Of a stretch of 64,000 nucleotides of DNA, positions 1-64,000 are shown one piece after another. A model generated the notes under the pieces. That model saw only the letters and a program-made list of their open reading frames with translations. It was not told the origin of the DNA and did no database searches. Origin of the DNA: Pseudalkalibacillus berkeleyi (GTDB taxonomy: Bacteria; Bacillota; Bacilli; Bacillales; Fictibacillaceae). The stretch is from contig NZ_JAKIJS010000001.1 in the NCBI RefSeq assembly GCF_021608225.1, positions 2,232,001 through 2,296,000 of the forward strand, written 5' to 3'. The position numbers and the translations under genes are program-made. Position 1 is the stretch's first letter. Every line of letters begins with the position of its first letter.

Positions 1-38
1 CTTATCCAGTTTTAATTCGAATAAGGAGCTGTTCTCAT

Positions 39-437
39 ATGGACTTCACGAATACTATGATTGGTGCATTAGGTATGGAAGTTATAGATGCAAACGAATC
101 AGTAGTCAAAATGACAATGCCTGTAGATGAGCGGACCAAACAACCGATGGGTTACTTACATGGTGGAGCGTCCGTTGCACTCGCAGAGTCAGCAGCAAGC
201 ATCGGCACCGCTCTAAACGTAGATTTAGATACACACAATGTTTTTGGAATTGAGATCAATGCCAATCATCTAAAAAGTAAGCGAGACGGTGTCGTAACTG
301 CAATCGCTCTTCCACTACATAAAGGGAGAACTACGATGGTATGGGAAATCAAGTTAACCGATGAAGAAGATGAATTAATTTGTATTTCACGCTGTACAAC
401 AGGAATGATTGAGAAAAAATTGAGTAAATCTAAATAA
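39..437 (+). CDS. Hotdog-fold acyl-CoA thioesterase (PaaI/YdiI-like)
   Basis: Single-domain hotdog thioesterase of 132 aa, the usual length for the YdiI/PaaI group, which hydrolyses acyl- or aroyl-CoA in the cytoplasm. The family motif HGG is at residues 41-43, followed by the ALAES segment whose Glu50 is the expected catalytic acid. YdiI-type members act on 1,4-dihydroxy-2-naphthoyl-CoA in menaquinone synthesis, but no men genes are nearby, so the substrate is open. The ATG start has AAGGAG at 23-28. The gene stands alone and ends in a strong hairpin shared with the convergent ABC transporter. Confidence 0.85.
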   Translation: MDFTNTMIGALGMEVIDANESVVKMTMPVDERTKQPMGYLHGGASVALAESAASIGTALNVDLDTHNVFGIEINANHLKSKRDGVVTAIALPLHKGRTTMVWEIKLTDEEDELICISRCTTGMIEKKLSKSK

Positions 438-442
438 CAAAA

Positions 443-478
443 AGAAGCTGATTCATTACAATCAGCTTCTTTTTTTAT
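443..478 (+). terminator. Rho-independent terminator
   Basis: Perfect 10-bp stem (AGAAGCTGAT / ATCAGCTTCT) followed by a T-run, just after the thioesterase stop. A shorter T-run on the other strand may let it also end the convergent ABC permease transcript. Confidence 0.85.
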
Positions 479-481
479 AAA

Positions 482-1828
482 TTAAACCTCTCTCCTCATC
501 GCCTTAAGTACGTCCACTTTCGTTGCTCGACTTGCTGGTCGCAAACCAGAAATAATCGTGACAATCAAACAAATTGAAATGCTGATGAGAGTCAAGCTCA
601 GTGGAATACTCGAGAACATGAAGTCTTCTGGTGGTTGCTCTCCAAATGCTCCACCTAGGATCATCGGTAGGAATAGATTAACGAGATAACTGATTCCATA
701 AGCAACCAAAGTTCCAAAGAGCGCTCCTAACAAGCCAATATAACTGCTTTCAATCAAAAAGATCCGCTTGATTGTATTTGGATTTGCTCCGATTGCTTTC
801 ATAATTCCGATGTCTGGCGCACGTTCTGTAACCGCCATAGTCATCGTATTATAAATTCCGATTGAAGCGATGATAATGGCGATTGTTCCGATGAAGATCA
901 AGCCACTTTTTGCAATCAAGAAAATCAAATTCATTTGTTCCATTTCGCTTACAACTGAGTATGAATAATACCCTTTGTCTTTTATCGAATCTGAAATATG
1001 CTTCACTGATTCAGCATGATTGGCATAGATCTTCACTTCATCATACGTTTCTTCAGTTGAAGCTTCTGATTCGGGGTTTTCGCTAGGTGGTGCGTTCGGA
1101 TCTCCTATTTCACCATTTTTCATTCCCGTAAAAGCTTCAACCTTACTTAATACCGCTTGTGAAATATACACTTCTCGATTATGCATCCATTCACGTGTTG
1201 GTTTCTTACCAATTCCGACGATTTTAAGATCGAACTGTTTGGTCGTTTCTTTTTTCTCTTGTACCTTCTTTACATCCATACGAATGGTTTTATTCAGGAC
1301 TTCCCCATTATAACTAAGCTCTTCCTTAACGACACCATCTTCCCCATAAGGTGGTTCCCCTTCACCGTTCCATGCAGCTAAACCTTTTGCGAAATCATAT
1401 CCTACGACAACTTCATCCTCCGATTGAGGTAAACGTCCTTCAGATAGTTCAAACCCTGCTTTAACTTCGGAGGGATAGTGTACAACGATTGAACCACCAG
1501 TATGGCGATACTGATCAAGAAGAAAAACTGCGTCTTGTCGTAAGTAGTTTCTACGCGTAACTGCATCCACATTTTCAAGTGACTCGAAGTATTCAATGTC
1601 CTCGATCGTCAACTGGTTCTTTTCTTCTTTTCCGTGAACTTGAATTTCCGTCATCAATTGTCCGGATGTCATTTCCTCTACAAATGATTCTTGAATTCCA
1701 AATGCAACGGATGCCAATACGATGAGGAATGCACACCCCATGGCAGTAGCTAAAACGGTCATAAAGATCCGACTTTTGTTCTTCTTCATGTTTGTACGGA
1801 CGAATTTAAACTGATCACGAAATTTCAT
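482..1828 (-). CDS. ABC transporter permease, MacB/FtsX type
   Basis: Permease of a MacB/LolC-type ABC exporter (448 aa). One N-terminal membrane segment (about residues 20-45) is followed by a large extracytoplasmic MacB_PCD-like domain and three C-terminal segments (about 305-330, 355-390, 405-430), the classic FtsX layout. The external domain contains an acidic, Pro/Ser-rich linker near residues 240-262. The start overlaps the end of the ATPase gene by 4 bp, so the two are translationally coupled. Such exporters move lipoproteins, peptides or antibiotics; the substrate cannot be read from the sequence. Confidence 0.88.
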   Translation of the reverse strand: MKFRDQFKFVRTNMKKNKSRIFMTVLATAMGCAFLIVLASVAFGIQESFVEEMTSGQLMTEIQVHGKEEKNQLTIEDIEYFESLENVDAVTRRNYLRQDAVFLLDQYRHTGGSIVVHYPSEVKAGFELSEGRLPQSEDEVVVGYDFAKGLAAWNGEGEPPYGEDGVVKEELSYNGEVLNKTIRMDVKKVQEKKETTKQFDLKIVGIGKKPTREWMHNREVYISQAVLSKVEAFTGMKNGEIGDPNAPPSENPESEASTEETYDEVKIYANHAESVKHISDSIKDKGYYSYSVVSEMEQMNLIFLIAKSGLIFIGTIAIIIASIGIYNTMTMAVTERAPDIGIMKAIGANPNTIKRIFLIESSYIGLLGALFGTLVAYGISYLVNLFLPMILGGAFGEQPPEDFMFSSIPLSLTLISISICLIVTIISGLRPASRATKVDVLKAMRREV

Positions 1829-2517
1829 GAAGCAAATGCCTCCTTGTTCAACTTTCCGTCCATAATTTCTATGACCCGATTGCCGATACGGGCGACTTTG
1901 TCATCATGGGTAATGATCAAGAAAGTAATACCCAATTCTCGGTTCAGTTCTTTGATAAAACTGAGTAATTCCTCTTCTGTTTCACTATCTAAACTTCCAG
2001 TCGGTTCATCTGCAAGGATAATTGGGGGGTTCAAGACAAGTGCTCGAGCAATACTTACTCGCTGTTGTTGCCCCCCAGAAAGTTCGCTCGGATAATGCTC
2101 CGTAAATTTTTCCAACCCTACTTTCTGAAAAATTGCTTCTGTCTGTTTTCTGCGCTCCACTACCTTTACACCTTTTAACGTGAGTGCAAGTTCTACATTT
2201 TCAAACGCAGTCATGCTTGGAATAAGTTGAAAGCTTTGAAAGATGAATCCTAAATTGTTTAAACGGAAATCCGCCCATTTGCTTTCGTTAAAGTCACTTA
2301 CTTTGTTACTATCGATGAAAATTTCACCTTCTGCCGGACTCATATATCCACTGATCAAATTCAATAATGTAGATTTTCCAGATCCGCTCCTCCCAACGAC
2401 TGTGACGACTTCTCCTTTATCAACTTTTAAATTTATATTTCGTAACACTGGTATTACCGATTCTTTTCCTTTTTTGCCGATTGTAAATTGATGGCTTAGA
2501 TTTTTCACTTCAATCAT
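1825..2517 (-). CDS. ABC transporter ATP-binding protein, LolD/MacB type
   Basis: ATPase partner of the downstream permease (230 aa). Walker A GRSGSGKST lies near residue 42, the signature LSGGQQQRVSIARAL near 145, Walker B IILADEP followed by TGSLD near 165, and the H-loop ITHDD near 200. These place it in the MacB/LolD/FtsE subfamily. It heads a two-gene operon that is divergent from sspH. A 7-bp inverted repeat in the shared upstream region could be an operator. Confidence 0.9.
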   Translation of the reverse strand: MIEVKNLSHQFTIGKKGKESVIPVLRNINLKVDKGEVVTVVGRSGSGKSTLLNLISGYMSPAEGEIFIDSNKVSDFNESKWADFRLNNLGFIFQSFQLIPSMTAFENVELALTLKGVKVVERRKQTEAIFQKVGLEKFTEHYPSELSGGQQQRVSIARALVLNPPIILADEPTGSLDSETEEELLSFIKELNRELGITFLIITHDDKVARIGNRVIEIMDGKLNKEAFAS

Positions 2518-2595
2518 TTAATTGACCTCCCTGTTCATACATACAACTTTAAAGACGTATCTAATTCAGAATAGTTCTGACAATCACAAAAAAAA

Positions 2596-2613
2596 TTCAT
2601 TCGATTGAATGAA
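2596..2613. promoter_or_regulatory. Inverted repeat in divergent ABC/sspH region
   Basis: TTCATTC-GATT-GAATGAA forms perfect 7-bp arms about 80 bp upstream of the ABC operon and 94 bp upstream of sspH. The position suits an operator for the exporter operon. The binding protein is unknown and the assignment is only positional. Confidence 0.3.
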
Positions 2614-2706
2614 AATCTTACAAAGTCTTTTTTGAGAAACCTTTATGTATAAATCCATTTATTAAATAAAAACTATAAAAATAAAGACAAAAGAAGGAGT
2701 TTGATT

Positions 2707-2886
2707 ATGAACGTTGGTAGAGCAAAGCAAATATTAGATTCACCTGAGGAAATAGCTGTTCATTATAAAGGAGATCCTGTTTGGATTCAACGAGTTGATG
2801 AAGCTGGAAATACCGCGAGAATTTATCCTCAACGTGAACCCGAAAACGAAATGACGGTTAACGTCACTATGTTAGAAGAAGTATAG
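2707..2886 (+). CDS. sspH: Small acid-soluble spore protein, H type
   Basis: 59-aa protein matching the SspH family: it starts with N-V-G-R-A-K-Q-I and carries V-x-Y/H-x-G-x-P-V-W-I-Q and T-A-R-I-Y-P motifs. SspH is a minor SASP made in the forespore and packed in the spore core, so the host forms endospores. A TTG six bases upstream is in frame, but AAGGAG at 2694-2699 is correctly spaced only for the ATG at 2707. The gene is monocistronic and convergent with liaR. No confident sigma-G promoter could be read. Confidence 0.9.
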   Translation: MNVGRAKQILDSPEEIAVHYKGDPVWIQRVDEAGNTARIYPQREPENEMTVNVTMLEEV

Positions 2887-2899
2887 ATAATATCAAACA

Positions 2900-2945
2900 A
2901 AGGGCGACTGATCAGCATCTAAATCGACACTCTTCAGTCACCCTT
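2900..2945. terminator. Bidirectional terminator between sspH and liaR
   Basis: AAGGGCGACTGA pairs with TCAGTCACCCTT (one mismatch) around a 22-nt loop between two convergent genes. Confidence 0.6.
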
Positions 2946-2948
2946 GTC

Positions 2949-3587
2949 TTACATAGTTAATTTATTTCGATTTGCATATATTGCTGCTTGCGTCCGATCG
3001 GATACTTGCAACTTACTTAATATATTACTTACGTGCGTCTTTACTGTTTTGATACCGATGAATAATTCTTCACCTATTTCTTGATTGGTTTTACCATCCC
3101 CGAGCAAAATAAGCACTTCTAATTCTCTTTTGGTAAGTTCTTGATGTGGTAAGGTTTCATTGCCTCGAAACCGGTTCATCATTTTCTGAGCTACCTTCGA
3201 CTCGATAACTGATTGACCTACATAAGCTTTTTTTATGGTGTCAGAAATTTCGTCTGCTGATGCTGTTTTTAAAACATAGCTGAATGCTCCAGCTTCGATT
3301 GCAGGAAATACTTGCTCATCATCATAGAAGCTCGTTAAAATGATTATTTTACATTCTGGATGTGCCTTGATAATTTCCTTTGTTGCTTCAATCCCATTTC
3401 CGTTTTCCATTATTAAATCCATTAAAACAATATCTGGATAGAGCTCCTGCAACAGCTTCACTGCTTCATTTCCGCTTGATGCTTCACCAATAATTTCAAA
3501 GTCTGGATCTGTCATTAAATAAGAGCTTAATCCTCTTCTAACCATTTCATGGTCATCAACGAGAAATAACTTTATCTTTTCACTCAC
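2949..3587 (-). CDS. liaR: Response regulator LiaR (NarL family)
   Basis: Cytoplasmic response regulator with an N-terminal receiver (acidic DDHE pocket, phospho-Asp in VLMDLIM, conserved K in VLKTAS) and a C-terminal LuxR-type helix-turn-helix (GKTNQEIGEEL...IKTVKTHVSNIL). With LiaS and LiaF it forms the three-component sensor of lipid II-cycle stress. The frame extends 7 codons upstream, but AAGGAG fits only the GTG at 3587, which overlaps the liaS end by 8 bp. LiaR normally autoactivates its operon. Confidence 0.9.
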   Translation of the reverse strand: MSEKIKLFLVDDHEMVRRGLSSYLMTDPDFEIIGEASSGNEAVKLLQELYPDIVLMDLIMENGNGIEATKEIIKAHPECKIIILTSFYDDEQVFPAIEAGAFSYVLKTASADEISDTIKKAYVGQSVIESKVAQKMMNRFRGNETLPHQELTKRELEVLILLGDGKTNQEIGEELFIGIKTVKTHVSNILSKLQVSDRTQAAIYANRNKLTM

Positions 3588-4632
3588 TCGATACTCTCCT
3601 TTCTTCAATAGGGACTCTTACGTCGATTGCTGTACCTTTCCCTTTAGCTGTTGTAATTGAAAATTTGCCCCCAATTTCGTCACACCTCTCTTGCATTGTT
3701 TTCAATCCATATGAAGTTTTTTTCTTATCTTTCAAATCAAATCCAGCCCCATTGTCCCTTATATGGATACGGATATGCTGATCTGTGTGATTGAGTACAA
3801 TCGTCAAACGGCTTGCATTAGAATGGCGAAGTGCATTTGCGAGCCCTTCTTGTACTAATCTAAACAGATGGTCTTCAATGCCTTTTGATAAATCAGGAAT
3901 GTCATGAATTTCAGATTCAATATGGATTCCTGATTTAAGCTTCAATTCTTCCACTAGACCTTCAATACCCTTTTGTAGATTTTCACCCGATAGATCTATG
4001 GGTCGTAAATGAAGCAATAACGCTCTCATCTCTCCTTGAGCCTTATTTGCCATTTCTACAACTTGCTCTAACTGTGCCTTTGCTCTTTGTGGGTGCGTAT
4101 CAAATAACTTCATTGCAGCCGATGACATCATATTTAATGCAAATAACTGCTGACTGACCGCATCATGTAGGTCTCTAGCAAGACGTTGACGTTCTTCAAT
4201 TGTTGCTGCAGTGTGTGCTCTTTCTGCATATTCAGCTTTTTCATTCGCTAACTTCTGCAAAGATTGCATTTGCTTTTTAACCTTAATGGTAAGCCCGTTC
4301 AAGTCTGAACATATTGCACCAATTTCATCTTGCTCCGAGTCTTGAATTCTATAATCAAAGTTACTAAAAGATAACTTCGCAATCGCTACCGATATTTCAT
4401 TAAGTCTGTTAATTACATGTTGGCCTTTTCGATAACTGAAAGTGAACCCTAGCAATAGGGTTAATATAAAAACGGCAGCTGTTATCATAAAGCTCACTAC
4501 AATCGGATCGGCATTCGGTTTAAAGTAGTAAAGGATTTGAAAGATGAAGAAAATCAGCACTGTCGTATAGACGGAGTTTAAGAGGTGTGAACGGTATAAA
4601 ATCTTTCGGACACCGTTTGTATTCTCATTCAT
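3580..4632 (-). CDS. liaS: Sensor histidine kinase LiaS
   Basis: Intramembrane-sensing kinase of about 350 aa. Two adjacent membrane segments lie near residues 15-35 and 45-65 with almost no external loop, followed by a HAMP domain, a HisKA_3 dimerisation domain (RLARDLHDAVSQQLFAL, phospho-His in DLHD) and a HATPase (GLANALRHSNAS, DNGAGFD, GLKTMQERC). It phosphorylates LiaR; LiaF inhibits it. The start is set at the ATG served by AGGAG; a GTG nine bases upstream sits on that RBS. It follows liaF by 13 bp and overlaps liaR. Confidence 0.9.
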   Translation of the reverse strand: MNENTNGVRKILYRSHLLNSVYTTVLIFFIFQILYYFKPNADPIVVSFMITAAVFILTLLLGFTFSYRKGQHVINRLNEISVAIAKLSFSNFDYRIQDSEQDEIGAICSDLNGLTIKVKKQMQSLQKLANEKAEYAERAHTAATIEERQRLARDLHDAVSQQLFALNMMSSAAMKLFDTHPQRAKAQLEQVVEMANKAQGEMRALLLHLRPIDLSGENLQKGIEGLVEELKLKSGIHIESEIHDIPDLSKGIEDHLFRLVQEGLANALRHSNASRLTIVLNHTDQHIRIHIRDNGAGFDLKDKKKTSYGLKTMQERCDEIGGKFSITTAKGKGTAIDVRVPIEERRVSSE

Positions 4633-4645
4633 TCCATACACTCTC

Positions 4646-5383
4646 CTAAACTCTATCTATTTTTAAATCTAGAATTTTAAAATCAAACTGGAAATTAAGT
4701 TTTCGGGTAGCCTCATCGTATCGATCTGATGTATAGTTCGCATTTTTGACCAACCCTTCCTTCTTATAATTACCGATCTTAATATCGCCAATTTTAGAAG
4801 AAGTTGTAACTGTAAATTCAACATCCTCTGGAATAAGAATTTTAATGTCACCAACCCATCCGGATAACTTGATGGTTGTTTCTTTGTCTGGAATGAACGC
4901 CCGTGTATAATCAAAATCATAATCGGATACCCCATTCCATTCATCTAAATCCTGGACTTGCCAATTGTCCTCTTTCATCGACACATCTGATACTAATCCG
5001 CTTTTGTTATGTTTATTTCTGCTTATCGTTACCTTTGGACCGCGTCCCCACAAAATTTTAACCCCTATATAGACGAGGAACAGTGGCCACAGGTTTAAAA
5101 TATGTCCAATCGTAAATGTTATGAACCCTAGACGGTCGGCAATTAATAGTCCGCCAATGACAGAGAAAGCAAGTCCAAAAAACCAATTTCCATGACGACT
5201 TTTCGAAAAGATTGCTTCAAACAACCATTTGATCCCTAGCAAAAATAAGACAAATGGGAACAAAAAGTTAAACGCTTCGTCTATTTCCATGGAAATAAGA
5301 CCTAAATTGACAAGTAACAATACAGCTCCACCAAAAATAAAGAACAGAGCTACTACAAATTGACCACCTGACCATAGTTTCAT
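4646..5383 (-). CDS. liaF: Cell wall-active antibiotics response protein LiaF
   Basis: 245 aa with four predicted N-terminal membrane helices (about 8-30, 35-58, 65-85, 88-110) and a soluble C-terminal beta-rich LiaF domain (about 140-245, with WVGDIKILIPEDVEF and SKIGDIKIGN repeats). LiaF is the membrane inhibitor that keeps LiaS in phosphatase mode until envelope stress. It leads a liaF-liaS-liaR operon. The liaI and liaH genes that precede it in Bacillus subtilis are absent here. The upstream 5.4-5.6 kb segment contains GTC-TAGA-GAC at 5505-5514, a possible half-conserved regulator site. Confidence 0.88.
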   Translation of the reverse strand: MKLWSGGQFVVALFFIFGGAVLLLVNLGLISMEIDEAFNFLFPFVLFLLGIKWLFEAIFSKSRHGNWFFGLAFSVIGGLLIADRLGFITFTIGHILNLWPLFLVYIGVKILWGRGPKVTISRNKHNKSGLVSDVSMKEDNWQVQDLDEWNGVSDYDFDYTRAFIPDKETTIKLSGWVGDIKILIPEDVEFTVTTSSKIGDIKIGNYKKEGLVKNANYTSDRYDEATRKLNFQFDFKILDLKIDRV

Positions 5384-5622
5384 ATAGACACCCCTAATAA
5401 TATTTCTTCAATTTCTCGTAATCATAATACTTCTTTTTACTTCTATGTACAGGATACCTTCTTTCATGATGAAAAAGAACGATCTCAGGTTTATAATTCC
5501 CTCCGTCTAGAGACTGATTTCTTTAAAAATTGAAATAAAGCTCTGTTAGAGAATACTGTTGAAAAGTTGGTTTAGAGAATTACAACAATACAGTTAACAA
5601 GCCACAAGCCTAAATAAAAAAA

Positions 5623-5645
5623 GATAACCAGGTAAACTGGTTATC
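5623..5645 (-). terminator. Terminator of the DksA-like gene
   Basis: GATAACCAG / CTGGTTATC perfect 9-bp stem, followed on the minus strand by seven T. The hairpin overlaps the last codons of the gene. Confidence 0.85.
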
Positions 5646-6090
5646 TTCCATAAGAATTTTGTTCCTCTTCAATTTGTTCTACTGTGTCAGAAGGATCTTC
5701 ACGTTTCACTTTGGTTTGATCCTTAGGATAATTCCTTTGTTGATCAAATTTCCGTTGTGCTTCAATTGTTCTTTTAGCATATGGTATTGCCTCTAATCGT
5801 TCTTTCGTAATTTCTTCACCTGTATCCACACAAATACCATAAGTGCCTTTTTCAATCCTTTTCAGTGCTTCGTCTATTTCATTTAACAGTTCTTCATCTG
5901 TATCTCTAAGGGTCATTTCTTTCTTCTGTTCATATTCAGCTGTTGCTGAATCTCCCATATGATTGGAATGACTTTTCAATTCTTCTATATCGAGGTTTAA
6001 GTCATGCTTGCGGTGTCTCTTATAGACGTTTTCTTTCATCGATAATAATTCATTCTTATAAAATTCAAGATCATTTGATTGCAGTGACAT
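5641..6090 (-). CDS. TraR/DksA-family protein lacking the zinc finger (YteA-like)
   Basis: 149 aa, resembling the Bacillus YteA group of DksA/TraR proteins: an N-terminal coiled coil (about 1-90, rich in E/K), then the region that normally forms a four-cysteine zinc finger. Here only one cysteine remains (GICVDTGEEI, near residue 107); the partner Cys is replaced by Asp-Thr and the C-terminal Cys pair is absent (YAKRTIEAQ). The tail (120-149) is acidic. DksA proteins bind the RNA polymerase secondary channel; YteA homologues are little studied. Monocistronic with its own terminator. Confidence 0.8.
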   Translation of the reverse strand: MSLQSNDLEFYKNELLSMKENVYKRHRKHDLNLDIEELKSHSNHMGDSATAEYEQKKEMTLRDTDEELLNEIDEALKRIEKGTYGICVDTGEEITKERLEAIPYAKRTIEAQRKFDQQRNYPKDQTKVKREDPSDTVEQIEEEQNSYGR

Positions 6091-6147
6091 ATGCTCGCCT
6101 CCTTACACCCAAACATACCCCTTGTTATTTCTTAGTAAACACATCAC

Positions 6148-6510
6148 TTATAAGAGGAAAATAATCCAGACTATTAATGAAATACACGATAATGATAGCC
6201 ATATCCACATCCATACCCATGATGCCTTATTGAAATCAGCATTCACATATAAGAAAATGCCTGGGAAGGCTATCCAGGTTATAAGTAGAATTATGGCTAA
6301 GATAAATTGGATGACGGATGTAAAATTAAATGTATCAAATGAGGCTAGAAGTAAGTATGAAGGCACAAACATAATAATCGGAGTAAAGAAGCTCCATATT
6401 AACGCCCGAACCCGATAAGCTCGGAAATAACGCTCGTTTTCTTCAATCATTTGAATAAACAAATTTAAATATTTATGTACGGGGATATTGATTCTTCTAG
6501 CTAATTCCAT
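6148..6510 (-). CDS. Small integral membrane protein, unknown function
   Basis: 120-aa protein I do not recognise. A short amphipathic N-terminus (ELARRINIPVHKYLNLF) precedes three or four predicted membrane helices (about 45-65, 72-95, 100-118) with several tryptophans at the C-terminus. The open frame runs on to 6783, but that extension lies antisense to ydjO. AAGGAG nine bases upstream of the ATG at 6510 fixes the start. It is divergent from ydjO. Confidence 0.65.
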   Translation of the reverse strand: MELARRINIPVHKYLNLFIQMIEENERYFRAYRVRALIWSFFTPIIMFVPSYLLLASFDTFNFTSVIQFILAIILLITWIAFPGIFLYVNADFNKASWVWMWIWLSLSCISLIVWIIFLL

Positions 6511-6599
6511 ATTAGAACACTCCTTGAAATTCTTTATCCCTATAAATTTATACAAAATGGGGTATAATAGAGATACTATGAAAAAGTGGGTGGAAGCAT

Positions 6600-6785
6600 A
6601 TGGCATTTTTCTCAAAGAATCAGCAAGAGCCAATTCCTGAGGTTGAGACAAAGGTTTGGAGTTGCACAAGTCAGGATTGTTCTGGATGGATGAGAGACGG
6701 ATTATCATTTGAAGCAAAACCAGCTTGTCCACTCTGTAAATGTGAGATGGAACTGGAAACACGAGTTTTACCTGAACTCTCATAA
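6600..6785 (+). CDS. ydjO: Cold-inducible protein YdjO
   Basis: 61-aa zinc-ribbon-like protein matching YdjO of Bacillus: W-x-C-x4-D-C-x-G-W near residues 20-30, then C-P-L-C-x-C near 43-48, giving four potential metal-binding cysteines. YdjO is known as cold-induced; its biochemical role is unknown. A TATAAT-like -10 (GGGTATAATAG, near 6560) precedes it and GGAAG lies just before the ATG. Monocistronic, with a terminator. Confidence 0.85.
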   Translation: MAFFSKNQQEPIPEVETKVWSCTSQDCSGWMRDGLSFEAKPACPLCKCEMELETRVLPELS

Positions 6786-6806
6786 AAAGAATAAGCAGAT
6801 TGCTTC

Positions 6807-6840
6807 GGAGTGTCCATTGGGCACTCCATTTTGTTTTATT
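6807..6840 (+). terminator. Terminator after ydjO
   Basis: GGAGTGTCC / GGGCACTCC stem (one G-T pair), ATT loop, then a T-rich tail. Confidence 0.8.
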
Positions 6841-6954
6841 ATTATTTACTCCTTAAATTCAGAAAAATGACTAATCGATGTATATTTTATTAGAATGCGG
6901 TAAGAATGGTAGATACATAATGTTCTCATGAACAAATTCCAAGGAGGAATAAAA

Positions 6955-7230
6955 ATGAATAAACGTGATTTAATCCAACACGTCGCAGAACAAACTGGCT
7001 TACCAAAAAAGCATTCAACTACAGCTGTCAACGCAGTGATCGATGCCATTACTAAAAAACTAACCGATGGTGAAAACGTACAATTAATTGGTTTTGGTAG
7101 TTTTGAAGTCCGCCAACGTCAAGCAAGAACCGGTAGAAATCCTCAAACAGGAGAAGTCATTCAAATTAAAGCAACTCGAACGCCTGCGTTTAAGCCTGGA
7201 AAGCAGCTTAAGGAAGCAGTTAGAGCTTAA
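6955..7230 (+). CDS. hupB: HU-family DNA-binding protein
   Basis: 91 aa, the normal HU length. It has the HU fold signatures: N-K-x-x-L-I-x-x-V-A-E-x-T-G-L at the start, G-F-G-S-F-E-V near 46-52, and the DNA-intercalating arm G-R-N-P-Q-T-G-E near 60-67 followed by PAFKPGK. HU is a dimeric nucleoid protein that bends DNA. The frame extends upstream to 6928, but AAGGAGG at 6941-6947 sets the ATG at 6955. It is probably a paralogue, since the main Bacillus HU gene sits elsewhere and is more Ala-rich; the symbol is provisional. Confidence 0.9.
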
Positions 7231-7241
7231 ACAGAAAACAG

Positions 7242-7276
7242 AAAAAGGTTGGCCTAAATCAAGGTCAGCCTTTTTT
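7242..7276 (+). terminator. Terminator after HU gene
   Basis: AAAGGTTGGCC pairs with GGTCAGCCTTT (two G-T wobbles), followed by T6. Confidence 0.75.
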
Positions 7277-7354
7277 CACATACGTTAAGAAAGTTTTCAG
7301 AATCACGCAACTAAGGCTTGTCCTACATCAGGGCTTGGCTTAGTCAGGTTTTCT

Positions 7355-8155
7355 TTACCTGAGTACAGTACCTCCTGAAATTTTAACAGATTCTCCTATA
7401 ATATTAGGTGCAGCATCTGTTATGAGATAGACGATCGTATTGGCAACCTCATCAGGCTCAACTAATTTTCTAGAGGGATACTCGTTCTTAATCATTTCTA
7501 GTTGTTCTTCAAATGAAATTCCATTTCTTTCTGCTCTCTTTTCGATGGCTCTAATTCCCATCTGTGTATTCACATATCCAGGGCAAACTGAATTTACTCT
7601 TACACCATGTTCGATCGCTTCTAGAGCGAATGAATGAGTAAAACCAATCAAAGCAAATTTAGAGCCGGCATAAGCAGTATTTCCATAAGTTCCTCTTAGA
7701 CCAGATAAAGATGATACGTTTACAACAACACCTCTTTGGTGTTCTTTCATATGTTGGTACACTAGTTTCGTGAGCATGACTGCAGCTGTATAATTCAATT
7801 CCATAATATACTCTATTTCTTCTTTTGAAGTATTTTCTAAAATTCCTCCCCCAGCAATGCCGGCACAATTGACTAATCCATAAATCGGACCGAGTTGTGC
7901 TTCAGCGTGTTCGACTAATTCACGCTGATTTAGTTCACTAGTTAAGTCAGCAGTATGCAAATAAATATTCTCAGAAGGAGTGAACTCTAACAGTTCTTGT
8001 TTAAGCATATCCAGTTTTTTCGTATCTCTCGCAGTAAGTGTTACCTTGCCCCCCATCATCACTATTGCACGGGCAGTTTCACTTCCAATACCACCACTCG
8101 CCCCTGTAATAATAATATGACGGTTTTCAAGTGCATCAACTGAAAATACGCTCAT
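7355..8155 (-). CDS. Short-chain dehydrogenase/reductase
   Basis: Classical SDR of 266 aa. The NAD(P)-binding TGASGGIGSE lies near residues 17-26, an NCAGIAGGG motif near 95, catalytic Ser in VNVSSLSG near 147 and YAGSK near 161-165. The C-terminus (IVYLITDAAPNIIGESVKISGG) is typical of 3-oxoacyl-ACP reductase-like SDRs. AAAGGAG precedes the ATG. It is monocistronic; the substrate cannot be inferred. Confidence 0.85.
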   Translation of the reverse strand: MSVFSVDALENRHIIITGASGGIGSETARAIVMMGGKVTLTARDTKKLDMLKQELLEFTPSENIYLHTADLTSELNQRELVEHAEAQLGPIYGLVNCAGIAGGGILENTSKEEIEYIMELNYTAAVMLTKLVYQHMKEHQRGVVVNVSSLSGLRGTYGNTAYAGSKFALIGFTHSFALEAIEHGVRVNSVCPGYVNTQMGIRAIEKRAERNGISFEEQLEMIKNEYPSRKLVEPDEVANTIVYLITDAAPNIIGESVKISGGTVLR

Positions 8156-8357
8156 CGTTCAGGCTCCTTTACATACAAAGACTCTGCCACTCATCCTTTT
8201 GAAAAATGGGACTAACTCAAGGTGGTTTTGTTTGAGTTAATCCCTATTTTCATAAAACGCAGCTGGTATTCATTTCACAATATCTTTTTACCCTAGTCTG
8301 CCATTTTGTAAACCAGAAAATTAATATTTTTTTAAAATCTACAAAGCACATCCAAGA

Positions 8358-9425
8358 CTAGAGACTATGTTTAATTTGAGATGCTTCTAATAAAATCTCT
8401 GCTAAAATTTGTCCTGCTGATTGACCTTCTTTTATTAAGCGATTTCCTTGTCCTGCCCAAAGAGACATATATTCTGATTTCCCTTGTTGCTTAGCTGCTT
8501 TTCTAATTTCTTTAGTTACCAAGTTCTGTATTGGATAACGCAATGGACTAATAAAGTTAGAGTTAGAGTCAAATAAATCAATGAATGCGTTTCGAATTGC
8601 ACGCGCAGGTCTTCCAGAAAATGCAGTTGTAATCACTGTACTCTCTTCATTTGATTCCAGTAAGGCTTTTTTGTATAGAGGATTTGCTCCACTTTCTATA
8701 CTATTTAGAAATCGTGTGCCAAGTTGAATGCCTCCTGCACCTAATGCAAGAGCAGCAATTAAACCTCTTCCATCCATAATCCCTCCCGATGCAATGACTG
8801 GGATCTTAACACGGTCGACAATCTGAGGTACCAGTGCAAATGTACCGATTGATGCAGCACCTTGCTCAGCTTTAAATGTGCCTCGGTGTCCTCCCGCTTC
8901 ACCCCCTTGCGCAATAATTGCATCGACTCCAGCTAATTCTGCCTGAATGGCTTCTTCAACTGTGGTCACCATCGTCATGACTTTCAATTTTTTTTGTTGA
9001 GCTGCGATAACTTGATTGTGTGTTGGAACGCCGAACGTTGTAGATATAACTGGCACCTCTTCATCAAGGAGAACGTTAAATTGTTCCTCATAATAATCTT
9101 CCACAACTGGCTCATCAGCGGTCATATGAATACCTAACTCATTGTAAACGTTTGAAAGCGCCTTTTTGACTTTCACCGTACGGCTATCCCCGTAAGCCTT
9201 CTCAACCCGAAATAGGTTCACTGCAAAAGGATGATCGGTTAAGTCACGAACTTCTCTAATCACTTTCCGAGTCTCATTAGGTGTCAAATATCCAGCTCCA
9301 ATTGTGCCAAGACCACCTGCATTAGATACCGCAGCAACTAGTTGGGGTGTTGTAATTCCTCCAGCCATACCAGCTTGTATAATGGGATGTTTAATCTGTA
9401 AAAGTTCACATACTTGTGTGTACAT
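8358..9425 (-). CDS. Nitronate monooxygenase (2-nitropropane dioxygenase family)
   Basis: FMN-dependent TIM-barrel enzyme, 355 aa. Family motifs are HPIIQAGMAGG at the N-terminus, IIAQGGEAGGHRG near 170-182 (catalytic His in GGHRG) and VIASGGIMDGRG near 212-223, then the phosphate-binding GAGGIQLGTRFL. These enzymes oxidise alkyl nitronates such as propionate 3-nitronate; Firmicute members without FabK function are common. A GGGAG RBS precedes the ATG. Two copies of a putative small RNA lie directly upstream on the same strand. Confidence 0.85.
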   Translation of the reverse strand: MYTQVCELLQIKHPIIQAGMAGGITTPQLVAAVSNAGGLGTIGAGYLTPNETRKVIREVRDLTDHPFAVNLFRVEKAYGDSRTVKVKKALSNVYNELGIHMTADEPVVEDYYEEQFNVLLDEEVPVISTTFGVPTHNQVIAAQQKKLKVMTMVTTVEEAIQAELAGVDAIIAQGGEAGGHRGTFKAEQGAASIGTFALVPQIVDRVKIPVIASGGIMDGRGLIAALALGAGGIQLGTRFLNSIESGANPLYKKALLESNEESTVITTAFSGRPARAIRNAFIDLFDSNSNFISPLRYPIQNLVTKEIRKAAKQQGKSEYMSLWAGQGNRLIKEGQSAGQILAEILLEASQIKHSL

Positions 9426-9493
9426 ATGATTCTACTCCCTTCATTCGATTCAAAAACAAGTTGTGTAAAGTATAGAACGAAATCGTTAAATGA

Positions 9494-9570
9494 ACAAAAA
9501 AAGGTGCAAGCCGGTATGGCTTGCACTTCAATAAAGGTATGGGCGGTGTCAGAGTTTTAAGGGGATTGTC
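9494..9570 (-). ncRNA. Putative C-rich small RNA, copy 1
   Basis: On the minus strand an extended -10 (TGCTATACT, 9585-9577) predicts a transcript start near 9570. The roughly 75-nt product contains unpaired C-rich stretches (CAATCCCCTT and CACCGCCCATACC) and ends in a GTGCAAGCC/GGCTTGCAC hairpin with T7. This layout resembles the C-rich Firmicute sRNAs RsaE/RoxS and FsrA, but I see no full match to either. A near-identical copy lies 261 bp upstream. One base pair of the terminator stem covaries between copies (T-A to C-G). Confidence 0.55.
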
Positions 9571-9614
9571 CTCTTCAGTATAGCACGCTAAAAAGCGTTT
9601 GGTTATTGGGAAAA
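9504..9614. repeat. 111-bp direct repeat, copy 1
   Basis: About 111 bp repeated at 9765-9875, with roughly 90% identity. Differences cluster in the terminator loop and a few scattered transitions. The unit covers a full promoter-to-terminator cassette, so it looks like a tandem gene duplication rather than a transposon. Confidence 0.9.
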
Positions 9615-9754
9615 CTCCTGAAATTTAGTCCGACAGAATCGGCTTTTTCTTTGCACACTTTCCCAATATACATCGCGGCTTGAACCCCCATAAAACAGAT
9701 ATTAAACCACACAGGTTTAGGTGATTTGCCCTAGAGTATTACTTTGAACACCTT

Positions 9755-9831
9755 ACAAAAAAATACGCAAGCCGGGGGAGGCTTGCGCTTCAAAAAGGTA
9801 TGGGCGGTGTCAGAGTCTTAAGGGGATTGTC
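9755..9831 (-). ncRNA. Putative C-rich small RNA, copy 2
   Basis: Same architecture as copy 1: extended -10 TGCTATACT at 9846-9838, predicted start near 9831, the same C-rich stretches, and a terminator with stem CGCAAGCC/GGCTTGCG and T7. Both promoters are conserved even though the sequence between the copies is not, which argues that each unit is transcribed on its own. Confidence 0.55.
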
Positions 9832-9875
9832 TTCTTCAGTATAGCATGCTAAAAAGCGTTTGGTTATTGGGAAAA
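9765..9875. repeat. 111-bp direct repeat, copy 2
   Basis: Second copy of the cassette, ending in TTATTGGGAAAA like copy 1. The 150 bp between the copies is unrelated except for a TTTCCCAA motif. Confidence 0.9.
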
Positions 9876-9980
9876 TCATCGATTTTGTCATGTATTATTA
9901 TGTCGAAATTACAAAACATTTTCCCAACCTTATCCGACCTTTTCCCATTTCCTGCAACAAATCCTTACTTCCAATTGACA

Positions 9981-9989
9981 TGTTATAAT
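9981..9989 (+). promoter_or_regulatory. Extended -10 promoter of fdhD
   Basis: TGTTATAAT is a full TGn-TATAAT extended -10, about 40-50 bp before the fdhD start. No good -35 is present, as is usual for extended -10 promoters. Confidence 0.55.
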
Positions 9990-10029
9990 ACAAATATAAT
10001 TACATTTCTCACGAGAATTGAGTGATTCT

Positions 10030-10824
10030 ATGGATCAACGCATTACAACTCAAAGAGTAATCTACTCATATACAGATGGTGAGTTAAAGAAAAAAGAAGA
10101 TACGATTGTTACTGAGTTCCCGTTAACGATCGTACTGAATGGAAATGAATTTGCGACCATGGTTTGTACACCTACTTATCTTAAGGAAATGGTCATGGGA
10201 TTCTTAGCCTCAGAAGGCGTGATCAGGTTCGTCAAAAGGGATATCCACTCTATAACGATAGATGAAAATAAAGGATTCGCGTACGTAGAGACAACAACTA
10301 AGATCACCCCTACCATTCAAGAACATACAAAACGATTCATAGGTTCATGTTGTGGGAAAAGCAGACAATCTTTCTATTTTCAAAATGATGTCAAAACGGC
10401 TAAATCATCCATGACGGTGCAAACCGTTTCCTTTTCTCAATGCATAGATTTGATGAAGCAACTGCAGTCCTCAAGTGGCACCTTCCAGGCAACTGGAGGC
10501 GTTCATAACGCGGCTATTTGCACCCCTAATAAAATGATCATCTCAAGAACAGATATTGGTCGACATAATGCATTAGATAAACTTTATGGACACTGCTTAA
10601 TAAATGAGATTAAAGTTCAGGATAAGGTGCTTGTTTTCAGCGGGAGAATTTCTTCTGAAATTTTACTCAAAGCATCAAAAATTGGTGTAGGGATACTCCT
10701 ATCTAAATCTGCACCGACTGAGCTCGCCTTGCAAGCAGCTGAGGAATTAAATATAACCACAGCAGGATTCATACGTGGTAACAGAGTTAATGTCTATACT
10801 CACCCTGAACGTATAACGTTGTAA
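10030..10824 (+). CDS. fdhD: Formate dehydrogenase accessory sulfurtransferase FdhD
   Basis: FdhD (about 264 aa) transfers sulfur from cysteine desulfurase to the bis-MGD cofactor of formate dehydrogenase. Visible family features: EFPLTIVLNGNEFATMVCTP, the cysteine motif IGSCCGKSRQ near residue 105, GGVHNAAIC near 160, and DIGRHNALDKLYG near 180. An in-frame TTG 12 bases upstream (10018) is an alternative start; neither has a strong Shine-Dalgarno. It is followed 33 bp later by moaA, so the pair serves molybdenum cofactor supply. No formate dehydrogenase gene is in the window. Confidence 0.9.
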   Translation: MDQRITTQRVIYSYTDGELKKKEDTIVTEFPLTIVLNGNEFATMVCTPTYLKEMVMGFLASEGVIRFVKRDIHSITIDENKGFAYVETTTKITPTIQEHTKRFIGSCCGKSRQSFYFQNDVKTAKSSMTVQTVSFSQCIDLMKQLQSSSGTFQATGGVHNAAICTPNKMIISRTDIGRHNALDKLYGHCLINEIKVQDKVLVFSGRISSEILLKASKIGVGILLSKSAPTELALQAAEELNITTAGFIRGNRVNVYTHPERITL

Positions 10825-10857
10825 AAAGTGATTTAACATCAAAAGGAGGTGGACCTC

Positions 10858-11865
10858 TTGAACGTATTAGACCAACTGCAACGACCTTTACGAGATTTAA
10901 GAATATCAGTTACAGATCGGTGTAATTTCAGATGTCATTACTGTATGCCACCAGAGGTTTTCGGACCTGATTATGAGTTTCTAAAGAAAAATATGTTGTT
11001 AAGCTTTGAAGAGATTACAAGATTAACAACGTTATTTCAGAAAAGATCAGGAATAAAGAAAGTTCGGATTACAGGTGGAGAACCTTTGATGAGAAGAGAT
11101 CTTCCCATTTTGATTGCACAGCTTTCGTCTATTGAAGGAATAGAAGATATTGCGATGACAACGAACGGTTCCTTATTACCTAAATACGCTGATCAACTGA
11201 AGGAAGCTGGATTAGACCGGGTCACGATTAGCTTAGATACATTAGATGATGAACGATTTAAGAAAATCAATGGCCGAAATGTTTCTGTAGATACTGTTCT
11301 TAAAGGGATCGAAGCAGCAAAATCTGCAGGTTTGGGCATTAAGATGAACATGGTTGTTCAAAAAGGAATCAACGATCAAGACATAATTCCAATGGCTGAA
11401 TACTTTAAAGATCAAGGACATATCTTAAGATTTATTGAATATATGGATGTTGGCAACTCAAATGGCTGGAAGATGGATGATGTATTCTCCAAACAAGAAA
11501 TCATTAATCGAGTGAACGAGGTTATACCGATAGAGCCTGTGGAACCAAATTATGAAGGGGAAGTTGCCACTCGCTATCGTTATAAAGGCTCTGAGGGTGA
11601 AATTGGAATTATCTCTTCGGTTACTGATGCGTTTTGCTCTTCGTGTAATCGTGCTAGACTTTCTGCAGAGGGGAAGCTCTACACATGTCTTTTCTCTTCA
11701 AAAGGCCATGACCTCAGAGGACCTTTACGAAACGGGAAAAATGACGAAGAAATGATGCAACTCATACGTGATATATGGACAAAACGTTCAGATCGCTACT
11801 CTGAAGAACGCACTTCACAGACGAAACGGGATTCTAAAGTAGAGATGTCACACATCGGCGGGTAA
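10858..11865 (+). CDS. moaA: GTP 3',8-cyclase MoaA
   Basis: Radical SAM enzyme for the first step of molybdopterin synthesis (335 aa). The N-terminal [4Fe-4S] motif CNFRCHYC lies near 22-29, the SAM site GGEPL near 75, and the C-terminal cluster ligands in [18 protein letters not shown] near 260-280. The protein ends in SHIGG, whose terminal Gly-Gly is required for activity. A GTG at 10849 overlaps the AGGAGG, so the correctly spaced TTG at 10858 is taken as start. Downstream of fdhD in one operon. Confidence 0.93.
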
Positions 11866-11895
11866 GAGAACTAAATGCCTAGCAAAGACAATAAT

Positions 11896-11931
11896 AAGAC
11901 CAAGTAGAAGGAATAAACTCTACTTGGTCTT
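11896..11931. terminator. Bidirectional terminator between moaA and DUF4383 gene
   Basis: AAGACCAAGTAGA / TCTACTTGGTCTT perfect 13-bp stem with a T-rich tail on the plus strand. The stem shares its core with the terminator at 37316. Confidence 0.85.
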
Positions 11932-11953
11932 GTTTAATAACGGTCTATAAAAG

Positions 11954-12325
11954 CTATTGAGAAACATTTGCGGATGCTTTTGCACTTGCAGTTGAAGAAG
12001 CAAACCCAACATAGATCGATGCAAATGCAATAATGAAATGCAAAATATTATCAGCCATCAAGAAAATAATACCCGCAAATTCATGTGTAAACAATCCAAG
12101 AATAGCTACAAGTAAATAAACGATACCAAATATTTTTGCATATGCTGCACTCTTGGACTCACTACCACTCACCATCAATGCAATTGCTCCAGACAACAGA
12201 TGCACAATGTTATGCATCGGTGTTAAGTGGAAAATACCTTCAAATGGAATAAAGAATCCAACTACTCCTAATACAAGAAAAATAATACCTAATACTTTAA
12301 CAAACTTTTTAGCCATTTGATTCAT
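11954..12325 (-). CDS. DUF4383 domain membrane protein
   Basis: 123-aa protein with four predicted membrane helices (about 8-28, 37-55, 62-82, 90-112) and the conserved HNIVHLLSGA and DNILHFIIA segments of DUF4383. The tail is Ala/Ser-rich. Function is unknown; similar proteins are widespread in Actinobacteria and Bacillales. AGGAG lies six bases from the ATG. Monocistronic. Confidence 0.8.
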   Translation of the reverse strand: MNQMAKKFVKVLGIIFLVLGVVGFFIPFEGIFHLTPMHNIVHLLSGAIALMVSGSESKSAAYAKIFGIVYLLVAILGLFTHEFAGIIFLMADNILHFIIAFASIYVGFASSTASAKASANVSQ

Positions 12326-12538
12326 CCTCTCCTAATCAAAGATATTAAGATAACGAATATAGATAGGGAATGGATCACTAAATTTCTAAAAAAATTAAAA
12401 CAAATGAAATAAATGTAAGTATCGAGTGTTTATGTATTCAAAACAGTTCAAATGAGTTACCATAGTACTATAAAAGACATTTCAAAACCCAAAATACATA
12501 AATACATATAACTACTTAAAAATAAAGGTGTGAGTAAT

Positions 12539-13381
12539 GTGCAACTAAAACAGACTCCTTCATATACAACCATTGATGAAGCTTCTAAAGATGTTTTAGA
12601 ACTGATGAGTAAATTTGTCGATGTGAATACATTTTTTGTCGCAAAAAATGATAAACAGGATGTTGATATCATTCAATCATTCAACCGCAATGAAATTGTA
12701 CTAGAATCAGGATTCGAAACTTTATATCGTGATTCTTACTGACAATTTATCGTTAAAGGCGGTCGTGAACCGCTTATTATAGAAGATTTAACCGCAAATG
12801 AAGAAACGAAAGATATGACGGTTACAAAGAACCTCGGTGGCGGATCGTTAATAGGAGTACCGATTTATTACGGGAATGGAGAGAACTTCGGTACACTATG
12901 CGGAATGGATTTACGCCCGCATCACTTTACCGAAGACCATATTGATCTTTTTAAAGCGATGGCGAATCTCCTCGGAAATGTGCTTGATCTAGAAAGTGCA
13001 AATAACAAAATTCAGACCCTTTCCGTTCCGTTTGTACCGATCTCTGATGAGGTTGCAATTTTACCGATTATTGGTGACGTTGATGAAGAACGAACTGACC
13101 GGATCATGGAAATTACCTTATCTGAAAGCGTCAATCACAACTTGGAATATCTGATCCTAGACTTATCAGGACTAATTAGTATTGATTCAAATAGTACGGT
13201 GAATTTATTGAAAATCGGAAACTCTCTTAGTCTGTTAGGTGTCAAATCCATTCTTACTGGTATAAGACCTGAACTTGCATTAAGAGCGATTAGAGAGAAC
13301 AGTGATTTTGAAAATTTAACGGTAAAAGCCAATTTAAAACAAGCACTCAGTTCAATTGGATACAGTATTGTTAAAAGCTAG
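12539..13381 (+). pseudogene. GAF-STAS protein interrupted by an in-frame TGA
   Basis: One frame encodes an N-terminal GAF domain (about 1-150) and a C-terminal STAS domain (about 165-280, with LEYLILDLSGLISIDSNS typical of RsbR/SpoIIAA-like proteins). It is broken at codon 68 by TGA (12740-12742), after LYRDSY. GAF sensors often have D-S-Y/F-C here, so the TGA probably replaces a Cys codon. Both halves continue in frame without other damage. An alternative start for the second part is the ATG at 12815, with no good RBS. It could be a recent null allele, a sequencing error or a recoded stop. Confidence 0.75.
12757..12775 (+). other. Hairpin 14 nt after the in-frame TGA
   Basis: AGGCGGT-CGTGA-ACCGCTT folds into a 7-bp stem (one G-T) with a 5-nt loop starting 21 nt after the TGA. 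Position and a G early in the loop are loosely like a bacterial SECIS, but the same bases encode the conserved KGGREPL segment, so chance is likely. Confidence 0.3.
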
Positions 13382-13384
13382 TAA

Positions 13385-13415
13385 AAATCAGGCTCAAAAA
13401 GGGCCTGATTTTTTG
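13385..13415. terminator. Bidirectional terminator
   Basis: AATCAGGC / GCCTGATT stem with T6 on the plus strand, between the GAF-STAS gene and the convergent DUF4179 gene. Confidence 0.85.
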
Positions 13416-13419
13416 TGTA

Positions 13420-14736
13420 TTATTTGATTTTAATCTTAAACGGTTCTGTTATCCGATTTGGATAATCAATTAATTTAAGTATGACTTCCTTTTGGTTGGT
13501 TGGATTTTGAATTGAATAATGGTGATACCGGACTAAGGAATCATCAGAGGACACCATCTCTTGCCCATTTACCTCCATGTTTACAGGAGTATGTCTAAAT
13601 AGTTCATAATGTGCATGTTTGTCTATTTGCTCATATTTTACGGAAAAATCAAGTTGGACATTATCCTCTAGTTTTGTGACCCCGTCCAAAGTAATCCGGT
13701 TGTCTCTTGGGGCCTTTACAAGTTTTTCATTTCTTACATCTATGACGATTGTACGCTCACCTTTTGGGATTGCACGTACTGAGCTACCTGACAAATACAA
13801 TTCTGCCGGCTTTCTGAAATAATTGCTTTGAAAATAGAGCACATAATCATTTTCTCCACCGGTTCTCGTGACACCGTTGTCTATGGGTAACCAATGTTCG
13901 CCCTTCTCATCTACTAACTTCAAATCATCAAAATGAAATAACTGTTTTGTATTCGATTGATCCAATTTTACGTAGAGTCCGATTCTTGTTGGATGGATCA
14001 CCATTTTTTCAAATTGAACTTTTTGGCCTTCTATACTGATTTCCTTATGGATCGGAATCGTTTCTTTCGTATTTTTGAACCATTCTTTATCAATAGGGAT
14101 TTTTAAATTCCAATCCACACCGAGTTGTGTACCAGTTGTTGATGTCGCAGAATCCGTCTCCTCCAAACGAGTGTTCAAGATAAGTGTATTTGGCACTACA
14201 GCATTTTCGGTGAGATTGATAACTATTTTACCTTCCATTTTCTCACCCTTAGCAAAATTAACATTTTCGCTAGGATCATTATAGCTATAACTGATGTCAT
14301 GTAATTCTTCCCCATCTTCATTTAAGAGATCAGGTGAATGCAGTCGCAAAAAGGTGTACTGATTGGATGCTTCAATTGAGTAAAAGAGAATCATTCTTGA
14401 CTCATCTACAATGATTCGATCTACTGAAACTTTAATCCCTTCATGCGTTTGACTAACATTCACTTCATGTATGAAATCATTCACAACTGCATCTTCTAAC
14501 CCCTTGTCTCCTTCAATCATTTCTATTATGGACTCGATCCCAGGTATCGACTTTAAAGTGTTCGCAAAAGCAGGTGAAACCTTAATACTCGTTACCAACA
14601 AAAAGATTAAGGCAATGCTACTCATTGTGCTTACGATCGCTCGACTTCTTATTTTCTTATGGCGCTTCCCCTTTTGAATGCCACTTTTTATGTACTCGTC
14701 TATTCTTTCAGGTGTTTGAATATGTTTATTTTCCAT
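13420..14736 (-). CDS. DUF4179 protein, probable anti-sigma partner
   Basis: 438 aa: a short cytoplasmic N-terminus (about 1-33, basic RHKKIRSR), one membrane segment (about 34-55) and a large external beta-rich region (DUF4179 near 60-150 and a C-terminal DUF5643-like part). The gene overlaps the 3' end of the ECF sigma gene by 11 bp, the standard arrangement for a membrane anti-sigma factor. There is no ZAS zinc motif; inhibition of the sigma factor is inferred from context. The ATG at 14736 is preferred over a GTG nine bases upstream because GAAGGTG is correctly spaced. Confidence 0.75.
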   Translation of the reverse strand: MENKHIQTPERIDEYIKSGIQKGKRHKKIRSRAIVSTMSSIALIFLLVTSIKVSPAFANTLKSIPGIESIIEMIEGDKGLEDAVVNDFIHEVNVSQTHEGIKVSVDRIIVDESRMILFYSIEASNQYTFLRLHSPDLLNEDGEELHDISYSYNDPSENVNFAKGEKMEGKIVINLTENAVVPNTLILNTRLEETDSATSTTGTQLGVDWNLKIPIDKEWFKNTKETIPIHKEISIEGQKVQFEKMVIHPTRIGLYVKLDQSNTKQLFHFDDLKLVDEKGEHWLPIDNGVTRTGGENDYVLYFQSNYFRKPAELYLSGSSVRAIPKGERTIVIDVRNEKLVKAPRDNRITLDGVTKLEDNVQLDFSVKYEQIDKHAHYELFRHTPVNMEVNGQEMVSSDDSLVRYHHYSIQNPTNQKEVILKLIDYPNRITEPFKIKIK

Positions 14737-15250
14737 CCGTAACACCTTCTTTCTCCATGTTATGTCTCATCTGTTTGAGTGCTTTGTACAACCACGTTTT
14801 TATTGTGCTTTCTGGTTTATCTAATATGTTAGAAACCTCTTTGATTGTATAGCCTTGATAGTATTTCAACAAAATGACTTGTTGTAGATCTCTTTTTAGT
14901 TGAAAGATATTTTCTTGTAAGTTGAGCCGATCATTCCAATCAATCGGTACTTCTTCCTCTTGGTCAAGTAACCAGTCTGAATGTACAAGTCGTTTTCTTT
15001 TACGAATTTCATTAAGACAATAGTTTGCTAAGATCCTAATTAACCATGGCTTTACTACTGACGTGTCCTTCAGCTTCTTGATGGATTTATATGCTCTATA
15101 AGTCGTTTCCTGAATCGCCTCTAATGCATCAATCTCGTTATGGAAATAACGAAAAGCAACCGCATACAAGTCATTTTTGTAATGCATGATCAATTGACCA
15201 AATGCCTCATCATCACCCTTTTGCGCCTTTCGTACAATCTCATCGTTCAT
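14726..15250 (-). CDS. ECF-family RNA polymerase sigma factor
   Basis: 174 aa with sigma-70 region 2 (FGQLIMHYKNDLYAVAFRYF, about 14-33; DALEAIQETTYRAY, 38-51) and region 4 (LLKYYQGYTIKEVSNIL and PESTIKTWLYKAL, about 127-160). It belongs to the SigV/SigW-like ECF group. AGGGGG six bases before the ATG at 15250 decides the start; the frame itself is longer. The overlapping downstream DUF4179 membrane protein is its likely anti-sigma factor. An ECF-type promoter directly upstream suggests autoregulation. Confidence 0.88.
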   Translation of the reverse strand: MNDEIVRKAQKGDDEAFGQLIMHYKNDLYAVAFRYFHNEIDALEAIQETTYRAYKSIKKLKDTSVVKPWLIRILANYCLNEIRKRKRLVHSDWLLDQEEEVPIDWNDRLNLQENIFQLKRDLQQVILLKYYQGYTIKEVSNILDKPESTIKTWLYKALKQMRHNMEKEGVTDGK

Positions 15251-15282
15251 ACGCTTCCCCCTGTTTATTGCTCTCTTACAAA

Positions 15283-15310
15283 TATGACACAACAACCACG
15301 CAAAAAGTTT
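15283..15310 (-). promoter_or_regulatory. Candidate ECF-type promoter
   Basis: On the minus strand AAACTT (15310-15305), a 16-bp spacer and GTCATA (15288-15283) match the AAC...GTC pattern and spacing of Bacillus ECF promoters, about 30 bp before the sigma factor start. It suggests autoregulation. Confidence 0.4.
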
Positions 15311-15318
15311 TAAAAAAC

Positions 15319-15347
15319 AAAAAAAGAGTGCTAAATAGATAGCACTC
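15319..15347 (-). terminator. Terminator of the DUF3830/oxidase operon
   Basis: GAGTGCTA / TAGCACTC perfect 8-bp stem with T7 on the minus strand. Confidence 0.85.
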
Positions 15348-15352
15348 GCTTG

Positions 15353-15826
15353 TCAGCCTCTCTTAAATACCATCGGTTGTATGCCTTCGTTACTAGCCTT
15401 CGTCCCCATTTCAGCAAATTTCTCTAAGTCTTCATCCCATACTTTTGCAAATTTGTTTCCCGGAAGCCATCCCATCGGAAAGAAGGTGCGAGCATCTGGT
15501 CCATAGAAACATCCAACATCATAAATTGGCTTTGGCATACCTTCCCAAGCATAAGCTCCTACATATGTAAAAAGTAATTCACCAGGCTGAGGAAAGCATG
15601 TTTGATTTTCCGGTCTTACTTCATGTAATGCAGTTGAACCACATCGTTCTTGTGGAAATTGTACGGATATCTCTTTTCCTGTATACATCGCATGTTTTCC
15701 AGATGTCTCCAAAGGAACTTCGATGATGTTCCAGAAAGCCTCACAAGTTTGAGGTGCTTTCTCATCTAGTAGATTTGCCCTTACAACTACATTGTCTTTT
15801 GGAAACTCAATAATAAAAGTACGCAA
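15353..15826 (-). CDS. DUF3830 family protein
   Basis: About 157 aa with the DUF3830 signature (cyclophilin-like fold): LLDEKAPQTCEAFW near 20-33, PQPGELLFTY near 77 and the C-terminal GWLPGNKFAKV. Members lie beside amino-acid, hydantoin or creatinine-type catabolic genes but have no assigned reaction. The preceding stop codon runs directly into GGAGG, which leaves only 2 nt to the ATG at 15832; the TTG at 15826 has the normal 8-nt spacing and is preferred. It is the last gene of a four-gene operon. Confidence 0.75.
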   Translation of the reverse strand: MRTFIIEFPKDNVVVRANLLDEKAPQTCEAFWNIIEVPLETSGKHAMYTGKEISVQFPQERCGSTALHEVRPENQTCFPQPGELLFTYVGAYAWEGMPKPIYDVGCFYGPDARTFFPMGWLPGNKFAKVWDEDLEKFAEMGTKASNEGIQPMVFKRG

Positions 15827-15839
15827 ATACATATCCTCC

Positions 15840-16979
15840 TTATACAACGCTCGGTTCTATTATTAACTCGTTCTTCTCAAATCGTCTGAAATGTAAGGGT
15901 GAAATATCGATTGTGCTTTCATGTCCAAGTATGAGTTCTGCCATGCCTTTTCCGATAGCGGGAGCCATCATGAAGCCATGTCCACTCATTCCAACAGCTT
16001 GAAAGTATCCTAGGAGTCCGTCCACATCCCCTAAAATAGCTTGGTGGTCTGGGGTAGCGTCATAACGGCCATCCACATGGCTTCTAAACTCCAAGTTTGC
16101 TAACTTCGGGAAAAGTTCTATCCCAACTTCGGCCGCTCTTAACAGATAAGAATAGGTGTCATAGGGATAGTGTTGATCAGAACCGAGATAGCTTAAACAA
16201 ATGGTCCCATCAGTCAGTTGTTTGGCTGCAAACCCTCGTTCAAAGGATACGAGCAGTGGTTCAAGTACACGTTCCTCAAGTCTGTTCGTGTATAAGATTC
16301 TTCTCGTTTCTTCTACAATGGGAAGTTCAACTCCTACTAAACTTGCAATCTCCTTTGCTCCAAGTCCAGCTGCATTTACGAGTTGATCACAAACGATTCG
16401 TCCTCTCTTTTGAGTTTGTACACCTGTTATACGGTCTCCTTGATAATCGATACTTGTCACTTGATCGTTTATAAATCGAACACCTTGTCGCTTAGCAGCA
16501 TGAGCGAAACTGTTCGTTACGTGATACGCATCGTCTACAAAACCATCTGTTGGACAAAATGATGCACCGAAAACTGATTCTGTATTTAATCCAGGTATGA
16601 TACCCCTAGCCTCTTTAGCTGTTAACATTTGAGTTGGAATACCACAGTTTATTTGTAAATTTCGTTGAACTTCATACTTTTTTAAAGCCTCTTCACTGTG
16701 AAAAGTATATAAGTATCCTACTTCACGAAATTTGATCTCGTATTCTGGCTCAAGCATTTCATTAATGTTTTTAAAGAATCCAACTGAAGCTTTCGCCATA
16801 TCACAATTGATTCTTGTTCCCCATTGCTGTCTAACGCCACCTGGGCATATGCCGGTAACACCAGAAGCAACTCCACCTTTGTCAATTACAATAACGTCTT
16901 GCAGTCCTCCCTTTGCTAGATGATAGGCAATTGAACAACCAATTATTCCAGCACCTATAATGATGACATCTGCTTTCAT
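15840..16979 (-). CDS. FAD-dependent amine/amino-acid oxidase (SoxB/DAO family)
   Basis: 379-aa DAO-family flavoenzyme. The Rossmann dinucleotide motif IIGAGIIGCSIAYHLA lies at residues 5-20, GVTGICPGGVRQQW near 41, and the C-terminal GYFQAVGMSGHGFMMAPAIGKG is the sarcosine oxidase beta-like FAD site. The family oxidises N-methylated or cyclic amino acids such as sarcosine or proline. The start overlaps the upstream creatinase-N gene by 4 bp. With the M24 peptidase and DUF3830 it suggests breakdown of a peptide-like or N-substituted amino acid; the substrate is not known. Confidence 0.85.
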   Translation of the reverse strand: MKADVIIIGAGIIGCSIAYHLAKGGLQDVIVIDKGGVASGVTGICPGGVRQQWGTRINCDMAKASVGFFKNINEMLEPEYEIKFREVGYLYTFHSEEALKKYEVQRNLQINCGIPTQMLTAKEARGIIPGLNTESVFGASFCPTDGFVDDAYHVTNSFAHAAKRQGVRFINDQVTSIDYQGDRITGVQTQKRGRIVCDQLVNAAGLGAKEIASLVGVELPIVEETRRILYTNRLEERVLEPLLVSFERGFAAKQLTDGTICLSYLGSDQHYPYDTYSYLLRAAEVGIELFPKLANLEFRSHVDGRYDATPDHQAILGDVDGLLGYFQAVGMSGHGFMMAPAIGKGMAELILGHESTIDISPLHFRRFEKNELIIEPSVV

Positions 16980-17446
16980 AAAGCTGTTTCCTGCTCGGAA
17001 AGTTGCAATCGTAATAAAACATTTTCAGAGGAAACAAACTCCCCCTTGTATATGGGTATTAGCATTTCCTGAAGCCACCGAAAACGTCCGACTGTTAGAC
17101 CGTCAGCAATCGGATGTTCTTCAGAATAATTAACTGCAATTTTTGTTGGGTTCAATTCCGCAATCGTTCCCTTCAGTACCTCTTCCAAGTCCCCTTGATA
17201 GGTTCTTACATCATCAAATAAGTTACACTCCCGAATATCTTGAGCATCTATCGTACTACAAATTACTAGTTTTTCACCTTTTCTTGTGATAAGAAAGGCA
17301 CCAGGACCAACCGTTTCAACCCCAGTAACATAGGTTAAGCTTGGATCACTTCCTTCACTGGTGAAAATTAGCCATAAATCAATATGTTCCTTCTTTAACA
17401 GTTCAACTGCTTTGCTTAGATTTTTCTTTTGAAGTTCATACATCAT
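16976..17446 (-). CDS. Stand-alone creatinase-N domain protein
   Basis: 156 aa that match only the N-terminal (creatinase/prolidase N) domain of M24 peptidases: DLWLIFTSEGSDPSLTYVTG, GAFLITRKGEK and NYSEEHPIADGLTVGRF. There is no M24 catalytic domain and the frame closes normally. It is clearly homologous to the N-domain of the next gene upstream (DTWLVLTRDGYDPSLPFV), so it looks like a partial duplication kept as a separate gene. It overlaps both neighbours by 4 bp. In M24 enzymes this domain mediates dimer contacts at the active site, so pairing with the full-length protein is possible (inference). Confidence 0.8.
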   Translation of the reverse strand: MMYELQKKNLSKAVELLKKEHIDLWLIFTSEGSDPSLTYVTGVETVGPGAFLITRKGEKLVICSTIDAQDIRECNLFDDVRTYQGDLEEVLKGTIAELNPTKIAVNYSEEHPIADGLTVGRFRWLQEMLIPIYKGEFVSSENVLLRLQLSEQETAL

Positions 17447-18606
17447 CTTTGATTCACCACCGGATAAGGAATTTTCACCAATTCAAGTTGCCGTTTACTT
17501 AACACGACAGGTTCGTTATTTGTTACAAGGACATTTTCCTCAATTAACATACAAGGTAATCCGTCATCCTGAATAACAGTCGGTTCAATGGCGTAAATTT
17601 CGCCTGGTTGTATGACACCTTCTACTTGAGGACGAGGCGGCATCTTTCTTGGACCAAGAATTGTCCCTCCATCGTGTGTGGCTCGTCCGACTTGATGACC
17701 GACGGAATGCCGAATGGTCGGGTACCCTTTTGATTCAATGACAGTCCTTCCAACAGCATCGACTTCATATCCTTTTTTTCCAGCGGTTAAAGTATTAATG
17801 GAAGCTGTGATTGCTTCTATGGCCGCATTGAAAGCTCTTTCAACATCTGGCGGTGGTGTCGTTTCATCTTCTTTCATAAAATAACAAGTCCGCGCAATAT
17901 CTGAGACGTAACCCTCTTGAGACCGTAAACTAAAATCAATGATTACAATATCTCCTGGTTCAACGATATGATCTCCTGGCTTTCTATGGGCAAGACCGCA
18001 TCGTACAATACAAACAAGTGGTAAATCATGGGGTGCTCCTAAGCCATTGGTCACACCTCTCTTTTCCATTCCTTCGACAAACAGTTGACCAATCTCTTTC
18101 TCAGACATACCCACGCTCATTTGTCTAAAGGCTTCATCAAATATATCAGTTGTATGTTTAATTGCTGTTTTCACAGCTTGAATTTCTGTAGATGATTTAA
18201 CGCTACGTAATTGGTGAAGGATCGGTTCACTTGATACTTCAATTTCACTTAAACGAGTAGGATGAATCACTTTTTCCAGCCATTTATACAACCCTAATGA
18301 CATCCCATCATAGAGATGATCGTACTTGGAAACATTAAGCGCCAATACCTTTGGATTCAATAAGTTGAAGACGTCGAGAAAAGCCTCCTCCAAATGGTTA
18401 GAATACGTAACAATCTTAGAGTATGGTAGACTCGTTTCCAAACTTCCGACGTCCTTTTCAGATATGAGTGCAATATGCTCCCCACTCTTATGTATGAATA
18501 AAGCGGTTGTATGAGTAGTTTCCATATCTAAAACGAATGGAAGACTAGGATCATAACCATCTCTCGTCAGAACAAGCCAAGTATCAATTTGATTACTGTC
18601 CATCAA
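17443..18606 (-). CDS. M24 family metallopeptidase (Xaa-Pro dipeptidase-like)
   Basis: Creatinase-N domain (about 1-130) plus pita-bread M24 domain (about 140-385). All five metal ligands are visible: Asp in VIIDFSL, Asp in YVSDIART, His in SVGHQVG, Glu in AIEPTV and Glu in IEENVLVT, so it is an active-type dinuclear peptidase rather than a metal-free creatinase. Homology to the neighbour shows the N-terminus starts about 12-18 codons before the TTG at 18606, yet no ATG/GTG/TTG exists there. AGGGGG at 18674-18669 is ideally placed for an ATC codon at 18660. First gene of a four-gene operon. Confidence 0.85.
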   Translation of the reverse strand: MMDSNQIDTWLVLTRDGYDPSLPFVLDMETTHTTALFIHKSGEHIALISEKDVGSLETSLPYSKIVTYSNHLEEAFLDVFNLLNPKVLALNVSKYDHLYDGMSLGLYKWLEKVIHPTRLSEIEVSSEPILHQLRSVKSSTEIQAVKTAIKHTTDIFDEAFRQMSVGMSEKEIGQLFVEGMEKRGVTNGLGAPHDLPLVCIVRCGLAHRKPGDHIVEPGDIVIIDFSLRSQEGYVSDIARTCYFMKEDETTPPPDVERAFNAAIEAITASINTLTAGKKGYEVDAVGRTVIESKGYPTIRHSVGHQVGRATHDGGTILGPRKMPPRPQVEGVIQPGEIYAIEPTVIQDDGLPCMLIEENVLVTNNEPVVLSKRQLELVKIPYPVVNQR

Positions 18607-18748
18607 CTTAACTGCTGCTGCTAATTTTTCTTTGACAATCTTTGTTTGTATTGAATCGATATAAACCGCCCCCTTAAACTTAGATACTTATACCATTATA
18701 TCTAATTTTCAGAAAACTTAATAATTGAAACACTTAACCGTCAAAAAA

Positions 18749-18768
18749 GAACGCCAACTTTGGCGTTC
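18749..18768 (-). terminator. Terminator of the VOC/QueA/SDR operon
   Basis: GAACGCCAA / TTGGCGTTC perfect 9-bp stem with T6 on the minus strand. Confidence 0.85.
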
Positions 18769-18776
18769 TCTTCCAT

Positions 18777-19118
18777 CTATAATTGAATTAATTCAATGAT
18801 CTCTCTATTGGGTCCTGCTATAAACACCGTTTTCCAGCCATTTTCAAACGTATAAGGTCCTTCTGAAATTTCTAAATCGTGATGCTCCCGCAAAAATTCG
18901 TCTAAATTTTTTATTTCAAAGGCGATATGCTTATTTGAAGTGAGCTTTAAGCTCTCTTCCACTAACGCGAGCTCTACTCGAAATGACTGCAATTTCAAAA
19001 ACACGAGACGCTCTCCAAGTAGCTCCATTTCTGACTCAACATTAAACCCTAGCTTTTTATAAAATTGAATGGATTGTTCAAGCTGATTCGTTTCAATTCC
19101 GAAATGATGAACGTTCAT
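18777..19118 (-). CDS. VOC (glyoxalase/bleomycin resistance) protein
   Basis: 113-aa single VOC module pair: HHFGIETNQLEQSIQFYKKLGF at the N-terminus and NREIIELIQL at the C-terminus, with His4 and Glu110 in the metal-ligand positions. Substrates range from methylglyoxal adducts to antibiotics and cannot be told here. The start overlaps the QueA-like gene by 26 bp; it is last in the SDR / QueA-like / VOC operon. Confidence 0.75.
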   Translation of the reverse strand: MNVHHFGIETNQLEQSIQFYKKLGFNVESEMELLGERLVFLKLQSFRVELALVEESLKLTSNKHIAFEIKNLDEFLREHHDLEISEGPYTFENGWKTVFIAGPNREIIELIQL

Positions 19119-20178
19119 GTTGATCCCTCGCTATAATCAGGTTTATATCCCCAAATTCATGCCAGAGATACTTTGTTCTAATCGCTTCTGAGTATGCTTG
19201 TCGGATCAATTCTGGAGATACAAAAGCGGATAACATATCTAGATGACTCGCTTTCGGTTCATGGAATCCTGTTAACAAACCATCTACTACCTTTAATGAG
19301 TAATTTTCATCAATATGAAGATTTGTCCAACCTCTTTTGGCTACTGAAATACCTTCAGAATCGACTGCTGATTCTAATGCTCGAACAACGGTCGTTCCGA
19401 TGGCAATAATTTTTCCGCCAGCTTGCTTGGTTTGCCGTATTTTTTCAATTGTGTCTGAAGGAACCTCATATTCTTCCAAACTATCACTTGGACCAACCTG
19501 CCACTGATCACTTCCGTAGTAACTTAAACCAGTATGGAGCGTAATGTTTGCAAGCTGGACGCCAGCTTTTTTCAAGCGAATTAACAACTCCCAAGTAAAT
19601 GCTCTCCCAGCTGATACCATCTCAACAGAACCAGGTACGGTTCCATATACCGTTTGATACTGCTCGAGTCCCCACTTTTCATCAATATACTCATATCGAA
19701 TCGGCTCCCCTAACTTATAGAGCTCGTTGTATAATGCGTTACCTTTAAGTGAAAACCAGATGGTGGTGAGCGGTTGATCTTTCTTACTAGAACGTATGAA
19801 AGCCTTTAAATTGGGAGAGAAGATCATTTCATCTCCTTGTTGAACATTCACATCAATTAATAGAACTCTCCAAACGGAGTTACTTTTTCTTTGTCCGAGA
19901 CGAACTTCAACATCCTCTGCAACCAGCTTCCCACACCTTTTCAACTTTACTTTAAAAGAAGCTGGCAACGTCCTACTCACATTCATGACGAGTAAATCAC
20001 CAGGGTGCACATATTGCCCAAGTCGCGGGAATTGATCATGTGTAGTGTCTCCACTCTTTGAATCTAGTATCATCAATTTTACGTCGTCTCTCCGTAACCC
20101 TTTTGTTTCAGGTGGTCCTGTAGCATTTAAATCAATGGGTAAATCAAAATCGATTGGATGTTTAGCAGCTAATGCCAT
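19093..20178 (-). CDS. QueA-like SAM:tRNA ribosyltransferase-isomerase paralogue
   Basis: About 361 aa, slightly longer than housekeeping QueA. QueA-family features are DFDLP near the N-terminus, DLLVMNVSRTLPASF, GTVPGSVEMVSAGRAFTWELL, ITLHTGLSYYG and the C-terminal FHEPKASHLDMLSAF. QueA makes epoxyqueuosine in tRNA from preQ1-tRNA and SAM. This copy is divergent (PGSVEMVSAGRAFT replaces the usual EKGSVAAPTAGLHFT) and sits between an SDR and a VOC gene rather than with tgt, so a different role is possible. GAGGTGA sets the ATG at 20178; a GTG nine bases upstream overlaps the SDR stop. Confidence 0.75.
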   Translation of the reverse strand: MALAAKHPIDFDLPIDLNATGPPETKGLRRDDVKLMILDSKSGDTTHDQFPRLGQYVHPGDLLVMNVSRTLPASFKVKLKRCGKLVAEDVEVRLGQRKSNSVWRVLLIDVNVQQGDEMIFSPNLKAFIRSSKKDQPLTTIWFSLKGNALYNELYKLGEPIRYEYIDEKWGLEQYQTVYGTVPGSVEMVSAGRAFTWELLIRLKKAGVQLANITLHTGLSYYGSDQWQVGPSDSLEEYEVPSDTIEKIRQTKQAGGKIIAIGTTVVRALESAVDSEGISVAKRGWTNLHIDENYSLKVVDGLLTGFHEPKASHLDMLSAFVSPELIRQAYSEAIRTKYLWHEFGDINLIIARDQHERSSFRN

Positions 20179-20183
20179 GCCCG

Positions 20184-20906
20184 TCACCTCTTCTCTAGGA
20201 CAAAGCCTTGTGCTTCAATCCGTTGTCCATTTTCTTTTGTATCATCGGACGCTAAATATAAGAAGACATCCGTTAAATCTTCAGGCTCTGCTAATTCATA
20301 ATCACAATCTGGAACAGCGAGCTCATGCATTTCAGTATTCATTTCTCCAGGATCAACCATATTCATTCGTACCCCTGTATCAGAAAGTTCATCTGCCCAA
20401 ATACCTGTTACACCCTCAAGCGCAAATTTTGAAACCCCGTACGCTCCCCATCCAGCGTACCCAACATTCCCTGCCTCTGATGTCACATTGATAATCGAGC
20501 CTTTATCTCGTTGCAACATACCGGGTAATACTCGCTTCGTCATTTGGAATGGACCGCTAGCATTCACTCGTAATACGTCTGAAAAAGCTTCGCTCGGATA
20601 GTCTACCAAGTGTGGCATCGGGCTTGGCCCTAGTTTTGAAGCGTTATTGACTAACACATCAATTTTTCCAAAATAGGATTCTGCTAGAGAAACAAATCTT
20701 TCAATATCACTTTGATCAGATGCATCAGCAGTTACTGCAAGTACATCTGCTCCCAGAGCTTCCAGTTCTTTTGCAACCTCTTGTAGTTTCACTTCGCCTC
20801 GAGCACATATGGCAAGGTTAGCACCTTTTTTCGCAAAAGCTCGTGCCACCGATCTCCCTAATCCTTTTGATGCGCCTGTTATCATCACAACTTGCTTTTC
20901 GTTCAT
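20184..20906 (-). CDS. Short-chain dehydrogenase/reductase
   Basis: 240-aa classical SDR. TGASKGLGRSVARAF near 9-23 binds NAD(P); VNNAS near 87, catalytic Ser in INVTSEAG near 138 and YGVSK near 151-155. AAGGAG points to the ATG at 20906 (a TTG lies directly after the RBS). It is the first gene of an operon with the QueA-like and VOC genes, so it may act on the same compound. Confidence 0.83.
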   Translation of the reverse strand: MNEKQVVMITGASKGLGRSVARAFAKKGANLAICARGEVKLQEVAKELEALGADVLAVTADASDQSDIERFVSLAESYFGKIDVLVNNASKLGPSPMPHLVDYPSEAFSDVLRVNASGPFQMTKRVLPGMLQRDKGSIINVTSEAGNVGYAGWGAYGVSKFALEGVTGIWADELSDTGVRMNMVDPGEMNTEMHELAVPDCDYELAEPEDLTDVFLYLASDDTKENGQRIEAQGFVLEKR

Positions 20907-21085
20907 ATGAAACAACTCCTTTAATTTTCTCTTTTGTATACTCTTATTTTATTTAAAACAGAGTCATTTCTCGTCAGAACGGAGGTTGAACTTTACATAC
21001 GAAATAGGAAGTACAACCGCTCTAAGACCGTCCTAAGACTATAGGAGTAGTAGTTTATGTTAAATGAATGCTAGACAAAAAAATG

Positions 21086-21118
21086 AAGGAGGTCCGCTGT
21101 CGTCAGCGGCCTCCTTCA
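21086..21118 (-). terminator. Terminator after amino-acid oxidase
   Basis: GAAGGAGG...CCTCCTTC with inner CCGCTG/CAGCGG pairing, followed by T7 on the minus strand. The hairpin overlaps the gene's last codons. Confidence 0.9.
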
Positions 21119-22236
21119 TTCTTTTCCAATGCACCTGTTACATGATAGTCATTGAGATCCAGCTCAATAGCTTGGCCAAGTGCCAGTTTGGCTAACTGCT
21201 CACCTAAATATGGTCCACTCGTTAGCCCTGATGCTCCTAACCCATTTGCGATGAGTAACCCTTCTACTTCAGGGACTGTACCGATAATTGGCAAGAATCC
21301 TGGCGTGAAAGGTCTGAATCCGACTTTCGTTTCTAGCAATGTGCTTTCGGACAAACCAGGAGCAACTCCAATTGCTTTATGTAAGATTTCATGAATCCCA
21401 CCAGCCGTCACCCGGTAATCAAAACCGACGTCATCATCATGGGTCGCACCGACGACAACTCTCCCCCCATCAAAACCGAGCAGATACTGGTTGTTCGGAG
21501 GCATGACGACCGGCCAATTACTCGTATCCTCATCAGGAATTTCTAGATGGATGATTTGAGCCCGTTGTGAAGAAAGATGATAGGTATACCCTAATGGCTC
21601 AAGGAGCTCTTTGGACCAGGCACCTGTCGTCAGCATGACTTGATCTGCATTGTAACGCTCACCGTTCATCTCAATACCTGTTATGCGTTGTCCTTCATAC
21701 ACTAGAACCGCGTCACCCTTACACACTTTCGCTCCATTTTTTTCAGCCGCATTCATAAGTGCATTTCGTAACGCACGACCGTTTACTCTCGCAGCTCCAC
21801 TAATATGAACAGAAGAAAACGCCTCTGATAATGGAGGAAACAACGCTTTCGTCTCAGATGGAGATAAACGAGTAATTTCACCGATTTCTGGAGCATCCTC
21901 CCTACGTTTCAAGGCACGATCGATCATCTTTTCTAACTTCTTTTCATCTGTATGGAGGCTAATCGCACCTACTTTACGGTATCCTGTATTCACTTCCCCA
22001 TCCTCTTCAAGCTGGTCGATGAGAGTAGGATAGTATTTAGCTCCACCTTTCACAAGACGGTACCAAGCTTTATTCCGCCGCTGAGAAATCCATGGACAGA
22101 CAATACCAGCAGCAGCTTCTGTCGCTTGCCCTTGATCAAACCGATCAACAAGCATGACGTCTGCTCCTGCTTTCGCTAAATGATAAGCAGTGGAAGCACC
22201 AAGAATACCTGCACCAACTACGATATATTTCTTCAC
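21103..22236 (-). CDS. FAD-dependent oxidoreductase (D-amino acid dehydrogenase-like)
   Basis: 377-aa DAO-family enzyme. FAD motif IVVGAGILGASTAYHLAKAG near 5-24, GQATEAAAGIVCPWISQRR near 38, and C-terminal GLLIANGLGASGLTSGPYLGE for flavin binding. The GIVCPW region resembles D-amino acid dehydrogenase/glycine oxidase-like proteins of Bacillales. The GTG at 22236 is chosen for its spacing to AAAGGTG; a second GTG lies nine bases upstream. It is transcribed alone, between two operons. Confidence 0.83.
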   Translation of the reverse strand: MKKYIVVGAGILGASTAYHLAKAGADVMLVDRFDQGQATEAAAGIVCPWISQRRNKAWYRLVKGGAKYYPTLIDQLEEDGEVNTGYRKVGAISLHTDEKKLEKMIDRALKRREDAPEIGEITRLSPSETKALFPPLSEAFSSVHISGAARVNGRALRNALMNAAEKNGAKVCKGDAVLVYEGQRITGIEMNGERYNADQVMLTTGAWSKELLEPLGYTYHLSSQRAQIIHLEIPDEDTSNWPVVMPPNNQYLLGFDGGRVVVGATHDDDVGFDYRVTAGGIHEILHKAIGVAPGLSESTLLETKVGFRPFTPGFLPIIGTVPEVEGLLIANGLGASGLTSGPYLGEQLAKLALGQAIELDLNDYHVTGALEKNEGGR

Positions 22237-22363
22237 GTAAAACACCTTTTCCTAATTGATCTTATCTAATAAGCCATTCTACCTCACAGATCTCCCAAAC
22301 ACAATTTGTCACGGTACGAAAAAATCCGTCACTGCTTTATTAATACATCAGAGTTTTTAAATG

Positions 22364-22397
22364 AGAGTGCCATAATCCAATAAGATTTTGGCACTCT
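22364..22397 (+). terminator. Terminator-like hairpin on the plus strand
   Basis: AGAGTGCCA / TGGCACTCT 9-bp stem followed by TTTTT on the plus strand. The flanking genes are both on the minus strand, so no plus-strand gene explains it. Confidence 0.5.
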
Positions 22398-22441
22398 TTT
22401 TAATATGATCAACGGATTTATAGAACCAGCAATCACTGAGT

Positions 22442-23404
22442 TCAACTCGTTTCCTTCAACTGATAATATTGTTCTTGGTATATCTTTTTCTTTGACCAAA
22501 AGGTAGCGAGTATTGGTCCGGAGATGTTATGCCACACTGCTGCAATGACGTTTGGTAGCGCAGCTAATGGACCAAAGTGTGCAGCTGCAAGTGCTACACC
22601 TAGACCTGAGTTTTGCATACCTACTTCGATAGAAATCGCTCTCCGCTTACTTTCTTCTAAGTTCATGAGTAGTGCTACAAAATAGCCAAGACCTAAGCCA
22701 ATCAAATTATGAAGCATGACGGCCGAGAAAATAAGTACACCTGAGGTTGTGATGCTTTCGACGTTAGCTGAAACAACAGCGGCTACAATCACCATAATCG
22801 CAACGACAGAAATTAACGGTACGACCGAAGTACTTCTTTCAACAGTAGTTGGGAAGATCTTTCTAATGAACACACCGAGCATAATCGGTATGATAATAAT
22901 TTGAATAATTGAGATGAACATTGCCACTGGGTCAATTGGAAGCCATTGCCCAGCAAGTCCCAATAAAATGAGCGGCGTTAAAATAGGCGCAAGCATCGTT
23001 GAGAGTGAAGTCATTGCAACAGATAATGCGAGATTCCCTTTTGCTAGATAGACCATCACATTCGAGGCTGTTCCTCCTGGTACAGATCCAAGTAAAACCA
23101 ATCCGGCTGCTAATTCTGTGGGTAAGCCTAGCAAATAAGCTATGCTTAAAGCCACTAAAGGCATGATGACGTATTGAGTCGTTACACCTATGATGACAGG
23201 CACTGGCTTCTTCGCAATGAGTTTGAAATCCACTGGTGTCAACGTAAGTCCCATCCCAAACATGACAACACCTAGTAATATCGCAATATAGCTACCTAGA
23301 CCTATGAAAGGATCTGGTATGAAAAAAGCAACCGCTGCAACACCTATCACCCAAACTGCAAAATATTTTCCAGCTATTATACTGATATTTTCAAGTAATT
23401 TCAT
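22442..23404 (-). CDS. Bile acid:sodium symporter family transporter (BASS)
   Basis: 320 aa, hydrophobic throughout, with about nine to ten predicted helices. BASS motifs are GVVMFGMGLTLTPVDF near 45, LVLLGSVPGGTASNVMVYLAKGN near 105-127 and EVGMQNSGLGVALAAAHF near 262-279, the last two being the crossover regions that bind sodium and substrate. Family members import pyruvate, pantoate, bile acids or keto acids. Its start overlaps the stop of the GlcD-like gene, so transport of that enzyme's hydroxy or keto acid is likely (inference). Confidence 0.85.
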   Translation of the reverse strand: MKLLENISIIAGKYFAVWVIGVAAVAFFIPDPFIGLGSYIAILLGVVMFGMGLTLTPVDFKLIAKKPVPVIIGVTTQYVIMPLVALSIAYLLGLPTELAAGLVLLGSVPGGTASNVMVYLAKGNLALSVAMTSLSTMLAPILTPLILLGLAGQWLPIDPVAMFISIIQIIIIPIMLGVFIRKIFPTTVERSTSVVPLISVVAIMVIVAAVVSANVESITTSGVLIFSAVMLHNLIGLGLGYFVALLMNLEESKRRAISIEVGMQNSGLGVALAAAHFGPLAALPNVIAAVWHNISGPILATFWSKKKIYQEQYYQLKETS

Positions 23405-24795
23405 TGTCCCCTCCTTTTTGAATGGATTAATTTATGCGGGTTCATGATTTCATTAGGGTCAAGGGCAAGCTTAATCTTTTCCATGACCTGAAGTGCCTTA
23501 CCATGTTCTCTTTGCTGATATTTCATCTTTCCTACACCTACACCATGCTCACCAGTACATGTCCCTCCACGCTCCAATGCATATTCAACAATGGCTTGAT
23601 TCAGTTGTTCAGATTTCTCGACCTCGATTGGGTCATTCAAATCAATCATGACAATCGCATGATAGTTTCCATCTCCTACGTGACCGAGCAGTCCTCCATA
23701 CAATCCTAATGAATCGATTGTTTGTCTCGCATGCTTGATTGCCCCAGCTAATTCTGTAATCGGAACACAAACGTCTGTGACCATCTGTTTTTTAGTTTTG
23801 TGACTATGAATAAAGGCATACGCCAAATGATGACGAGAGTCCCATAGCTTATTTCTTGCCGCATTGTCTTCTTCAAATTGAATCTCTTGGCAACCGTGGT
23901 CAGCTACAATTTCTTTTGTGAAGGCAACATCATGATTCAAACCTGCTTCGTTACCATGAAACTCTAGGAATAAAGTCGGTTGTTCGAGATAGTCTGTTTC
24001 ACTATAAGTATTCGTTTGTTTAATCGACAGCTCATCAACAAGCTCCACTCTCGCAATCGGAATACCTGCCTGCAAAATAGACACGACCGCTTCAACAGCG
24101 TCCTCCACTGTGGGGAAGGAGGCTCTACCGGCTACGATATGTTCAGGGATACCATATACTCTTAATGTTAGTTCCGTAATACATCCGAGTGTCCCTTCAG
24201 AACCGACGAATAAGCTGTTTAAGTTGTATCCAGAGGAAGATTTTTGCGCTAAGTTTCCGGTATGTATGCATTCACCATCTGGTAAAATGATTTCCAAATC
24301 CCTGACTTGATCACGCATGACACCATATCTGACAGAGGTTGTCCCACTTGCATTGGTAGCCGCCATTCCACCAAGTGTAGCGTCTGCACCTGGATCAACT
24401 GAAAAGAAGAGCCCATACTTCTTTAACTCTTTGTTTAATTGTAAGCGAGTAACACCTGGCTGGACTTTTACTAGGAAATCCCTTTCTCTCACTTCAATAA
24501 TTTTGTTCATTAATGTAAAGTCGATTGTAATGCCTTTGTCATATGGAATGACATGACCTTCTAAACTAGACCCCACGCCGAACGGGATGATCGGTATTTG
24601 ATGCGCGTTTGCAATTTTTACAATGGAAATGACTTGCTCATTCGATTCAGGATAGACGACCATGTCAGGTGTTTGTGGTGAATGATAGGATTCGTCCTTA
24701 CTGTGCTGCTGCAGAATGGTTTCGTTCATTGTTACCTGCTCGTCTTTCAAAAAGCTTTTCAATTCTTCGTACACCATATGAATGGTCTTTTCCAT
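23401..24795 (-). CDS. FAD-linked 2-hydroxyacid dehydrogenase (GlcD/D-LDH type)
   Basis: 464 aa. N-terminal PCMH-type FAD domain (IPIIPFGVGSSLEGHVIP near 70; GADATLGGMAATNASGTTSVRYG near 140-162) and C-terminal FAD-oxidase domain with GLLGHVGDGNYHAIVMID and GTCTGEHGVGVGKMKY. These match D-lactate dehydrogenase (cytochrome) and glycolate oxidase GlcD, which oxidise 2-hydroxy acids to 2-keto acids. No iron-sulfur GlcF partner follows. AGGGGG gives the ATG at 24795. Overlaps the BASS transporter by 4 bp. Confidence 0.87.
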   Translation of the reverse strand: MEKTIHMVYEELKSFLKDEQVTMNETILQQHSKDESYHSPQTPDMVVYPESNEQVISIVKIANAHQIPIIPFGVGSSLEGHVIPYDKGITIDFTLMNKIIEVRERDFLVKVQPGVTRLQLNKELKKYGLFFSVDPGADATLGGMAATNASGTTSVRYGVMRDQVRDLEIILPDGECIHTGNLAQKSSSGYNLNSLFVGSEGTLGCITELTLRVYGIPEHIVAGRASFPTVEDAVEAVVSILQAGIPIARVELVDELSIKQTNTYSETDYLEQPTLFLEFHGNEAGLNHDVAFTKEIVADHGCQEIQFEEDNAARNKLWDSRHHLAYAFIHSHKTKKQMVTDVCVPITELAGAIKHARQTIDSLGLYGGLLGHVGDGNYHAIVMIDLNDPIEVEKSEQLNQAIVEYALERGGTCTGEHGVGVGKMKYQQREHGKALQVMEKIKLALDPNEIMNPHKLIHSKRRGQ

Positions 24796-25005
24796 TTCCA
24801 AGTCCCCCTAGTCAGTGAAAGTTCACAAATTTACAAGTTGAACCGAATTATACATAATTATCAGAATTTTTTAAACCATTTTACAGCACAAATTCACTAC
24901 TATTCTCGATTAAAACTTATATTTTTTAGAGATCACCGTGCATGAGAACCCCTTTCTTCGGTACAATAGGGAATAGGTTTTACTTTTACAGAAAGGAGCG
25001 CGGAG

Positions 25006-26049
25006 ATGAGTGACTATAACCAAACATCTAAAAGAAAAACGGAACATATCGAGATTGTAATGAATGAACAGGTAAATGCTCTTTATAAAACAACTGGCTT
25101 CGAAAACTATCAATTTAAACATCTAGCGCTTCCTGAGATTGATTTTTCAAGTATTGATTTGTCTACAGCTATTTTTGACAAAAAGGTTGATACACCTTTC
25201 TTAATCAGTTCGATGACGGGTGGAACAGAGGATGCTTGGCAAATAAACCAAAAGCTCGCTACAGTTGCTCAGGCAAGAGGATGGGCGATGTCTACTGGAT
25301 CCGTCCGTTCTGCTATTGAGAATCCTCAAACCGCTTATACCTTTAACATCAGAAAATATGCACCAGACATTCCAATCATTGCGAATTTAGGTGCTGTCCA
25401 GTTTAACTATGGATATGGTGTAGACGAGTGTAAGAAAGCCGTTGAGATTACAGAAGCTGATGCACTTGTTATGCACTTGAACACCCTTCAAGAAGTTTTC
25501 CAGCCAGAAGGTGATACGAACTTCAATGGGTTGCTCTCCAAAATATCAAAGGTTTGTAGCGAGCTAAATGTCCCAGTAGGAATTAAAGAAGTGGGATGGG
25601 GTATCGATGGCGATTTAGCAAATCAATTATACGAAAAAGGAGTTTCATTTATAGATGTGGCTGGTGCCGGCGGGACATCTTGGAGTGAGGTGGAAAAGCA
25701 CCGGAACATAACAAATTCTATCAAACAACGAGCTGCTGATACTTTTCGTGAATGGGGAATCCCTACATCCAGGTGCATTCAAGAAATCCATTCAGTTGCC
25801 CCAAAATGCATTTTAATTGGAAGCGGCGGAATGAGAAACGGACTTGATGCTGCAAAAGCCTTCGCGCTAGGTGCTGATCTCGTTGGGTTCGGGGGATCGA
25901 TTCTTTCCTCAGCGGTGGAATCCGAAGAACATTTATCCGAACGCCTCGAACAGATTGAGTTAGAATGTAAAATTGCGATGTTCGGGATAGGCGTAAAAAC
26001 CATCCAAGAACTGCAAAATACGGATCGATTAGAGTATGATAAGCGCTAA
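25006..26049 (+). CDS. fni: Isopentenyl-diphosphate delta-isomerase, type 2
   Basis: 347-aa FMN- and NADPH-dependent IPP/DMAPP isomerase. Characteristic features: RKTEHIEI near the N-terminus, LISSMTGGTEDAW near 64-76, MSTGSVRSAIENP near 93, HLNTLQEVFQPEGD near 145-158 and the FMN phosphate site LIGSGGMRNGLDAAKAFALGADLVGFG near 265-291. It feeds isoprenoid and menaquinone synthesis from the MEP pathway. A strong AAAGGAG precedes the ATG. Monocistronic and divergent from the GlcD operon. Confidence 0.95.
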   Translation: MSDYNQTSKRKTEHIEIVMNEQVNALYKTTGFENYQFKHLALPEIDFSSIDLSTAIFDKKVDTPFLISSMTGGTEDAWQINQKLATVAQARGWAMSTGSVRSAIENPQTAYTFNIRKYAPDIPIIANLGAVQFNYGYGVDECKKAVEITEADALVMHLNTLQEVFQPEGDTNFNGLLSKISKVCSELNVPVGIKEVGWGIDGDLANQLYEKGVSFIDVAGAGGTSWSEVEKHRNITNSIKQRAADTFREWGIPTSRCIQEIHSVAPKCILIGSGGMRNGLDAAKAFALGADLVGFGGSILSSAVESEEHLSERLEQIELECKIAMFGIGVKTIQELQNTDRLEYDKR

Positions 26050-26131
26050 ACAACCGAGCGCAAATGACAATAATGGGTTTATTTGTTAAGTGCAAAACAC
26101 AAAAATACGGACTAAATCACATAGTATTTAA

Positions 26132-26158
26132 AGGCTTAGAAGAAAATCTATTCTAAGC
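26132..26158 (+). terminator. Terminator after fni
   Basis: GGCTTAGAA / TTCTAAGCC perfect 9-bp stem, followed by a T-rich tail (CATTTCTTTT). Confidence 0.6.
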
Positions 26159-26240
26159 CCATTTCTTTTCAATAAATAATTACATTAAATGCTCCTTAAA
26201 ATTATTTAAAATGAAAGCAGTGTGTCTTTGTTTTTAATTA

Positions 26241-26591
26241 TTATGTCCGCAAAATCTTTTCCATCGCTTTTCCTTTTGCTAACTCATCGACTAGTTTATC
26301 CAAATAGCGAATTTCCCGCATCGTTGGTTCTTCAATATTTTCCACTCGAACGCCGCAGACTACACCTTTGATCAATGCCCGTGAAGGATTTAATTGAGGA
26401 GATTGCGCAAAGAATGTCTCAAAGTCTGTCTGTTTTTCCAGTTGTACTTCTAACTCTTCCTGGTTATATCCTGTCAACCAAAGGATAATTTCATCGACTT
26501 CTGATTTTGTACGCCCTTTCTTCTCAGCTTTTGAAATATAATGAGGATAAACTTTTGCGAAACTCATTGAATAAATCTTATGTTTGGTCAT
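26241..26591 (-). CDS. DUF2200 domain protein
   Basis: 116-aa protein matching DUF2200: [38 protein letters not shown] at the N-terminus and [33 protein letters not shown] at the C-terminus. It is soluble and probably enters the cytoplasm only; the function is unknown, although members are widespread in bacteria. The start ATG has GGGAGG upstream. Monocistronic. Confidence 0.85.
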
Positions 26592-26781
26592 AATATTTCC
26601 TCCCTTAATTCTCCACTATTCCGTCTTTTCCTTAAAACCAATTATTTCAAAACATTAGAATTAACTCAATTATTAATTCAATGGTAAAAAGACATTTCCT
26701 TTATCGGAAATGCCCCCTTTCATTAAGCTATTAAAACTTTGTCTCTTAGATACCTCAGTCTTCTAAAATTTCGTGATTATT

Positions 26782-27846
26782 TTATTTGCAAACTGGTAAT
26801 GAAAACATGAAAGTGTGGCAATTCTTTTCTGACTTAACGCTAATCTTACCTTTATGGTGTTCAATGATTTCTTTTGATATAGCGAGTCCAAGTCCTGTTC
26901 CCCCTGAATTATCTCTTCCACGTGAAGAGTCTACACGATATAATCTCTCAAAGATTTTTTCTTTTGCTTCTATTGGTATTACTTGCCCGGGACCAGTGAT
27001 AGACAGCATATACCTTCCTTTTATTATTTCACCCTTTATCCTTATTGGTCCTGTTCCCTCATAGTACCTAATAGCATTGTCAAGCAAGTTATTAATAACT
27101 TGTAGGATACCCTCATTATAAACATTAACTATTCCTATTTCGGCTTGGATTTCTACTTTAATTCCTGCATTTAATAATGACCAACGAAACATCCTAACAG
27201 ATTCTTCTACTAGAAATTGCATATCCATAGGTTCTTTCTCATGGTATGTTTGTTTAGTCAAATAATCCCATTCCCTTAATTGTTCAAGCTGTTCAACCAT
27301 ATGAATAAGTCGTTCTGATTCATTATGAAGAGATTCATACATTTTTTGATCCGCTTCAATCACACCATCTTTCAAAGCACCCAGGTAGCCCTTTAGATTG
27401 GATAATGGTGTACGAAAATCATGAGATAAATCTAAAATCAATTCTTTCCTATGTTGTTGTGTATCTTTTAACTGTTTTACCAGATCATTAAAATGACCGA
27501 TCAATTGTCCCGTCTCATCCTTAGAGTTCACTTGAATTGGTCTTGGATATTGGCCTTCTTTCATTCTTTTAGTAGATTCAATCAATTCTTTTAATGGACG
27601 TATTGTTTTTTTTACTAAGTAATAATGAATGAGGCTGCCAATAATGATTGCGGCGATACTAAATATCCATAAATATTGAAAAAGGGTTGAATTAAACAGG
27701 TTTTGTTTCTGCTCATTCCACGAACCTAATCCATCAGCCAAAAAACAAGCAGTATTATAAATCGCCCAACTACTTAATACAATAAAAGTGCCAACAACAA
27801 TTATATTAATAAAGGTCAAGCGCCATAATAATCGGTTTGGAAGCAT
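26782..27846 (-). CDS. Sensor histidine kinase
   Basis: Two-helix membrane kinase of about 354 aa: helices near 10-32 and 52-75 with a short external loop, HAMP (about 76-130), HisKA (LDLSHDFRTPLSNLKGYL, phospho-His in SHDFRTP), and HATPase (NNLLDNAIRY, GTGLGLAISKEI). The frame extends into the regulator gene; the ATG at 27846, 13 bp after that gene's stop, is the simplest start, although overlapping TTG codons at 27873/27870 are possible. It is last in the membrane protein-CcdA-TlpA-regulator-kinase operon, so it may sense thiol-redox or envelope stress. Confidence 0.85.
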   Translation of the reverse strand: MLPNRLLWRLTFINIIVVGTFIVLSSWAIYNTACFLADGLGSWNEQKQNLFNSTLFQYLWIFSIAAIIIGSLIHYYLVKKTIRPLKELIESTKRMKEGQYPRPIQVNSKDETGQLIGHFNDLVKQLKDTQQHRKELILDLSHDFRTPLSNLKGYLGALKDGVIEADQKMYESLHNESERLIHMVEQLEQLREWDYLTKQTYHEKEPMDMQFLVEESVRMFRWSLLNAGIKVEIQAEIGIVNVYNEGILQVINNLLDNAIRYYEGTGPIRIKGEIIKGRYMLSITGPGQVIPIEAKEKIFERLYRVDSSRGRDNSGGTGLGLAISKEIIEHHKGKISVKSEKNCHTFMFSLPVCK

Positions 27847-27859
27847 TGACTTTGTAAGT

Positions 27860-28543
27860 TTATTCCACAACAAATTTATACCCCATTCCTCGAACTGTTT
27901 GAATACGTTCAGGAATACCAGGATTAGATTCAATTTTTGCTCGTAATTTCTTAATATGGGCATCAATCGTTCGATCCATAACCGTTTTATCTACATAAGG
28001 ATATAATTGTAAAATCAGATTTTCTCTTGATATAACCACATTTGGATTTTCCATAAAATGATATAAAAGATTGAATTCATGTTTTGTTAAAGTTAAATTT
28101 TTGTCGTAGAGTAAGACTTCACCTTTTCGAGGTTTGATACATAACCCGTTGTAAGTGATTTTTTGACAAAATTGCCCTGTACGTCGTAAAACGGCCTCAA
28201 CGTGAGCGATAAGTTCTTCTGGATTAAACGGCTTTGTTAAATAATCGTCTGCCCCTATCTTTAACCCATTGATTTTATCATCTGTTCGGGCTTTTGCTGA
28301 TAGCATAATGATAGAAACCTCATTACGTTCTTGTTCCCGAACCCACTTACAGAATTCCTCTCCAGATAATTTAGGAAGCATTAAATCAAGAACGACCAGA
28401 CAGGGATGATGTTCTAAAAAAACAGCTTTCGCTATTTCCCCATCAGCAGCTTCTACCACCTCATAACCGGCACCTTTTAAATAGATAGTGATAAGTTTGC
28501 GAATCATTTGATCATCTTCTACCACTAGTATTATCTGCTTCAC
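27860..28543 (-). CDS. OmpR-family response regulator
   Basis: 227 aa: receiver domain with VVEDDQ, phospho-Asp in LVVLDLMLPK near residue 53 and K in YLTKPF near 102, then an OmpR winged helix (about 130-227) ending in RIQTVRGMGYKFVVE. It is the cognate partner of the downstream kinase and lies 37 bp after the TlpA gene. The co-transcribed thiol-redox genes are the likely regulon, which is unusual because such two-component genes seldom sit in the same operon as ccdA and tlpA. Confidence 0.9.
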   Translation of the reverse strand: MKQIILVVEDDQMIRKLITIYLKGAGYEVVEAADGEIAKAVFLEHHPCLVVLDLMLPKLSGEEFCKWVREQERNEVSIIMLSAKARTDDKINGLKIGADDYLTKPFNPEELIAHVEAVLRRTGQFCQKITYNGLCIKPRKGEVLLYDKNLTLTKHEFNLLYHFMENPNVVISRENLILQLYPYVDKTVMDRTIDAHIKKLRAKIESNPGIPERIQTVRGMGYKFVVE

Positions 28544-28580
28544 CTAATTCACCTCTTGACTATTGTACTATATGCAATGA

Positions 28581-29174
28581 TTATTTCATCTTTTCATATT
28601 CCTGTACCATGAGATCATAATTCAAAGCACCCATTGCTACGAACTGTATACGACCATTTGAATCAATCATATATGAAGTTGGATATGCCCTTACTTGATA
28701 GGTGTCAGAAACATTAGAACTCTCGTCGATAACTACTGGAAATGTCATTCCGAACTCTTTTATAAACTCTTTGACTTTATCAATACTTTCCTCTGTTTCT
28801 GTGAGATTTACTGCTAATATTTCTACATCTTTGTTCTCATAAAGTTTTTGAAAATCAGGAATCTCTGCCCTACATGGAGGACACCAAGTGGCCCAAAAAT
28901 TTACTATTACTCGTTTCCCTCTATAATCTGATAATTGTACTGTTTCTCCATCTATTGTCTGCAATTCAAAGTCAGGAGCAATTTGGCCCTCACTTAGCCC
29001 AACACTATTAGATTCATTTACTTCCCCATCATTACCATATTCAGTTGACGATTGTGAATTTAGTGTAGTACTGCTACTTTTGTCTTCGTTAGTGTCATCA
29101 GTTGAAATGGTAAAATCATAAATAGCCCAACCGAGCATACCTACCGCAGCGATAATAAGAATTGTTTTTTTCAT
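28581..29174 (-). CDS. Membrane-anchored TlpA/ResA-like thiol-disulfide oxidoreductase
   Basis: 197 aa with an N-terminal signal anchor (about 3-22), a Ser/Thr/Asn-rich linker (23-60) and a thioredoxin fold from about 65. The active site WCPPC lies in NFWATWCPPCRAEIP near 93-107, and cis-Pro in RAYPTSYMID near 167. ResA-like proteins reduce disulfides outside the membrane, for example in apocytochrome c, using electrons from CcdA. The ccdA gene directly upstream (15 bp) provides that partner. Confidence 0.88.
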   Translation of the reverse strand: MKKTILIIAAVGMLGWAIYDFTISTDDTNEDKSSSTTLNSQSSTEYGNDGEVNESNSVGLSEGQIAPDFELQTIDGETVQLSDYRGKRVIVNFWATWCPPCRAEIPDFQKLYENKDVEILAVNLTETEESIDKVKEFIKEFGMTFPVVIDESSNVSDTYQVRAYPTSYMIDSNGRIQFVAMGALNYDLMVQEYEKMK

Positions 29175-29189
29175 TATTTATTGCCCTCC

Positions 29190-29948
29190 TTATCCTAATT
29201 CTGATAACCATGTATCTTGTACTATATCAAGCAGAAATCCCGTTATTCGAGGCATTAAGCCAAAAAACAAGACTAGTCCCATAATAATCATAATTACAGC
29301 ACCGATTTTCATAATTACCCTACTATGACGAACGATCCACTTAGTAGAACCAAGAAAGAAAATTAAGACAAGATATGGTAATGAAAATCCAATTACATAC
29401 ATGATGGTATAAAAAATCCCATGCCCCGGATTACTCGCAGCCAATAATAGAATTGATCCAAAAATAGGACCAATACAAGGAGTCCAACCAGCAGCAAAAC
29501 CAAGTCCTACAAAAAATGTCCCAAGGTATCCTGCAGGTTTCTTAGAATAACGAAAACGCTTTTCTTTCATTAATGCAGGTATTGTAATCCATCCTGCAAC
29601 AAACATACCCATAATGATAATAAAAACTCCTGCAATACGCTGAATAAATAAACCAGAATCACCTAACAGTAGGTTTTGAGCCCATTTCCCCAAGAATGAT
29701 GCACTCGCACCTAAACTAATAAAGACAAGTGATACTGCTAATAAGAAAAATAGGGAATGACTCAATAACTGACTACGAATTTTTGCATTCTTTTTACCTT
29801 GCAACTCCTTAACACTAATTCCAGTTATATATGACATATACACAGGGAAAATTGGTAACACACAGGGAGACAAAAAAGATAAAGCTCCAGCTCCGATTGC
29901 AAGGAACAATCCTACAATTAGTGCTGTATCTGATTCAATTCCAACCAT
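29190..29948 (-). CDS. ccdA: Cytochrome c biogenesis protein CcdA
   Basis: 252-aa DsbD-type electron carrier with six predicted membrane helices. The two essential cysteines sit in LSFLSPCVLPIFPVYMSYITG (near residue 29) and GFAAGWTPCIGPIFGSIL (near 152). CcdA passes electrons from cytoplasmic thioredoxin to external thiol proteins such as the TlpA-like neighbour. The start overlaps the upstream membrane gene by 14 bp. Being linked to a TCS rather than to res or cyd genes suggests an accessory, stress-related copy. Confidence 0.9.
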   Translation of the reverse strand: MVGIESDTALIVGLFLAIGAGALSFLSPCVLPIFPVYMSYITGISVKELQGKKNAKIRSQLLSHSLFFLLAVSLVFISLGASASFLGKWAQNLLLGDSGLFIQRIAGVFIIIMGMFVAGWITIPALMKEKRFRYSKKPAGYLGTFFVGLGFAAGWTPCIGPIFGSILLLAASNPGHGIFYTIMYVIGFSLPYLVLIFFLGSTKWIVRHSRVIMKIGAVIMIIMGLVLFFGLMPRITGFLLDIVQDTWLSELG

Positions 29949-30594
29949 CACTACCCCTCTTTCTATTATTTATTATGGTTATTGAAATACTAATTAAAAA
30001 GAACAAACAGACAAACCACGGAACCATTATATAATCAAATACAGTTACAAACGGCTGAGTAAAAGTTAGTAGTATCATTCCTCCAGACCATACCGTTACA
30101 ATCATGACTATCAGAGCAGGCGCTTTGATCCGTCCATGACTACTAATGAATAAGACTAGGAGAATACAAGATAAAACCAAGTATCCAAAAGCATAAGAAT
30201 TATTATTCCAAACAAGCTGAATAAATTCATACACAAATGATGCAACTAAAAAAACCAGCAATAAAGATTCAATAAAGAGGGGCACATCATTATGTCGCGA
30301 ATTAGTATTTGAAATATTGACAAAAATGCTCATTAACACAGCTATATAAAGTGCATGTGAGCTACTCGGATAAGCCAATATCGCCAACGGATCCTCGATA
30401 AAAACAAAAAAGTTCACAATAATTTTTCCAATCCAAATAAAAATAATCAAGTTTATAAGTTGTGAAACTATCCCTTCTACATGCTCTTTTCTTTTTTGCT
30501 TTGATTGATCACTGATAATATAAAAGGTAGTAAGTCCAATAACTATACTGATACCAATGAAGCCACTTGGTATTAATTTGCTGGCACTCACCAT
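29935..30594 (-). CDS. Polytopic membrane protein of the ccdA-tlpA operon, unknown
   Basis: 219 aa that I do not recognise by sequence. About seven predicted helices; the N-terminus SASKLIPSGFIGISIVIGLTTFYII is followed by a basic loop (SKQKRKEHVEG) and an FIEDPLAILAYPSSSHALYIAVL segment. GGAGG before the ATG at 30594 sets the start, 36 codons inside the open frame. It heads the operon and overlaps ccdA, so it probably acts in the same membrane redox system. There are few Cys residues, so it is not an obvious electron carrier. Confidence 0.65.
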   Translation of the reverse strand: MVSASKLIPSGFIGISIVIGLTTFYIISDQSKQKRKEHVEGIVSQLINLIIFIWIGKIIVNFFVFIEDPLAILAYPSSSHALYIAVLMSIFVNISNTNSRHNDVPLFIESLLLVFLVASFVYEFIQLVWNNNSYAFGYLVLSCILLVLFISSHGRIKAPALIVMIVTVWSGGMILLTFTQPFVTVFDYIMVPWFVCLFFLISISITIINNRKRGSDGWN

Positions 30595-30677
30595 TTGACA
30601 TTTCCTCCATTTCACTCTCTTAAGGCATGATCTTACAAGGCTAATATGAAAATTTGATGAAAATAATAAGCAATAGA

Positions 30678-30923
30678 TTAATCGAGTAATTTTTTCAAAC
30701 AAATTCTTATGCTTAAGGAATTTATTGCTTCTTCATTTGTTGAGCTAACATATCCAGGGAGTTGTACTCCTAGCAGAGGGAGGTTTAATGAGAAGGCGAC
30801 TATTAACTTGCTTACCAACCAGTAGTCAGCAAAAGCTTCGTAACCTTTCAACAATAGTAATGAAAATAGAGCGTAATCTTTTATAGTTTTATAGATTAAC
30901 GCTCGCCGATTGTTTAATAACAT
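30678..30923 (-). CDS. Uncertain small ORF, possibly a gene remnant
   Basis: 81-codon frame with a hydrophobic middle (KLIVAFSLNLPLLGV). No Shine-Dalgarno precedes its ATG, and the next 270 bp upstream hold a broken frame on the same strand (ERYSSYLKEINKGEWEGE... ending PHLYNPVDV then stop). The two may be pieces of one decayed gene. I do not recognise the family. Confidence 0.25.
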   Translation of the reverse strand: MLLNNRRALIYKTIKDYALFSLLLLKGYEAFADYWLVSKLIVAFSLNLPLLGVQLPGYVSSTNEEAINSLSIRICLKKLLD

Positions 30924-31200
30924 TAAAGATTCATTCTACACATCAACAGGATTATAAAGATGTGGTGTATTCCAGAAAGCATCAACCTCTAAGGGATACA
31001 TTTCTTTAATGGATGATAGTGTTTCACCTTCCCATTCTCCCTTATTGATTTCCTTAAGATAAGAGGAATATCTCTCACGCCCTGTATCAATTCAGTAGTC
31101 CACTTAATCCTATTACTGGTACTTGAAATGATTGCTGTTAATTCTACTTGCATTTCTTTCTCGAATTTCGGTAAGTTCCAAATCCAACCATCCTTCTATA
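30924..31200 (-). pseudogene. Possible degraded coding sequence
   Basis: Minus-strand frames with coding-like composition (WLDLELTEIRERNASRINSN, then RERYSSYLKEINKGEWEGE) are cut by stops and lack start codons. This suggests a decayed gene, perhaps continuous with the frame at 30678-30923. No function can be given. Confidence 0.3.
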
Positions 31201-31225
31201 ACTTGAGTTCTCCTAACTAAAAAAA

Positions 31226-31251
31226 GAGCGATTACAATATAGTAATCGCTC
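31226..31251 (-). terminator. Terminator downstream of VOC gene
   Basis: GAGCGATTAC / GTAATCGCTC perfect 10-bp stem with T7 on the minus strand. It lies 175 bp beyond the VOC gene's stop. Confidence 0.8.
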
Positions 31252-31425
31252 CTCTTTTCCTAAACAATCAGTAAAATTCAATAACCTCAAATGGCGCTAT
31301 TGTTCAGGAATAAAAATAATATATTTCTTTCTCTAACTATTTAACAGGATCATCATTAAAAAGGAATCTCAATTGAAGTTACTTACTTCTGCTTAATACA
31401 GCAAGTTCAATTCAAAAAAAGATAC

Positions 31426-31809
31426 TCATTCACTCTTTTCCATGACTGCAAAGTAATTTTCTTCACTATCTGAAAAGTTAAATACTCTACCGGAAGGCAT
31501 ATTAACAATCTCTCCGACTTTGACATTTTTATTTGATAAATCCTTATATAATTTATCGAAATTGTCTGTAAAAAACATTAAAGAAGGGGTGCCAAGGTTT
31601 AATCCAGGCGACATTTTTGCAACAAACTCCTTATTATGAATAATGATACTCGTTTCAGCATCCTTTGTTGGGGAGATTTCAATCCACCTCATTCCTTGAT
31701 CATTGTTTTCTTCAGACATTACACTAAATCCTACTTTTTCTGTCCAAAAACTCACTGCCTCATCTTGATTATTTACATACAACATTATTTGACCGACTTT
31801 ATTAATCAA
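31426..31809 (-). CDS. VOC family protein
   Basis: 127 aa with paired beta-alpha-beta-beta-beta modules: VGQIMLYVNNQDEAVSFWTEKVGFSV at the N-terminus and GRVFNFSDSEENYFAVMEKSE at the C-terminus. The C-terminal metal Glu position appears changed (NYFAVMEK). Similar small VOC proteins are annotated as glyoxalase or fosfomycin/bleomycin resistance-like; no substrate can be inferred. Monocistronic, start ATG with GGAGG. Confidence 0.75.
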   Translation of the reverse strand: MINKVGQIMLYVNNQDEAVSFWTEKVGFSVMSEENNDQGMRWIEISPTKDAETSIIIHNKEFVAKMSPGLNLGTPSLMFFTDNFDKLYKDLSNKNVKVGEIVNMPSGRVFNFSDSEENYFAVMEKSE

Positions 31810-32137
31810 TAATTTCCCTCCTAAATGTTTTGGTGTTCTTAGTTAATTCTACATTCCTATCAGTTAACCTTTTTAACCTAAACTTCTCCAAACTCTATAC
31901 TAATTCCATTAATTATTGCTTATATTAAAGTGGTAACTAAATATAGGAACCTGTTATTCCAAATTTCTCCCCACTACCTAAATAGAGCGCTTACCTTTAT
32001 TAAAGCAAGCCCTCACTTTACTTAAATAAAAAAGTTGGTCTCTATTAAACTTCCTTCTTATATTTTGTATGGATTAGAGGAAATCAATAGTCTTCTTAGA
32101 ACTAATAGATAATAAATAGAAAAGGAGAGGATAAGAA
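31810..32137. other. Gene-free AT-rich intergenic region
   Basis: No gene or recognisable structured RNA. The region must hold the divergent promoters of the VOC and MraY-like genes, but no clear -35/-10 pair could be read. Confidence 0.5.
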
Positions 32138-33094
32138 GTGAGTCAACAAATAATACCAGCTATAATTGCTTTTGTATTAGTCTCGGTTTTATCCCCGCTA
32201 TTCATTGCTTTATTAAGAAAATTAAAGCTCCTTCAGCCGATAAGGAAAGAACTTCCTTCTAATCATCAATTAAAGAAAGGTACTCCGTTAATGTTTGGGA
32301 TCATTCTTTTTGTAGGGATTATCGTATCCATACTCTTTTCACCTACTCCATTAATGTTATTTTTGGCCGTTACGTACATTCTATTTAGTTTTATTGGTTT
32401 TTTGGATGACTTTTGGAAAGCTTCACGCCAAGATCCTTTAGGGGTATCGGGTAAGACCAAGCTTGTTTTGCAATTTATTTTTACAAGTGCTTTGCTTTTC
32501 TACGTGATAAACATATTTGGTGTAGACACCGAGATTAGTATTCATAAAAAATTCTCCTTTGACCTTCCAATGGTGGTATATATCATTGTGATCACCTTAT
32601 TTGTTGTTGGTTCTGCAAATGCCATTAACTTTACTGATGGCTTGGATGGTCTTTTAGGAGTTGTTTCAATCCCTACATATTTTTTCTTTTTTGTGATATC
32701 AGACAATTCAGAGGTGCAGCTTTTTTGTTTAATTATGATTGGATCCTTATTGGGTTTCCTCATTTATAATTTATATCCTGCCAAGGCTTTTATGGGGGAT
32801 ACGGGATCATTAGCGATAGGAGGATCACTTTCATTCCTTGCCATTCTTGAGAAAGTGGAGATTCTAATTCCCGTTTTATTCTTTATCTATTTTGCTGAAA
32901 AGCTTTCGGTTATCTTACAAGTTACTTCATTTAAACTTACACGTAAACGGATCTTCAGAATGACACCAATCCACTTTCACTATGGCTTAAAATATGGGTG
33001 GTCTGAAAATACAATTGTCACCGGTTTCGGGTTTGTTTCTTGGTTTTGTACTCTTATCTGTTTAGCTTATTGGAAATTTATTCTCCATCCATAA
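32138..33094 (+). CDS. MraY-like phospho-N-acetylmuramoyl-pentapeptide transferase paralogue
   Basis: 318-aa polyprenyl-phosphate HexNAc-1-P transferase with about ten helices. MraY-type motifs: the DD pair in FIGFLDDFWK near 86-95, NAINFTDGLDGL near 163-174, KAFMGDTGSLAIGG near 215-228 and RMTPIHFHYGLKYGWSE near 270-286. The last is the MraY histidine motif, normally HHH, here His-Phe-His. MraY makes lipid I in the membrane and its main gene lies in the dcw cluster; this is an orphan copy. GTG start with AAGGAGAGG upstream. It could make a modified lipid-linked sugar instead. Confidence 0.85.
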   Translation: MSQQIIPAIIAFVLVSVLSPLFIALLRKLKLLQPIRKELPSNHQLKKGTPLMFGIILFVGIIVSILFSPTPLMLFLAVTYILFSFIGFLDDFWKASRQDPLGVSGKTKLVLQFIFTSALLFYVINIFGVDTEISIHKKFSFDLPMVVYIIVITLFVVGSANAINFTDGLDGLLGVVSIPTYFFFFVISDNSEVQLFCLIMIGSLLGFLIYNLYPAKAFMGDTGSLAIGGSLSFLAILEKVEILIPVLFFIYFAEKLSVILQVTSFKLTRKRIFRMTPIHFHYGLKYGWSENTIVTGFGFVSWFCTLICLAYWKFILHP

Positions 33095-33149
33095 ATTAAG
33101 TAAAGGCGAAATCCTTCTTAGATTAACGCACCCTTATCTTGAATAAAGA

Positions 33150-33614
33150 CTATATATCCTTTTCTAAACAGTAGTGTGGTTTTCCATCAAAAACTACTTC
33201 CTTAAACTTATTAAAACCTAGTTTAGTCCAAAATAATAAGCCATTCTCATTCTCCTTATGTACTGCCAAACGTAATTTCTTCTTATCTTCTTGTCTAATC
33301 AGATCTTCTAAATATCTAAAGGCTTCAAGAGAGTTTCTCGAACCTTGATACTGCTTATGAATTACAAACAAACTTATCCAAGGAGTATGATCGGAGGGAT
33401 TTTCTATGCAGTAATCCACTAAACCAATGTACTTTCCGGACTTCTTAATTAATGTTCGAGTGGTATTTAGTTTCTTAGATTCTTCAAACTCAGACTTTAT
33501 GTCTTCAAAACTAATAGTTCGTTTATTCTTAGACAAAAGGTTGTAAGACGAATTTGAATTCATAATTTCTAACTCTATCTTCCACTTATTTATTTCATTC
33601 TTTTCAAAAATCAT
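33150..33614 (-). CDS. GNAT family N-acetyltransferase
   Basis: 154-aa GNAT fold: WISLFVIHKQYQGSRNSLEAFRYLE (near 91-115) holds the acetyl-CoA binding loop, although the usual R/Q-x-x-G-x-G/A is degenerate, and LLFWTKLGFNKFKEVVFDG is the typical C-terminal strand. AAAGGTG sets the ATG at 33614, six codons inside the frame. Substrate unknown; it is in the accessory region and monocistronic. Confidence 0.72.
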   Translation of the reverse strand: MIFEKNEINKWKIELEIMNSNSSYNLLSKNKRTISFEDIKSEFEESKKLNTTRTLIKKSGKYIGLVDYCIENPSDHTPWISLFVIHKQYQGSRNSLEAFRYLEDLIRQEDKKKLRLAVHKENENGLLFWTKLGFNKFKEVVFDGKPHYCLEKDI

Positions 33615-33778
33615 CACTATAGCACCTTTCAACTTACAATGTTATATAGCTCTACTGACAAAACCTAGATTAAAACAATACTTTTTCTTAAACGAGCGCA
33701 CCCGATCAAACGCCTAATCCACTCCCAAGACGAATGCAAAAAACCCACCTCCGTGGGATACATTTTCCTTTTTATCAT

Positions 33779-34056
33779 CCATCCACCCAACTCGAATAAT
33801 AATATACTCCTTGTTTTTTAGGTGAAGTAAATTGACCATCTTTTAGGGGTATTTCCTTTTTGTTTTTCCACAATTTGTACTAGATGGCGTTCATTCGGCT
33901 CGGGCTTATAATCCATATTTAATGAAATTGTTTCACCAGATTTAACGCTAATAGGTGTCTTGCCTTTTAATAATTCAACTGGACCAAGTGCGTTTTGCTT
34001 TGATATATACTTGTTTGCACCTCTGAAGTAAACTCGTTAAATGATTTAAGCTCGGT
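33779..34056 (-). pseudogene. Frameshifted remnant of an unknown, possibly exported protein
   Basis: Three frame segments join into one protein-like sequence on the minus strand: ELKSFNEFTSEVQTSIYQSKTH, then VELLKGKTPISVKSGETISL...NERHLVQIVEKQKGN, then PLKDGQFTSPKKQGVYYYSSWVDG followed by a stop. At least two frameshifts separate them. The middle resembles an external beta-sandwich domain. A 48-bp part (33988-34035) is 42/48 identical to 57676-57723, so a related copy decayed at another site. Confidence 0.6.
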
Positions 34057-34065
34057 ATTTTCATT

Positions 34066-34524
34066 TCAAAGTTTTAATTTCATACCTTCATGTGAAGCGG
34101 TGAATCCAAGTTGTTCATAGAAACGAAGCGCATCCTCTCGTTTCTTGTCGGTTGTCAATTGAACGAGGTGACATCCTCGATCCTTTGCTCTTTGGATCCC
34201 CCATTCGATTAACTTCGTTCCAATACCTTGACCACGGGTTGTGGATGAGGTTCGGACACCTTCAATGGTCGCTCTCCAACCCCCTTGGTATGTAAGATAA
34301 GGTGTAAAGGTGAGTTGTATCACACCAACAACTTCTCCCCTTACACAAGCTACAACTAATTCATTATTGGGATCAGTATGAATCGCTTGAAACGCTTCTC
34401 TATAACAATCAGGTAGTGGAGTTTCGTATCGCTCTCTTTGCTGACCTAAAACATCATCCGCAAGCATTCGGATGACCGTATCCAAGTCTTGTTCACTTGC
34501 TTTTCTAAAAGTTAAACGATCCAT
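34066..34524 (-). CDS. GNAT family N-acetyltransferase
   Basis: 152 aa with a clear GNAT acetyl-CoA motif: TIEGVRTSSTTRGQGIGTKLIEWGIQRAKDRGC near 87-119, including R-G-Q-G-I-G, and ALRFYEQLGFTASHEGMKL at the end. The N-terminus LTFRKASEQDLDTVIRML is also typical. Substrate unknown. It follows 48 bp after the DUF-like gene on the same strand, so the two may be co-transcribed. Confidence 0.87.
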   Translation of the reverse strand: MDRLTFRKASEQDLDTVIRMLADDVLGQQRERYETPLPDCYREAFQAIHTDPNNELVVACVRGEVVGVIQLTFTPYLTYQGGWRATIEGVRTSSTTRGQGIGTKLIEWGIQRAKDRGCHLVQLTTDKKREDALRFYEQLGFTASHEGMKLKL

Positions 34525-34572
34525 TAATCTTCAGCTCCAATTGCACATCTAAATTGTAGAATGGTGAATTGA

Positions 34573-34992
34573 TCAGCTTCTAATCAATTGCTTATCCAAT
34601 TCTCTCACTCGATCATATGACTGCAAAAGACTTTCTGGTACCACTGTTCTCCCAAGTTCCCAAGAGTTCGTGTCAATTTTAGAACGAAGCTCTTCTTTTT
34701 CTTTATCGTCACCATACATAAGGATCCTTAAATCTCGAAAGTGTTTTCTAGAATCTAAGTAATATCCGACCATATGGTAGACAAGGATTTTTACAAAGTT
34801 CTCCTCTGTCTCTTTTACTTTTATTTTACTTTTATAACCATTTACTTTAAGGTAATTAAATTTGATCGTGTTTGTTGATACGTTATAGCTCATCGGCACA
34901 GTTAACGTATTATCAAATTCAATATTGATATCTATTTTAAGTTCAAGTAACGTCTCATTTATGATCTTTTCAATATTCCAAATATAGAGCAT
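34573..34992 (-). CDS. Hypothetical protein, possibly a degenerate peptidase-like fold
   Basis: 139 aa that I do not recognise. Basic beta-strand region (YNVSTNTIKFNYLKVNGYKSKIKVKE), then a helix VKILVYHMVGYYLDSRKH where a zinc peptidase of the ImmA type would carry HExxH; here it reads HMVGY, so no catalysis is expected. The C-terminus is a charged helix (YDRVRELDKQLIRS). GTGAGG before the ATG at 34992 is the better start; an ATG at 35061 lacks an RBS. Confidence 0.55.
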   Translation of the reverse strand: MLYIWNIEKIINETLLELKIDINIEFDNTLTVPMSYNVSTNTIKFNYLKVNGYKSKIKVKETEENFVKILVYHMVGYYLDSRKHFRDLRILMYGDDKEKEELRSKIDTNSWELGRTVVPESLLQSYDRVRELDKQLIRS

Positions 34993-35166
34993 ATCATGCC
35001 TCACACCTTTTCCTATTAGATAAAATTGTTCAAATCGTACGCTTTCTATGTATATTGACATATGAAATATAGTAAAGATTGTTTAAACATTCAAGTCTAC
35101 ATACTAAATGTCCTCTTTTTCTACTAGAAATAAGTACAACTCAACCGTTTTTTATCAAAAAAAGAG

Positions 35167-35188
35167 GCTCATCCTATTTCGGATAAGC
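35167..35188 (-). terminator. Terminator of the DUF817 gene
   Basis: GCTTATCC/GGATGAGC stem (one mismatch) read on the minus strand, then CTC and T7. It overlaps the stop codon. Confidence 0.7.
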
Positions 35189-35983
35189 ACCATCATAAGC
35201 TTTACTCGTATATATACTGGGGTAACTTTTAGCTTTAACCAGCTTTAATGTCGCTACAATTAAAAAACTAACAATGACTAATAACAGCCATGAGCTCACT
35301 TTTCCTAAATGTACTAGACTCCATGCTTCTCGTTGATTTGGATATTCCCAAGCGCTAAAAAATGTTGCTATATTTTCTGCAATCCAAATAAAAAATCCAA
35401 TGAGTACAAAGGAAAGTGCTAGCGGCATTCTGTATCGAGTTCCACCAACCTCATATATGACCCATGATTTCCAAAAGACGATCATAACAAGCGCCGATAG
35501 CCACCACCTAACGTCAATCCAATAATGATGGGTAAAGAAATTCAAGTAAATTGCAGCTGCAAGAGGAACGACTTGCAAAAGTGATGGCCAATTCACTAGT
35601 TCAACCTTAAGTCTTCTCCACGCCTGACAAAGATAACTCGCTACACTTGCATACATGAATCCGCTATATAAAGGTACCCCAAAAATTTTACTGTATCCTT
35701 CTTCCGGATAAGACCAGGAACCCATATGTACCTTGTAAAGTTCTAGAGCAAGCCCAATCATGTGAAACAATGAGATGACCTTTAATTCATCACGTGTTTC
35801 AAGCCCAGAACGCAGCATTAACCATTGCATCAATAAGCAGATGATCAGTAACCAATCATACCGCGGTAGATAGGGTAGTGTTGTGATTTGCGTCAATGCC
35901 AAGGAGGCAAAGATCACGACAGGAAACAGACACGAAAGCGCCTGCTCCCTGCCAAATCGAATGAGTTGTGTTAGCGCCCTCAT
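35174..35983 (-). CDS. DUF817 family membrane protein
   Basis: 269 aa with about eight predicted helices. Conserved DUF817 features: FGREQALSCLFPV at the N-terminus, ALELYKVHMGSWSYPEEGYSKIFGVPLYSGFMYASVASY near 78-116, NFFTHHYWIDVRWWL near 148 and IAENIATFFSAWEYPNQ near 203. It lies in the cell membrane; the function is unknown. It sits 28 bp after an XRE regulator gene on the same strand and may share its transcript. Confidence 0.87.
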   Translation of the reverse strand: MRALTQLIRFGREQALSCLFPVVIFASLALTQITTLPYLPRYDWLLIICLLMQWLMLRSGLETRDELKVISLFHMIGLALELYKVHMGSWSYPEEGYSKIFGVPLYSGFMYASVASYLCQAWRRLKVELVNWPSLLQVVPLAAAIYLNFFTHHYWIDVRWWLSALVMIVFWKSWVIYEVGGTRYRMPLALSFVLIGFFIWIAENIATFFSAWEYPNQREAWSLVHLGKVSSWLLLVIVSFLIVATLKLVKAKSYPSIYTSKAYDGAYPK

Positions 35984-36011
35984 ATGCTCTGCCTCCTACA
36001 ATCTTTTATTC

Positions 36012-36227
36012 TCAACTGTCACTCTCACTTTTATATTCTAAAAGATCACCTGGCTGACACTCTAATGCTTTGCAAATTGCCTCTAAGGTTGAAAATCGAA
36101 CAGCTTTTGCCTTCCCATTTTTCAAAATTGAAAGGTTAGCCATCGTTATTCCAACCCTTTCCGAAAGTTCTGTCACACTCATTTTTCTTTTAGCGAGCAT
36201 TACATCAATGTTAATTACTATAGCCAT
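36012..36227 (-). CDS. XRE-family regulator (YozG-like)
   Basis: 71-aa protein made almost only of a Cro/C1 helix-turn-helix: VMLAKRKMSVTELSERVGITMANLSILKNGKAKAVRFSTLEAICKALECQPGDLLEY. This matches the YozG/YvnA group, which is typically paired with DUF2975 membrane proteins, as here: the DUF2975 gene lies 10 bp upstream. GAGGTG gives the ATG at 36227. The pair probably forms a small membrane-linked regulatory unit. Confidence 0.87.
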   Translation of the reverse strand: MAIVINIDVMLAKRKMSVTELSERVGITMANLSILKNGKAKAVRFSTLEAICKALECQPGDLLEYKSESDS

Positions 36228-36237
36228 GTGATTCACC

Positions 36238-36720
36238 TCAGACCGTTAAATCATTTTCAGATTTAATATCTATAGCACTTTTTAAAAGCTTTTGAAGAAC
36301 ACCTGCAAAGACGGCAATTACCATTGAAGCAAAAATGATAATCAGCCCAATCATTATGACACCCGGCGCGTCGTCTATCTCTCCTACTAAATAGAAGAAT
36401 GGCATAACTATCAAATACACGACACTAATTGAGACTGCACAAAATTTTATATTCCTTAGTGCTCTTACCGAGGATTCCGAAAATGCATGGTCCTTATCGA
36501 TTAATTTCAAGAGTCTTAAAGCCTGGTACAAAGCAATAAAAAATGGAATTGCTGCTACGTACATACCCATTAACACAGGATAGATATAGGAAGCAATCAC
36601 TGATTCAACTTCTGAAGCTTGCTTTGCAAACCAAGGCAGTGCAAATATGCACAACAGAAGTACCCCAATTCCAATAAGAAAGACAACGACTCTTAAAAAA
36701 TTAGTTGATCCTCGATTCAT
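36238..36720 (-). CDS. DUF2975 domain membrane protein
   Basis: 160 aa with four predicted helices (about 12-33, 47-70, 95-118, 125-148) and the DUF2975 loop LLKLIDKDHAFSESSVRALRNIKFCA. It is the usual partner of YozG-type XRE regulators and precedes one here by 10 bp. GAGGTG sets the ATG at 36720. A role in holding or modulating the regulator is inferred from conserved linkage only. Confidence 0.85.
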   Translation of the reverse strand: MNRGSTNFLRVVVFLIGIGVLLLCIFALPWFAKQASEVESVIASYIYPVLMGMYVAAIPFFIALYQALRLLKLIDKDHAFSESSVRALRNIKFCAVSISVVYLIVMPFFYLVGEIDDAPGVIMIGLIIIFASMVIAVFAGVLQKLLKSAIDIKSENDLTV

Positions 36721-36832
36721 GAAAAGCACCTCACTTAAATAATCTTAATTAGAAGTTACCATATTATTTATTGATAAACAATAAATAATTATCATTTTGT
36801 AGTATATAGTTATTGTTATTAAACAAATTAAA

Positions 36833-36862
36833 AAGCATTCCTCATTTTTGAAAATGCTTTCT
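36833..36862 (-). terminator. Probable terminator
   Basis: AAAGCATT...AATGCTTT stem with a T-run on the minus strand, after the small anchored protein gene. Confidence 0.5.
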
Positions 36863-36889
36863 GATATTCTATGTTGAACTCACTATCGA

Positions 36890-37198
36890 TCATTTTGATA
36901 ATATGAATCCGTCTTTGAAAGTAATGATGATCATACTCGTTCCGTTCTTTTCGAGAGTAATTGCAGAACCTATCTGGTCTACTTCTTTCCAACCTCTTAG
37001 CTTTAATTGCATCAAATATAACTGATTAAACCCTTTATATTTGTAAGATACATGACCTGCTTTATGTTTTTCTATTTGTGCTGTTAATGGTACTGGGAAT
37101 TTTTCAATCGGTGAAGACTTATGAAAGCCTATCGTAAAGCTAATGACAAGTATACTCATAACAGATATGAGTACCCAAGTGAATCTACTTTTGTTCAT
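36890..37198 (-). CDS. Small membrane-anchored hypothetical protein
   Basis: 102 aa with one N-terminal membrane segment (about 7-25, after the basic NKSR) and an external domain of about 75 residues (GHVSYKYKGFNQLYLMQLKLRGWKEVDQIGSAITLEKNG). It may be a signal anchor or an exported protein. No family is recognised. GGGGAG lies upstream of the ATG. Monocistronic. Confidence 0.6.
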   Translation of the reverse strand: MNKSRFTWVLISVMSILVISFTIGFHKSSPIEKFPVPLTAQIEKHKAGHVSYKYKGFNQLYLMQLKLRGWKEVDQIGSAITLEKNGTSMIIITFKDGFILSK

Positions 37199-37315
37199 TT
37201 TATGCTCCCCTTTACAGGTTGTAATTTTTCCTTATTTTACCACCAAACTCAACCTAGTGGGGATATAAAAAAGCGTCTCATAAGTAGGTGCCAGTGACTG
37301 ATTTCTCCAAAAAAA

Positions 37316-37356
37316 CAAGACCAAGTAAAACGAAAAAAAACGGCTACTTGATCTTG
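37316..37356 (-). terminator. Terminator of the carnitine operon
   Basis: CAAGATCAAGTA / TACTTGGTCTTG on the minus strand, long A/T-rich loop, then T7. The stem core resembles the moaA terminator at 11896. Confidence 0.75.
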
Positions 37357-37386
37357 TAATTATTTTTTGAGACTTCTTAAATTGTA

Positions 37387-37854
37387 TTACCCTTTTCTAA
37401 TTCCAATCTTTCGGCCTGCTTGTTTTGGGGTTTCTTTCTCATGATCATTCGCATAAATATCTGCTAGAACCGATGATACTTGTTCAGGAAAGGGGGCAGG
37501 ACGACCATCAGTCGTTCCGATTCCCATAAGCATTTGTTCACTCGTAGCAATAAGTTCATCTAGATCATTCAACATATTGAAAAAGATGTGAATCCTTTTC
37601 TTATCAAGGTCTAAGATCTGACATGTTATTGTCAATTGTTGTCCTTCATGAGCCTCTTTCAAATAGCAAATATGAGATTCGAGCGTGAAGATTGTATACG
37701 CAAGCGTTTGACGCCCTTCATAATCCAAGCCAATTTGATCCATGAATTCGTCAACCGCAAGACTGAACACACGTGAATATTCAGCATCATTCATATGCCC
37801 ATTATAATCCACCCAATCAGGACTTACACACCTTTGAAGTTTGAATTCGCTCAT
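37387..37854 (-). CDS. cdhB: Betainyl-CoA thioesterase (CdhB-like)
   Basis: 155-aa 4HBT hotdog thioesterase. SPDWVDYNGHMNDAEYSRVF near the N-terminus contains the D-x-x-G-H-M catalytic pattern of this family. In carnitine breakdown this enzyme releases glycine betaine from betainyl-CoA, and it lies directly downstream of the carnitine dehydrogenase and dehydrocarnitine cleavage genes. The assignment to betainyl-CoA rests on this context. Last gene of the operon, with a terminator 30 bp on. Confidence 0.85.
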   Translation of the reverse strand: MSEFKLQRCVSPDWVDYNGHMNDAEYSRVFSLAVDEFMDQIGLDYEGRQTLAYTIFTLESHICYLKEAHEGQQLTITCQILDLDKKRIHIFFNMLNDLDELIATSEQMLMGIGTTDGRPAPFPEQVSSVLADIYANDHEKETPKQAGRKIGIRKG

Positions 37855-37865
37855 AAGCTCCCCTC

Positions 37866-38831
37866 CTAAACTTTCGACTGTTGGTCTTTCGTCGCTTCTG
37901 GCCAGTAGTCCTTCACGAGATCGAGTAATTTAACGAGAAACTCATTACGATTCTGATCGAGATCTGACAAACTACACTCTCCGGACTGTTCTTCACAACC
38001 TGCAACCACACGGTCATGGAGTTCATCTGTCAGTTCAGGCGCTTCAAGCTTCGTCCATGGTTTTTTCAATGCTGGACCGAATTGTTTAAGCATATGGCGC
38101 ATACCGCCTTCTCCACCAGCAAGATGGAACGTTAGAAATGGACCATATTGTGCATAGCGTAAGCCCGCACCATAAATAAAAGCTTGGTCAACTTCTTCTG
38201 TTGTGGCAATACCTTCGTTAACAATATGCAGGGACTCACGCCAAATCGCTTCAATAAGGCGATCGGCGATATGCCCTTCGATTTCATTTCTAACGAGAAG
38301 TGCCTTCATGTTCATCCCCTCAAAAAAGGCGGTTGCTCTATCAGTAAAAGCTTTCGAAGTTGCTTGTCCAGGTACAACTTCTACTAACGGTAAAATATAT
38401 ACGGGATGGAATGGATGAGCGACAACAAAACGCTCTGGATATTCAAGTCCTCGTTGCAAGTAAGACGGCTTGATCCCAGATGTACTAGAAGCGATTATCG
38501 CATCCTTTTTCGCGTATCGATCGATCTCAGCCAATACGGATTCCTTCAAATCTTCTATTTCTGGTACATTTTCTTGAATAAAATCAGCATCCGCTACAGC
38601 TTTTGCTACATCTTGTTCAAAATGGAGACGATCTTTCGATGCTCCGTCAGCAAGACCGAGTTCATCCACATACGGCCAAGCTTGTTCAACCGCTTTTCTC
38701 ATACGTTCTTCTGCACCGTCAGCCGGATCTGTCGCTACTACGTCATAACCGTGTGCCAGATAACGAGTGATCCAACCATTTCCTATTACACCTGTTCCAA
38801 CTACTGCAATTGTTTGGATGTCTGCTGGCAT
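37866..38831 (-). CDS. lcdH: L-carnitine dehydrogenase
   Basis: 321 aa, 3-hydroxyacyl-CoA dehydrogenase fold. NAD motif IAVVGTGVIGNGWITRYLAHGYDV at 8-31, SSTSGIKPSYLQRGL near 115, AHPFHPVYILPLVEVVPG near 138-155 (catalytic His), and HIADRLIEAIWRESLHIVNEG near 185. It oxidises L-carnitine to 3-dehydrocarnitine with NAD. Short C-terminus, so the thioesterase is a separate gene rather than fused as in some species. Overlaps the upstream cleavage enzyme gene by 1 bp. Confidence 0.92.
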   Translation of the reverse strand: MPADIQTIAVVGTGVIGNGWITRYLAHGYDVVATDPADGAEERMRKAVEQAWPYVDELGLADGASKDRLHFEQDVAKAVADADFIQENVPEIEDLKESVLAEIDRYAKKDAIIASSTSGIKPSYLQRGLEYPERFVVAHPFHPVYILPLVEVVPGQATSKAFTDRATAFFEGMNMKALLVRNEIEGHIADRLIEAIWRESLHIVNEGIATTEEVDQAFIYGAGLRYAQYGPFLTFHLAGGEGGMRHMLKQFGPALKKPWTKLEAPELTDELHDRVVAGCEEQSGECSLSDLDQNRNEFLVKLLDLVKDYWPEATKDQQSKV

Positions 38832-39724
38832 TACTGATCCCCTCCGTATGGATTTCTAAGTTGATAGTGTGCTCTTGCTTCTGCTGGCGTCATAGGCTCT
38901 AGACCGTGCCCATGTAGCATTGTGACTGCTTTATCTACGAGCTGCTCATTCTTTGCAGGGACACCTTTTGATAGATAAATGTTGTCTTCAAGTCCAACTC
39001 GAACATTCCCTCCTAGCAGTGCAGATTGTCCTGCAATAGGCATTTGCATTCTTCCAATTCCAAAAGCTGACCAATGCGCATTTTCTGGCAGCCTATTCTT
39101 CATATATAGAATGGTTTCTGCATCTGCTTCAGCACCCCAAGGAATACCTAGGCAAAACTGGAACATTGGATCCCCATCGATTAATCCCTCTTGAATCAAT
39201 TGTTTCGCAAATCTTATATGTCCTGTGTCGAAGCATTCTAGTTCGGGTTTCACACCACTATCTTGAATCCGTTTTGCTTGGTCCCGTAACCAGTCAGTCG
39301 GGCTCATATAAATCATGTTGCCGAAGTTGGTGCTTCCACAATCAAGTGTGCACATTTCTGGAAGTAGTTCCCCAACAGGCTCATGGCGTTCAGCAGGTGT
39401 TTGCATATCCGTACCATCGCCTCCAGCAGCAGGTGTTGCAAGACTTGGGATAAAATCGCCTCCTCCACCAGACGTGATGTTAATGATGACGTCTGTTTCA
39501 GATTCACGAATGCGGTCAACGATTTCTCGATAATGGTTTAGATCATGACTAATTCCACCCGTTTCAGGATTACGCGCGTGGACATGAGCAACTGTCGCTC
39601 CAGCTTTAGCTGATTCTATTGCTGAGTTCGCAATCTCCTTAGGTGTTACTGGTACGTTAGGGTTTTTCTCAGTCGTTTCACCCGCTCCAGTTACCGCGGC
39701 TGTTAGTAATACTTTACCTTTCAT
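38831..39724 (-). CDS. cdhC: Dehydrocarnitine cleavage enzyme (BKACE/DUF849)
   Basis: 297-aa TIM-barrel beta-keto acid cleavage enzyme. Zinc and substrate features: TAAVTGAGETTEKNPNVPVTP at the N-terminus, VAHVHARNPETGG near 45-57 (H-x-H), PELECFDTGHIRFA near 158 and GNVRVGLEDNIYL near 230-242. BKACE enzymes exchange an acetyl unit with acetyl-CoA; next to a carnitine dehydrogenase the products are acetoacetate and betainyl-CoA. First gene of the cdhC-lcdH-cdhB operon. Confidence 0.9.
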   Translation of the reverse strand: MKGKVLLTAAVTGAGETTEKNPNVPVTPKEIANSAIESAKAGATVAHVHARNPETGGISHDLNHYREIVDRIRESETDVIINITSGGGGDFIPSLATPAAGGDGTDMQTPAERHEPVGELLPEMCTLDCGSTNFGNMIYMSPTDWLRDQAKRIQDSGVKPELECFDTGHIRFAKQLIQEGLIDGDPMFQFCLGIPWGAEADAETILYMKNRLPENAHWSAFGIGRMQMPIAGQSALLGGNVRVGLEDNIYLSKGVPAKNEQLVDKAVTMLHGHGLEPMTPAEARAHYQLRNPYGGDQ

Positions 39725-39751
39725 TTCAATTCCTCCTTACTAAAAATAAAC

Positions 39752-39780
39752 ACTATCCGATCGGTTATGATTGAAATCAA
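39752..39780 (-). promoter_or_regulatory. Carnitine operon promoter with embedded operator
   Basis: On the minus strand TTGATT (39780-39775), a 17-bp spacer and GATAGT (39757-39752). The palindrome CCGATCGG (39757-39764) lies in the spacer next to the -10. A repressor bound there would block the operon; the divergent TetR gene is the likely source. Confidence 0.5.
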
Positions 39781-39920
39781 TTGAAACTATACCATCCAGA
39801 CTGTTTATAATCAACCTCGAATATAATACTTTAACTTCTAATTAAGTTGTGAAATTGAATACTAAAGGGGCTAATGGTAAAATAGAACGTAATTAAAACT
39901 AGACTGTGAGGTATATATTC

Positions 39921-40469
39921 ATGCCAAGAGAATCGAAACGGCATAAAATCGTAGAAGCCGCGGCATTAATTGTGCATAATCGTGGCATTGACGCACTAAC
40001 ACTTGATGCTGTGGCTGAAGAAGCGAAAGTGAGTAAAGGTGGTCTCTTGTATCACTTTAGAAGTAAAGAAGCGCTCGTTGAAGGGTTAGTTCTACATATG
40101 AACAACGTTTATCGGACGAACGTTGAGGATGCAGTTTATGATGACATTAATCGTAACGGAAAATGGACAAGAGCCATTATTAAAGCAACATATGATCAAA
40201 GTCTTAAGAATACAGAAACAAGTGCAGGAATGTTAGCAGCCCAAGGGATTAACCCCGACCTGCTTAAACCTCTTCAACAGACGTATGCCAATTGGCAAGA
40301 AAACATTTCAACTGACGGAATTGATCCCGTTCAAGCGACCATACTTAGATTAGCAGCTGATGGATTATGGTTTTCTGAGATTTTCGGATTAGCACCACTA
40401 GATGAGAAGCTAAGGAAACAAGTGTTAGACCGCTTGATGCAGCAGACATATGATAAAGAAAACGAATAA
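39921..40469 (+). CDS. TetR/AcrR-family regulator of carnitine genes
   Basis: 182 aa. The N-terminal helix-turn-helix is typical (KIVEAAALIVHNRGIDALTLDAVAEEAKVSKGGLLYHFRSKEALVEGLV, about 7-55), with an AcrR/YsiA-like ligand domain behind. GTGAGG gives the ATG at 39921; five further codons upstream are open. It is divergent from cdhC, with a CCGATCGG palindrome between the two genes. It probably represses carnitine catabolism until carnitine or an intermediate binds (inference). Confidence 0.85.
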   Translation: MPRESKRHKIVEAAALIVHNRGIDALTLDAVAEEAKVSKGGLLYHFRSKEALVEGLVLHMNNVYRTNVEDAVYDDINRNGKWTRAIIKATYDQSLKNTETSAGMLAAQGINPDLLKPLQQTYANWQENISTDGIDPVQATILRLAADGLWFSEIFGLAPLDEKLRKQVLDRLMQQTYDKENE

Positions 40470-40486
40470 TAAAAGTGAGATTTGAG

Positions 40487-40605
40487 TATTGAAATATCAG
40501 GACTATTTTACTGAAATGTCGAGATTATTCCGGGAAATGTCGAGATTATCTCCCGAATTGGCGAGAATGTCTGCTAAGAGTCAAGACCTATCCGATTTCT
40601 GGATT
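40487..40605. repeat. Degenerate 21-bp tandem repeats, array 1
   Basis: About five units of a 21-bp motif with core GAAATGTCGAGATTATT, located between the TetR gene and the next terminator. Two central units are near-identical; the outer ones are decayed. The same motif is found at 44403-44523. One frame of the array is open (EMSRLFR EMSRLSP ELARMSA) but has no start or RBS, so it is probably non-coding. Confidence 0.75.
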
Positions 40606-40661
40606 AATTATTAACGATTTTAGTTATAAGAGTGCTGCAAATGGTTAAATCTCAAAGAAAA

Positions 40662-40689
40662 AGAGACCCGAAAATGATTTCGAGTCTCT
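40662..40689 (-). terminator. Terminator of the TIM-barrel-like protein gene
   Basis: AGAGACTCGAAA/TTTCGGGTCTCT stem (one wobble) with T5 on the minus strand. Confidence 0.8.
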
Positions 40690-40710
40690 TTTCTTATCAA
40701 CTTCGTCAAT

Positions 40711-41643
40711 TTATTCTTTCAATGCCTTATAGTTCTGGTAATCATGAATCGCTTGACCTCCATACCCAGATTCTGTTGAGTACAATTGATCGATCGATTG
40801 TAATTGTTCTTCCATATAAGCTTCACCCTCTTCAAAGAATGAAACCTTCTCATAAGGTTCTAAATGCTGAGTCTCTACCCCAATAACTACCTTCAAATTA
40901 TGTTTACTAGCATATTTTATTTCATGATCACTATGAAAACTAATCGAATCCCGTCCACCTGCTGTGTCTCGATAAGCCATAATCACGACGTTACCTACTG
41001 TATCCATAACATGATCGGATAATGGTTTTGTTACATCTCGATACATCGTTTCATATTTCTCTTTATCAAACCAAAAAGGAATCGCTGCCATGAATTCGAA
41101 CGCATCTGATGATCCATATGTATCTGCCATATTTGCTAGATTTTCTAAGCCTAGTAAGTATTCTTGAATTAATTGTTCTCGTTCTTCTGTTTTCCACTCT
41201 GCTAATAAATAGGGTTCGATATCGAATTGCATACCGTCAAACCGTTCGTCCTGCTGAGAATTATTATTATACATAAATACTGAATGCATTCTTTCAGTCG
41301 GCTTCATGTGATTCATTTGCAAAGCCCATTTCGCTGAGCCGTCTAGAGCGTATACGGAAATGTTATTTAAATGCGCCAATTTAATAAAAGCTCTATATGA
41401 TTCATAGTTCTCTTCTAAATATCTTCCCGTATTTAAATAAATAATGTTAATATTCTTCTCTTTTGAGAAAGTAATCAAATTTTCACGGCCATCTTCTGTA
41501 AAGATTTCATCACTGGAATGCCATACCCACACTGCTTTATCACTGATCATTTTCGCAGGTAAACTTCCTGGTAAAGCAATAAATAACATCGTTACAAGAA
41601 GGATCGGTGTAATCCAATGTATTAAAGTTTTTCTTTTATTCAT
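40711..41643 (-). CDS. Extracytoplasmic TIM-barrel-like protein, unknown
   Basis: 310 aa. An N-terminal signal or anchor (about 8-30) precedes WVWHSSDEIF and a barrel-like alternation of strands and helices: INIIYLNTGRY, ISVYALDGSAKWAL, GMQFDIEPYLL, NVVIMAYRDTAGG and LKVVIGVETQ. D-I-E in the middle and the strand order recall glycoside-hydrolase-like TIM barrels, but I cannot name a family. GAGAGG precedes the ATG at 41643; an ATG four codons upstream has no RBS. Monocistronic. Confidence 0.65.
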   Translation of the reverse strand: MNKRKTLIHWITPILLVTMLFIALPGSLPAKMISDKAVWVWHSSDEIFTEDGRENLITFSKEKNINIIYLNTGRYLEENYESYRAFIKLAHLNNISVYALDGSAKWALQMNHMKPTERMHSVFMYNNNSQQDERFDGMQFDIEPYLLAEWKTEEREQLIQEYLLGLENLANMADTYGSSDAFEFMAAIPFWFDKEKYETMYRDVTKPLSDHVMDTVGNVVIMAYRDTAGGRDSISFHSDHEIKYASKHNLKVVIGVETQHLEPYEKVSFFEEGEAYMEEQLQSIDQLYSTESGYGGQAIHDYQNYKALKE

Positions 41644-41833
41644 ACTTCCTCTCATTTCATAATTGATTTGTAATATATTACAGTAATGGAAGACTAGTCC
41701 TTAATAGTTTACTATGAAAAGTATTTTAGCGTAATACCTTTTGACAAAGATTCTGGAAAAACCCTACTCGATACCTATGTCTCAAACGTCCTAAAGTAGT
41801 TTTGAGGCAAAAGTATGGGATGCAATAATTAAA

Positions 41834-41861
41834 GGCGCAGTCCCACCTTCGGGACTGCGCC
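41834..41861 (-). terminator. Terminator after M14 carboxypeptidase
   Basis: GGCGCAGTCCC / GGGACTGCGCC perfect 11-bp stem; the minus-strand tail is TTTAATTATT. Confidence 0.75.
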
Positions 41862-41879
41862 TTCATCTACTTAAAGTGA

Positions 41880-43529
41880 TTACTTCCCATTTTTCATAAT
41901 CGACTTAATTTGCTGTCTGGAATCAATTCCTTTTACAAAACGATATATTGGAAGCTCTTCCCCAATTTCTGATTGAATGAAATTGAATGTTACATAGCTA
42001 TCATCTGACTCTGGCTCTAATGCAACAGATGCTAGATTCGCGTTATGCTGTGCGGTCATGACAACATATGTACCTTTTTCGAATGGCACATTTTTGTCGG
42101 TTACTTCCGTCTTCACGTCAGTTAACGGATGACTTTCATACGTTCCTCCGTCCTCTTTCTCTGTGACCGTATAGGATTCAACAGGTAGCCGAATATCTCG
42201 AGGTAACCTGAATATCTCCAACCCACTGTTTTTCAATTTATGAACAACCTGCTTTTGATCCGGTTTAATTAAATAAGCAGTCGGTCGATCTCGTGTTAAC
42301 GTTGGCTCTGCTTTACTCGAACTAAAATATTTTACTGGAATATCCTTTGTACGTCCTTCTTGCACATCAACGACTTCTAAAGTCTGATTAGACAATCCCA
42401 CTCTCGTATCTTCAATAACAATTTGATCTTGATCGTTTGCACGTAAGCCTTTTCGAACTAGCTTTGCACGTTCAGTCCATACAAGCTTCTTAATTTCCTT
42501 CGCTTTGTCAGCAGTTGTCTGAATTAACTCTTTATGTGTTTCTACTTGAGCTGCCACTCGGCGTTTGTAGTTCTCTCGACCAATCCCGATTCCCCGAGAC
42601 TCAACCAAGAATGAAAATGAGGGTGTTAACCCGTATCCATTTCGACCAATTCTTGATGCTGTTCCGCCTTCTTTTATGACGACATGTTCCTCTTCTCGAC
42701 CGGTTACATAATAGTGGCTATTTGAAAATCCTGCCTCAGACAGTTGATTTTGTGCATTTTCTACGAACAATTCATTGGATTTATTTCGAATCTTCTCTGG
42801 TATGTTCAAATTCTTCCCGGATAGAATCAAAAGATCATGATATTTTAAGTATCCTTCTTCACCCAAATCACTAAATACCTCATTACCAACGCTGTATTCG
42901 TGTGCATCAATCGTTACTTCAGGATCATACTGATTATATAATGTATGGATCGCTTGAATTTCAGGTAAATCGTACTTGATATGATCACGGTTACCATCTA
43001 AACCGTTCGCCATCCTTCGTTCAAAGGCATAGGCACCATCAGGATTAACTCTAGGAATAATAATCACATTCACCTTATCTAGAACCTTGTCACCAAATGG
43101 TTCTGTCAACATTTTCGCCATCACAAGTGCACTCTCACCACCGGCAGGTTCATTGCCGTGAATTTGCCCTTGTAACCATACAGTCGGCTTACGATGTTGT
43201 TTGCGATCCTTTTTAAAATAAAACAACGCTGGAATGTTCCGGCCTTCTATAGATTGCCCGATGTTTTTAACTTTTAATCTATCACTCTCATCATCCAGCT
43301 TCTGAATAAAAGATTCCATTTCTTCTTGTGTAGTAAAAGATTTGTCTTCTTTTAAAAATGCTGGTGTTTCAAAGTTAACATTTGGTTCTGGATATAGGTC
43401 CATGACTTGATCTGGTTGTGCATACTCTTTACCAAAATAGGGCATTTCTTCTGCAGAACCGGAATCACCTAGGAATGGTGTTACAATTAATAAAGCAACT
43501 AGAATTAGAATCAACTTTTTGTTTTGCAT
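41880..43529 (-). CDS. Secreted M14 zinc carboxypeptidase
   Basis: 549 aa with an N-terminal signal peptide (about 1-25) and an M14 carboxypeptidase domain (about 60-350). The zinc ligands appear as His and Glu in GQIHGNEPAGGE near 117-128 and His in VTIDAHEYSVGNEVFS near 205-220, and the catalytic Glu in SFLVESRGIG near 308. A C-terminal beta-rich extension of about 180 residues follows. It is probably an extracellular peptidase for peptide or cell-wall-derived substrates. Monocistronic with a strong terminator. Confidence 0.87.
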   Translation of the reverse strand: MQNKKLILILVALLIVTPFLGDSGSAEEMPYFGKEYAQPDQVMDLYPEPNVNFETPAFLKEDKSFTTQEEMESFIQKLDDESDRLKVKNIGQSIEGRNIPALFYFKKDRKQHRKPTVWLQGQIHGNEPAGGESALVMAKMLTEPFGDKVLDKVNVIIIPRVNPDGAYAFERRMANGLDGNRDHIKYDLPEIQAIHTLYNQYDPEVTIDAHEYSVGNEVFSDLGEEGYLKYHDLLILSGKNLNIPEKIRNKSNELFVENAQNQLSEAGFSNSHYYVTGREEEHVVIKEGGTASRIGRNGYGLTPSFSFLVESRGIGIGRENYKRRVAAQVETHKELIQTTADKAKEIKKLVWTERAKLVRKGLRANDQDQIVIEDTRVGLSNQTLEVVDVQEGRTKDIPVKYFSSSKAEPTLTRDRPTAYLIKPDQKQVVHKLKNSGLEIFRLPRDIRLPVESYTVTEKEDGGTYESHPLTDVKTEVTDKNVPFEKGTYVVMTAQHNANLASVALEPESDDSYVTFNFIQSEIGEELPIYRFVKGIDSRQQIKSIMKNGK

Positions 43530-43719
43530 GACTTTACTCCTTTCTATTATTCATGAAATCTACCGCATTATATCACTTTAATCAGAAATTTCAGTATATT
43601 TAGGTGAGATTTCAAAATAATTGATACAATTGTTCGATACATTAGGAATGTCGTCATGTGTAGAAGTAAGGAATAATTTACCGGTTTAATAGTCTACTAG
43701 AATTTGTAATACTTTTAGT

Positions 43720-44340
43720 ATGAAAACACTTACAAAACTACTCACACTACTGTTGTCTGTCACTTTAGTCACGGGTATTTCTAATGAAGCATTCGCCGCT
43801 TCAACACATACTGTAAAATCTGGTGACACGATGTGGAAAATCGCTACGTATTATCAAATAGGAACATCAGAAATTATTAACGTGAATCCACAAGTAGAAG
43901 ACCCAGATCGCATTTATCCAGGGCAAAGGTTGAACATCCCAGACAATAGCGGAGTCAGGTCCATCGAATATCAAGTCGTGCAACTTGTAAACGATGAACG
44001 AGCCAAGTATGGGCTCCAGCCGCTACAGGAAAATTGGGAGCTTTCAAGAGTTGCCCGGTATAAATCCAAGGATATGATTGAAAACAATTACTTCAGTCAT
44101 ACTTCACCAACTTACGGTAGTCCTTTTAAAATGATCGAGGATTTTGGTATTACTTATCGTTCAGCAGGTGAAAACATTGCAGCTGGTCAACAAACTGCTG
44201 AAGAAGTGGTTAACGCTTGGATGAATAGTGAAGGTCACCGGAAAAATATTCTTTCAAGTAATTACACTGAGATCGGCGTTGGATATGCAAAAGGAGGGAA
44301 CTACGGACACTACTGGACGCAAATGTTTATTAGTCAATAA
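43720..44340 (+). CDS. LysM-CAP domain extracellular protein (YkwD-like)
   Basis: 206 aa: signal peptide (1-27, cut after AFA), a LysM motif (HTVKSGDTMWKIATYY...PGQRLNIP, about 30-74) and a CAP/SCP domain (about 86-205) with VNDERAKYGL, NNYFSHTSP, AGENIAAGQQTAEEVVNAWMNSEGHRKNIL and NYGHYWTQMF. Bacillus homologues are YkwD and the spore protein YkuD-neighbours; LysM points to the peptidoglycan or cortex. There is no clear Shine-Dalgarno before the ATG, which is odd for this genome. Monocistronic. Confidence 0.9.
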   Translation: MKTLTKLLTLLLSVTLVTGISNEAFAASTHTVKSGDTMWKIATYYQIGTSEIINVNPQVEDPDRIYPGQRLNIPDNSGVRSIEYQVVQLVNDERAKYGLQPLQENWELSRVARYKSKDMIENNYFSHTSPTYGSPFKMIEDFGITYRSAGENIAAGQQTAEEVVNAWMNSEGHRKNILSSNYTEIGVGYAKGGNYGHYWTQMFISQ

Positions 44341-44352
44341 TTGAATGAGGAG

Positions 44353-44390
44353 GCTGGCTCGTAGGATTATTAGTTGTCCTACGAGCTAGC
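44353..44390 (+). terminator. Terminator after LysM-CAP gene
   Basis: GCTGGCTCGTAGGA / TCCTACGAGCTAGC, 14-bp stem with one wobble, then T7. Confidence 0.9.
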
Positions 44391-44402
44391 TTTTTTTGTG
44401 CA

Positions 44403-44523
44403 GAATTTCGAGAATAATCACTGGAATGTCGAGATTTTATGTTGAAATGTCTTAATAATCCTGGGAAATGTCTTAATAAACTTGGGAAATGTCGAAATTA
44501 TTTGCTCAATTGTCGAGATTCGC
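44403..44523. repeat. Degenerate 21-bp tandem repeats, array 2
   Basis: Six units of the same 21-bp motif as at 40487-40605, such as GGAAATGTCTTAATAAACTTG and GGAAATGTCGAAATTATTTGC. It lies just after the LysM-CAP terminator in the 302-bp gap before the next gene. One frame is open for about 40 codons (KCLNNPG KCLNKLG KCRNYLL) but lacks an RBS. Confidence 0.75.
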
Positions 44524-44589
44524 ACTATGAAGACTAACAACTTCAGCGATTTGTTAAAACACCTGACAATAACGTGCAGAAAATAAAAA

Positions 44590-44635
44590 AGAGTGTTCCA
44601 AAAGCTCTATTTGGCTATTGGGCACCCTTTTTCAT
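44590..44635 (-). terminator. Probable terminator
   Basis: GGGTGCCCAA...TTTTGGAACACTC imperfect stem with T6 on the minus strand, after the 114-aa hypothetical gene. Confidence 0.5.
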
Positions 44636-44642
44636 AATCAAT

Positions 44643-44987
44643 CTATTCTTTTTTCCTTAATTGAATTGGCGAAATCGACTCTTCAGGATGTGTGGTCATT
44701 TCTTCATCTAGAAGCTGTAGTTGCAACCTTAAATCTTCTTCCTCAAATGGGAAGTCGTTTATTTCCTCAAGTTGTTCTAGAAATTTTTTATGGAGCTTTT
44801 TGTAACCTGTGCATTTTTTCTTAACGGCTTGTTCCATTACCGCTGATAAGGTAGCCAAGCTTCTAGCTAGTCTCTCATTCTCACCTTTTTGTAGCAGTTC
44901 TCGACTAATATGATGGCATTGTATGTAATCCTTCTCGATGTTAAATAGGTGCATATATGTATCTATTCTCTCTTGTTGATAATTCAT
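44643..44987 (-). CDS. Hypothetical charged alpha-helical protein
   Basis: 114 aa, almost all helical and highly charged (NYQQERIDTYMHLFNIEKDYIQC; KKCTGYKKLHKKFLEQLEEINDFPFEEEDLRLQLQLLDEEM). It looks cytoplasmic and may be a small coiled coil. No family is recognised. GGAGG fits the ATG at 44987; a TTG five codons upstream lies on the RBS. Monocistronic. Confidence 0.65.
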   Translation of the reverse strand: MNYQQERIDTYMHLFNIEKDYIQCHHISRELLQKGENERLARSLATLSAVMEQAVKKKCTGYKKLHKKFLEQLEEINDFPFEEEDLRLQLQLLDEEMTTHPEESISPIQLRKKE

Positions 44988-45081
44988 GTGCTCCGCCTCC
45001 AATGAGTGAGTAAAATCCTTATAATCTAATTACCCTGTTAACGATTATAAAAAACGTTAGCATACAATAATATAAAATGAA

Positions 45082-45102
45082 AGCTGACCAATTTGGTCAG
45101 CT
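45082..45102 (-). terminator. Terminator of the AGCS transporter gene
   Basis: AGCTGACCAA / TTGGTCAGCT stem; minus-strand tail TTCATTTTAT. Confidence 0.7.
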
Positions 45103-45117
45103 CTCCTATAAAAGATG

Positions 45118-46560
45118 TTACTGTTCATGTGTGGCTTTGTTGTAATGTGCTCGTTCTTCGTCCCACACTTCAGTGTTGTGCAATCCAACTTTTCTTGGGT
45201 CAAATACTGGGTTTTTCCCTTCACGTTTTTGCTCAATGTAATCTTTCAATGTAGCGAACGCAATTTTTCCGAGCATCGTAATAGCAATCAAGTTGACGAG
45301 AGCCATTAAGGCCATAAACAAGTCAGCTAGACTCCATACAATTGCAATCTTCGCTATTGATCCAAACAACACCATACCTACTACTGCTAAACGGTAAACA
45401 AACAACCAGCTTTTCTTACCAGCGCCCATAAATTCGATGTTTGATTCACCATAATAGTAGTTACCTACAACCGAACTAAATGCAAATAAGAAAATGAAAA
45501 TTGCAATTAGAATACCTGCCCACTCACCTAAGTGAGATGTTAAGGCTTGTTGTGTCAATTGGATACCATCATCAGATCCTGTGTAAACGCCGGAAAGAAT
45601 GATCATAAATGCAGTCGCAGAACAAATCAGAATTGTATCTGTAAATACACTCAACGTTTGAATGAGACCTTGTTTCGCTGGGTGTGAAACACTCGCTGTT
45701 GCAGCGGCGTTTGGCGCACTACCCATACCAGCTTCATTGGAGAACAATCCACGTTTGATTCCATTCATTAAAGCGGCACCCATACCGCCACCTACTGCTT
45801 CTTCCAAACCAAATGCACTGTTAACAATCAACGCAATAACGGATGGAATTTCAGTAACGTTCGTGACAATGACATAAAGTGCAATTAACAAGTAAAGAAT
45901 CGCCATAAATGGGACAATTAATTCCGCTACTCTTGCAATACGTTTGATTCCACCAAATATAATAATCGCTACAATTGTAGTAAGTACAACCCCAAAAATA
46001 ACACGATCTAATCCAAATGAATTTTCAAATGCAAGTGAAATCGTATTCGCTTGTACAGAGTTGAATACAAGTCCAAAGGTGAATGTAATAAGGATTGAGA
46101 ATAGAATCCCAAGCCATCTTTTATTCAAGCCTTTTTCCATGTAATAGGCTGGTCCACCTCTGAAGCCGAAATCATCTTTAACTTTATAGATCTGAGCAAG
46201 TGTACTCTCTACAAATGCTGTGGCTGCACCAATAAGCGCAATGATCCACATCCAGAAGACTGCTCCAGGTCCACCTAAAGAAATAGCAAGGGCTACCCCA
46301 GCTAAGTTACCGGTACCAACACGTGAGGCAGTACTGATGCTGAACGCCTGAAATGATGATACACCACGTTTCTTCTTATCTTTAGAAACAGTTGCTCCTT
46401 CTCCAAGAAGCATAACCATCTCTCTTATCATTCTAAACTGAACGAATTTTGTACGAATAGAGAAATAGACACCTAAGATTAATAAAAGGGCAATTAAGAC
46501 ATAAGTCCATAAAATGTCATTTCCCCATCCTACGATGGTTTCTAACCAAGACACAATCAT
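45118..46560 (-). CDS. alsT: Sodium:alanine/glycine symporter (AGCS family)
   Basis: 480-aa amino acid carrier with about eleven helices. AGCS signatures: FQAFSISTASRVGTGNLAGVALAISLGGPGAVFWMW near 69-104, GFRGGPAYYMEKGL near 133 and MGAALMNGIKRGLFSNEAGMGSAPNAAATA near 256-285. It imports alanine or glycine with sodium. The C-terminal tail (NPVFDPRKVGLHNTEVWDEE) is cytoplasmic. Monocistronic, with a terminator. Confidence 0.9.
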   Translation of the reverse strand: MIVSWLETIVGWGNDILWTYVLIALLLILGVYFSIRTKFVQFRMIREMVMLLGEGATVSKDKKKRGVSSFQAFSISTASRVGTGNLAGVALAISLGGPGAVFWMWIIALIGAATAFVESTLAQIYKVKDDFGFRGGPAYYMEKGLNKRWLGILFSILITFTFGLVFNSVQANTISLAFENSFGLDRVIFGVVLTTIVAIIIFGGIKRIARVAELIVPFMAILYLLIALYVIVTNVTEIPSVIALIVNSAFGLEEAVGGGMGAALMNGIKRGLFSNEAGMGSAPNAAATASVSHPAKQGLIQTLSVFTDTILICSATAFMIILSGVYTGSDDGIQLTQQALTSHLGEWAGILIAIFIFLFAFSSVVGNYYYGESNIEFMGAGKKSWLFVYRLAVVGMVLFGSIAKIAIVWSLADLFMALMALVNLIAITMLGKIAFATLKDYIEQKREGKNPVFDPRKVGLHNTEVWDEERAHYNKATHEQ

Positions 46561-46754
46561 TCACCTCAAATTACAGATTTTTTGCATACTGTCCTTTATT
46601 GTATTACAACATTAAACCACTGTCATTGGATATACTTGGAATGATGCTGATTATGTATGCTTAGTACTCAAGTTCCACTTTATCTTTTGTGATAAACTTC
46701 CATTTTTTACAGTGTGATCATTTTTACTCAAAGTTTCATTAAAATGTAAAATTT

Positions 46755-47912
46755 CTACATATTTGTAGCCTGTCTAGTAACAGGTAATACAAACACTTTT
46801 AGGCAACCAATCAATCCTGCAACTAGAAAGATCGTTTCGTATTTTACATGGGATAATATCACTCCGAATAATGCTGGACCAATAATGGCTCCAATATTTA
46901 AAAGGATGATACTAATACTGAACCCTATCGCAGGGATATTAGGAAAGACTTGTGCGCTCCAAATAGGCAAAAACGCTGCATATAGCATGAATGAACTTCC
47001 GAATAAGAATCCTGAAACACACACGAGTAACCAATTTTGTGAGATAAACAAAATTGAAATACTGAATGAATAAAGAAGTATTGTAATGATGAAACAGACC
47101 TTAAATCCTAGTTTATTAATAAAATCACCGGCCCATAAGCCAACCAATCCTCCAATTCCTGTGACAAGGAAGAAAATAGCATTTGCATGACTAATAAAGA
47201 GATTTTCTTGAACAAAATCTGCCGAGTAAGTCCAATAGGTCGCTTCAGTAATCCCGAATAATATTGACGATATATAAAGTGGCTTGGATCTTTTTGTTAA
47301 AAGAGGCCTTACATTCACCTTCAGAACTTCCTTTTGAAAGCTTTCATCCTGTTTGGGGAAAGGGATAGATTTAAAAGCCCAAATAAAGATGATAAAACCA
47401 ATGATTCCACCGCTGACCCAAATCAGCCTCCAATCTCCATTTACCAATAAATATAAAGAAGATATCATAATTAACCCAAGAGTGGATCCGGTACTAATAA
47501 TGGCCAAAGCTCTATTCTGAATCCCATTTCTCACATTCTGGTTCACACTCTCTGAAAATGAAGACCATGTTAAACCTGGGCTTAACCCGGCAATCGTACA
47601 CCCTAAGGCAAAAATAAGACTGTTATTAGTAAGTCCAGATAATAACAACCCTGCTGATGCAGCAAAAATACCTCCTAAAATAACGGGGCGCGCTCCCAAT
47701 CGTGATACTACCAATATCACAGTAAGTGCTCCAATTAAAAATGAAAGGAACGTTAAACTAGAAATAACCCCTAATATGGAGGCTGATAAATTGAAATCCT
47801 CTTTGAACTTTGGCAACAATAAGCCATAACCATATCTGAACCATCCGAAAATGATCGATAATGCTAGTAGACCAATAATGGATATTGTCGGTATTTCTAC
47901 CTTTTTTATCAC
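46755..47912 (-). CDS. MFS transporter (YbfB/CynX-like)
   Basis: 385 aa with twelve predicted helices in the MFS 6+6 pattern. The start FGWFRYGYGLLLPKFKEDFNLSASILGVISS and the loop SRLGARPVILGG are typical of the YbfB/YjiJ and CynX type. A cytoplasmic loop PKQDESFQKEVLKVNVRPLLTKRSK joins the halves. Substrate unknown. It is divergent from the guanidine riboswitch-SMR operon, but nothing shows they are linked. Confidence 0.82.
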   Translation of the reverse strand: MIKKVEIPTISIIGLLALSIIFGWFRYGYGLLLPKFKEDFNLSASILGVISSLTFLSFLIGALTVILVVSRLGARPVILGGIFAASAGLLLSGLTNNSLIFALGCTIAGLSPGLTWSSFSESVNQNVRNGIQNRALAIISTGSTLGLIMISSLYLLVNGDWRLIWVSGGIIGFIIFIWAFKSIPFPKQDESFQKEVLKVNVRPLLTKRSKPLYISSILFGITEATYWTYSADFVQENLFISHANAIFFLVTGIGGLVGLWAGDFINKLGFKVCFIITILLYSFSISILFISQNWLLVCVSGFLFGSSFMLYAAFLPIWSAQVFPNIPAIGFSISIILLNIGAIIGPALFGVILSHVKYETIFLVAGLIGCLKVFVLPVTRQATNM

Positions 47913-48034
47913 AAAGACATCTCCTTCGCTTTAAAAAATATTTTAACTAGCTCTACCCATTGTAAAATCCAATAAAACTTATGAGGACTCTATTAATCCT
48001 GATTGATTGATCATCTTGTATTTGTTATATTCTC

Positions 48035-48062
48035 TTGAATAATTTTCAAATTTGAGTATAAT
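48035..48062 (+). promoter_or_regulatory. Promoter of the guanidine riboswitch operon
   Basis: TTGAAT (48035-48040), 16-bp spacer, TATAAT (48057-48062), about 15 bp before the aptamer. Confidence 0.65.
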
Positions 48063-48077
48063 ATGATTTAATTGTTT

Positions 48078-48199
48078 TCTAGGGTTCCGCAAGACTTTAA
48101 TTGGACTGGTCCGAGAGAAAACTCACAGCATGAACCGCTGTGCCACGGAAGGATAAAAGCCTGGGAGATACTGTACTACAGTTATCTTTCAGGCTTTTT
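48078..48199 (+). promoter_or_regulatory. Guanidine-I riboswitch (ykkC/yxkD leader)
   Basis: The conserved ykkC aptamer elements are present in order: CTAGGGTTCCG, GACTGGTCCGAGAG, CCACGGAAGGATAAAAGCC and GGGAGA. The end of the aptamer overlaps an intrinsic terminator (AAAGCCTG...CAGGCTTT then T5, 48156-48199). Guanidine binding stabilises the aptamer and prevents the terminator, so the SMR pair is turned on. This matches the established ON switch of this class. Confidence 0.95.
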
Positions 48200-48233
48200 G
48201 CTTTTAAAGATTATATTGTGAGGGGTTTCGATC

Positions 48234-48575
48234 ATGAATACGAATTGGATTAAAGTATTTATTGCAGCATTGTTTGAAGTATTTTGGGTTATTGGATTAA
48301 AGCACGCAAATGACTTTTGGACGTGGGGCGGAACAGTTATTGCGATCATCATTAGCTTCTATTTAATGATTATGGCAGGAAAGAATCTTCCTGTAGGTAC
48401 TGTTTATGCCGTTTTTGTTGGGTTAGGTACAGCTGGAACCGTCTCTTCTGAAATCTTACTCTTTGGAGAACCTTTTCAAGCGGAAAAGGTATTACTCATT
48501 TTGTTGTTAATCTCAGGAGTAATCGGATTGAAGATAGTTACAAATGATTATGCGAAAGAAAGTGAGGGAGCATAA
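48234..48575 (+). CDS. gdnC: SMR guanidinium exporter subunit 1 (GdnC/YkkC-like)
   Basis: 113 aa, four helices, small multidrug resistance family. The essential membrane Glu lies in [19 protein letters not shown] near residue 16, and [19 protein letters not shown] near 51-69 is the SugE/Gdx-type signature. Under a guanidine-I riboswitch and paired with a second SMR subunit, it should export guanidinium as a heteromeric pump. Overlaps the next gene by 1 bp (TAATG). Confidence 0.93.
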
Positions 48576-48889
48576 TGGCTTGGATTTCTTTGGTCTTAGC
48601 AGGCCTTTGTGAAATGTTCGGGGTCACTATGATAAATAAATTACATAAGGACCGCAATTGGCAATCTTTACTTTTATTAATTCTCGGATTTGGTGCTAGT
48701 TTTTTATTTCTAGCCTATGCAATGAAATCACTACCTATGGGCACTTCCTATGCAATTTGGACAGGAATTGGTGCATCTGGCGGAGCAATTCTAGGCATGC
48801 TTTTGTATGATGAATCAAGGGATCCGAAAAGATTGTTATTTATAGCCTTGATTCTTTGTGCTGCAATCGGACTAAAGCTTATCTCGTAA
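48575..48889 (+). CDS. gdnD: SMR guanidinium exporter subunit 2 (GdnD/YkkD-like)
   Basis: 104 aa, four helices, the second SMR half. Catalytic Glu in LVLAGLCEMFGVTMINKLH near residue 13; SLPMGTSYAIWTGIGASGGAILG near 49-71. Paired SMR genes act as heterodimers in Bacillales; this one shares the guanidine riboswitch. Translation is coupled to gdnC through TAATG. Confidence 0.93.
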   Translation: MAWISLVLAGLCEMFGVTMINKLHKDRNWQSLLLLILGFGASFLFLAYAMKSLPMGTSYAIWTGIGASGGAILGMLLYDESRDPKRLLFIALILCAAIGLKLIS

Positions 48890-48897
48890 ACAAAAAA

Positions 48898-48919
48898 AGC
48901 TCACCACGTGTGGTAAGCT
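48898..48919 (-). terminator. Terminator of the cupin gene
   Basis: AGCTTACCAC / GTGGTGAGCT with T7 on the minus strand; it can also end the convergent gdnCD transcript. Confidence 0.75.
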
Positions 48920-48929
48920 AAATTTAAAG

Positions 48930-49469
48930 TTAGTATGGGTTCTGCTCCTCATAATCTTCAGCATCCGCTTTCGTTTCATGGACCGTGCCAAATGGATGCT
49001 CAGGCGGAGCGTAAATGGCGTATACTTTCATCGGCCTTCTCCCCGTATTGATTACATTATGCCATTTTCCAGCTGGAATCATAATCGCATAGTCATCATA
49101 GACTCTTTGTTGGAAGCTTAAGTTATCTTTGCTTTCCCCCATCTGTACTACACCTTGACCTTCTTCAATACGTATGAATTGATCTGTTGTAGGATGAACT
49201 TCTAAACCGATATCATCACCTACATCAATACTCATAAGGGTTACTTGTAAGTTTTCACCCGTCCATAAAGCCGTTCTGTAATTCCTGTTTTGCTTAGTCG
49301 CTTGATCAATGTTAACGACAAATGGGTTTGATCCATAATCTTTTAGTTTCATTTGACCATAATGAGGCGTCCATTGATGTTTCCAATGTCGATTTTGCCA
49401 TTGATGAGGATGCCAATGCACGGGTTGTTGCCATTGGTTATATTGGTATGGTTTACGGTACACATTCAT
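48930..49469 (-). CDS. Cupin domain protein with His/Trp-rich N-terminus
   Basis: 179 aa. The first 40 residues are rich in His, Gln and Trp (QWQQPVHWHPHQWQNRHWKHQW) with possible metal-binding ability. Residues 50-165 form a cupin with GLEVHPTTDQFIRIEEGQGVVQMG (metal His and Glu) and PAGKWHNVINTG (second His). The tail is acidic. Function unknown; similar Bacillus cupins are linked to spore coats, but that is only a hint. GGGGAG precedes the ATG. Confidence 0.78.
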   Translation of the reverse strand: MNVYRKPYQYNQWQQPVHWHPHQWQNRHWKHQWTPHYGQMKLKDYGSNPFVVNIDQATKQNRNYRTALWTGENLQVTLMSIDVGDDIGLEVHPTTDQFIRIEEGQGVVQMGESKDNLSFQQRVYDDYAIMIPAGKWHNVINTGRRPMKVYAIYAPPEHPFGTVHETKADAEDYEEQNPY

Positions 49470-49558
49470 TCTCCCCTCTCGAATGATTCATTCACCTCAT
49501 ATACTATGCAGTTGCCTAAAATCTTGAGAGTAAAATGTTTATAATGGGCAAAAAAAAA

Positions 49559-49579
49559 GCCCGTAATTATTTACGAGCC
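49559..49579 (-). terminator. Terminator of the beta-oxidation operon
   Basis: GGCTCGTAA / TTACGGGCT (one wobble) with T8 on the minus strand, 20 bp after the operon's last stop. Confidence 0.8.
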
Positions 49580-49601
49580 TCCTTATCTTCTTATAAAGAG
49601 T

Positions 49602-50372
49602 TTATCCTTTTTTTGATTTTTTCAAGAATGCTTGAATTCGGTGAATATGCTCATCTGACTTTCGCATACGACATTGGGCATCACATTCTAAGTCTAATAC
49701 TTTTGTTAATTCGAGCACTTCTGTTGCATTCAAAATTAATTTTGATTCGATTTGAGCTTCAAACGACATTTGTAAAGTACTTGAAACAAGCTCTGTTGCT
49801 TGATCGTATGGATGGTCATCGACCAAAAAGTCTATGATTCCTAAATCATATGCTTCTTTGGCATGAAACGTTTTACCTTTCCATATCGCATGTTTTGTAT
49901 TTTGATAGCCAATCCGATTTTTCAGAAGGAAATGGCATCCCCCATCTGCTACTAGGCCTATATGTATGAAATTCAGCCCAAATTTTGCATCGTTCGAGGC
50001 AACGATATAATCTGAGGCAAGCGCTAGGCTAAATCCTAGACCAGCAGCTGGTCCATGAACTGCAGAAATGACGATTTTCGGTAATGTGTAAACCTTTAGA
50101 ATCATCTCTTTCACTTTTCCCATAATTTCTTGAAAGAGGACATCTGAAATGCTACTACTCATCGCTTGAATATCACCACCGGATGAGAAAGCCGTTCCAA
50201 CGCCTGATAAAATGATAACTTTTTGTTTCATATGAATGACTTCTTCAAGCCTCTCAACAAAACAATCAATCATTTCTACATTCAAGGCGTTCAATCTGTC
50301 AGGTCGATTAAATTCAAGATGAATAACTTCGTCTTTTACTTCCATTTTAATAAGTTCTATTGTCCTATTCAT
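49602..50372 (-). CDS. Enoyl-CoA hydratase/isomerase family protein
   Basis: 256-aa crotonase. Oxyanion-hole motifs are VGTAFSSGGDIQAMSS near 56-71 and HGPAAGLGFSLALASDYIVAS near 100-120. The second catalytic Glu of classical hydratases (near 132-140) is not evident (GLNFIHIGLVADGG), as in isomerases and divergent crotonases. GGAGG fixes the ATG at 50372. It is last in the five-gene fatty-acid oxidation operon. Confidence 0.87.
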   Translation of the reverse strand: MNRTIELIKMEVKDEVIHLEFNRPDRLNALNVEMIDCFVERLEEVIHMKQKVIILSGVGTAFSSGGDIQAMSSSISDVLFQEIMGKVKEMILKVYTLPKIVISAVHGPAAGLGFSLALASDYIVASNDAKFGLNFIHIGLVADGGCHFLLKNRIGYQNTKHAIWKGKTFHAKEAYDLGIIDFLVDDHPYDQATELVSSTLQMSFEAQIESKLILNATEVLELTKVLDLECDAQCRMRKSDEHIHRIQAFLKKSKKG

Positions 50373-50384
50373 ATTCTCCTCCAC

Positions 50385-51536
50385 TCATAATCGCTCAATT
50401 ATAGCTGCTGTTGCCATCCCATGACCAATACAAATCGTGAGTAGACCGTATCGCCCATTCGTGCGTTCTAATTCATGAAGTAAAGTCGTCATTAATTTTG
50501 CACCTGTTGCGCCTAAAGGATGTCCTAGCGCAATGGCACCTCCGTTTACATTGACTAGATCAAGTGAATACCCTAGTTCTTTATGCCAGGCTAGTACCAC
50601 TGGTGCGAACGCTTCATTAATCTCAACCAAATCCATGTCTTGAATGGATAATCCGGCTTTGTCCAATACCTTTCTTGTTGCAGGTATAACGCCATCAAGC
50701 ATCATCGTTGGATCCGATGCAACAACAACCCTTTGGACAATTCGTGCACGTGGCTTCATCCCTAGAGATTCCGCTTTACCACGTGACATCAATAATATCG
50801 CTGCAGCTCCGTCACTCATTTGACTCGCATTTCCTGCGGTTACAACTCCATCTGGCTTAAATACTGGCTTTAAATTACTTAAAGCCTCAAGTGATGTATT
50901 CCTTCTAGGTCCCTCATCAGTCGTTACGTTTATATCATTACCATCTATATCTACACCCGACATTGCAACGATTTCTTGATTGAATTTCCCCTCGTCCTGT
51001 GCCTTTATTGCTCTTTGGTGACTGTTGAAGGCATATTCGTCCAACTGCTTCCTGCTTAGTCCATAATGATCAGCTATAAGTTCAGCCGAGACGCCTTGAT
51101 GAACAAAGCTATATTTTTCTTTCAAGGAGTTGGGTATCGTTCGTTCATTTCCATCACTTAATAAAGGGACCATTGTCATATTCTCTACGCCAGCAGCAAT
51201 TGTGATATCCATATCACCTGCTAAAATTTCTTGGGCAGCAAAATGGAGGGCTTGTTGACCTGAACCACACATCCGGTTAATTTGCACGGAAGGTACCTCA
51301 ACTGGAAATCCTGAATCTAACGCAGCTAGTCTGCCAATATTAAATCCTTGTTCGGAGTGAGGTGTCACACACCCCATTACGATATCCTCAATTAATGATT
51401 TATCGATGTTTGCCCTCTTCGTCACTTCATCTAACACTCTACCAGCTAAGTGAACAGGGTGTGTATTTCGAAAAACGCCTTTTCTTTTACCAATCGCTGT
51501 CCTTACCGCTTCTACTATGACTACTTCACGGTTCAT
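50385..51536 (-). CDS. Acetyl-CoA acyltransferase (thiolase)
   Basis: 383-aa thiolase II/FadA type. Active-site Cys in QINRMCGSGQQALHFAAQ near 87, His in GGAIALGHPLGATGA near 338-352, and Cys in TICIGHGMATAAIIERL near the C-terminus. It cleaves 3-ketoacyl-CoA to acetyl-CoA. AGGAG sets the ATG at 51536; the 10-codon upstream extension overlaps the dehydrogenase gene. Member of the beta-oxidation operon. Confidence 0.93.
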   Translation of the reverse strand: MNREVVIVEAVRTAIGKRKGVFRNTHPVHLAGRVLDEVTKRANIDKSLIEDIVMGCVTPHSEQGFNIGRLAALDSGFPVEVPSVQINRMCGSGQQALHFAAQEILAGDMDITIAAGVENMTMVPLLSDGNERTIPNSLKEKYSFVHQGVSAELIADHYGLSRKQLDEYAFNSHQRAIKAQDEGKFNQEIVAMSGVDIDGNDINVTTDEGPRRNTSLEALSNLKPVFKPDGVVTAGNASQMSDGAAAILLMSRGKAESLGMKPRARIVQRVVVASDPTMMLDGVIPATRKVLDKAGLSIQDMDLVEINEAFAPVVLAWHKELGYSLDLVNVNGGAIALGHPLGATGAKLMTTLLHELERTNGRYGLLTICIGHGMATAAIIERL

Positions 51537-51562
51537 GTCAGTCTCCTCTCGGTCCAACGGAT

Positions 51563-52408
51563 TCATTCATAAGAATAGAATCCACGACCTGTCTTTACTC
51601 CGAAATGCCCTGCCTCAACAAGCTTACGTAAAATTTGAGGTGGACGAAAACGATCCCCATAGGCTTCAACTAAGCCCTCACTTGCATATAGCATCGTATC
51701 AAGTCCTACGTAATCGGCAAGCTGTAGGGGTCCCATCGGATAATTTAAACCTAGACGGATTGCCTTATCAACATCTTCTAGAGAGGCAACGCCCTCTTCA
51801 TAAATGCGCATACACTCGAGCATATGAGCGGACAGTGCACGGGTAGTGACAAAACCTTGTGTATCTTTGACCAAAACCGTCTCTTTACCAACTTCTTCTG
51901 AGATGGACTCAATCATTTTTACTGTCTCATTTGACGTATCGATGCCCTTTACGATTTCAATAAGCTTCATAACCGGGGCTGGGTTGAACCAATGCATGCC
52001 AATCACTTGATCTGCTCGGTTCGTTACAGCTGCAATTGATGTCACGCTTAATTCAGATGTATTTGTTGCGAGAATAGCATGAGTTGGTGCATATCTATCC
52101 AATTGTTCAAAGATCGTTCTTTTTAACTGTAAATTTTCGGGAACAGCTTCGATTATTAAATCACTTTCCTTACACGCTTGCTCAATTTCTAAGGTAGTCG
52201 TTATTTTACTTAATGTATTTGTTACCCTTTCTTGATTAATATGACCTGCCTTTTCGAGTCTTCCTAAACTCTTTTCAATTTTGTTGCGAGCCTTTAATAA
52301 AGCCTCTTCTGTAATATCTTGAAGAATCACATATTTACCACTCATCGCCATAGTTTGAGCAATACCATTCCCCATCAAGCCTGCCCCGATGACTCCGATT
52401 TTTTTCAT
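51563..52408 (-). CDS. hbd: 3-hydroxybutyryl-CoA dehydrogenase
   Basis: 281 aa, HBD/MmgB type. NAD motif IGVIGAGLMGNGIAQTMAMSG near 4-24, AILATNTSELSVTSIA near 112, GMHWFNPAPVMKLIEIVKG near 137 (catalytic His) and KDTQGFVTTRALSAHMLE near 182-199. It oxidises 3-hydroxyacyl-CoA in the third step of beta-oxidation. It lies between acyl-CoA dehydrogenase and thiolase in one operon. Confidence 0.93.
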   Translation of the reverse strand: MKKIGVIGAGLMGNGIAQTMAMSGKYVILQDITEEALLKARNKIEKSLGRLEKAGHINQERVTNTLSKITTTLEIEQACKESDLIIEAVPENLQLKRTIFEQLDRYAPTHAILATNTSELSVTSIAAVTNRADQVIGMHWFNPAPVMKLIEIVKGIDTSNETVKMIESISEEVGKETVLVKDTQGFVTTRALSAHMLECMRIYEEGVASLEDVDKAIRLGLNYPMGPLQLADYVGLDTMLYASEGLVEAYGDRFRPPQILRKLVEAGHFGVKTGRGFYSYE

Positions 52409-52451
52409 ATTAAATAGTCTCCTTTAAAATATGTAGACAATCAAAAAGCAA

Positions 52452-52481
52452 AAGGGTGTTCTGCTAAAGACATAACACCCT
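52452..52481 (-). terminator. Internal terminator or attenuator in the beta-oxidation operon
   Basis: AGGGTGTT / AACACCCT stem with a short T4 tail on the minus strand, between the acyl-CoA dehydrogenase and hbd genes. It may partly separate them. Confidence 0.6.
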
Positions 52482-52490
52482 CCTACAATT

Positions 52491-53636
52491 TTATAAGCCT
52501 AATTCCTTTGCAATAATTGACTTCATGATTTCATTCGTGCCTGCATAAATCGATGCTACAGGAATATCACGATATCGTCTTGCAATCTCATATTCTTCCA
52601 TATACCCATATCCACCATGGAGCTGCATACATTCAGTAGCGATTTTCCTAGCCATTTCTGTTGTCCAGTACTTTGCCATCGAAACTTGTTTGACTATATG
52701 CTTGTGCTCCATGTGTTCCATAATTAAATCATCTAAAAATGTTCTACCAAGCTCTACTTCTGTCGCCATTTCGGCTATACGAAATTGTACAGTTTGGAAA
52801 TCACTTATTTTCTTTCCAAATGCGTTTCGATTTTTTACGTATTCAATAGTCTGATTCAACATCTCTTCAGCCGCAGTTATCGCTTCAATTGCAACTATTA
52901 ATCTTTCCTGTTGAAGTTGTTGCATTAAATAGTAGAAACCTTTTCCTTCTTCACCAAGTAAATTGGATGCTGGTACTCTAGCATCTTCAAATATAAGTTC
53001 TGCAGTATCCTGGCTATGGAGCCCGATCTTGTTTAGTTTCTTCCCTCTTGTAAATCCAGACGTATCTCGTTCGACTACGATCAAGCTTATTCCTTTGTGT
53101 GCTGGAATGGCTTTCGGATCTGTCTTACAAACGACGACGATTATGTCTGCATGGATGCCATTTGTGATAAACGTTTTTTCACCATTTAATATATAGTCAT
53201 TACCATCTCGTACCGCTGTCATCTTAATACCTGCAAGATCAGATCCTGCGCTAGGCTCTGTCATCGCAATGGCAGTGATCGAATCACCAGAAATACAACC
53301 AGGTAACCATCGATTCTTCTGCTCCTCATTGCCATATTCAGCAAGGTAGGGTGTGACAATATCATTATGCAAACCGACTCCAACTAAACTAGAACCAACA
53401 CGTTCAAGTTCTTCTAGCAGTACGACGGAATATCCAAAGTCTGCATTTAGTCCACCGAATTGTTCATCCACCCAAGGGCATAAGAAGCCACTATTCCCCA
53501 TCTTAGTCCAGAACGAACGAGGGATGATTCTGTCCTCTTCCCATTGATCATAAAAAGGATACGCTTCTTTTTTCAGAAATTTGCGTAACGCGCTTCGAAA
53601 AATGTGGTGCTCCTCTTGCAAGTATCTAGCTGACAT
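52491..53636 (-). CDS. Acyl-CoA dehydrogenase, long-chain/IVD type
   Basis: 381 aa. FAD and substrate motifs: TAIAMTEPSAGSDLAGIKM near 125, NGEKTFITNG near 151, and the C-terminal QLHGGYGYMEEYEIARRYRD. The usual catalytic Glu in YEGT is replaced (IYAGTNEIMKSII), but a Glu is present in RLIVAIEAITAAEEML near 245, the position used by long-chain and isovaleryl-CoA dehydrogenases. So the enzyme should be active with a relocated base. GAGGG fits the ATG at 53636. Second gene of the beta-oxidation operon. Confidence 0.9.
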   Translation of the reverse strand: MSARYLQEEHHIFRSALRKFLKKEAYPFYDQWEEDRIIPRSFWTKMGNSGFLCPWVDEQFGGLNADFGYSVVLLEELERVGSSLVGVGLHNDIVTPYLAEYGNEEQKNRWLPGCISGDSITAIAMTEPSAGSDLAGIKMTAVRDGNDYILNGEKTFITNGIHADIIVVVCKTDPKAIPAHKGISLIVVERDTSGFTRGKKLNKIGLHSQDTAELIFEDARVPASNLLGEEGKGFYYLMQQLQQERLIVAIEAITAAEEMLNQTIEYVKNRNAFGKKISDFQTVQFRIAEMATEVELGRTFLDDLIMEHMEHKHIVKQVSMAKYWTTEMARKIATECMQLHGGYGYMEEYEIARRYRDIPVASIYAGTNEIMKSIIAKELGL

Positions 53637-53659
53637 CCACAATCCCTCTTCTCCTACGT

Positions 53660-55228
53660 TTATGGCGTTTGGATTTCCCGGTCACGTTTAAACTGTTTTT
53701 TCAATAAGAATTTTTGGATCTTACCACTCGCATTTCGTGGCAACTCCGTCTCGAAAATATATTTTCTTGGTCTCTTGTAATCTGCTAATGCTGTACTTGA
53801 TTTACAGAATTCTTCTAACATATCTTCTGTCAGCTTTTCATCCTTCTTTACGATGATGGCTGTAACCATTTCGCCCCACTTCTCATCAGGTGTGCCTAAG
53901 ACTGCCACATCAAGAACACCTTCGTGTTCATATAGAAGGTCTTCCACTTCCCTCGGATACACATTTTCTCCCCCGGATATGATCATGTCATCCACACGAT
54001 CCGCTACATACAGATAACCATCCTTATCCATATAGCCTAGATCCCCTGTATGATACCAATCCTTATACATCGCTACCTTGGATGCATCTTCACGATTGTA
54101 ATACCCGACCATCATACTCGGCCCTTGAACGATGATTTCACCAATTTCTCCTGGAGGTAAGACATCCTCTGGTTCTGAAGGTCCATGTTCATTTGGTCTA
54201 ACAACGCGTACTTCATGGTTCAAGAACGGTTTTCCGGCTGATCCTGCTTTCGTCAATTGTTCATCCTCAGATAGGAACGTAATGGCAGGTCCCATTTCCG
54301 TCATACCATATGCTTGTATGAGATTGACTCCTAATTTCTCTTTACATGCTCGTACTAATGCTGGCGCCATTGGTGCTGCACCATACAGTCCATACTTCAA
54401 ACTACTAATGTCATACGAGGCATGATCCTGCTGTAGCATCATATTCCACATCGTAGGTGCACCGAAGAATACTGAAACGTTCTCTCTGTCAATGACCTCT
54501 AAAACTTGCTTCGGATCGAAATGATGGATAATGACATTCGTCGCACCAACATGTACACGTGGAAGGAAACAACAATGTAATTCAGCACAATGGAACATAG
54601 GGGCTCCAACCAAGCCAATATCATTCTCTGAAATATTGATCATAGCAATACAAGCAAGGCTTTGTTCTACCATATCCCGGTGTCTATGCAATACACCTTT
54701 TGGTCTACCTGTCGTTCCACTCGTGTACATAATCGCGTATAAATCATTCTCATCCACTTCAATATTGGGCTCATTTATCGAAGTATCTTTCATTCGTTCG
54801 TGGTAATTGACTGCATAATTAGGACAATTTTTACTTATACACCAGAAAGACGTATCTTCTGCTTTCGCTTGTATAGCAGCCACATGTGGCTCAAGCATTT
54901 CTTCAAACAAAAAGATACTCGGTCTCGCATCTTCTAAAATATAAGCGACTTCTTGTGCTTTTAATCTGAAATTAATTGGGTTAATGACTGCCCCGATCTT
55001 GGCACATGCGAAATATGTCGTTGCGAATTCCATATTGTTGAATAAGTATGTTGAAACGCGGTCCCCTTTACGCACACCGGATTCAACAAACGCATTTGCT
55101 AGTTGATTAACCTTCTCGTTCCATTCTTGATAAGACCAACGTTGATTCGTACTTGCATCTACTAGTGCCTCTTTTGTCGGAAACTTTTGTACCGTTTGAT
55201 TAAATAATTTACCAATCGTCACATACAT
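53660..55228 (-). CDS. Long-chain fatty-acid-CoA ligase
   Basis: 522-aa ANL-superfamily acyl-adenylating enzyme. ATP motif YAIMYTSGTTGRPKGVLHRHRD near 168-189, YGMTEMGPA near 305, DWYHTGDLGYMDKDGYLYVADR near 393-414, and the catalytic Lys in RNASGKIQKFLLKKQF near 503. It activates fatty acids to acyl-CoA for the downstream enzymes and so leads the operon ligase - acyl-CoA dehydrogenase - hbd - thiolase - crotonase. No FadR-like operator was found upstream. Confidence 0.92.
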   Translation of the reverse strand: MYVTIGKLFNQTVQKFPTKEALVDASTNQRWSYQEWNEKVNQLANAFVESGVRKGDRVSTYLFNNMEFATTYFACAKIGAVINPINFRLKAQEVAYILEDARPSIFLFEEMLEPHVAAIQAKAEDTSFWCISKNCPNYAVNYHERMKDTSINEPNIEVDENDLYAIMYTSGTTGRPKGVLHRHRDMVEQSLACIAMINISENDIGLVGAPMFHCAELHCCFLPRVHVGATNVIIHHFDPKQVLEVIDRENVSVFFGAPTMWNMMLQQDHASYDISSLKYGLYGAAPMAPALVRACKEKLGVNLIQAYGMTEMGPAITFLSEDEQLTKAGSAGKPFLNHEVRVVRPNEHGPSEPEDVLPPGEIGEIIVQGPSMMVGYYNREDASKVAMYKDWYHTGDLGYMDKDGYLYVADRVDDMIISGGENVYPREVEDLLYEHEGVLDVAVLGTPDEKWGEMVTAIIVKKDEKLTEDMLEEFCKSSTALADYKRPRKYIFETELPRNASGKIQKFLLKKQFKRDREIQTP

Positions 55229-55562
55229 ACTTGTTCCTCCTTATTATGAATAAATATGGTTAACATTGAACATTTATCCTCGAGCACTGATGCAGAATGT
55301 ACTCCTCCTTGTATCATTTTCTATATAGGTAATTCTTGATGTATAGGGTTAAATCCTACTGATTTTTGAATTTTCGTTCAATTTAAGTGAAAATGATGTA
55401 AAATCTGAATAAATTTAATATGTTTAGGATTAATTGTCGAAAAAAAGGGGTAATAAACTAGTAAGCAATCACGAAGTAACTAATAAGATCTGCACTCTAC
55501 TCAAACTTTTGATCAAAGCAAAAATGACCATACACATATAAAATGGATAGGAGGAATTCGCG
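55229..55562. other. Divergent intergenic region
   Basis: No gene seen. The stretch carries AT-rich sequence and must hold promoters for the ligase operon (minus) and the IDEAL protein (plus). TTGATC near 55509 and CATATAAAAT near 55535 are poorly spaced for a sigma-A promoter. Confidence 0.5.
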
Positions 55563-55904
55563 ATGAGTAGCCTAAAGCTACCTATTTTCTACAACGGCGA
55601 TTGGGTGACTGGAAAAACAATTAATGATGAGATTATCCAAGGATTTATTCATTCGATTCATCCTGCAAATGGGACTGTCAAAATTCGTATTACGAAATCG
55701 GATAACAAGAAAATTGTCGGTAAGACAATCGAAACGTTCATCCATCGGATTAGTCCACTGACAGAATCGATTGATGACCAGGAAGTTTTCCTCGAAAATC
55801 TCATTGACGTTGCCTTACTGACGAAAGACAAAGATTGGTTCTTAGAAGTCTGGGATCGTTTAGCAGAACTTCGAAAGCAAAAAGAAACAACAATGCCATG
55901 CTAA
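55563..55904 (+). CDS. IDEAL-domain protein
   Basis: 113 aa. The N-terminal half is a small beta-rich domain (FYNGDWVTGKTINDEIIQGFIHSI, KIRITKSDNKKIVGK), and residues 78-106 form an IDEAL domain (ENLIDVALLTKDKDWFLEVWDRLAELRK). IDEAL domains occur in Bacillales proteins such as YpiB and the competence adaptor-like proteins, and are thought to bind partner proteins. The specific role is unknown. GGAGG precedes the ATG. Monocistronic, with a terminator downstream. Confidence 0.75.
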   Translation: MSSLKLPIFYNGDWVTGKTINDEIIQGFIHSIHPANGTVKIRITKSDNKKIVGKTIETFIHRISPLTESIDDQEVFLENLIDVALLTKDKDWFLEVWDRLAELRKQKETTMPC

Positions 55905-56022
55905 ACAGAAAATAGACAGACCTTAATGACATAACGGGTTCACTTGTGAGATGAAAATGAAAAAACGCAGACCAAATTACAAGGGAAATCACAAAGTGTT
56001 TGCGTTATAACTCACATCTAAA

Positions 56023-56050
56023 AGGCTTAGAGATCTCCCCCTCTAAGCCT
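56023..56050 (+). terminator. Terminator downstream of IDEAL gene
   Basis: AGGCTTAGAG / CTCTAAGCCT perfect 10-bp stem, then T5. It lies 120 bp beyond the stop. Confidence 0.8.
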
Positions 56051-56151
56051 TTTTCTTTGTTTATTAATTATTATATTAAGCAAGCGCTCCTCGATTACTG
56101 AGTAAATTATTATCAAGATGTTATCATAAAAATTAAGTATCTAATGGAACA

Positions 56152-56694
56152 CTAGTTGTTGAACAGACGCATTACGAAACCATCTTCTTCAACATCAGGG
56201 ATAAAAAAGGTGACTCCATAACTTGAAGCTACAGCCATAATCATTGTCCAAAGAATTAAACTAGTCATCATCCAGCTGGTTACTACCTTCCTATTAGAAC
56301 CGAAGCTCATACCCATAAACGCTGAAATATGAGAGCCGACAAAAAAAGGGCCAATAATTGTTAATCCAGGTAAACCATACTTATCAAAAAGCGCTCTGGC
56401 ACGTTTACCTTTTTTCGACTCTTCCATTCCTTCGGCGTTAGCTTCTGTCGTAATATATTCCTCTTGCTTAACATGTTGCATGCGATTTTGTTTATGTTTT
56501 CGCTTTCTCATCCATTCCTTTACATGATCTACAAAAATAATTAACAGAACCACTGTCAGTGCATTTCCTAAAAAGGCAAGTATCGCTGTCATTAATGGAG
56601 ACATGCCCCCGATGACAGCTAATGGAATCACAATAACAAGTTCAAATAACGGAATCGCTGCCAAGATAAACACAAACAGATAAGATAAAAACAT
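56152..56694 (-). CDS. Small multidrug export protein family (PF06695)
   Basis: 180 aa with four predicted helices (about 5-35, 38-60, 115-140, 145-165). The family motif is AAIPLFELVIVIPLAVIGGMSP at the N-terminus and ALFDKYGLPGLTIIGPFFVGSHISAFMG near 102-130. The middle (65-95) is a charged cytoplasmic loop (KEWMRKRKHKQNRMQHVKQEE). The export function of this family is only inferred by name. It is the last of three minus-strand genes after an XRE regulator. Confidence 0.8.
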   Translation of the reverse strand: MFLSYLFVFILAAIPLFELVIVIPLAVIGGMSPLMTAILAFLGNALTVVLLIIFVDHVKEWMRKRKHKQNRMQHVKQEEYITTEANAEGMEESKKGKRARALFDKYGLPGLTIIGPFFVGSHISAFMGMSFGSNRKVVTSWMMTSLILWTMIMAVASSYGVTFFIPDVEEDGFVMRLFNN

Positions 56695-56711
56695 AGTCCC
56701 AATTCCCCTCT

Positions 56712-57143
56712 TTATTCATATAGTTTTTTAATTTCTGACCAGAAAATAAAATACTGCCCTATCCCGAGTACAGTCAAAATTATGACAGGAAACAACTCGA
56801 TCCCTTTAAACAGAGCAACAAAAACTATGGCTGTCGGAATAGCAAAATAATAATATATATACACTTTTCGACAAGCCCGATACGTAATGTATTGATGCCC
56901 TTCATCTTCTTCTTTTAGCTCATAGGGAATAAAGGTGAAAATACGAATCTTGCGGTCGGGAAATTTTCGGTTGTAATAGACCATCATCCCAAAATAAATT
57001 GTGACAAAGATAACGTAAAAAATGGAAAAAATCACAAAAAAGTCATCCCGCTGCTCCAATACTATGCTCTTAGAATATATCACCGCAATACCCATCAGGA
57101 ATATACTCATTGTAAATGGTGAACGTAAAAACCGTTCAATCAT
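56712..57143 (-). CDS. Membrane protein paired with XRE regulator
   Basis: 143 aa with four predicted helices (about 10-25, 33-55, 97-112, 115-135) around a cytoplasmic segment FIPYELKEEDEGHQYITYRACRKV. It overlaps the XRE gene by 1 bp. XRE + membrane protein pairs of this type are common in Bacillales; the membrane protein is thought to modulate the regulator. I do not recognise a named family. Confidence 0.65.
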   Translation of the reverse strand: MIERFLRSPFTMSIFLMGIAVIYSKSIVLEQRDDFFVIFSIFYVIFVTIYFGMMVYYNRKFPDRKIRIFTFIPYELKEEDEGHQYITYRACRKVYIYYYFAIPTAIVFVALFKGIELFPVIILTVLGIGQYFIFWSEIKKLYE

Positions 57144-57349
57144 TATTCATCCTCCCCCTCTATCCAAAACACTTCCTCTAGATCGACACGTAGCGCTTTA
57201 GCAATTTTCAACGCTAATAGAACGGAAGGGGCATAGTCACCTTTTTCAATCATGCCAATGGTTTGGCGTGAGGCTTTAACTAATTCACCTAAATCAGATT
57301 GAGTATAACTATGTCTTGCTCTTAATTCCTTAACTCGATTAATCAGCAT
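57143..57349 (-). CDS. XRE-family transcriptional regulator
   Basis: 68-aa Cro/C1 helix-turn-helix: LINRVKELRARHSYTQSDLGELVKASRQTIGMIEKGDYAPSVLLALKIAKALRVDLEEVF. The start is taken at the ATG at 57349, as in homologues that begin with M-L-x-N-R-V-K; the frame extends to an ATG at 57367, and both have weak RBS. First of three genes with the paired membrane protein and the small export protein. Confidence 0.85.
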   Translation of the reverse strand: MLINRVKELRARHSYTQSDLGELVKASRQTIGMIEKGDYAPSVLLALKIAKALRVDLEEVFWIEGEDE

Positions 57350-57446
57350 ATGATAAACAACCCCCATTACCGTTTATTCCCATCTAATTGTAAGGTTTTC
57401 TTAACATTAAGTCAATATAATTTGTCATTTTGTTAAGTATTTATAC

Positions 57447-57629
57447 CATAACTTCTTTGGTATTTTGAAACAAGAAATGTATTATTGGGAAACATTAGTA
57501 AGCTATGAGGAATTAGAAAGCCGAATTGAAGAATATATCCACTGGTACAACCATGAACGTTCAAAAGAAAAATTGGATGGACTGAGTCCAGTCAAATACC
57601 GAACTCAATCCATCCAATCAGTTGCATAA
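57447..57629 (+). pseudogene. 3' remnant of an IS3 (IS150-type) transposase
   Basis: The last 60 or so codons of an orfB transposase remain: NFFGILKQEMYYWETLVSY, then EELESRIEEYIHWYNHERSKEK and LDGLSPVKYRTQS before the stop. This is the C-terminal end of the rve domain, including the catalytic Glu region (FFGxLKxE). No upstream part, start or paired ends remain. Confidence 0.85.
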
Positions 57630-57675
57630 TAAAACTCTAATTTTTAAGGGTAACCCCATTTCAATGGGAAATACA

Positions 57676-57723
57676 GTGCGTTTTACTTTGATATTTATTT
57701 GTTTACACCCCTGAAGTAAACCC
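57676..57723 (-). pseudogene. Short remnant related to the pseudogene at 33779-34056
   Basis: 48 bp that are 42/48 identical to 33988-34035. On the minus strand it reads GFTSGV-stop-TNKYQSKTH against EFTSEVQTSIYQSKTH. It follows directly after the transposase remnant, so an IS may have inserted in or beside this gene. Confidence 0.55.
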
Positions 57724-57831
57724 ATAATTATTGACAAGGCTGTCTATTTGAGACTATGTTTTCCACTTTTTTGCCTCATGGACCCTCCGTGAGCATGTGA
57801 TTTCCACTAGTTTCGCTATCTCACGAGCGCT

Positions 57832-59520
57832 TCACTTTGATTTTTGACTTTCAGATGACCTTGTAGCTGGATTCATGAATACATCAAAAAACTGTACAGG
57901 TAATACATCTTTATCTACTTTTTCATGATTCCAAATCAACTTAGAAAACTGTCGGGCAATCAATATTTTCCGCTCTCCACCTAATTTAGCCTCTAATAGA
58001 GCTGAAACACATAAATAGATATCTGCCATAAGGTTTGCAATCGGCTTCGCGTAATACGTCTGCATTTCTGGACTATACTTCTTCAAGAGATGGATGTATT
58101 CATCAAGTTTTTCTAACCCATTCATAACAGGTTGTACGTAAGGTTCAACATGATTTGGAAGAGTTCCTATCAATTCATCCATATGGGACCTGAAGATGAG
58201 CTCTCCATTGTATTTGTTTAACAAGCGCAGCACTTCTAGCCCTAGAATATTCGCAGTACCTTCCCAAACAGTGAGGACTTGCGCATCCCTTAGTAGACGA
58301 GGTGTGACAAAGTCCTCAATGTATCCGTTCCCTCCATGCATTTCAATTGCTTCATGGGAAAATTGTACAGCTTCTTCTGCCGTCCTCATTTTTACTAATG
58401 CAATTAAGAGACGATGGAGAATTTTCTCTTCATCTGTTACCTTTGCGCCATTCTTTCCCATAACTTGATCAAATAGGGCAATTAAACGAAATAGACCACC
58501 AAGTTGTACTTCTTGTCTAACTGTCATGTTTACAAGTGTTTCTTTAATCATCGGATAATTAGCTAACTTCTTTCCAAATGCATCGCGTTGAAAAGCATAT
58601 TTCTTCGACTCATGTGTCGCCCTTCTCATGATTCCGACAGAAGCAACTGCATTACAGACACGAGAAAGGTTTAATGCTTCCATCATGTAATGAAAACCTT
58701 GATCTGCCTTTCCGATCAAGTACGCTTTCGCTCCTTCAAACTCAACCTCTGCAGAAGGAACTGCCCTAACCCCAAGCTTATCCTTCAACCGTCTTATTTT
58801 AATATGATTAAGTACACCGTCTTCCTGTTTCCAAGGGACCAAGAACAAACTCAAACCCTTCGTTCCAGATGGGGCTCCTTCTATTCGGGCAAGGACAGTC
58901 GCAACTCCACAGGCACCAGCATTACTGGCAAAATATTTTTCACCTGTCAAACGATAGTGATCGCCTTCTTTAACTGCAATCGTTTCATTCGCTCCTACAT
59001 CTGATCCACCTTGACGTTCTGTTAAAAATGTCGCCCCTTCATAAAGTTCAGTTTCTCCTGTTGAAAGCACGTGAGGTAGAAACTTCTTCTTCAATTCTTC
59101 ATCCGCATAGTGGTCGATCAAGTAGGAAGTTGCCATCGTCAATGTCACTGGACAGTAGAACCCAGCCTCAGTTTGCGAGAGCAGATACCCTTGTGCGTAA
59201 GAATAAATATAGTTCCCTTTCTGATTCAGTTCGGGAATTTCTTTATGGATATAACCAACGATTCCTTTGTTATAAACTTGTTCAACCGTCTTTTTATACC
59301 CTTCATTCAACCAAATGTGTGAAATATCATTCCCGTGACGATCGAATTTAATCAGTTTAGGTTGTCCTTCACGGTCTGTGTGGACCGCACGTTCATCAAT
59401 TTCAGAACCGCAATGTCCACCAAACTGTTCTAGCTCTTTATATGCCCAGTCTTTCAATGTATCGTCCAAATAATAATCTAAAACAAAACGAAAATTCGGA
59501 TCTTCAAGAAAAAAATTCAA
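57832..59520 (-). CDS. Acyl-CoA dehydrogenase, AidB-like
   Basis: 562 aa, much longer than usual acyl-CoA dehydrogenases (about 380). LSQTEAGFYCPVTLTMATSYL near 114, TLERQGGSDV-type TFLTERQGGSDVGANET near 164-180, LKDKLGVRAVPSAEVEFEGAKAYLIG near 246 and RDAQVLTVWEGTANILGLEVL near 405 (catalytic-type Glu in WEGT). The C-terminal 130 residues are an extra helical domain typical of the AidB family, which includes adaptive-response and isovaleryl-CoA-like enzymes. Co-directional with the VOC gene. Confidence 0.88.
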   Translation of the reverse strand: MNFFLEDPNFRFVLDYYLDDTLKDWAYKELEQFGGHCGSEIDERAVHTDREGQPKLIKFDRHGNDISHIWLNEGYKKTVEQVYNKGIVGYIHKEIPELNQKGNYIYSYAQGYLLSQTEAGFYCPVTLTMATSYLIDHYADEELKKKFLPHVLSTGETELYEGATFLTERQGGSDVGANETIAVKEGDHYRLTGEKYFASNAGACGVATVLARIEGAPSGTKGLSLFLVPWKQEDGVLNHIKIRRLKDKLGVRAVPSAEVEFEGAKAYLIGKADQGFHYMMEALNLSRVCNAVASVGIMRRATHESKKYAFQRDAFGKKLANYPMIKETLVNMTVRQEVQLGGLFRLIALFDQVMGKNGAKVTDEEKILHRLLIALVKMRTAEEAVQFSHEAIEMHGGNGYIEDFVTPRLLRDAQVLTVWEGTANILGLEVLRLLNKYNGELIFRSHMDELIGTLPNHVEPYVQPVMNGLEKLDEYIHLLKKYSPEMQTYYAKPIANLMADIYLCVSALLEAKLGGERKILIARQFSKLIWNHEKVDKDVLPVQFFDVFMNPATRSSESQKSK

Positions 59521-59555
59521 ACGAACACCCCCATGCTTATATTTATTTCAGATCA

Positions 59556-59942
59556 TTACTTAGCTACTTCACTCATCAATGCGAGGGTATTGTCATCTAA
59601 GTCTTTGAAGAATGCCATCCAAACTTCGTGACTCCCCATGTCAGCAATCATATGTGGTTGATCAACGAAAGAAACGCCGTTACTTTTGAATTGTTTATAA
59701 GCTTGCATGATATCTTCTGTGTTGAAGTATATAACAGATCCAGGGTGGTCAAACTGATCGTTCTCTGGTAGTGACAACATCAATTTCACACCATCACAAT
59801 TGAAAAATGCCATGTTTTCCATTGCAAACAATAGCTTCATTCCAAGCGTATCCTTGTAAAAAGCAACTGCCTTGTCCATATCTCTTACATTCAGGTTAAT
59901 TTGTCCAATTTGACTTAATGTGACGTGACTCGTTTTCTCCAT
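59556..59942 (-). CDS. VOC family protein
   Basis: 128 aa: IGQINLNVRDMDKAVAFYKDTLGMKLLFA at the N-terminus and HEVWMAFFKDLDDNTLALMSEV at the C-terminus, two VOC modules with His/Glu-like ligand positions partly kept. Similar to methylmalonyl-CoA epimerase-like or glyoxalase proteins, but without enough to assign. It lies 35 bp upstream of the AidB-like gene, so a shared CoA-thioester substrate is possible. Confidence 0.78.
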   Translation of the reverse strand: MEKTSHVTLSQIGQINLNVRDMDKAVAFYKDTLGMKLLFAMENMAFFNCDGVKLMLSLPENDQFDHPGSVIYFNTEDIMQAYKQFKSNGVSFVDQPHMIADMGSHEVWMAFFKDLDDNTLALMSEVAK

Positions 59943-60022
59943 TATTTCACCCTCATTTTCTAATTGTTAAATACATTATAACTGAATATTCTATCTTTTT
60001 AACAGTTTTTTACAACGCAAAA

Positions 60023-60047
60023 AGAGCCAGCCATTTTGGCTAGCTCT
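60023..60047 (-). terminator. Terminator of the metalloprotease gene
   Basis: AGAGCTAGCC / GGCTGGCTCT (one mismatch) with T5 on the minus strand. Confidence 0.75.
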
Positions 60048-60066
60048 TCCTCATTTGAATTACTGA

Positions 60067-60864
60067 TTAGTTTCCATACCAGTATTCATTTTGTTCAATT
60101 TGATTGTCATGATCTTGATCCCAGTAATCTACGCTATAAGAGTAGTCATAATTCATGATGCATCGAATTCCACTACCTTGTGGATCATGTCCAAGACCAA
60201 AGTTATGTGAGAATTCGTGTTGTGCAGCATGCCAAGTGTTTGTTGTACCTTGATCCAAGTTTACACTAAAAGCACTTCCGCTTGGAGCTGATGAATAAAC
60301 GTAAGCAATTCCTCCAGCATCGAAATTAGCATCTCTTGTAAATCCGACTACAAAGTCATAAGAATAGCCAGACCAATCATTACTGAGGTCAGATAAGATA
60401 GCTGAAGCATTGCTACCTTGAGAAGACCAGTTTCCTAATGCTTTTACTTGGAAATCAATGTTGTGATCACGATAGAACGCATTGTCAGCACTTTCAACAG
60501 CATTTTGGATACGTGTTTGCCAATCGCTATATTGTGCTCTATATTCTTCATCAGCAACTGCCAATACCGTCACGACTCTAGTTGCAGCTGCCGCTTGCAT
60601 CATCGTGTCTTTTGAACGAGTATTGCTTTTGAATGACCGCTTTCCAACTTCTTTTCCTTTTTCGTCCAAGATTGTTGCATTTGAATCTGATTCTACCTTC
60701 GCAGGCTTCATGCTTCTGTCATTCATGTTCTCTTTTGCTTTAGGTAGGACTTCGATCTTTGGCTGGCTTACATCTTTACCTGCATCTTTTGCTTCAGTAA
60801 TTCCTGGAACAAGTGCAACAGACAGTGCGAGTGACATAGATAGAAATGATTTTGCTAACTTCAA
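60067..60864 (-). CDS. Secreted zinc metalloprotease (metzincin)
   Basis: 265 aa with a clear signal peptide (1-25, cut after ITEA), a pro-region (about 26-92, with RSKDTMMQAAAA) and a catalytic domain. The metzincin motif HEFSHNFGLGHD lies near 217-228 (three His and Asp), with a Met-turn in RCIMNYDYS near 236-244. This resembles the M12B/reprolysin-like secreted proteases of Bacillus. It is probably extracellular. GGGGAGG precedes the ATG. Monocistronic. Confidence 0.88.
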   Translation of the reverse strand: MKLAKSFLSMSLALSVALVPGITEAKDAGKDVSQPKIEVLPKAKENMNDRSMKPAKVESDSNATILDEKGKEVGKRSFKSNTRSKDTMMQAAAATRVVTVLAVADEEYRAQYSDWQTRIQNAVESADNAFYRDHNIDFQVKALGNWSSQGSNASAILSDLSNDWSGYSYDFVVGFTRDANFDAGGIAYVYSSAPSGSAFSVNLDQGTTNTWHAAQHEFSHNFGLGHDPQGSGIRCIMNYDYSYSVDYWDQDHDNQIEQNEYWYGN

Positions 60865-61427
60865 AAAAAAACCTCCCCAAAATTTTTACAATATGCGCGC
60901 GCTATAATATAGGAATTAGCTCAATCTATGTCAGATTCCTTCATTTTGATGTTGGGAAAAAGCTGTTATAAAAGCACTTAGAAAAGGGCTCTTAAAAGAT
61001 GATATTTCCCATTATTGCTAATGTAATAGTTTTATCATTAAGATAAGCTCCACTTTTTTACTAGGCATTAACTTAGTAATAGTAAATAGTACATACATAA
61101 GAATTCATTTCTATTAATAGAATCCATATCTAGGTATGAAGGAGGCTAATAATTGATTGTTTTGCATTGTTGACAATCCGAAGGTCTCATATGTTACTTT
61201 TTTACCTTCTGAAAATAGTGAATATATACCTATTAAATTAGAAAAGTTTAGTTATTAAATGAAATCTCATGTTCATTCATGGTATTTTAGGCTTATTATC
61301 CACCCATATGAAAGCGCTTTCTGTTTTCGCGCTTATCAAAAAAATACACCCCGAATTTTACATTCGACATGATTCGTGTAAAATAATAAATCGTTAGAAA
61401 AATGTATTTTTTGAAAGGAGAGATTTG
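60865..61427. other. Intergenic region with cre-like site, no convincing gene
   Basis: 560 bp between the protease and BCCT genes. It holds the protease promoter region, a GAAGGAGG at 61138-61145 followed by only a 33-codon TTG frame (61157-61258, probably spurious), and the cre-like site at 61309. No conserved RNA was recognised. Confidence 0.5.
61309..61322 (+). promoter_or_regulatory. cre site (CcpA binding), upstream of BCCT gene
   Basis: TGAAAGCGCTTTCT matches the Bacillus cre consensus TGWAANCGNTNWCA at all but the last base and is nearly palindromic. It lies about 106 bp before the transporter start, which fits carbon catabolite control of the gene. Confidence 0.65.
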
Positions 61428-62981
61428 GTGGATAAGAAAAACGGGATTATAGATTGGCCAACATTTATTGGCGCATTCGTCTTATTACTATCAGTTACCG
61501 TTCCATTAATTTTGTTCCCAAAACAGGGTGAAGCGGTTCTAAGTATGATGAACACCTTCGTCACTGGCAATTTCGGTGTACTTTACCTTGTATTTGGTTT
61601 AGGTACACTCATTTTTCTCATATATGTTGCATTTAGTAAATATGGAAAAATTCAAATGGGAAAAGATATCAAGCCTGAATTCTCAAATTTTTCATGGGCA
61701 GCGATGCTTTTCTGTGCAGGAATTGGATCTAGTGTTTTATATTGGGGGACGATTGAGTGGGCATACTATTACACTTCTCCACCATTAGGAGTAGAGCCGA
61801 ATTCCACTGAAGCGATTCAATGGGCATCTTCTTATGGAATCTTTCATTGGGGTCCGGTTGCGTGGGCAATTTACTGCCTACCTGCCTTACCAATAGCCTA
61901 TTTCTATTATGTACGTAAAAAGCCAGTTTTGAAAATCAGTGAAGCTTGCCGACCATTAATTGGTAAACGCGCTGATGGTCCTTTAGGGAAAGTCATTGAT
62001 ATTCTATTTATCTTTGGTTTATTAGGAGGAGCAGGAACGACGCTTGCCCTCGGTACACCACTCATTGCAGCAGGATTGAACAACATGTTTGGTTGGGAAG
62101 AAACGCTTTCTTTGAAAACGTATATCCTAGTCATTTGTACAGTTATCTTTGCAATTAGTGCCTATTCTGGTCTTAAGAAAGGAATACGAGTACTGAGTGA
62201 CGTGAACCTATGGTTGACATTCCTATTACTTGGATTCGTATTAATCGTTGGTCCGACTGTATTCTTAACAGAAACGACGATTAATAGTATTGGTTTAATA
62301 GCAGATAACTTTTTCCATATGGCTACATGGACAGAGCCATTCAATAATATGGGACCGTTTGAGAAAACCAGCTTCCCAGAATATTGGACAGTCTTTTATT
62401 GGGCTTGGTGGCTTGTATATGCTCCGTTCATCGGGTTGTTCATCGCAAAAATTTCTCGTGGCCGTACGGTAAAACAAATGATTTTAGGTACAATTTTGTA
62501 TGGTACACTCGGTTGTGTATTGTACTTTGGACTACTAGGAAACTACGGACTATATTTAGAGCTAAGTGGACAATTCTCTGTTGTTGATGTCTTGAACAAC
62601 GAAGGTGCACCAGCAGCAATCATGGGAACATTAGAGCAGCTTCCATTGGATTGGATTGTCATTCCGGTCTTTATCGTTCTAGCCATTATTTTCTTAGCAA
62701 CGACATTTGATTCTGGTTCTTACATTCTAGCAGCTGTCGTTCAAAATTATGTAGAGGATGAGCCAGTGAAATGGAACCGTTTATTCTGGGCATTCGCACT
62801 ATCCTTCCTACCACTCATTTTGATGTATATCGGAGGACTTTCGAGTCTTCAGACAGCAAGTATTATTGGAGGATTTCCACTCTTGATCATCATGACGATG
62901 CTTGCGATCTCCTTCATTAAAGCTGCAGACCACGATATGCTCATGGCGAAAAAGAAGAAAGAACAAAAGAAAGCTAGCTAA
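61428..62981 (+). CDS. BCCT-family glycine betaine/carnitine/choline transporter
   Basis: 517 aa with twelve predicted helices. BCCT signatures: FSWAAMLFCAGIGSSVLYWGTIEWAYYY near 77-104, WASSYGIFHWGPVAWAIYCLPALPIAYFYY near 130, and YWTVFYWAWWLVYAPFIGLFIAKISRGRTV near 322-351, the last holding the Trp box of the substrate site. Family members import betaine, carnitine or choline. The distant carnitine operon (37-40 kb) makes carnitine or betaine a sensible substrate. AAAGGAG favours the GTG at 61428 over the adjacent TTG. A cre-like site precedes it. Confidence 0.92.
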   Translation: MDKKNGIIDWPTFIGAFVLLLSVTVPLILFPKQGEAVLSMMNTFVTGNFGVLYLVFGLGTLIFLIYVAFSKYGKIQMGKDIKPEFSNFSWAAMLFCAGIGSSVLYWGTIEWAYYYTSPPLGVEPNSTEAIQWASSYGIFHWGPVAWAIYCLPALPIAYFYYVRKKPVLKISEACRPLIGKRADGPLGKVIDILFIFGLLGGAGTTLALGTPLIAAGLNNMFGWEETLSLKTYILVICTVIFAISAYSGLKKGIRVLSDVNLWLTFLLLGFVLIVGPTVFLTETTINSIGLIADNFFHMATWTEPFNNMGPFEKTSFPEYWTVFYWAWWLVYAPFIGLFIAKISRGRTVKQMILGTILYGTLGCVLYFGLLGNYGLYLELSGQFSVVDVLNNEGAPAAIMGTLEQLPLDWIVIPVFIVLAIIFLATTFDSGSYILAAVVQNYVEDEPVKWNRLFWAFALSFLPLILMYIGGLSSLQTASIIGGFPLLIIMTMLAISFIKAADHDMLMAKKKKEQKKAS

Positions 62982-62985
62982 CTAC

Positions 62986-63010
62986 AAGCTGCCCCATAGT
63001 CGGGCAGCTT
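62986..63010 (+). terminator. Terminator after BCCT gene
   Basis: AAGCTGCCC / GGGCAGCTT perfect 9-bp stem with T6. Confidence 0.9.
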
Positions 63011-63107
63011 TTTTACATAGTTCCCGCGTTCATCCTCCTATTAAACATCCATTTTCAAGAAAATGAACCCTTTCTAATGCTATACTTTTATTAATTGGAG
63101 GGATTAT

Positions 63108-63680
63108 ATGTCAGATATACATATGCAAGGTGAAAAAGTTATTTTAAGAGATTTAAGGTTGGAGGATCTTGATGACCTTTTTTATTGGGAATATGAAGCG
63201 ACTGATCGTGAACATTTAAGATGGAACGGACCATATTATAAGCGACCAATAATGACGAGAGAAGAATACAAACAGCTTTTCAAATCCAAATTTGATACGA
63301 TATTGGCTGGTGAAACGAGACAGATTCTTGTTATTGAAGTACATGGGCGATTGATTGGAACCGTCAACTGGTACTGGGAAGATGAAGTGACGAACTGGTT
63401 AAGCAACGGCATTGTCATTTTCGATTCAAGATATTGGTCCGGTGGTTATGGAACTGAAGCATTTACATTATGGACAGATTATATTTTTAAAAATATTGAT
63501 GTTATAAGAGTTGGGATTTCTACTTGGTCAGGAAACGAAAGAATGATGAAGCTTGCCACAAAGGTTGGCATGATTGAAGAAGCTCGCATTCGAAAAGCAC
63601 GTATAGTTGAAGGAGAATATTATGATGCAATAAAAATGGGCGTCTTAAGAGAAGAGTGGGAAGAAAGATATACAAATTAA
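63108..63680 (+). CDS. GNAT family N-acetyltransferase (RimJ/RimL-like)
   Basis: 190 aa. LRDLRLEDLDDLFYWE at the N-terminus, GIVIFDSRYWSGGYGTEAFTLWTDYIF near 100-126 with the acetyl-CoA pyrophosphate loop, and TWSGNERMMKLATKVGMIEEARIRKARIVEGEYYDAIKMGVLREEW at the C-terminus match the RimJ/RimL-type protein or aminoglycoside-like acetyltransferases of Bacillus. The substrate is unknown. GGAGGG precedes the ATG. Confidence 0.88.
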   Translation: MSDIHMQGEKVILRDLRLEDLDDLFYWEYEATDREHLRWNGPYYKRPIMTREEYKQLFKSKFDTILAGETRQILVIEVHGRLIGTVNWYWEDEVTNWLSNGIVIFDSRYWSGGYGTEAFTLWTDYIFKNIDVIRVGISTWSGNERMMKLATKVGMIEEARIRKARIVEGEYYDAIKMGVLREEWEERYTN

Positions 63681-63923
63681 TTAGATCGTATTCTTTCTGT
63701 CTATCTTCAGAAAAAGGATAGCGAATAGGACGAGTATAAATATCAATAATAATAGAGGTATACCTATATGTATCGCAAAATAACCTTGTAACTTGATGGA
63801 TTCAGATGTTTTCTCTAAATAAACACTATAGTCAAACAAATCGTTTAAATGCTTTCCAGAACTTACTATAATTAAAACGATCAAACTAGAAATACATATC
63901 ATCATTCCATATAAAAACTTCAT
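63681..63923 (-). CDS. Small membrane protein, unknown
   Basis: 80 aa with two predicted helices (about 2-22 and 50-74) joined by an external loop HLNDLFDYSVYLEKTSESIKLQGY. It has no recognised family. GGGAGG nine bases upstream fixes the ATG at 63923; the frame runs on to 63977. Its stop abuts the stop of the GNAT gene, so the two genes are convergent. Confidence 0.6.
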   Translation of the reverse strand: MKFLYGMMICISSLIVLIIVSSGKHLNDLFDYSVYLEKTSESIKLQGYFAIHIGIPLLLLIFILVLFAILFLKIDRKNTI

Positions 63924-64000
63924 ACTCAAATGCCTCCCTTCTAGTAATTTTACGTCATTCGTTTCATAAGGTTTCAATTTTCTATGTTTAAAATGAATTT

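Follow-up and report, generated by a model that had tools for sequence, protein, structure and literature searches.

What do two nearly identical units, lying one behind the other at positions 9494–9876 of a 64,000-nucleotide stretch of the Pseudalkalibacillus berkeleyi genome (the window; genome G000, contig C1), encode, and what might switch them on? The original prediction described a tandem duplicated unit, about 90% identical between copies set 261 bp apart, and both alignment and shuffled controls bore this out. The copies, here called a and b, share 90% identity over 121 aligned bases; the repeat includes 82 nt at 96% identity and a 21-nt terminator block at 86%, with the same 261-bp spacing for both. 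A pattern for the 22-nt core, allowing up to three mismatches, occurred twice in the window, compared to a mean of 0.00 in 100 shuffles. On sequence evidence, the segment was confirmed to hold two small RNA (sRNA) genes, both read on the minus strand, each with an extended −10 element, a C-rich unpaired RNA and a terminator, and each predicted to be transcribed. The original prediction had found these genes but left their strand unstated, and it missed a 61-bp regulatory box carried by both copies.

The predicted transcript of copy a spans 9496–9570 (start at 9570, end of the T run at 9496) and that of copy b spans 9757–9831 (start at 9831, end at 9757), as delimited by the −10 element, the terminator and conservation. 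Either RNA would be ~75 nt long, within the 70–80 nt first proposed, with the start placed by assumption 7 nt after the −10 element, at GACAAU. The extended −10, TGCTATACT in both copies, was read from the sequence at 9577–9585 (hexamer 9577–9582) for copy a and at 9838–9846 (hexamer 9838–9843) for copy b and, as TG[CT]TATACT, is kept in 14/14 copies across the genus, so that this part of the original prediction held as well. A sigma-70 consensus scan reported neither sRNA promoter because there is no recognizable −35 element. The terminator hairpins (9504–9526 in copy a and 9765–9788 in copy b) consist of a stem followed by seven T, and owing to the terminator the folding of each 82-nt stretch beats 200/200 shuffles. 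The C-rich loops anticipated for these RNAs are C-rich and unpaired but are not loops: the 5′ part (GACAAUCCCCUUAAAACUCUGACACCGCCCAUACC) is linear, with a predicted unpaired probability of at least 0.78 over the first 41 nt.

The distribution of the sRNA was assessed against a set of eight genomes of the genus including the source (G000–G007) and against wider collections. The proposed DNA search for copies elsewhere gave strong matches only in the eight genus genomes among 149 genomes searched, the source genome included. Weak blastn matches at E 0.1 in 15 non-genus genomes were put down, on reading, to coincidence or to resemblance confined to the terminator hairpin, and one of the weak non-genus matches (L020) looks by eye like a coding start. 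A covariance model (R1) built from 14 copies recovered all 14 in 8/8 genus genomes; 26 other genomes of the family gave two matches only (E ~0.17), and among 299 genomes of the order, searched with stricter filters at E 0.01, only the two genus members matched. Four further weak R1 matches (E 0.018 to 0.55) were all in genus genomes. A third match in G000 (E 0.018; L293 ~1353–1439, minus strand; G000:C1:1638352–1638438) contains CTATACCCCCTAACCCC, a hairpin and a T run and is free of the box; no sRNA family matched this region, which is possibly an unrelated C-rich sRNA.

Two copies are present in six of the eight genus genomes and one in G001 and G002, with copies labeled a or b according to position, except that sequence decided for the lone copy of G002. 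In a synteny survey covering the proteins used as queries, fdhD and the HU gene flank the copies in 8/8 genomes, and the SDR gene also falls within this interval in 7/8 (not found in G002). The divergent fdhD (10018–10824, plus strand; TIGR00129 above its cut-off) stands beside the copies in all eight. That the repeat might be part of a larger mobile element, a possibility raised at the outset, was rejected: the place is the same in 8/8 genomes and no match came up in collections of phages and plasmids (distant mode, E 0.01). The base following CCCCTTAA is A in 8/8 a copies and is not A in 6/6 b copies (the b copy of G004 has a 5-nt insertion there), which therefore points to one old duplication that predates the spread of the genus, with b lost in two genomes. 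From the predicted +1, the first 37 of 37 nt are identical in 8/8 a copies; mean pairwise identity is 43% in the 45-nt box spacer, 55% in the 20 nt before the extended −10 and 44% at fdhD third positions. Terminator cells are paired at 95.4% versus 88.0% in shuffles, and 12 cells versus 4.4 are changed on both sides (0/500 shuffles as high in either case). Two of five covariation measures were not above shuffles, namely pairs with both sides changed (228/500) and further pair types (370/500). The T-A to C-G terminator change originally taken to support an RNA was borne out among relatives: of 13 distinct sequences, ten have UA and three CG at this pair.

Upstream of every one of the 14 sRNA copies is an inverted repeat of 61 bp, TTGGGAAA-N45-TTTCCCAA, its end separated from TATACT by exactly 23 nt. 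On the minus strand of the window, the box of copy a lies at 9606–9666 (half-sites 9606–9613 and 9659–9666; G000:C1:2241606–2241666) and that of copy b at 9867–9927 (half-sites 9867–9874 and 9920–9927; G000:C1:2241867–2241927). The same 23-nt distance from box to −10 was found at 22/22 non-sRNA loci measured with 20–25 nt allowed; these comprise eight loci of a 267-aa gene, eight of a 71-aa gene and six of one subtilase. Across the eight genus genomes there are 61 boxes with 40–50 nt between halves, six to nine per genome, and none with the reversed control. At a fixed 61 bp with up to two mismatches, G000 has 11 sites, seven of them exact (reversed control 0), G001 has 13 versus five in the reversed control and G004 has ten versus two. 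Boxes with 40–50 nt between halves were present in 34/34 family genomes searched.

The seven exact boxes of G000 precede the two sRNAs, two subtilases, a 71-aa protein, a Rap protein with a RapH_N domain, and the pair formed by a regulator and its divergent 267-aa neighbor. Further box-bearing genes in G004 and G001 encode, by Pfam and among the matches listed, a subtilase, an M12-type metalloprotease, a C92 peptidase and a second Rap. An 862-aa protein near a G001 box had no Pfam match. At 60952–61012 (G000:C1:2292952–2293012), the window itself has a further instance of the 61-bp box that departs from it at one position.

The regulator in this set was examined as the candidate that binds the box. 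Its start lies 19–20 bp after a box in 8/8 genus genomes and in G010, a member of another genus; in G000 it is on contig C3, and the sRNA copies are on C1. It combines an N-terminal HTH (HTH_3, PF01381, E 7.6e-13) with C-terminal TPRs (TPR_12, PF13424, E 2.4e-17) and is 418 aa long in seven of the eight genus genomes and 421 aa in G004, inside the published RRNPP size range of 250–500 aa (PMC10075063). Among solved structures it is closest to NprR (4gpk, E 3.3e-24, an alignment covering the TPR part), ahead of the first Rap-type chain, 6t3h (E 7.8e-20), and this ranking places it nearer NprR than Rap. No NCBIfam model scored above its cut-off.

A gene for a repeat propeptide lies behind the regulator in G000 (L104 5266–5754, plus strand), with counterparts in L143, L115, L144, L126 and L287 that likewise hold many in-frame repeats. 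The repeats read AIDQTPEP in G000, AHDDTPDL in G001, AYDENPPA in G002, AIDDRPEP in G004, AYDDNPP in G005 and ASDNSPGIK in G010, and they are likely to represent a set of species-specific pheromones. Similar frames are present in G006 and G007, and at the G003 regulator no such frame appeared among the matches listed by a non-exhaustive filter. Signal peptides of the propeptides were judged by eye, and three propeptides exceed 100 aa. In G010, a second HTH-TPR regulator (L290 2164–3468, plus strand) sits behind a 59-bp variant box, TTGGGAAAC...GTTTCCCAA (L290 2036–2094), as if regulator and box had diverged together. From its position, we infer that the NprR-like protein binds the box. The NprR–NprX complex is a tetramer, suggesting two DNA sites bound together (PMC4970707), and a tetramer binding two sites suits the half-site spacing seen here, 53 bp or roughly five turns of the helix.

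Taken together, we consider it reasonably probable that the twin RNAs act in trans and belong directly to a peptide quorum-sensing regulon of the RRNPP (NprR-like) type. In the mechanism we propose, a pheromone would be secreted and, at high cell density, re-imported (for G000 a candidate is the repeat peptide AIDQTPEP). It would let the HTH-TPR regulator, probably in tetrameric form, bind both half-sites, TTGGGAAA and TTTCCCAA. The half-site nearer the promoter would then substitute for the absent −35, switching on the extended −10 promoter, and the resulting 75-nt RNA would stop at the intrinsic terminator with its unpaired 5′ stretch left free to pair with mRNAs, in the manner of Qrr or AimX. 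The promoter layout is common to the sRNAs and to genes of the quorum-sensing system, which makes it probable that crowded cells produce the RNAs; the same signaling system appears to control secreted proteases as well. Transcription, regulator binding and activation rather than repression are thus put forward from the shared promoter layout, and base pairing by analogy.

The target prediction called for at the outset, carried out as duplex and complement searches, gave no conserved target above shuffled controls. A scan of 151 ortholog trios, covering about a tenth of the genome, reached a best weakest-of-three energy of −19.9 kcal/mol, and 94% of 200 shuffled sRNAs were as good or better. 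The exact complement TAAGGGGATTG has 43 matches in the eight genomes, 30 of them outside the sRNAs, and TATGGGCGGTG has 24, with 12 outside the sRNAs; none of these outside matches recurs in orthologous leaders, and two recur inside coding regions. One candidate, the gene beside the regulator that we take to be glycosylase-like, has a match in G003, G005 and G007 but was rejected because, across seven of the eight genomes, as few as 8 and as many as 13 of the 13 bases match, and no motif match was present at the G001 locus. In a second candidate, a presumably gas-vesicle-like gene, ~60 nt after the start, 13/13 bases are complementary to the sRNA 5′ end in G005, G006 and G007 and 12/13 in G002 (loci L276, L281, L284 and L244); its conservation is not an independent test because the copies were located through the match itself. 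The pattern AGGGGATT-N2-10-ATG gave no convincing recurring target among the matches listed (30 loci, 34 stretches read).

When 613 gene starts, mostly of the genus, were ranked by duplex energy, a gene of G003 that we assume to be of the RND type came first (−32.2 kcal/mol), and its G000 ortholog reached −28.7 kcal/mol with a corrected start. These genes (L103 5322–8003 and L134 from 4568, both plus strand) lie beside a box-controlled subtilase, with the strongest predicted pairing around the start codon, and shuffled sRNAs were as good in 1.4% and 0.6% of 500 cases. The RND-type gene was picked from hundreds, so it is not significant after selection and was set aside as a target. The leader of the regulator itself was unexceptional, with best values of 5.7 to 18.8% in the six genus genomes with the right start and 36.6% of shuffles as good.

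These results bear on whether the RNAs act by pairing at all. They could be real and quorum-controlled and yet titrate a protein or sponge another RNA instead of pairing with mRNA leaders; an invariant stretch of 37 nt for which no conserved leader target was found, together with a trio scan no better than shuffles, would suit such a role. We nevertheless regard it as unlikely, given that the comparative scan reached only about a tenth of the genome and that a long unpaired C-rich 5′ stretch, as found here, is typical of sRNAs that pair. It is distinctly improbable that the units instead work in cis, as leaders or attenuators of whichever same-strand gene comes next. Such a role is suggested by copy a, which ends 70 nt before a same-strand FabK/nitronate-monooxygenase-like gene (8358–9425, minus strand; TIGR03151 E 1.3e-73, below its cut-off), and by copy b, which in G005, G006 and G007 precedes an OFA-type transporter. 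The same-strand downstream neighbor is not constant, however, being the FabK-like, OFA-type or SDR gene or else the second copy, and the first gene encountered after the copy in G002 is HU, which runs on the opposite strand. What lies between or behind the copies also varies: a FabK-like gene in G000 (a place not kept in the other seven genomes), an OFA-type transporter in G001, G005, G006 and G007, and neither in G002, G003 and G004. Moreover, no alternative antiterminator structure was predicted, the 5′ part being unpaired.

Regulation could also be genuine with a factor other than the NprR-like protein bound to the box, which would take the RNAs out of quorum sensing. Binding by the regulator is deduced from position, and boxes with 43–46 nt between halves also occur in other families of the order (68/299 genomes). 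Against this, the box is fixed before the regulator itself throughout the genus and in G010, the regulon includes Rap and proteases, and the second HTH-TPR regulator of G010 has its own upstream variant box, so we think such a factor improbable. As for membership of a described family, RsaE/RoxS (RF01820) has C-rich unpaired stretches, and in RsaE/RoxS and FsrA C-rich loops are the pairing sites; the present RNAs are likewise short, with C-rich unpaired stretches and an intrinsic terminator. The lead toward RsaE/RoxS was not supported: the RF01820 model matched 0/8 genus genomes and one of 14 control genomes, the positive control B. subtilis, and up to E 5 the region matched neither RsaE/RoxS nor FsrA, in a library that may or may not include an FsrA model. 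The four Rfam matches in the region up to E 5 were all below the gathering score, the best being Atu_C9 on the other strand (E 0.016), and the sRNA unit fits no Rfam family. That it belongs to RsaE/RoxS or FsrA is considered very unlikely. Elsewhere in the window, a Guanidine-I riboswitch was detected at 48068–48169 on the plus strand (83.1 bits versus a gathering score of 63).

The preferred reading, in which the twin RNAs are trans-acting members of the NprR-like regulon, has partial parallels in known systems. The Qrr sRNAs of Vibrio are redundant sRNA copies under quorum-sensing control. The RNAs described here resemble them in being redundant, with multiple copies under a shared promoter element (two copies in six genomes and one in two; box in 14/14 copies), and differ in having no Rfam sequence family in common with them, another signal and another regulator class. 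NprR–NprX of the B. cereus group shares an HTH-TPR receptor, to which the present regulator is nearest, an adjacent propeptide gene and exported proteases in the regulon; sRNAs in the regulon and repeat propeptides set the present system apart. In arbitrium phages, an RRNPP regulator activates the non-coding RNA AimX within an aimP–aimR–aimX module (PMC13389391). AimX is phage-borne, whereas the present RNAs are chromosomal, duplicated and on another contig than the regulator. In C. difficile, the regulator RgaR governs both the regulatory sRNA SpoZ and a quorum-sensing peptide operon (PMC10602386); SpoZ is similarly an sRNA tied to a quorum-sensing regulator, but RgaR is of the two-component type, not RRNPP. 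The listed titles and abstract openings of open-licence papers on RRNPP, NprR and PlcR with small RNA, or on Pseudalkalibacillus, mention no such RNA.

On balance, we lean toward the view that these are undescribed, genus-wide twin sRNAs switched by an NprR-type receptor, which would form a Qrr-like post-transcriptional arm of a chromosomal RRNPP regulon and would descend from an old a/b duplication whose products differ at one core position and in their terminators. For this group, accounts of peptide quorum sensing mostly deal with proteases and phosphatases. If this view is correct, the quorum signal would also act through RNA, by way of two strongly conserved sRNAs whose promoters are laid out like those of the protease genes. 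The 61-bp box with its 23-nt spacing offers a means to read such regulons from sequence.
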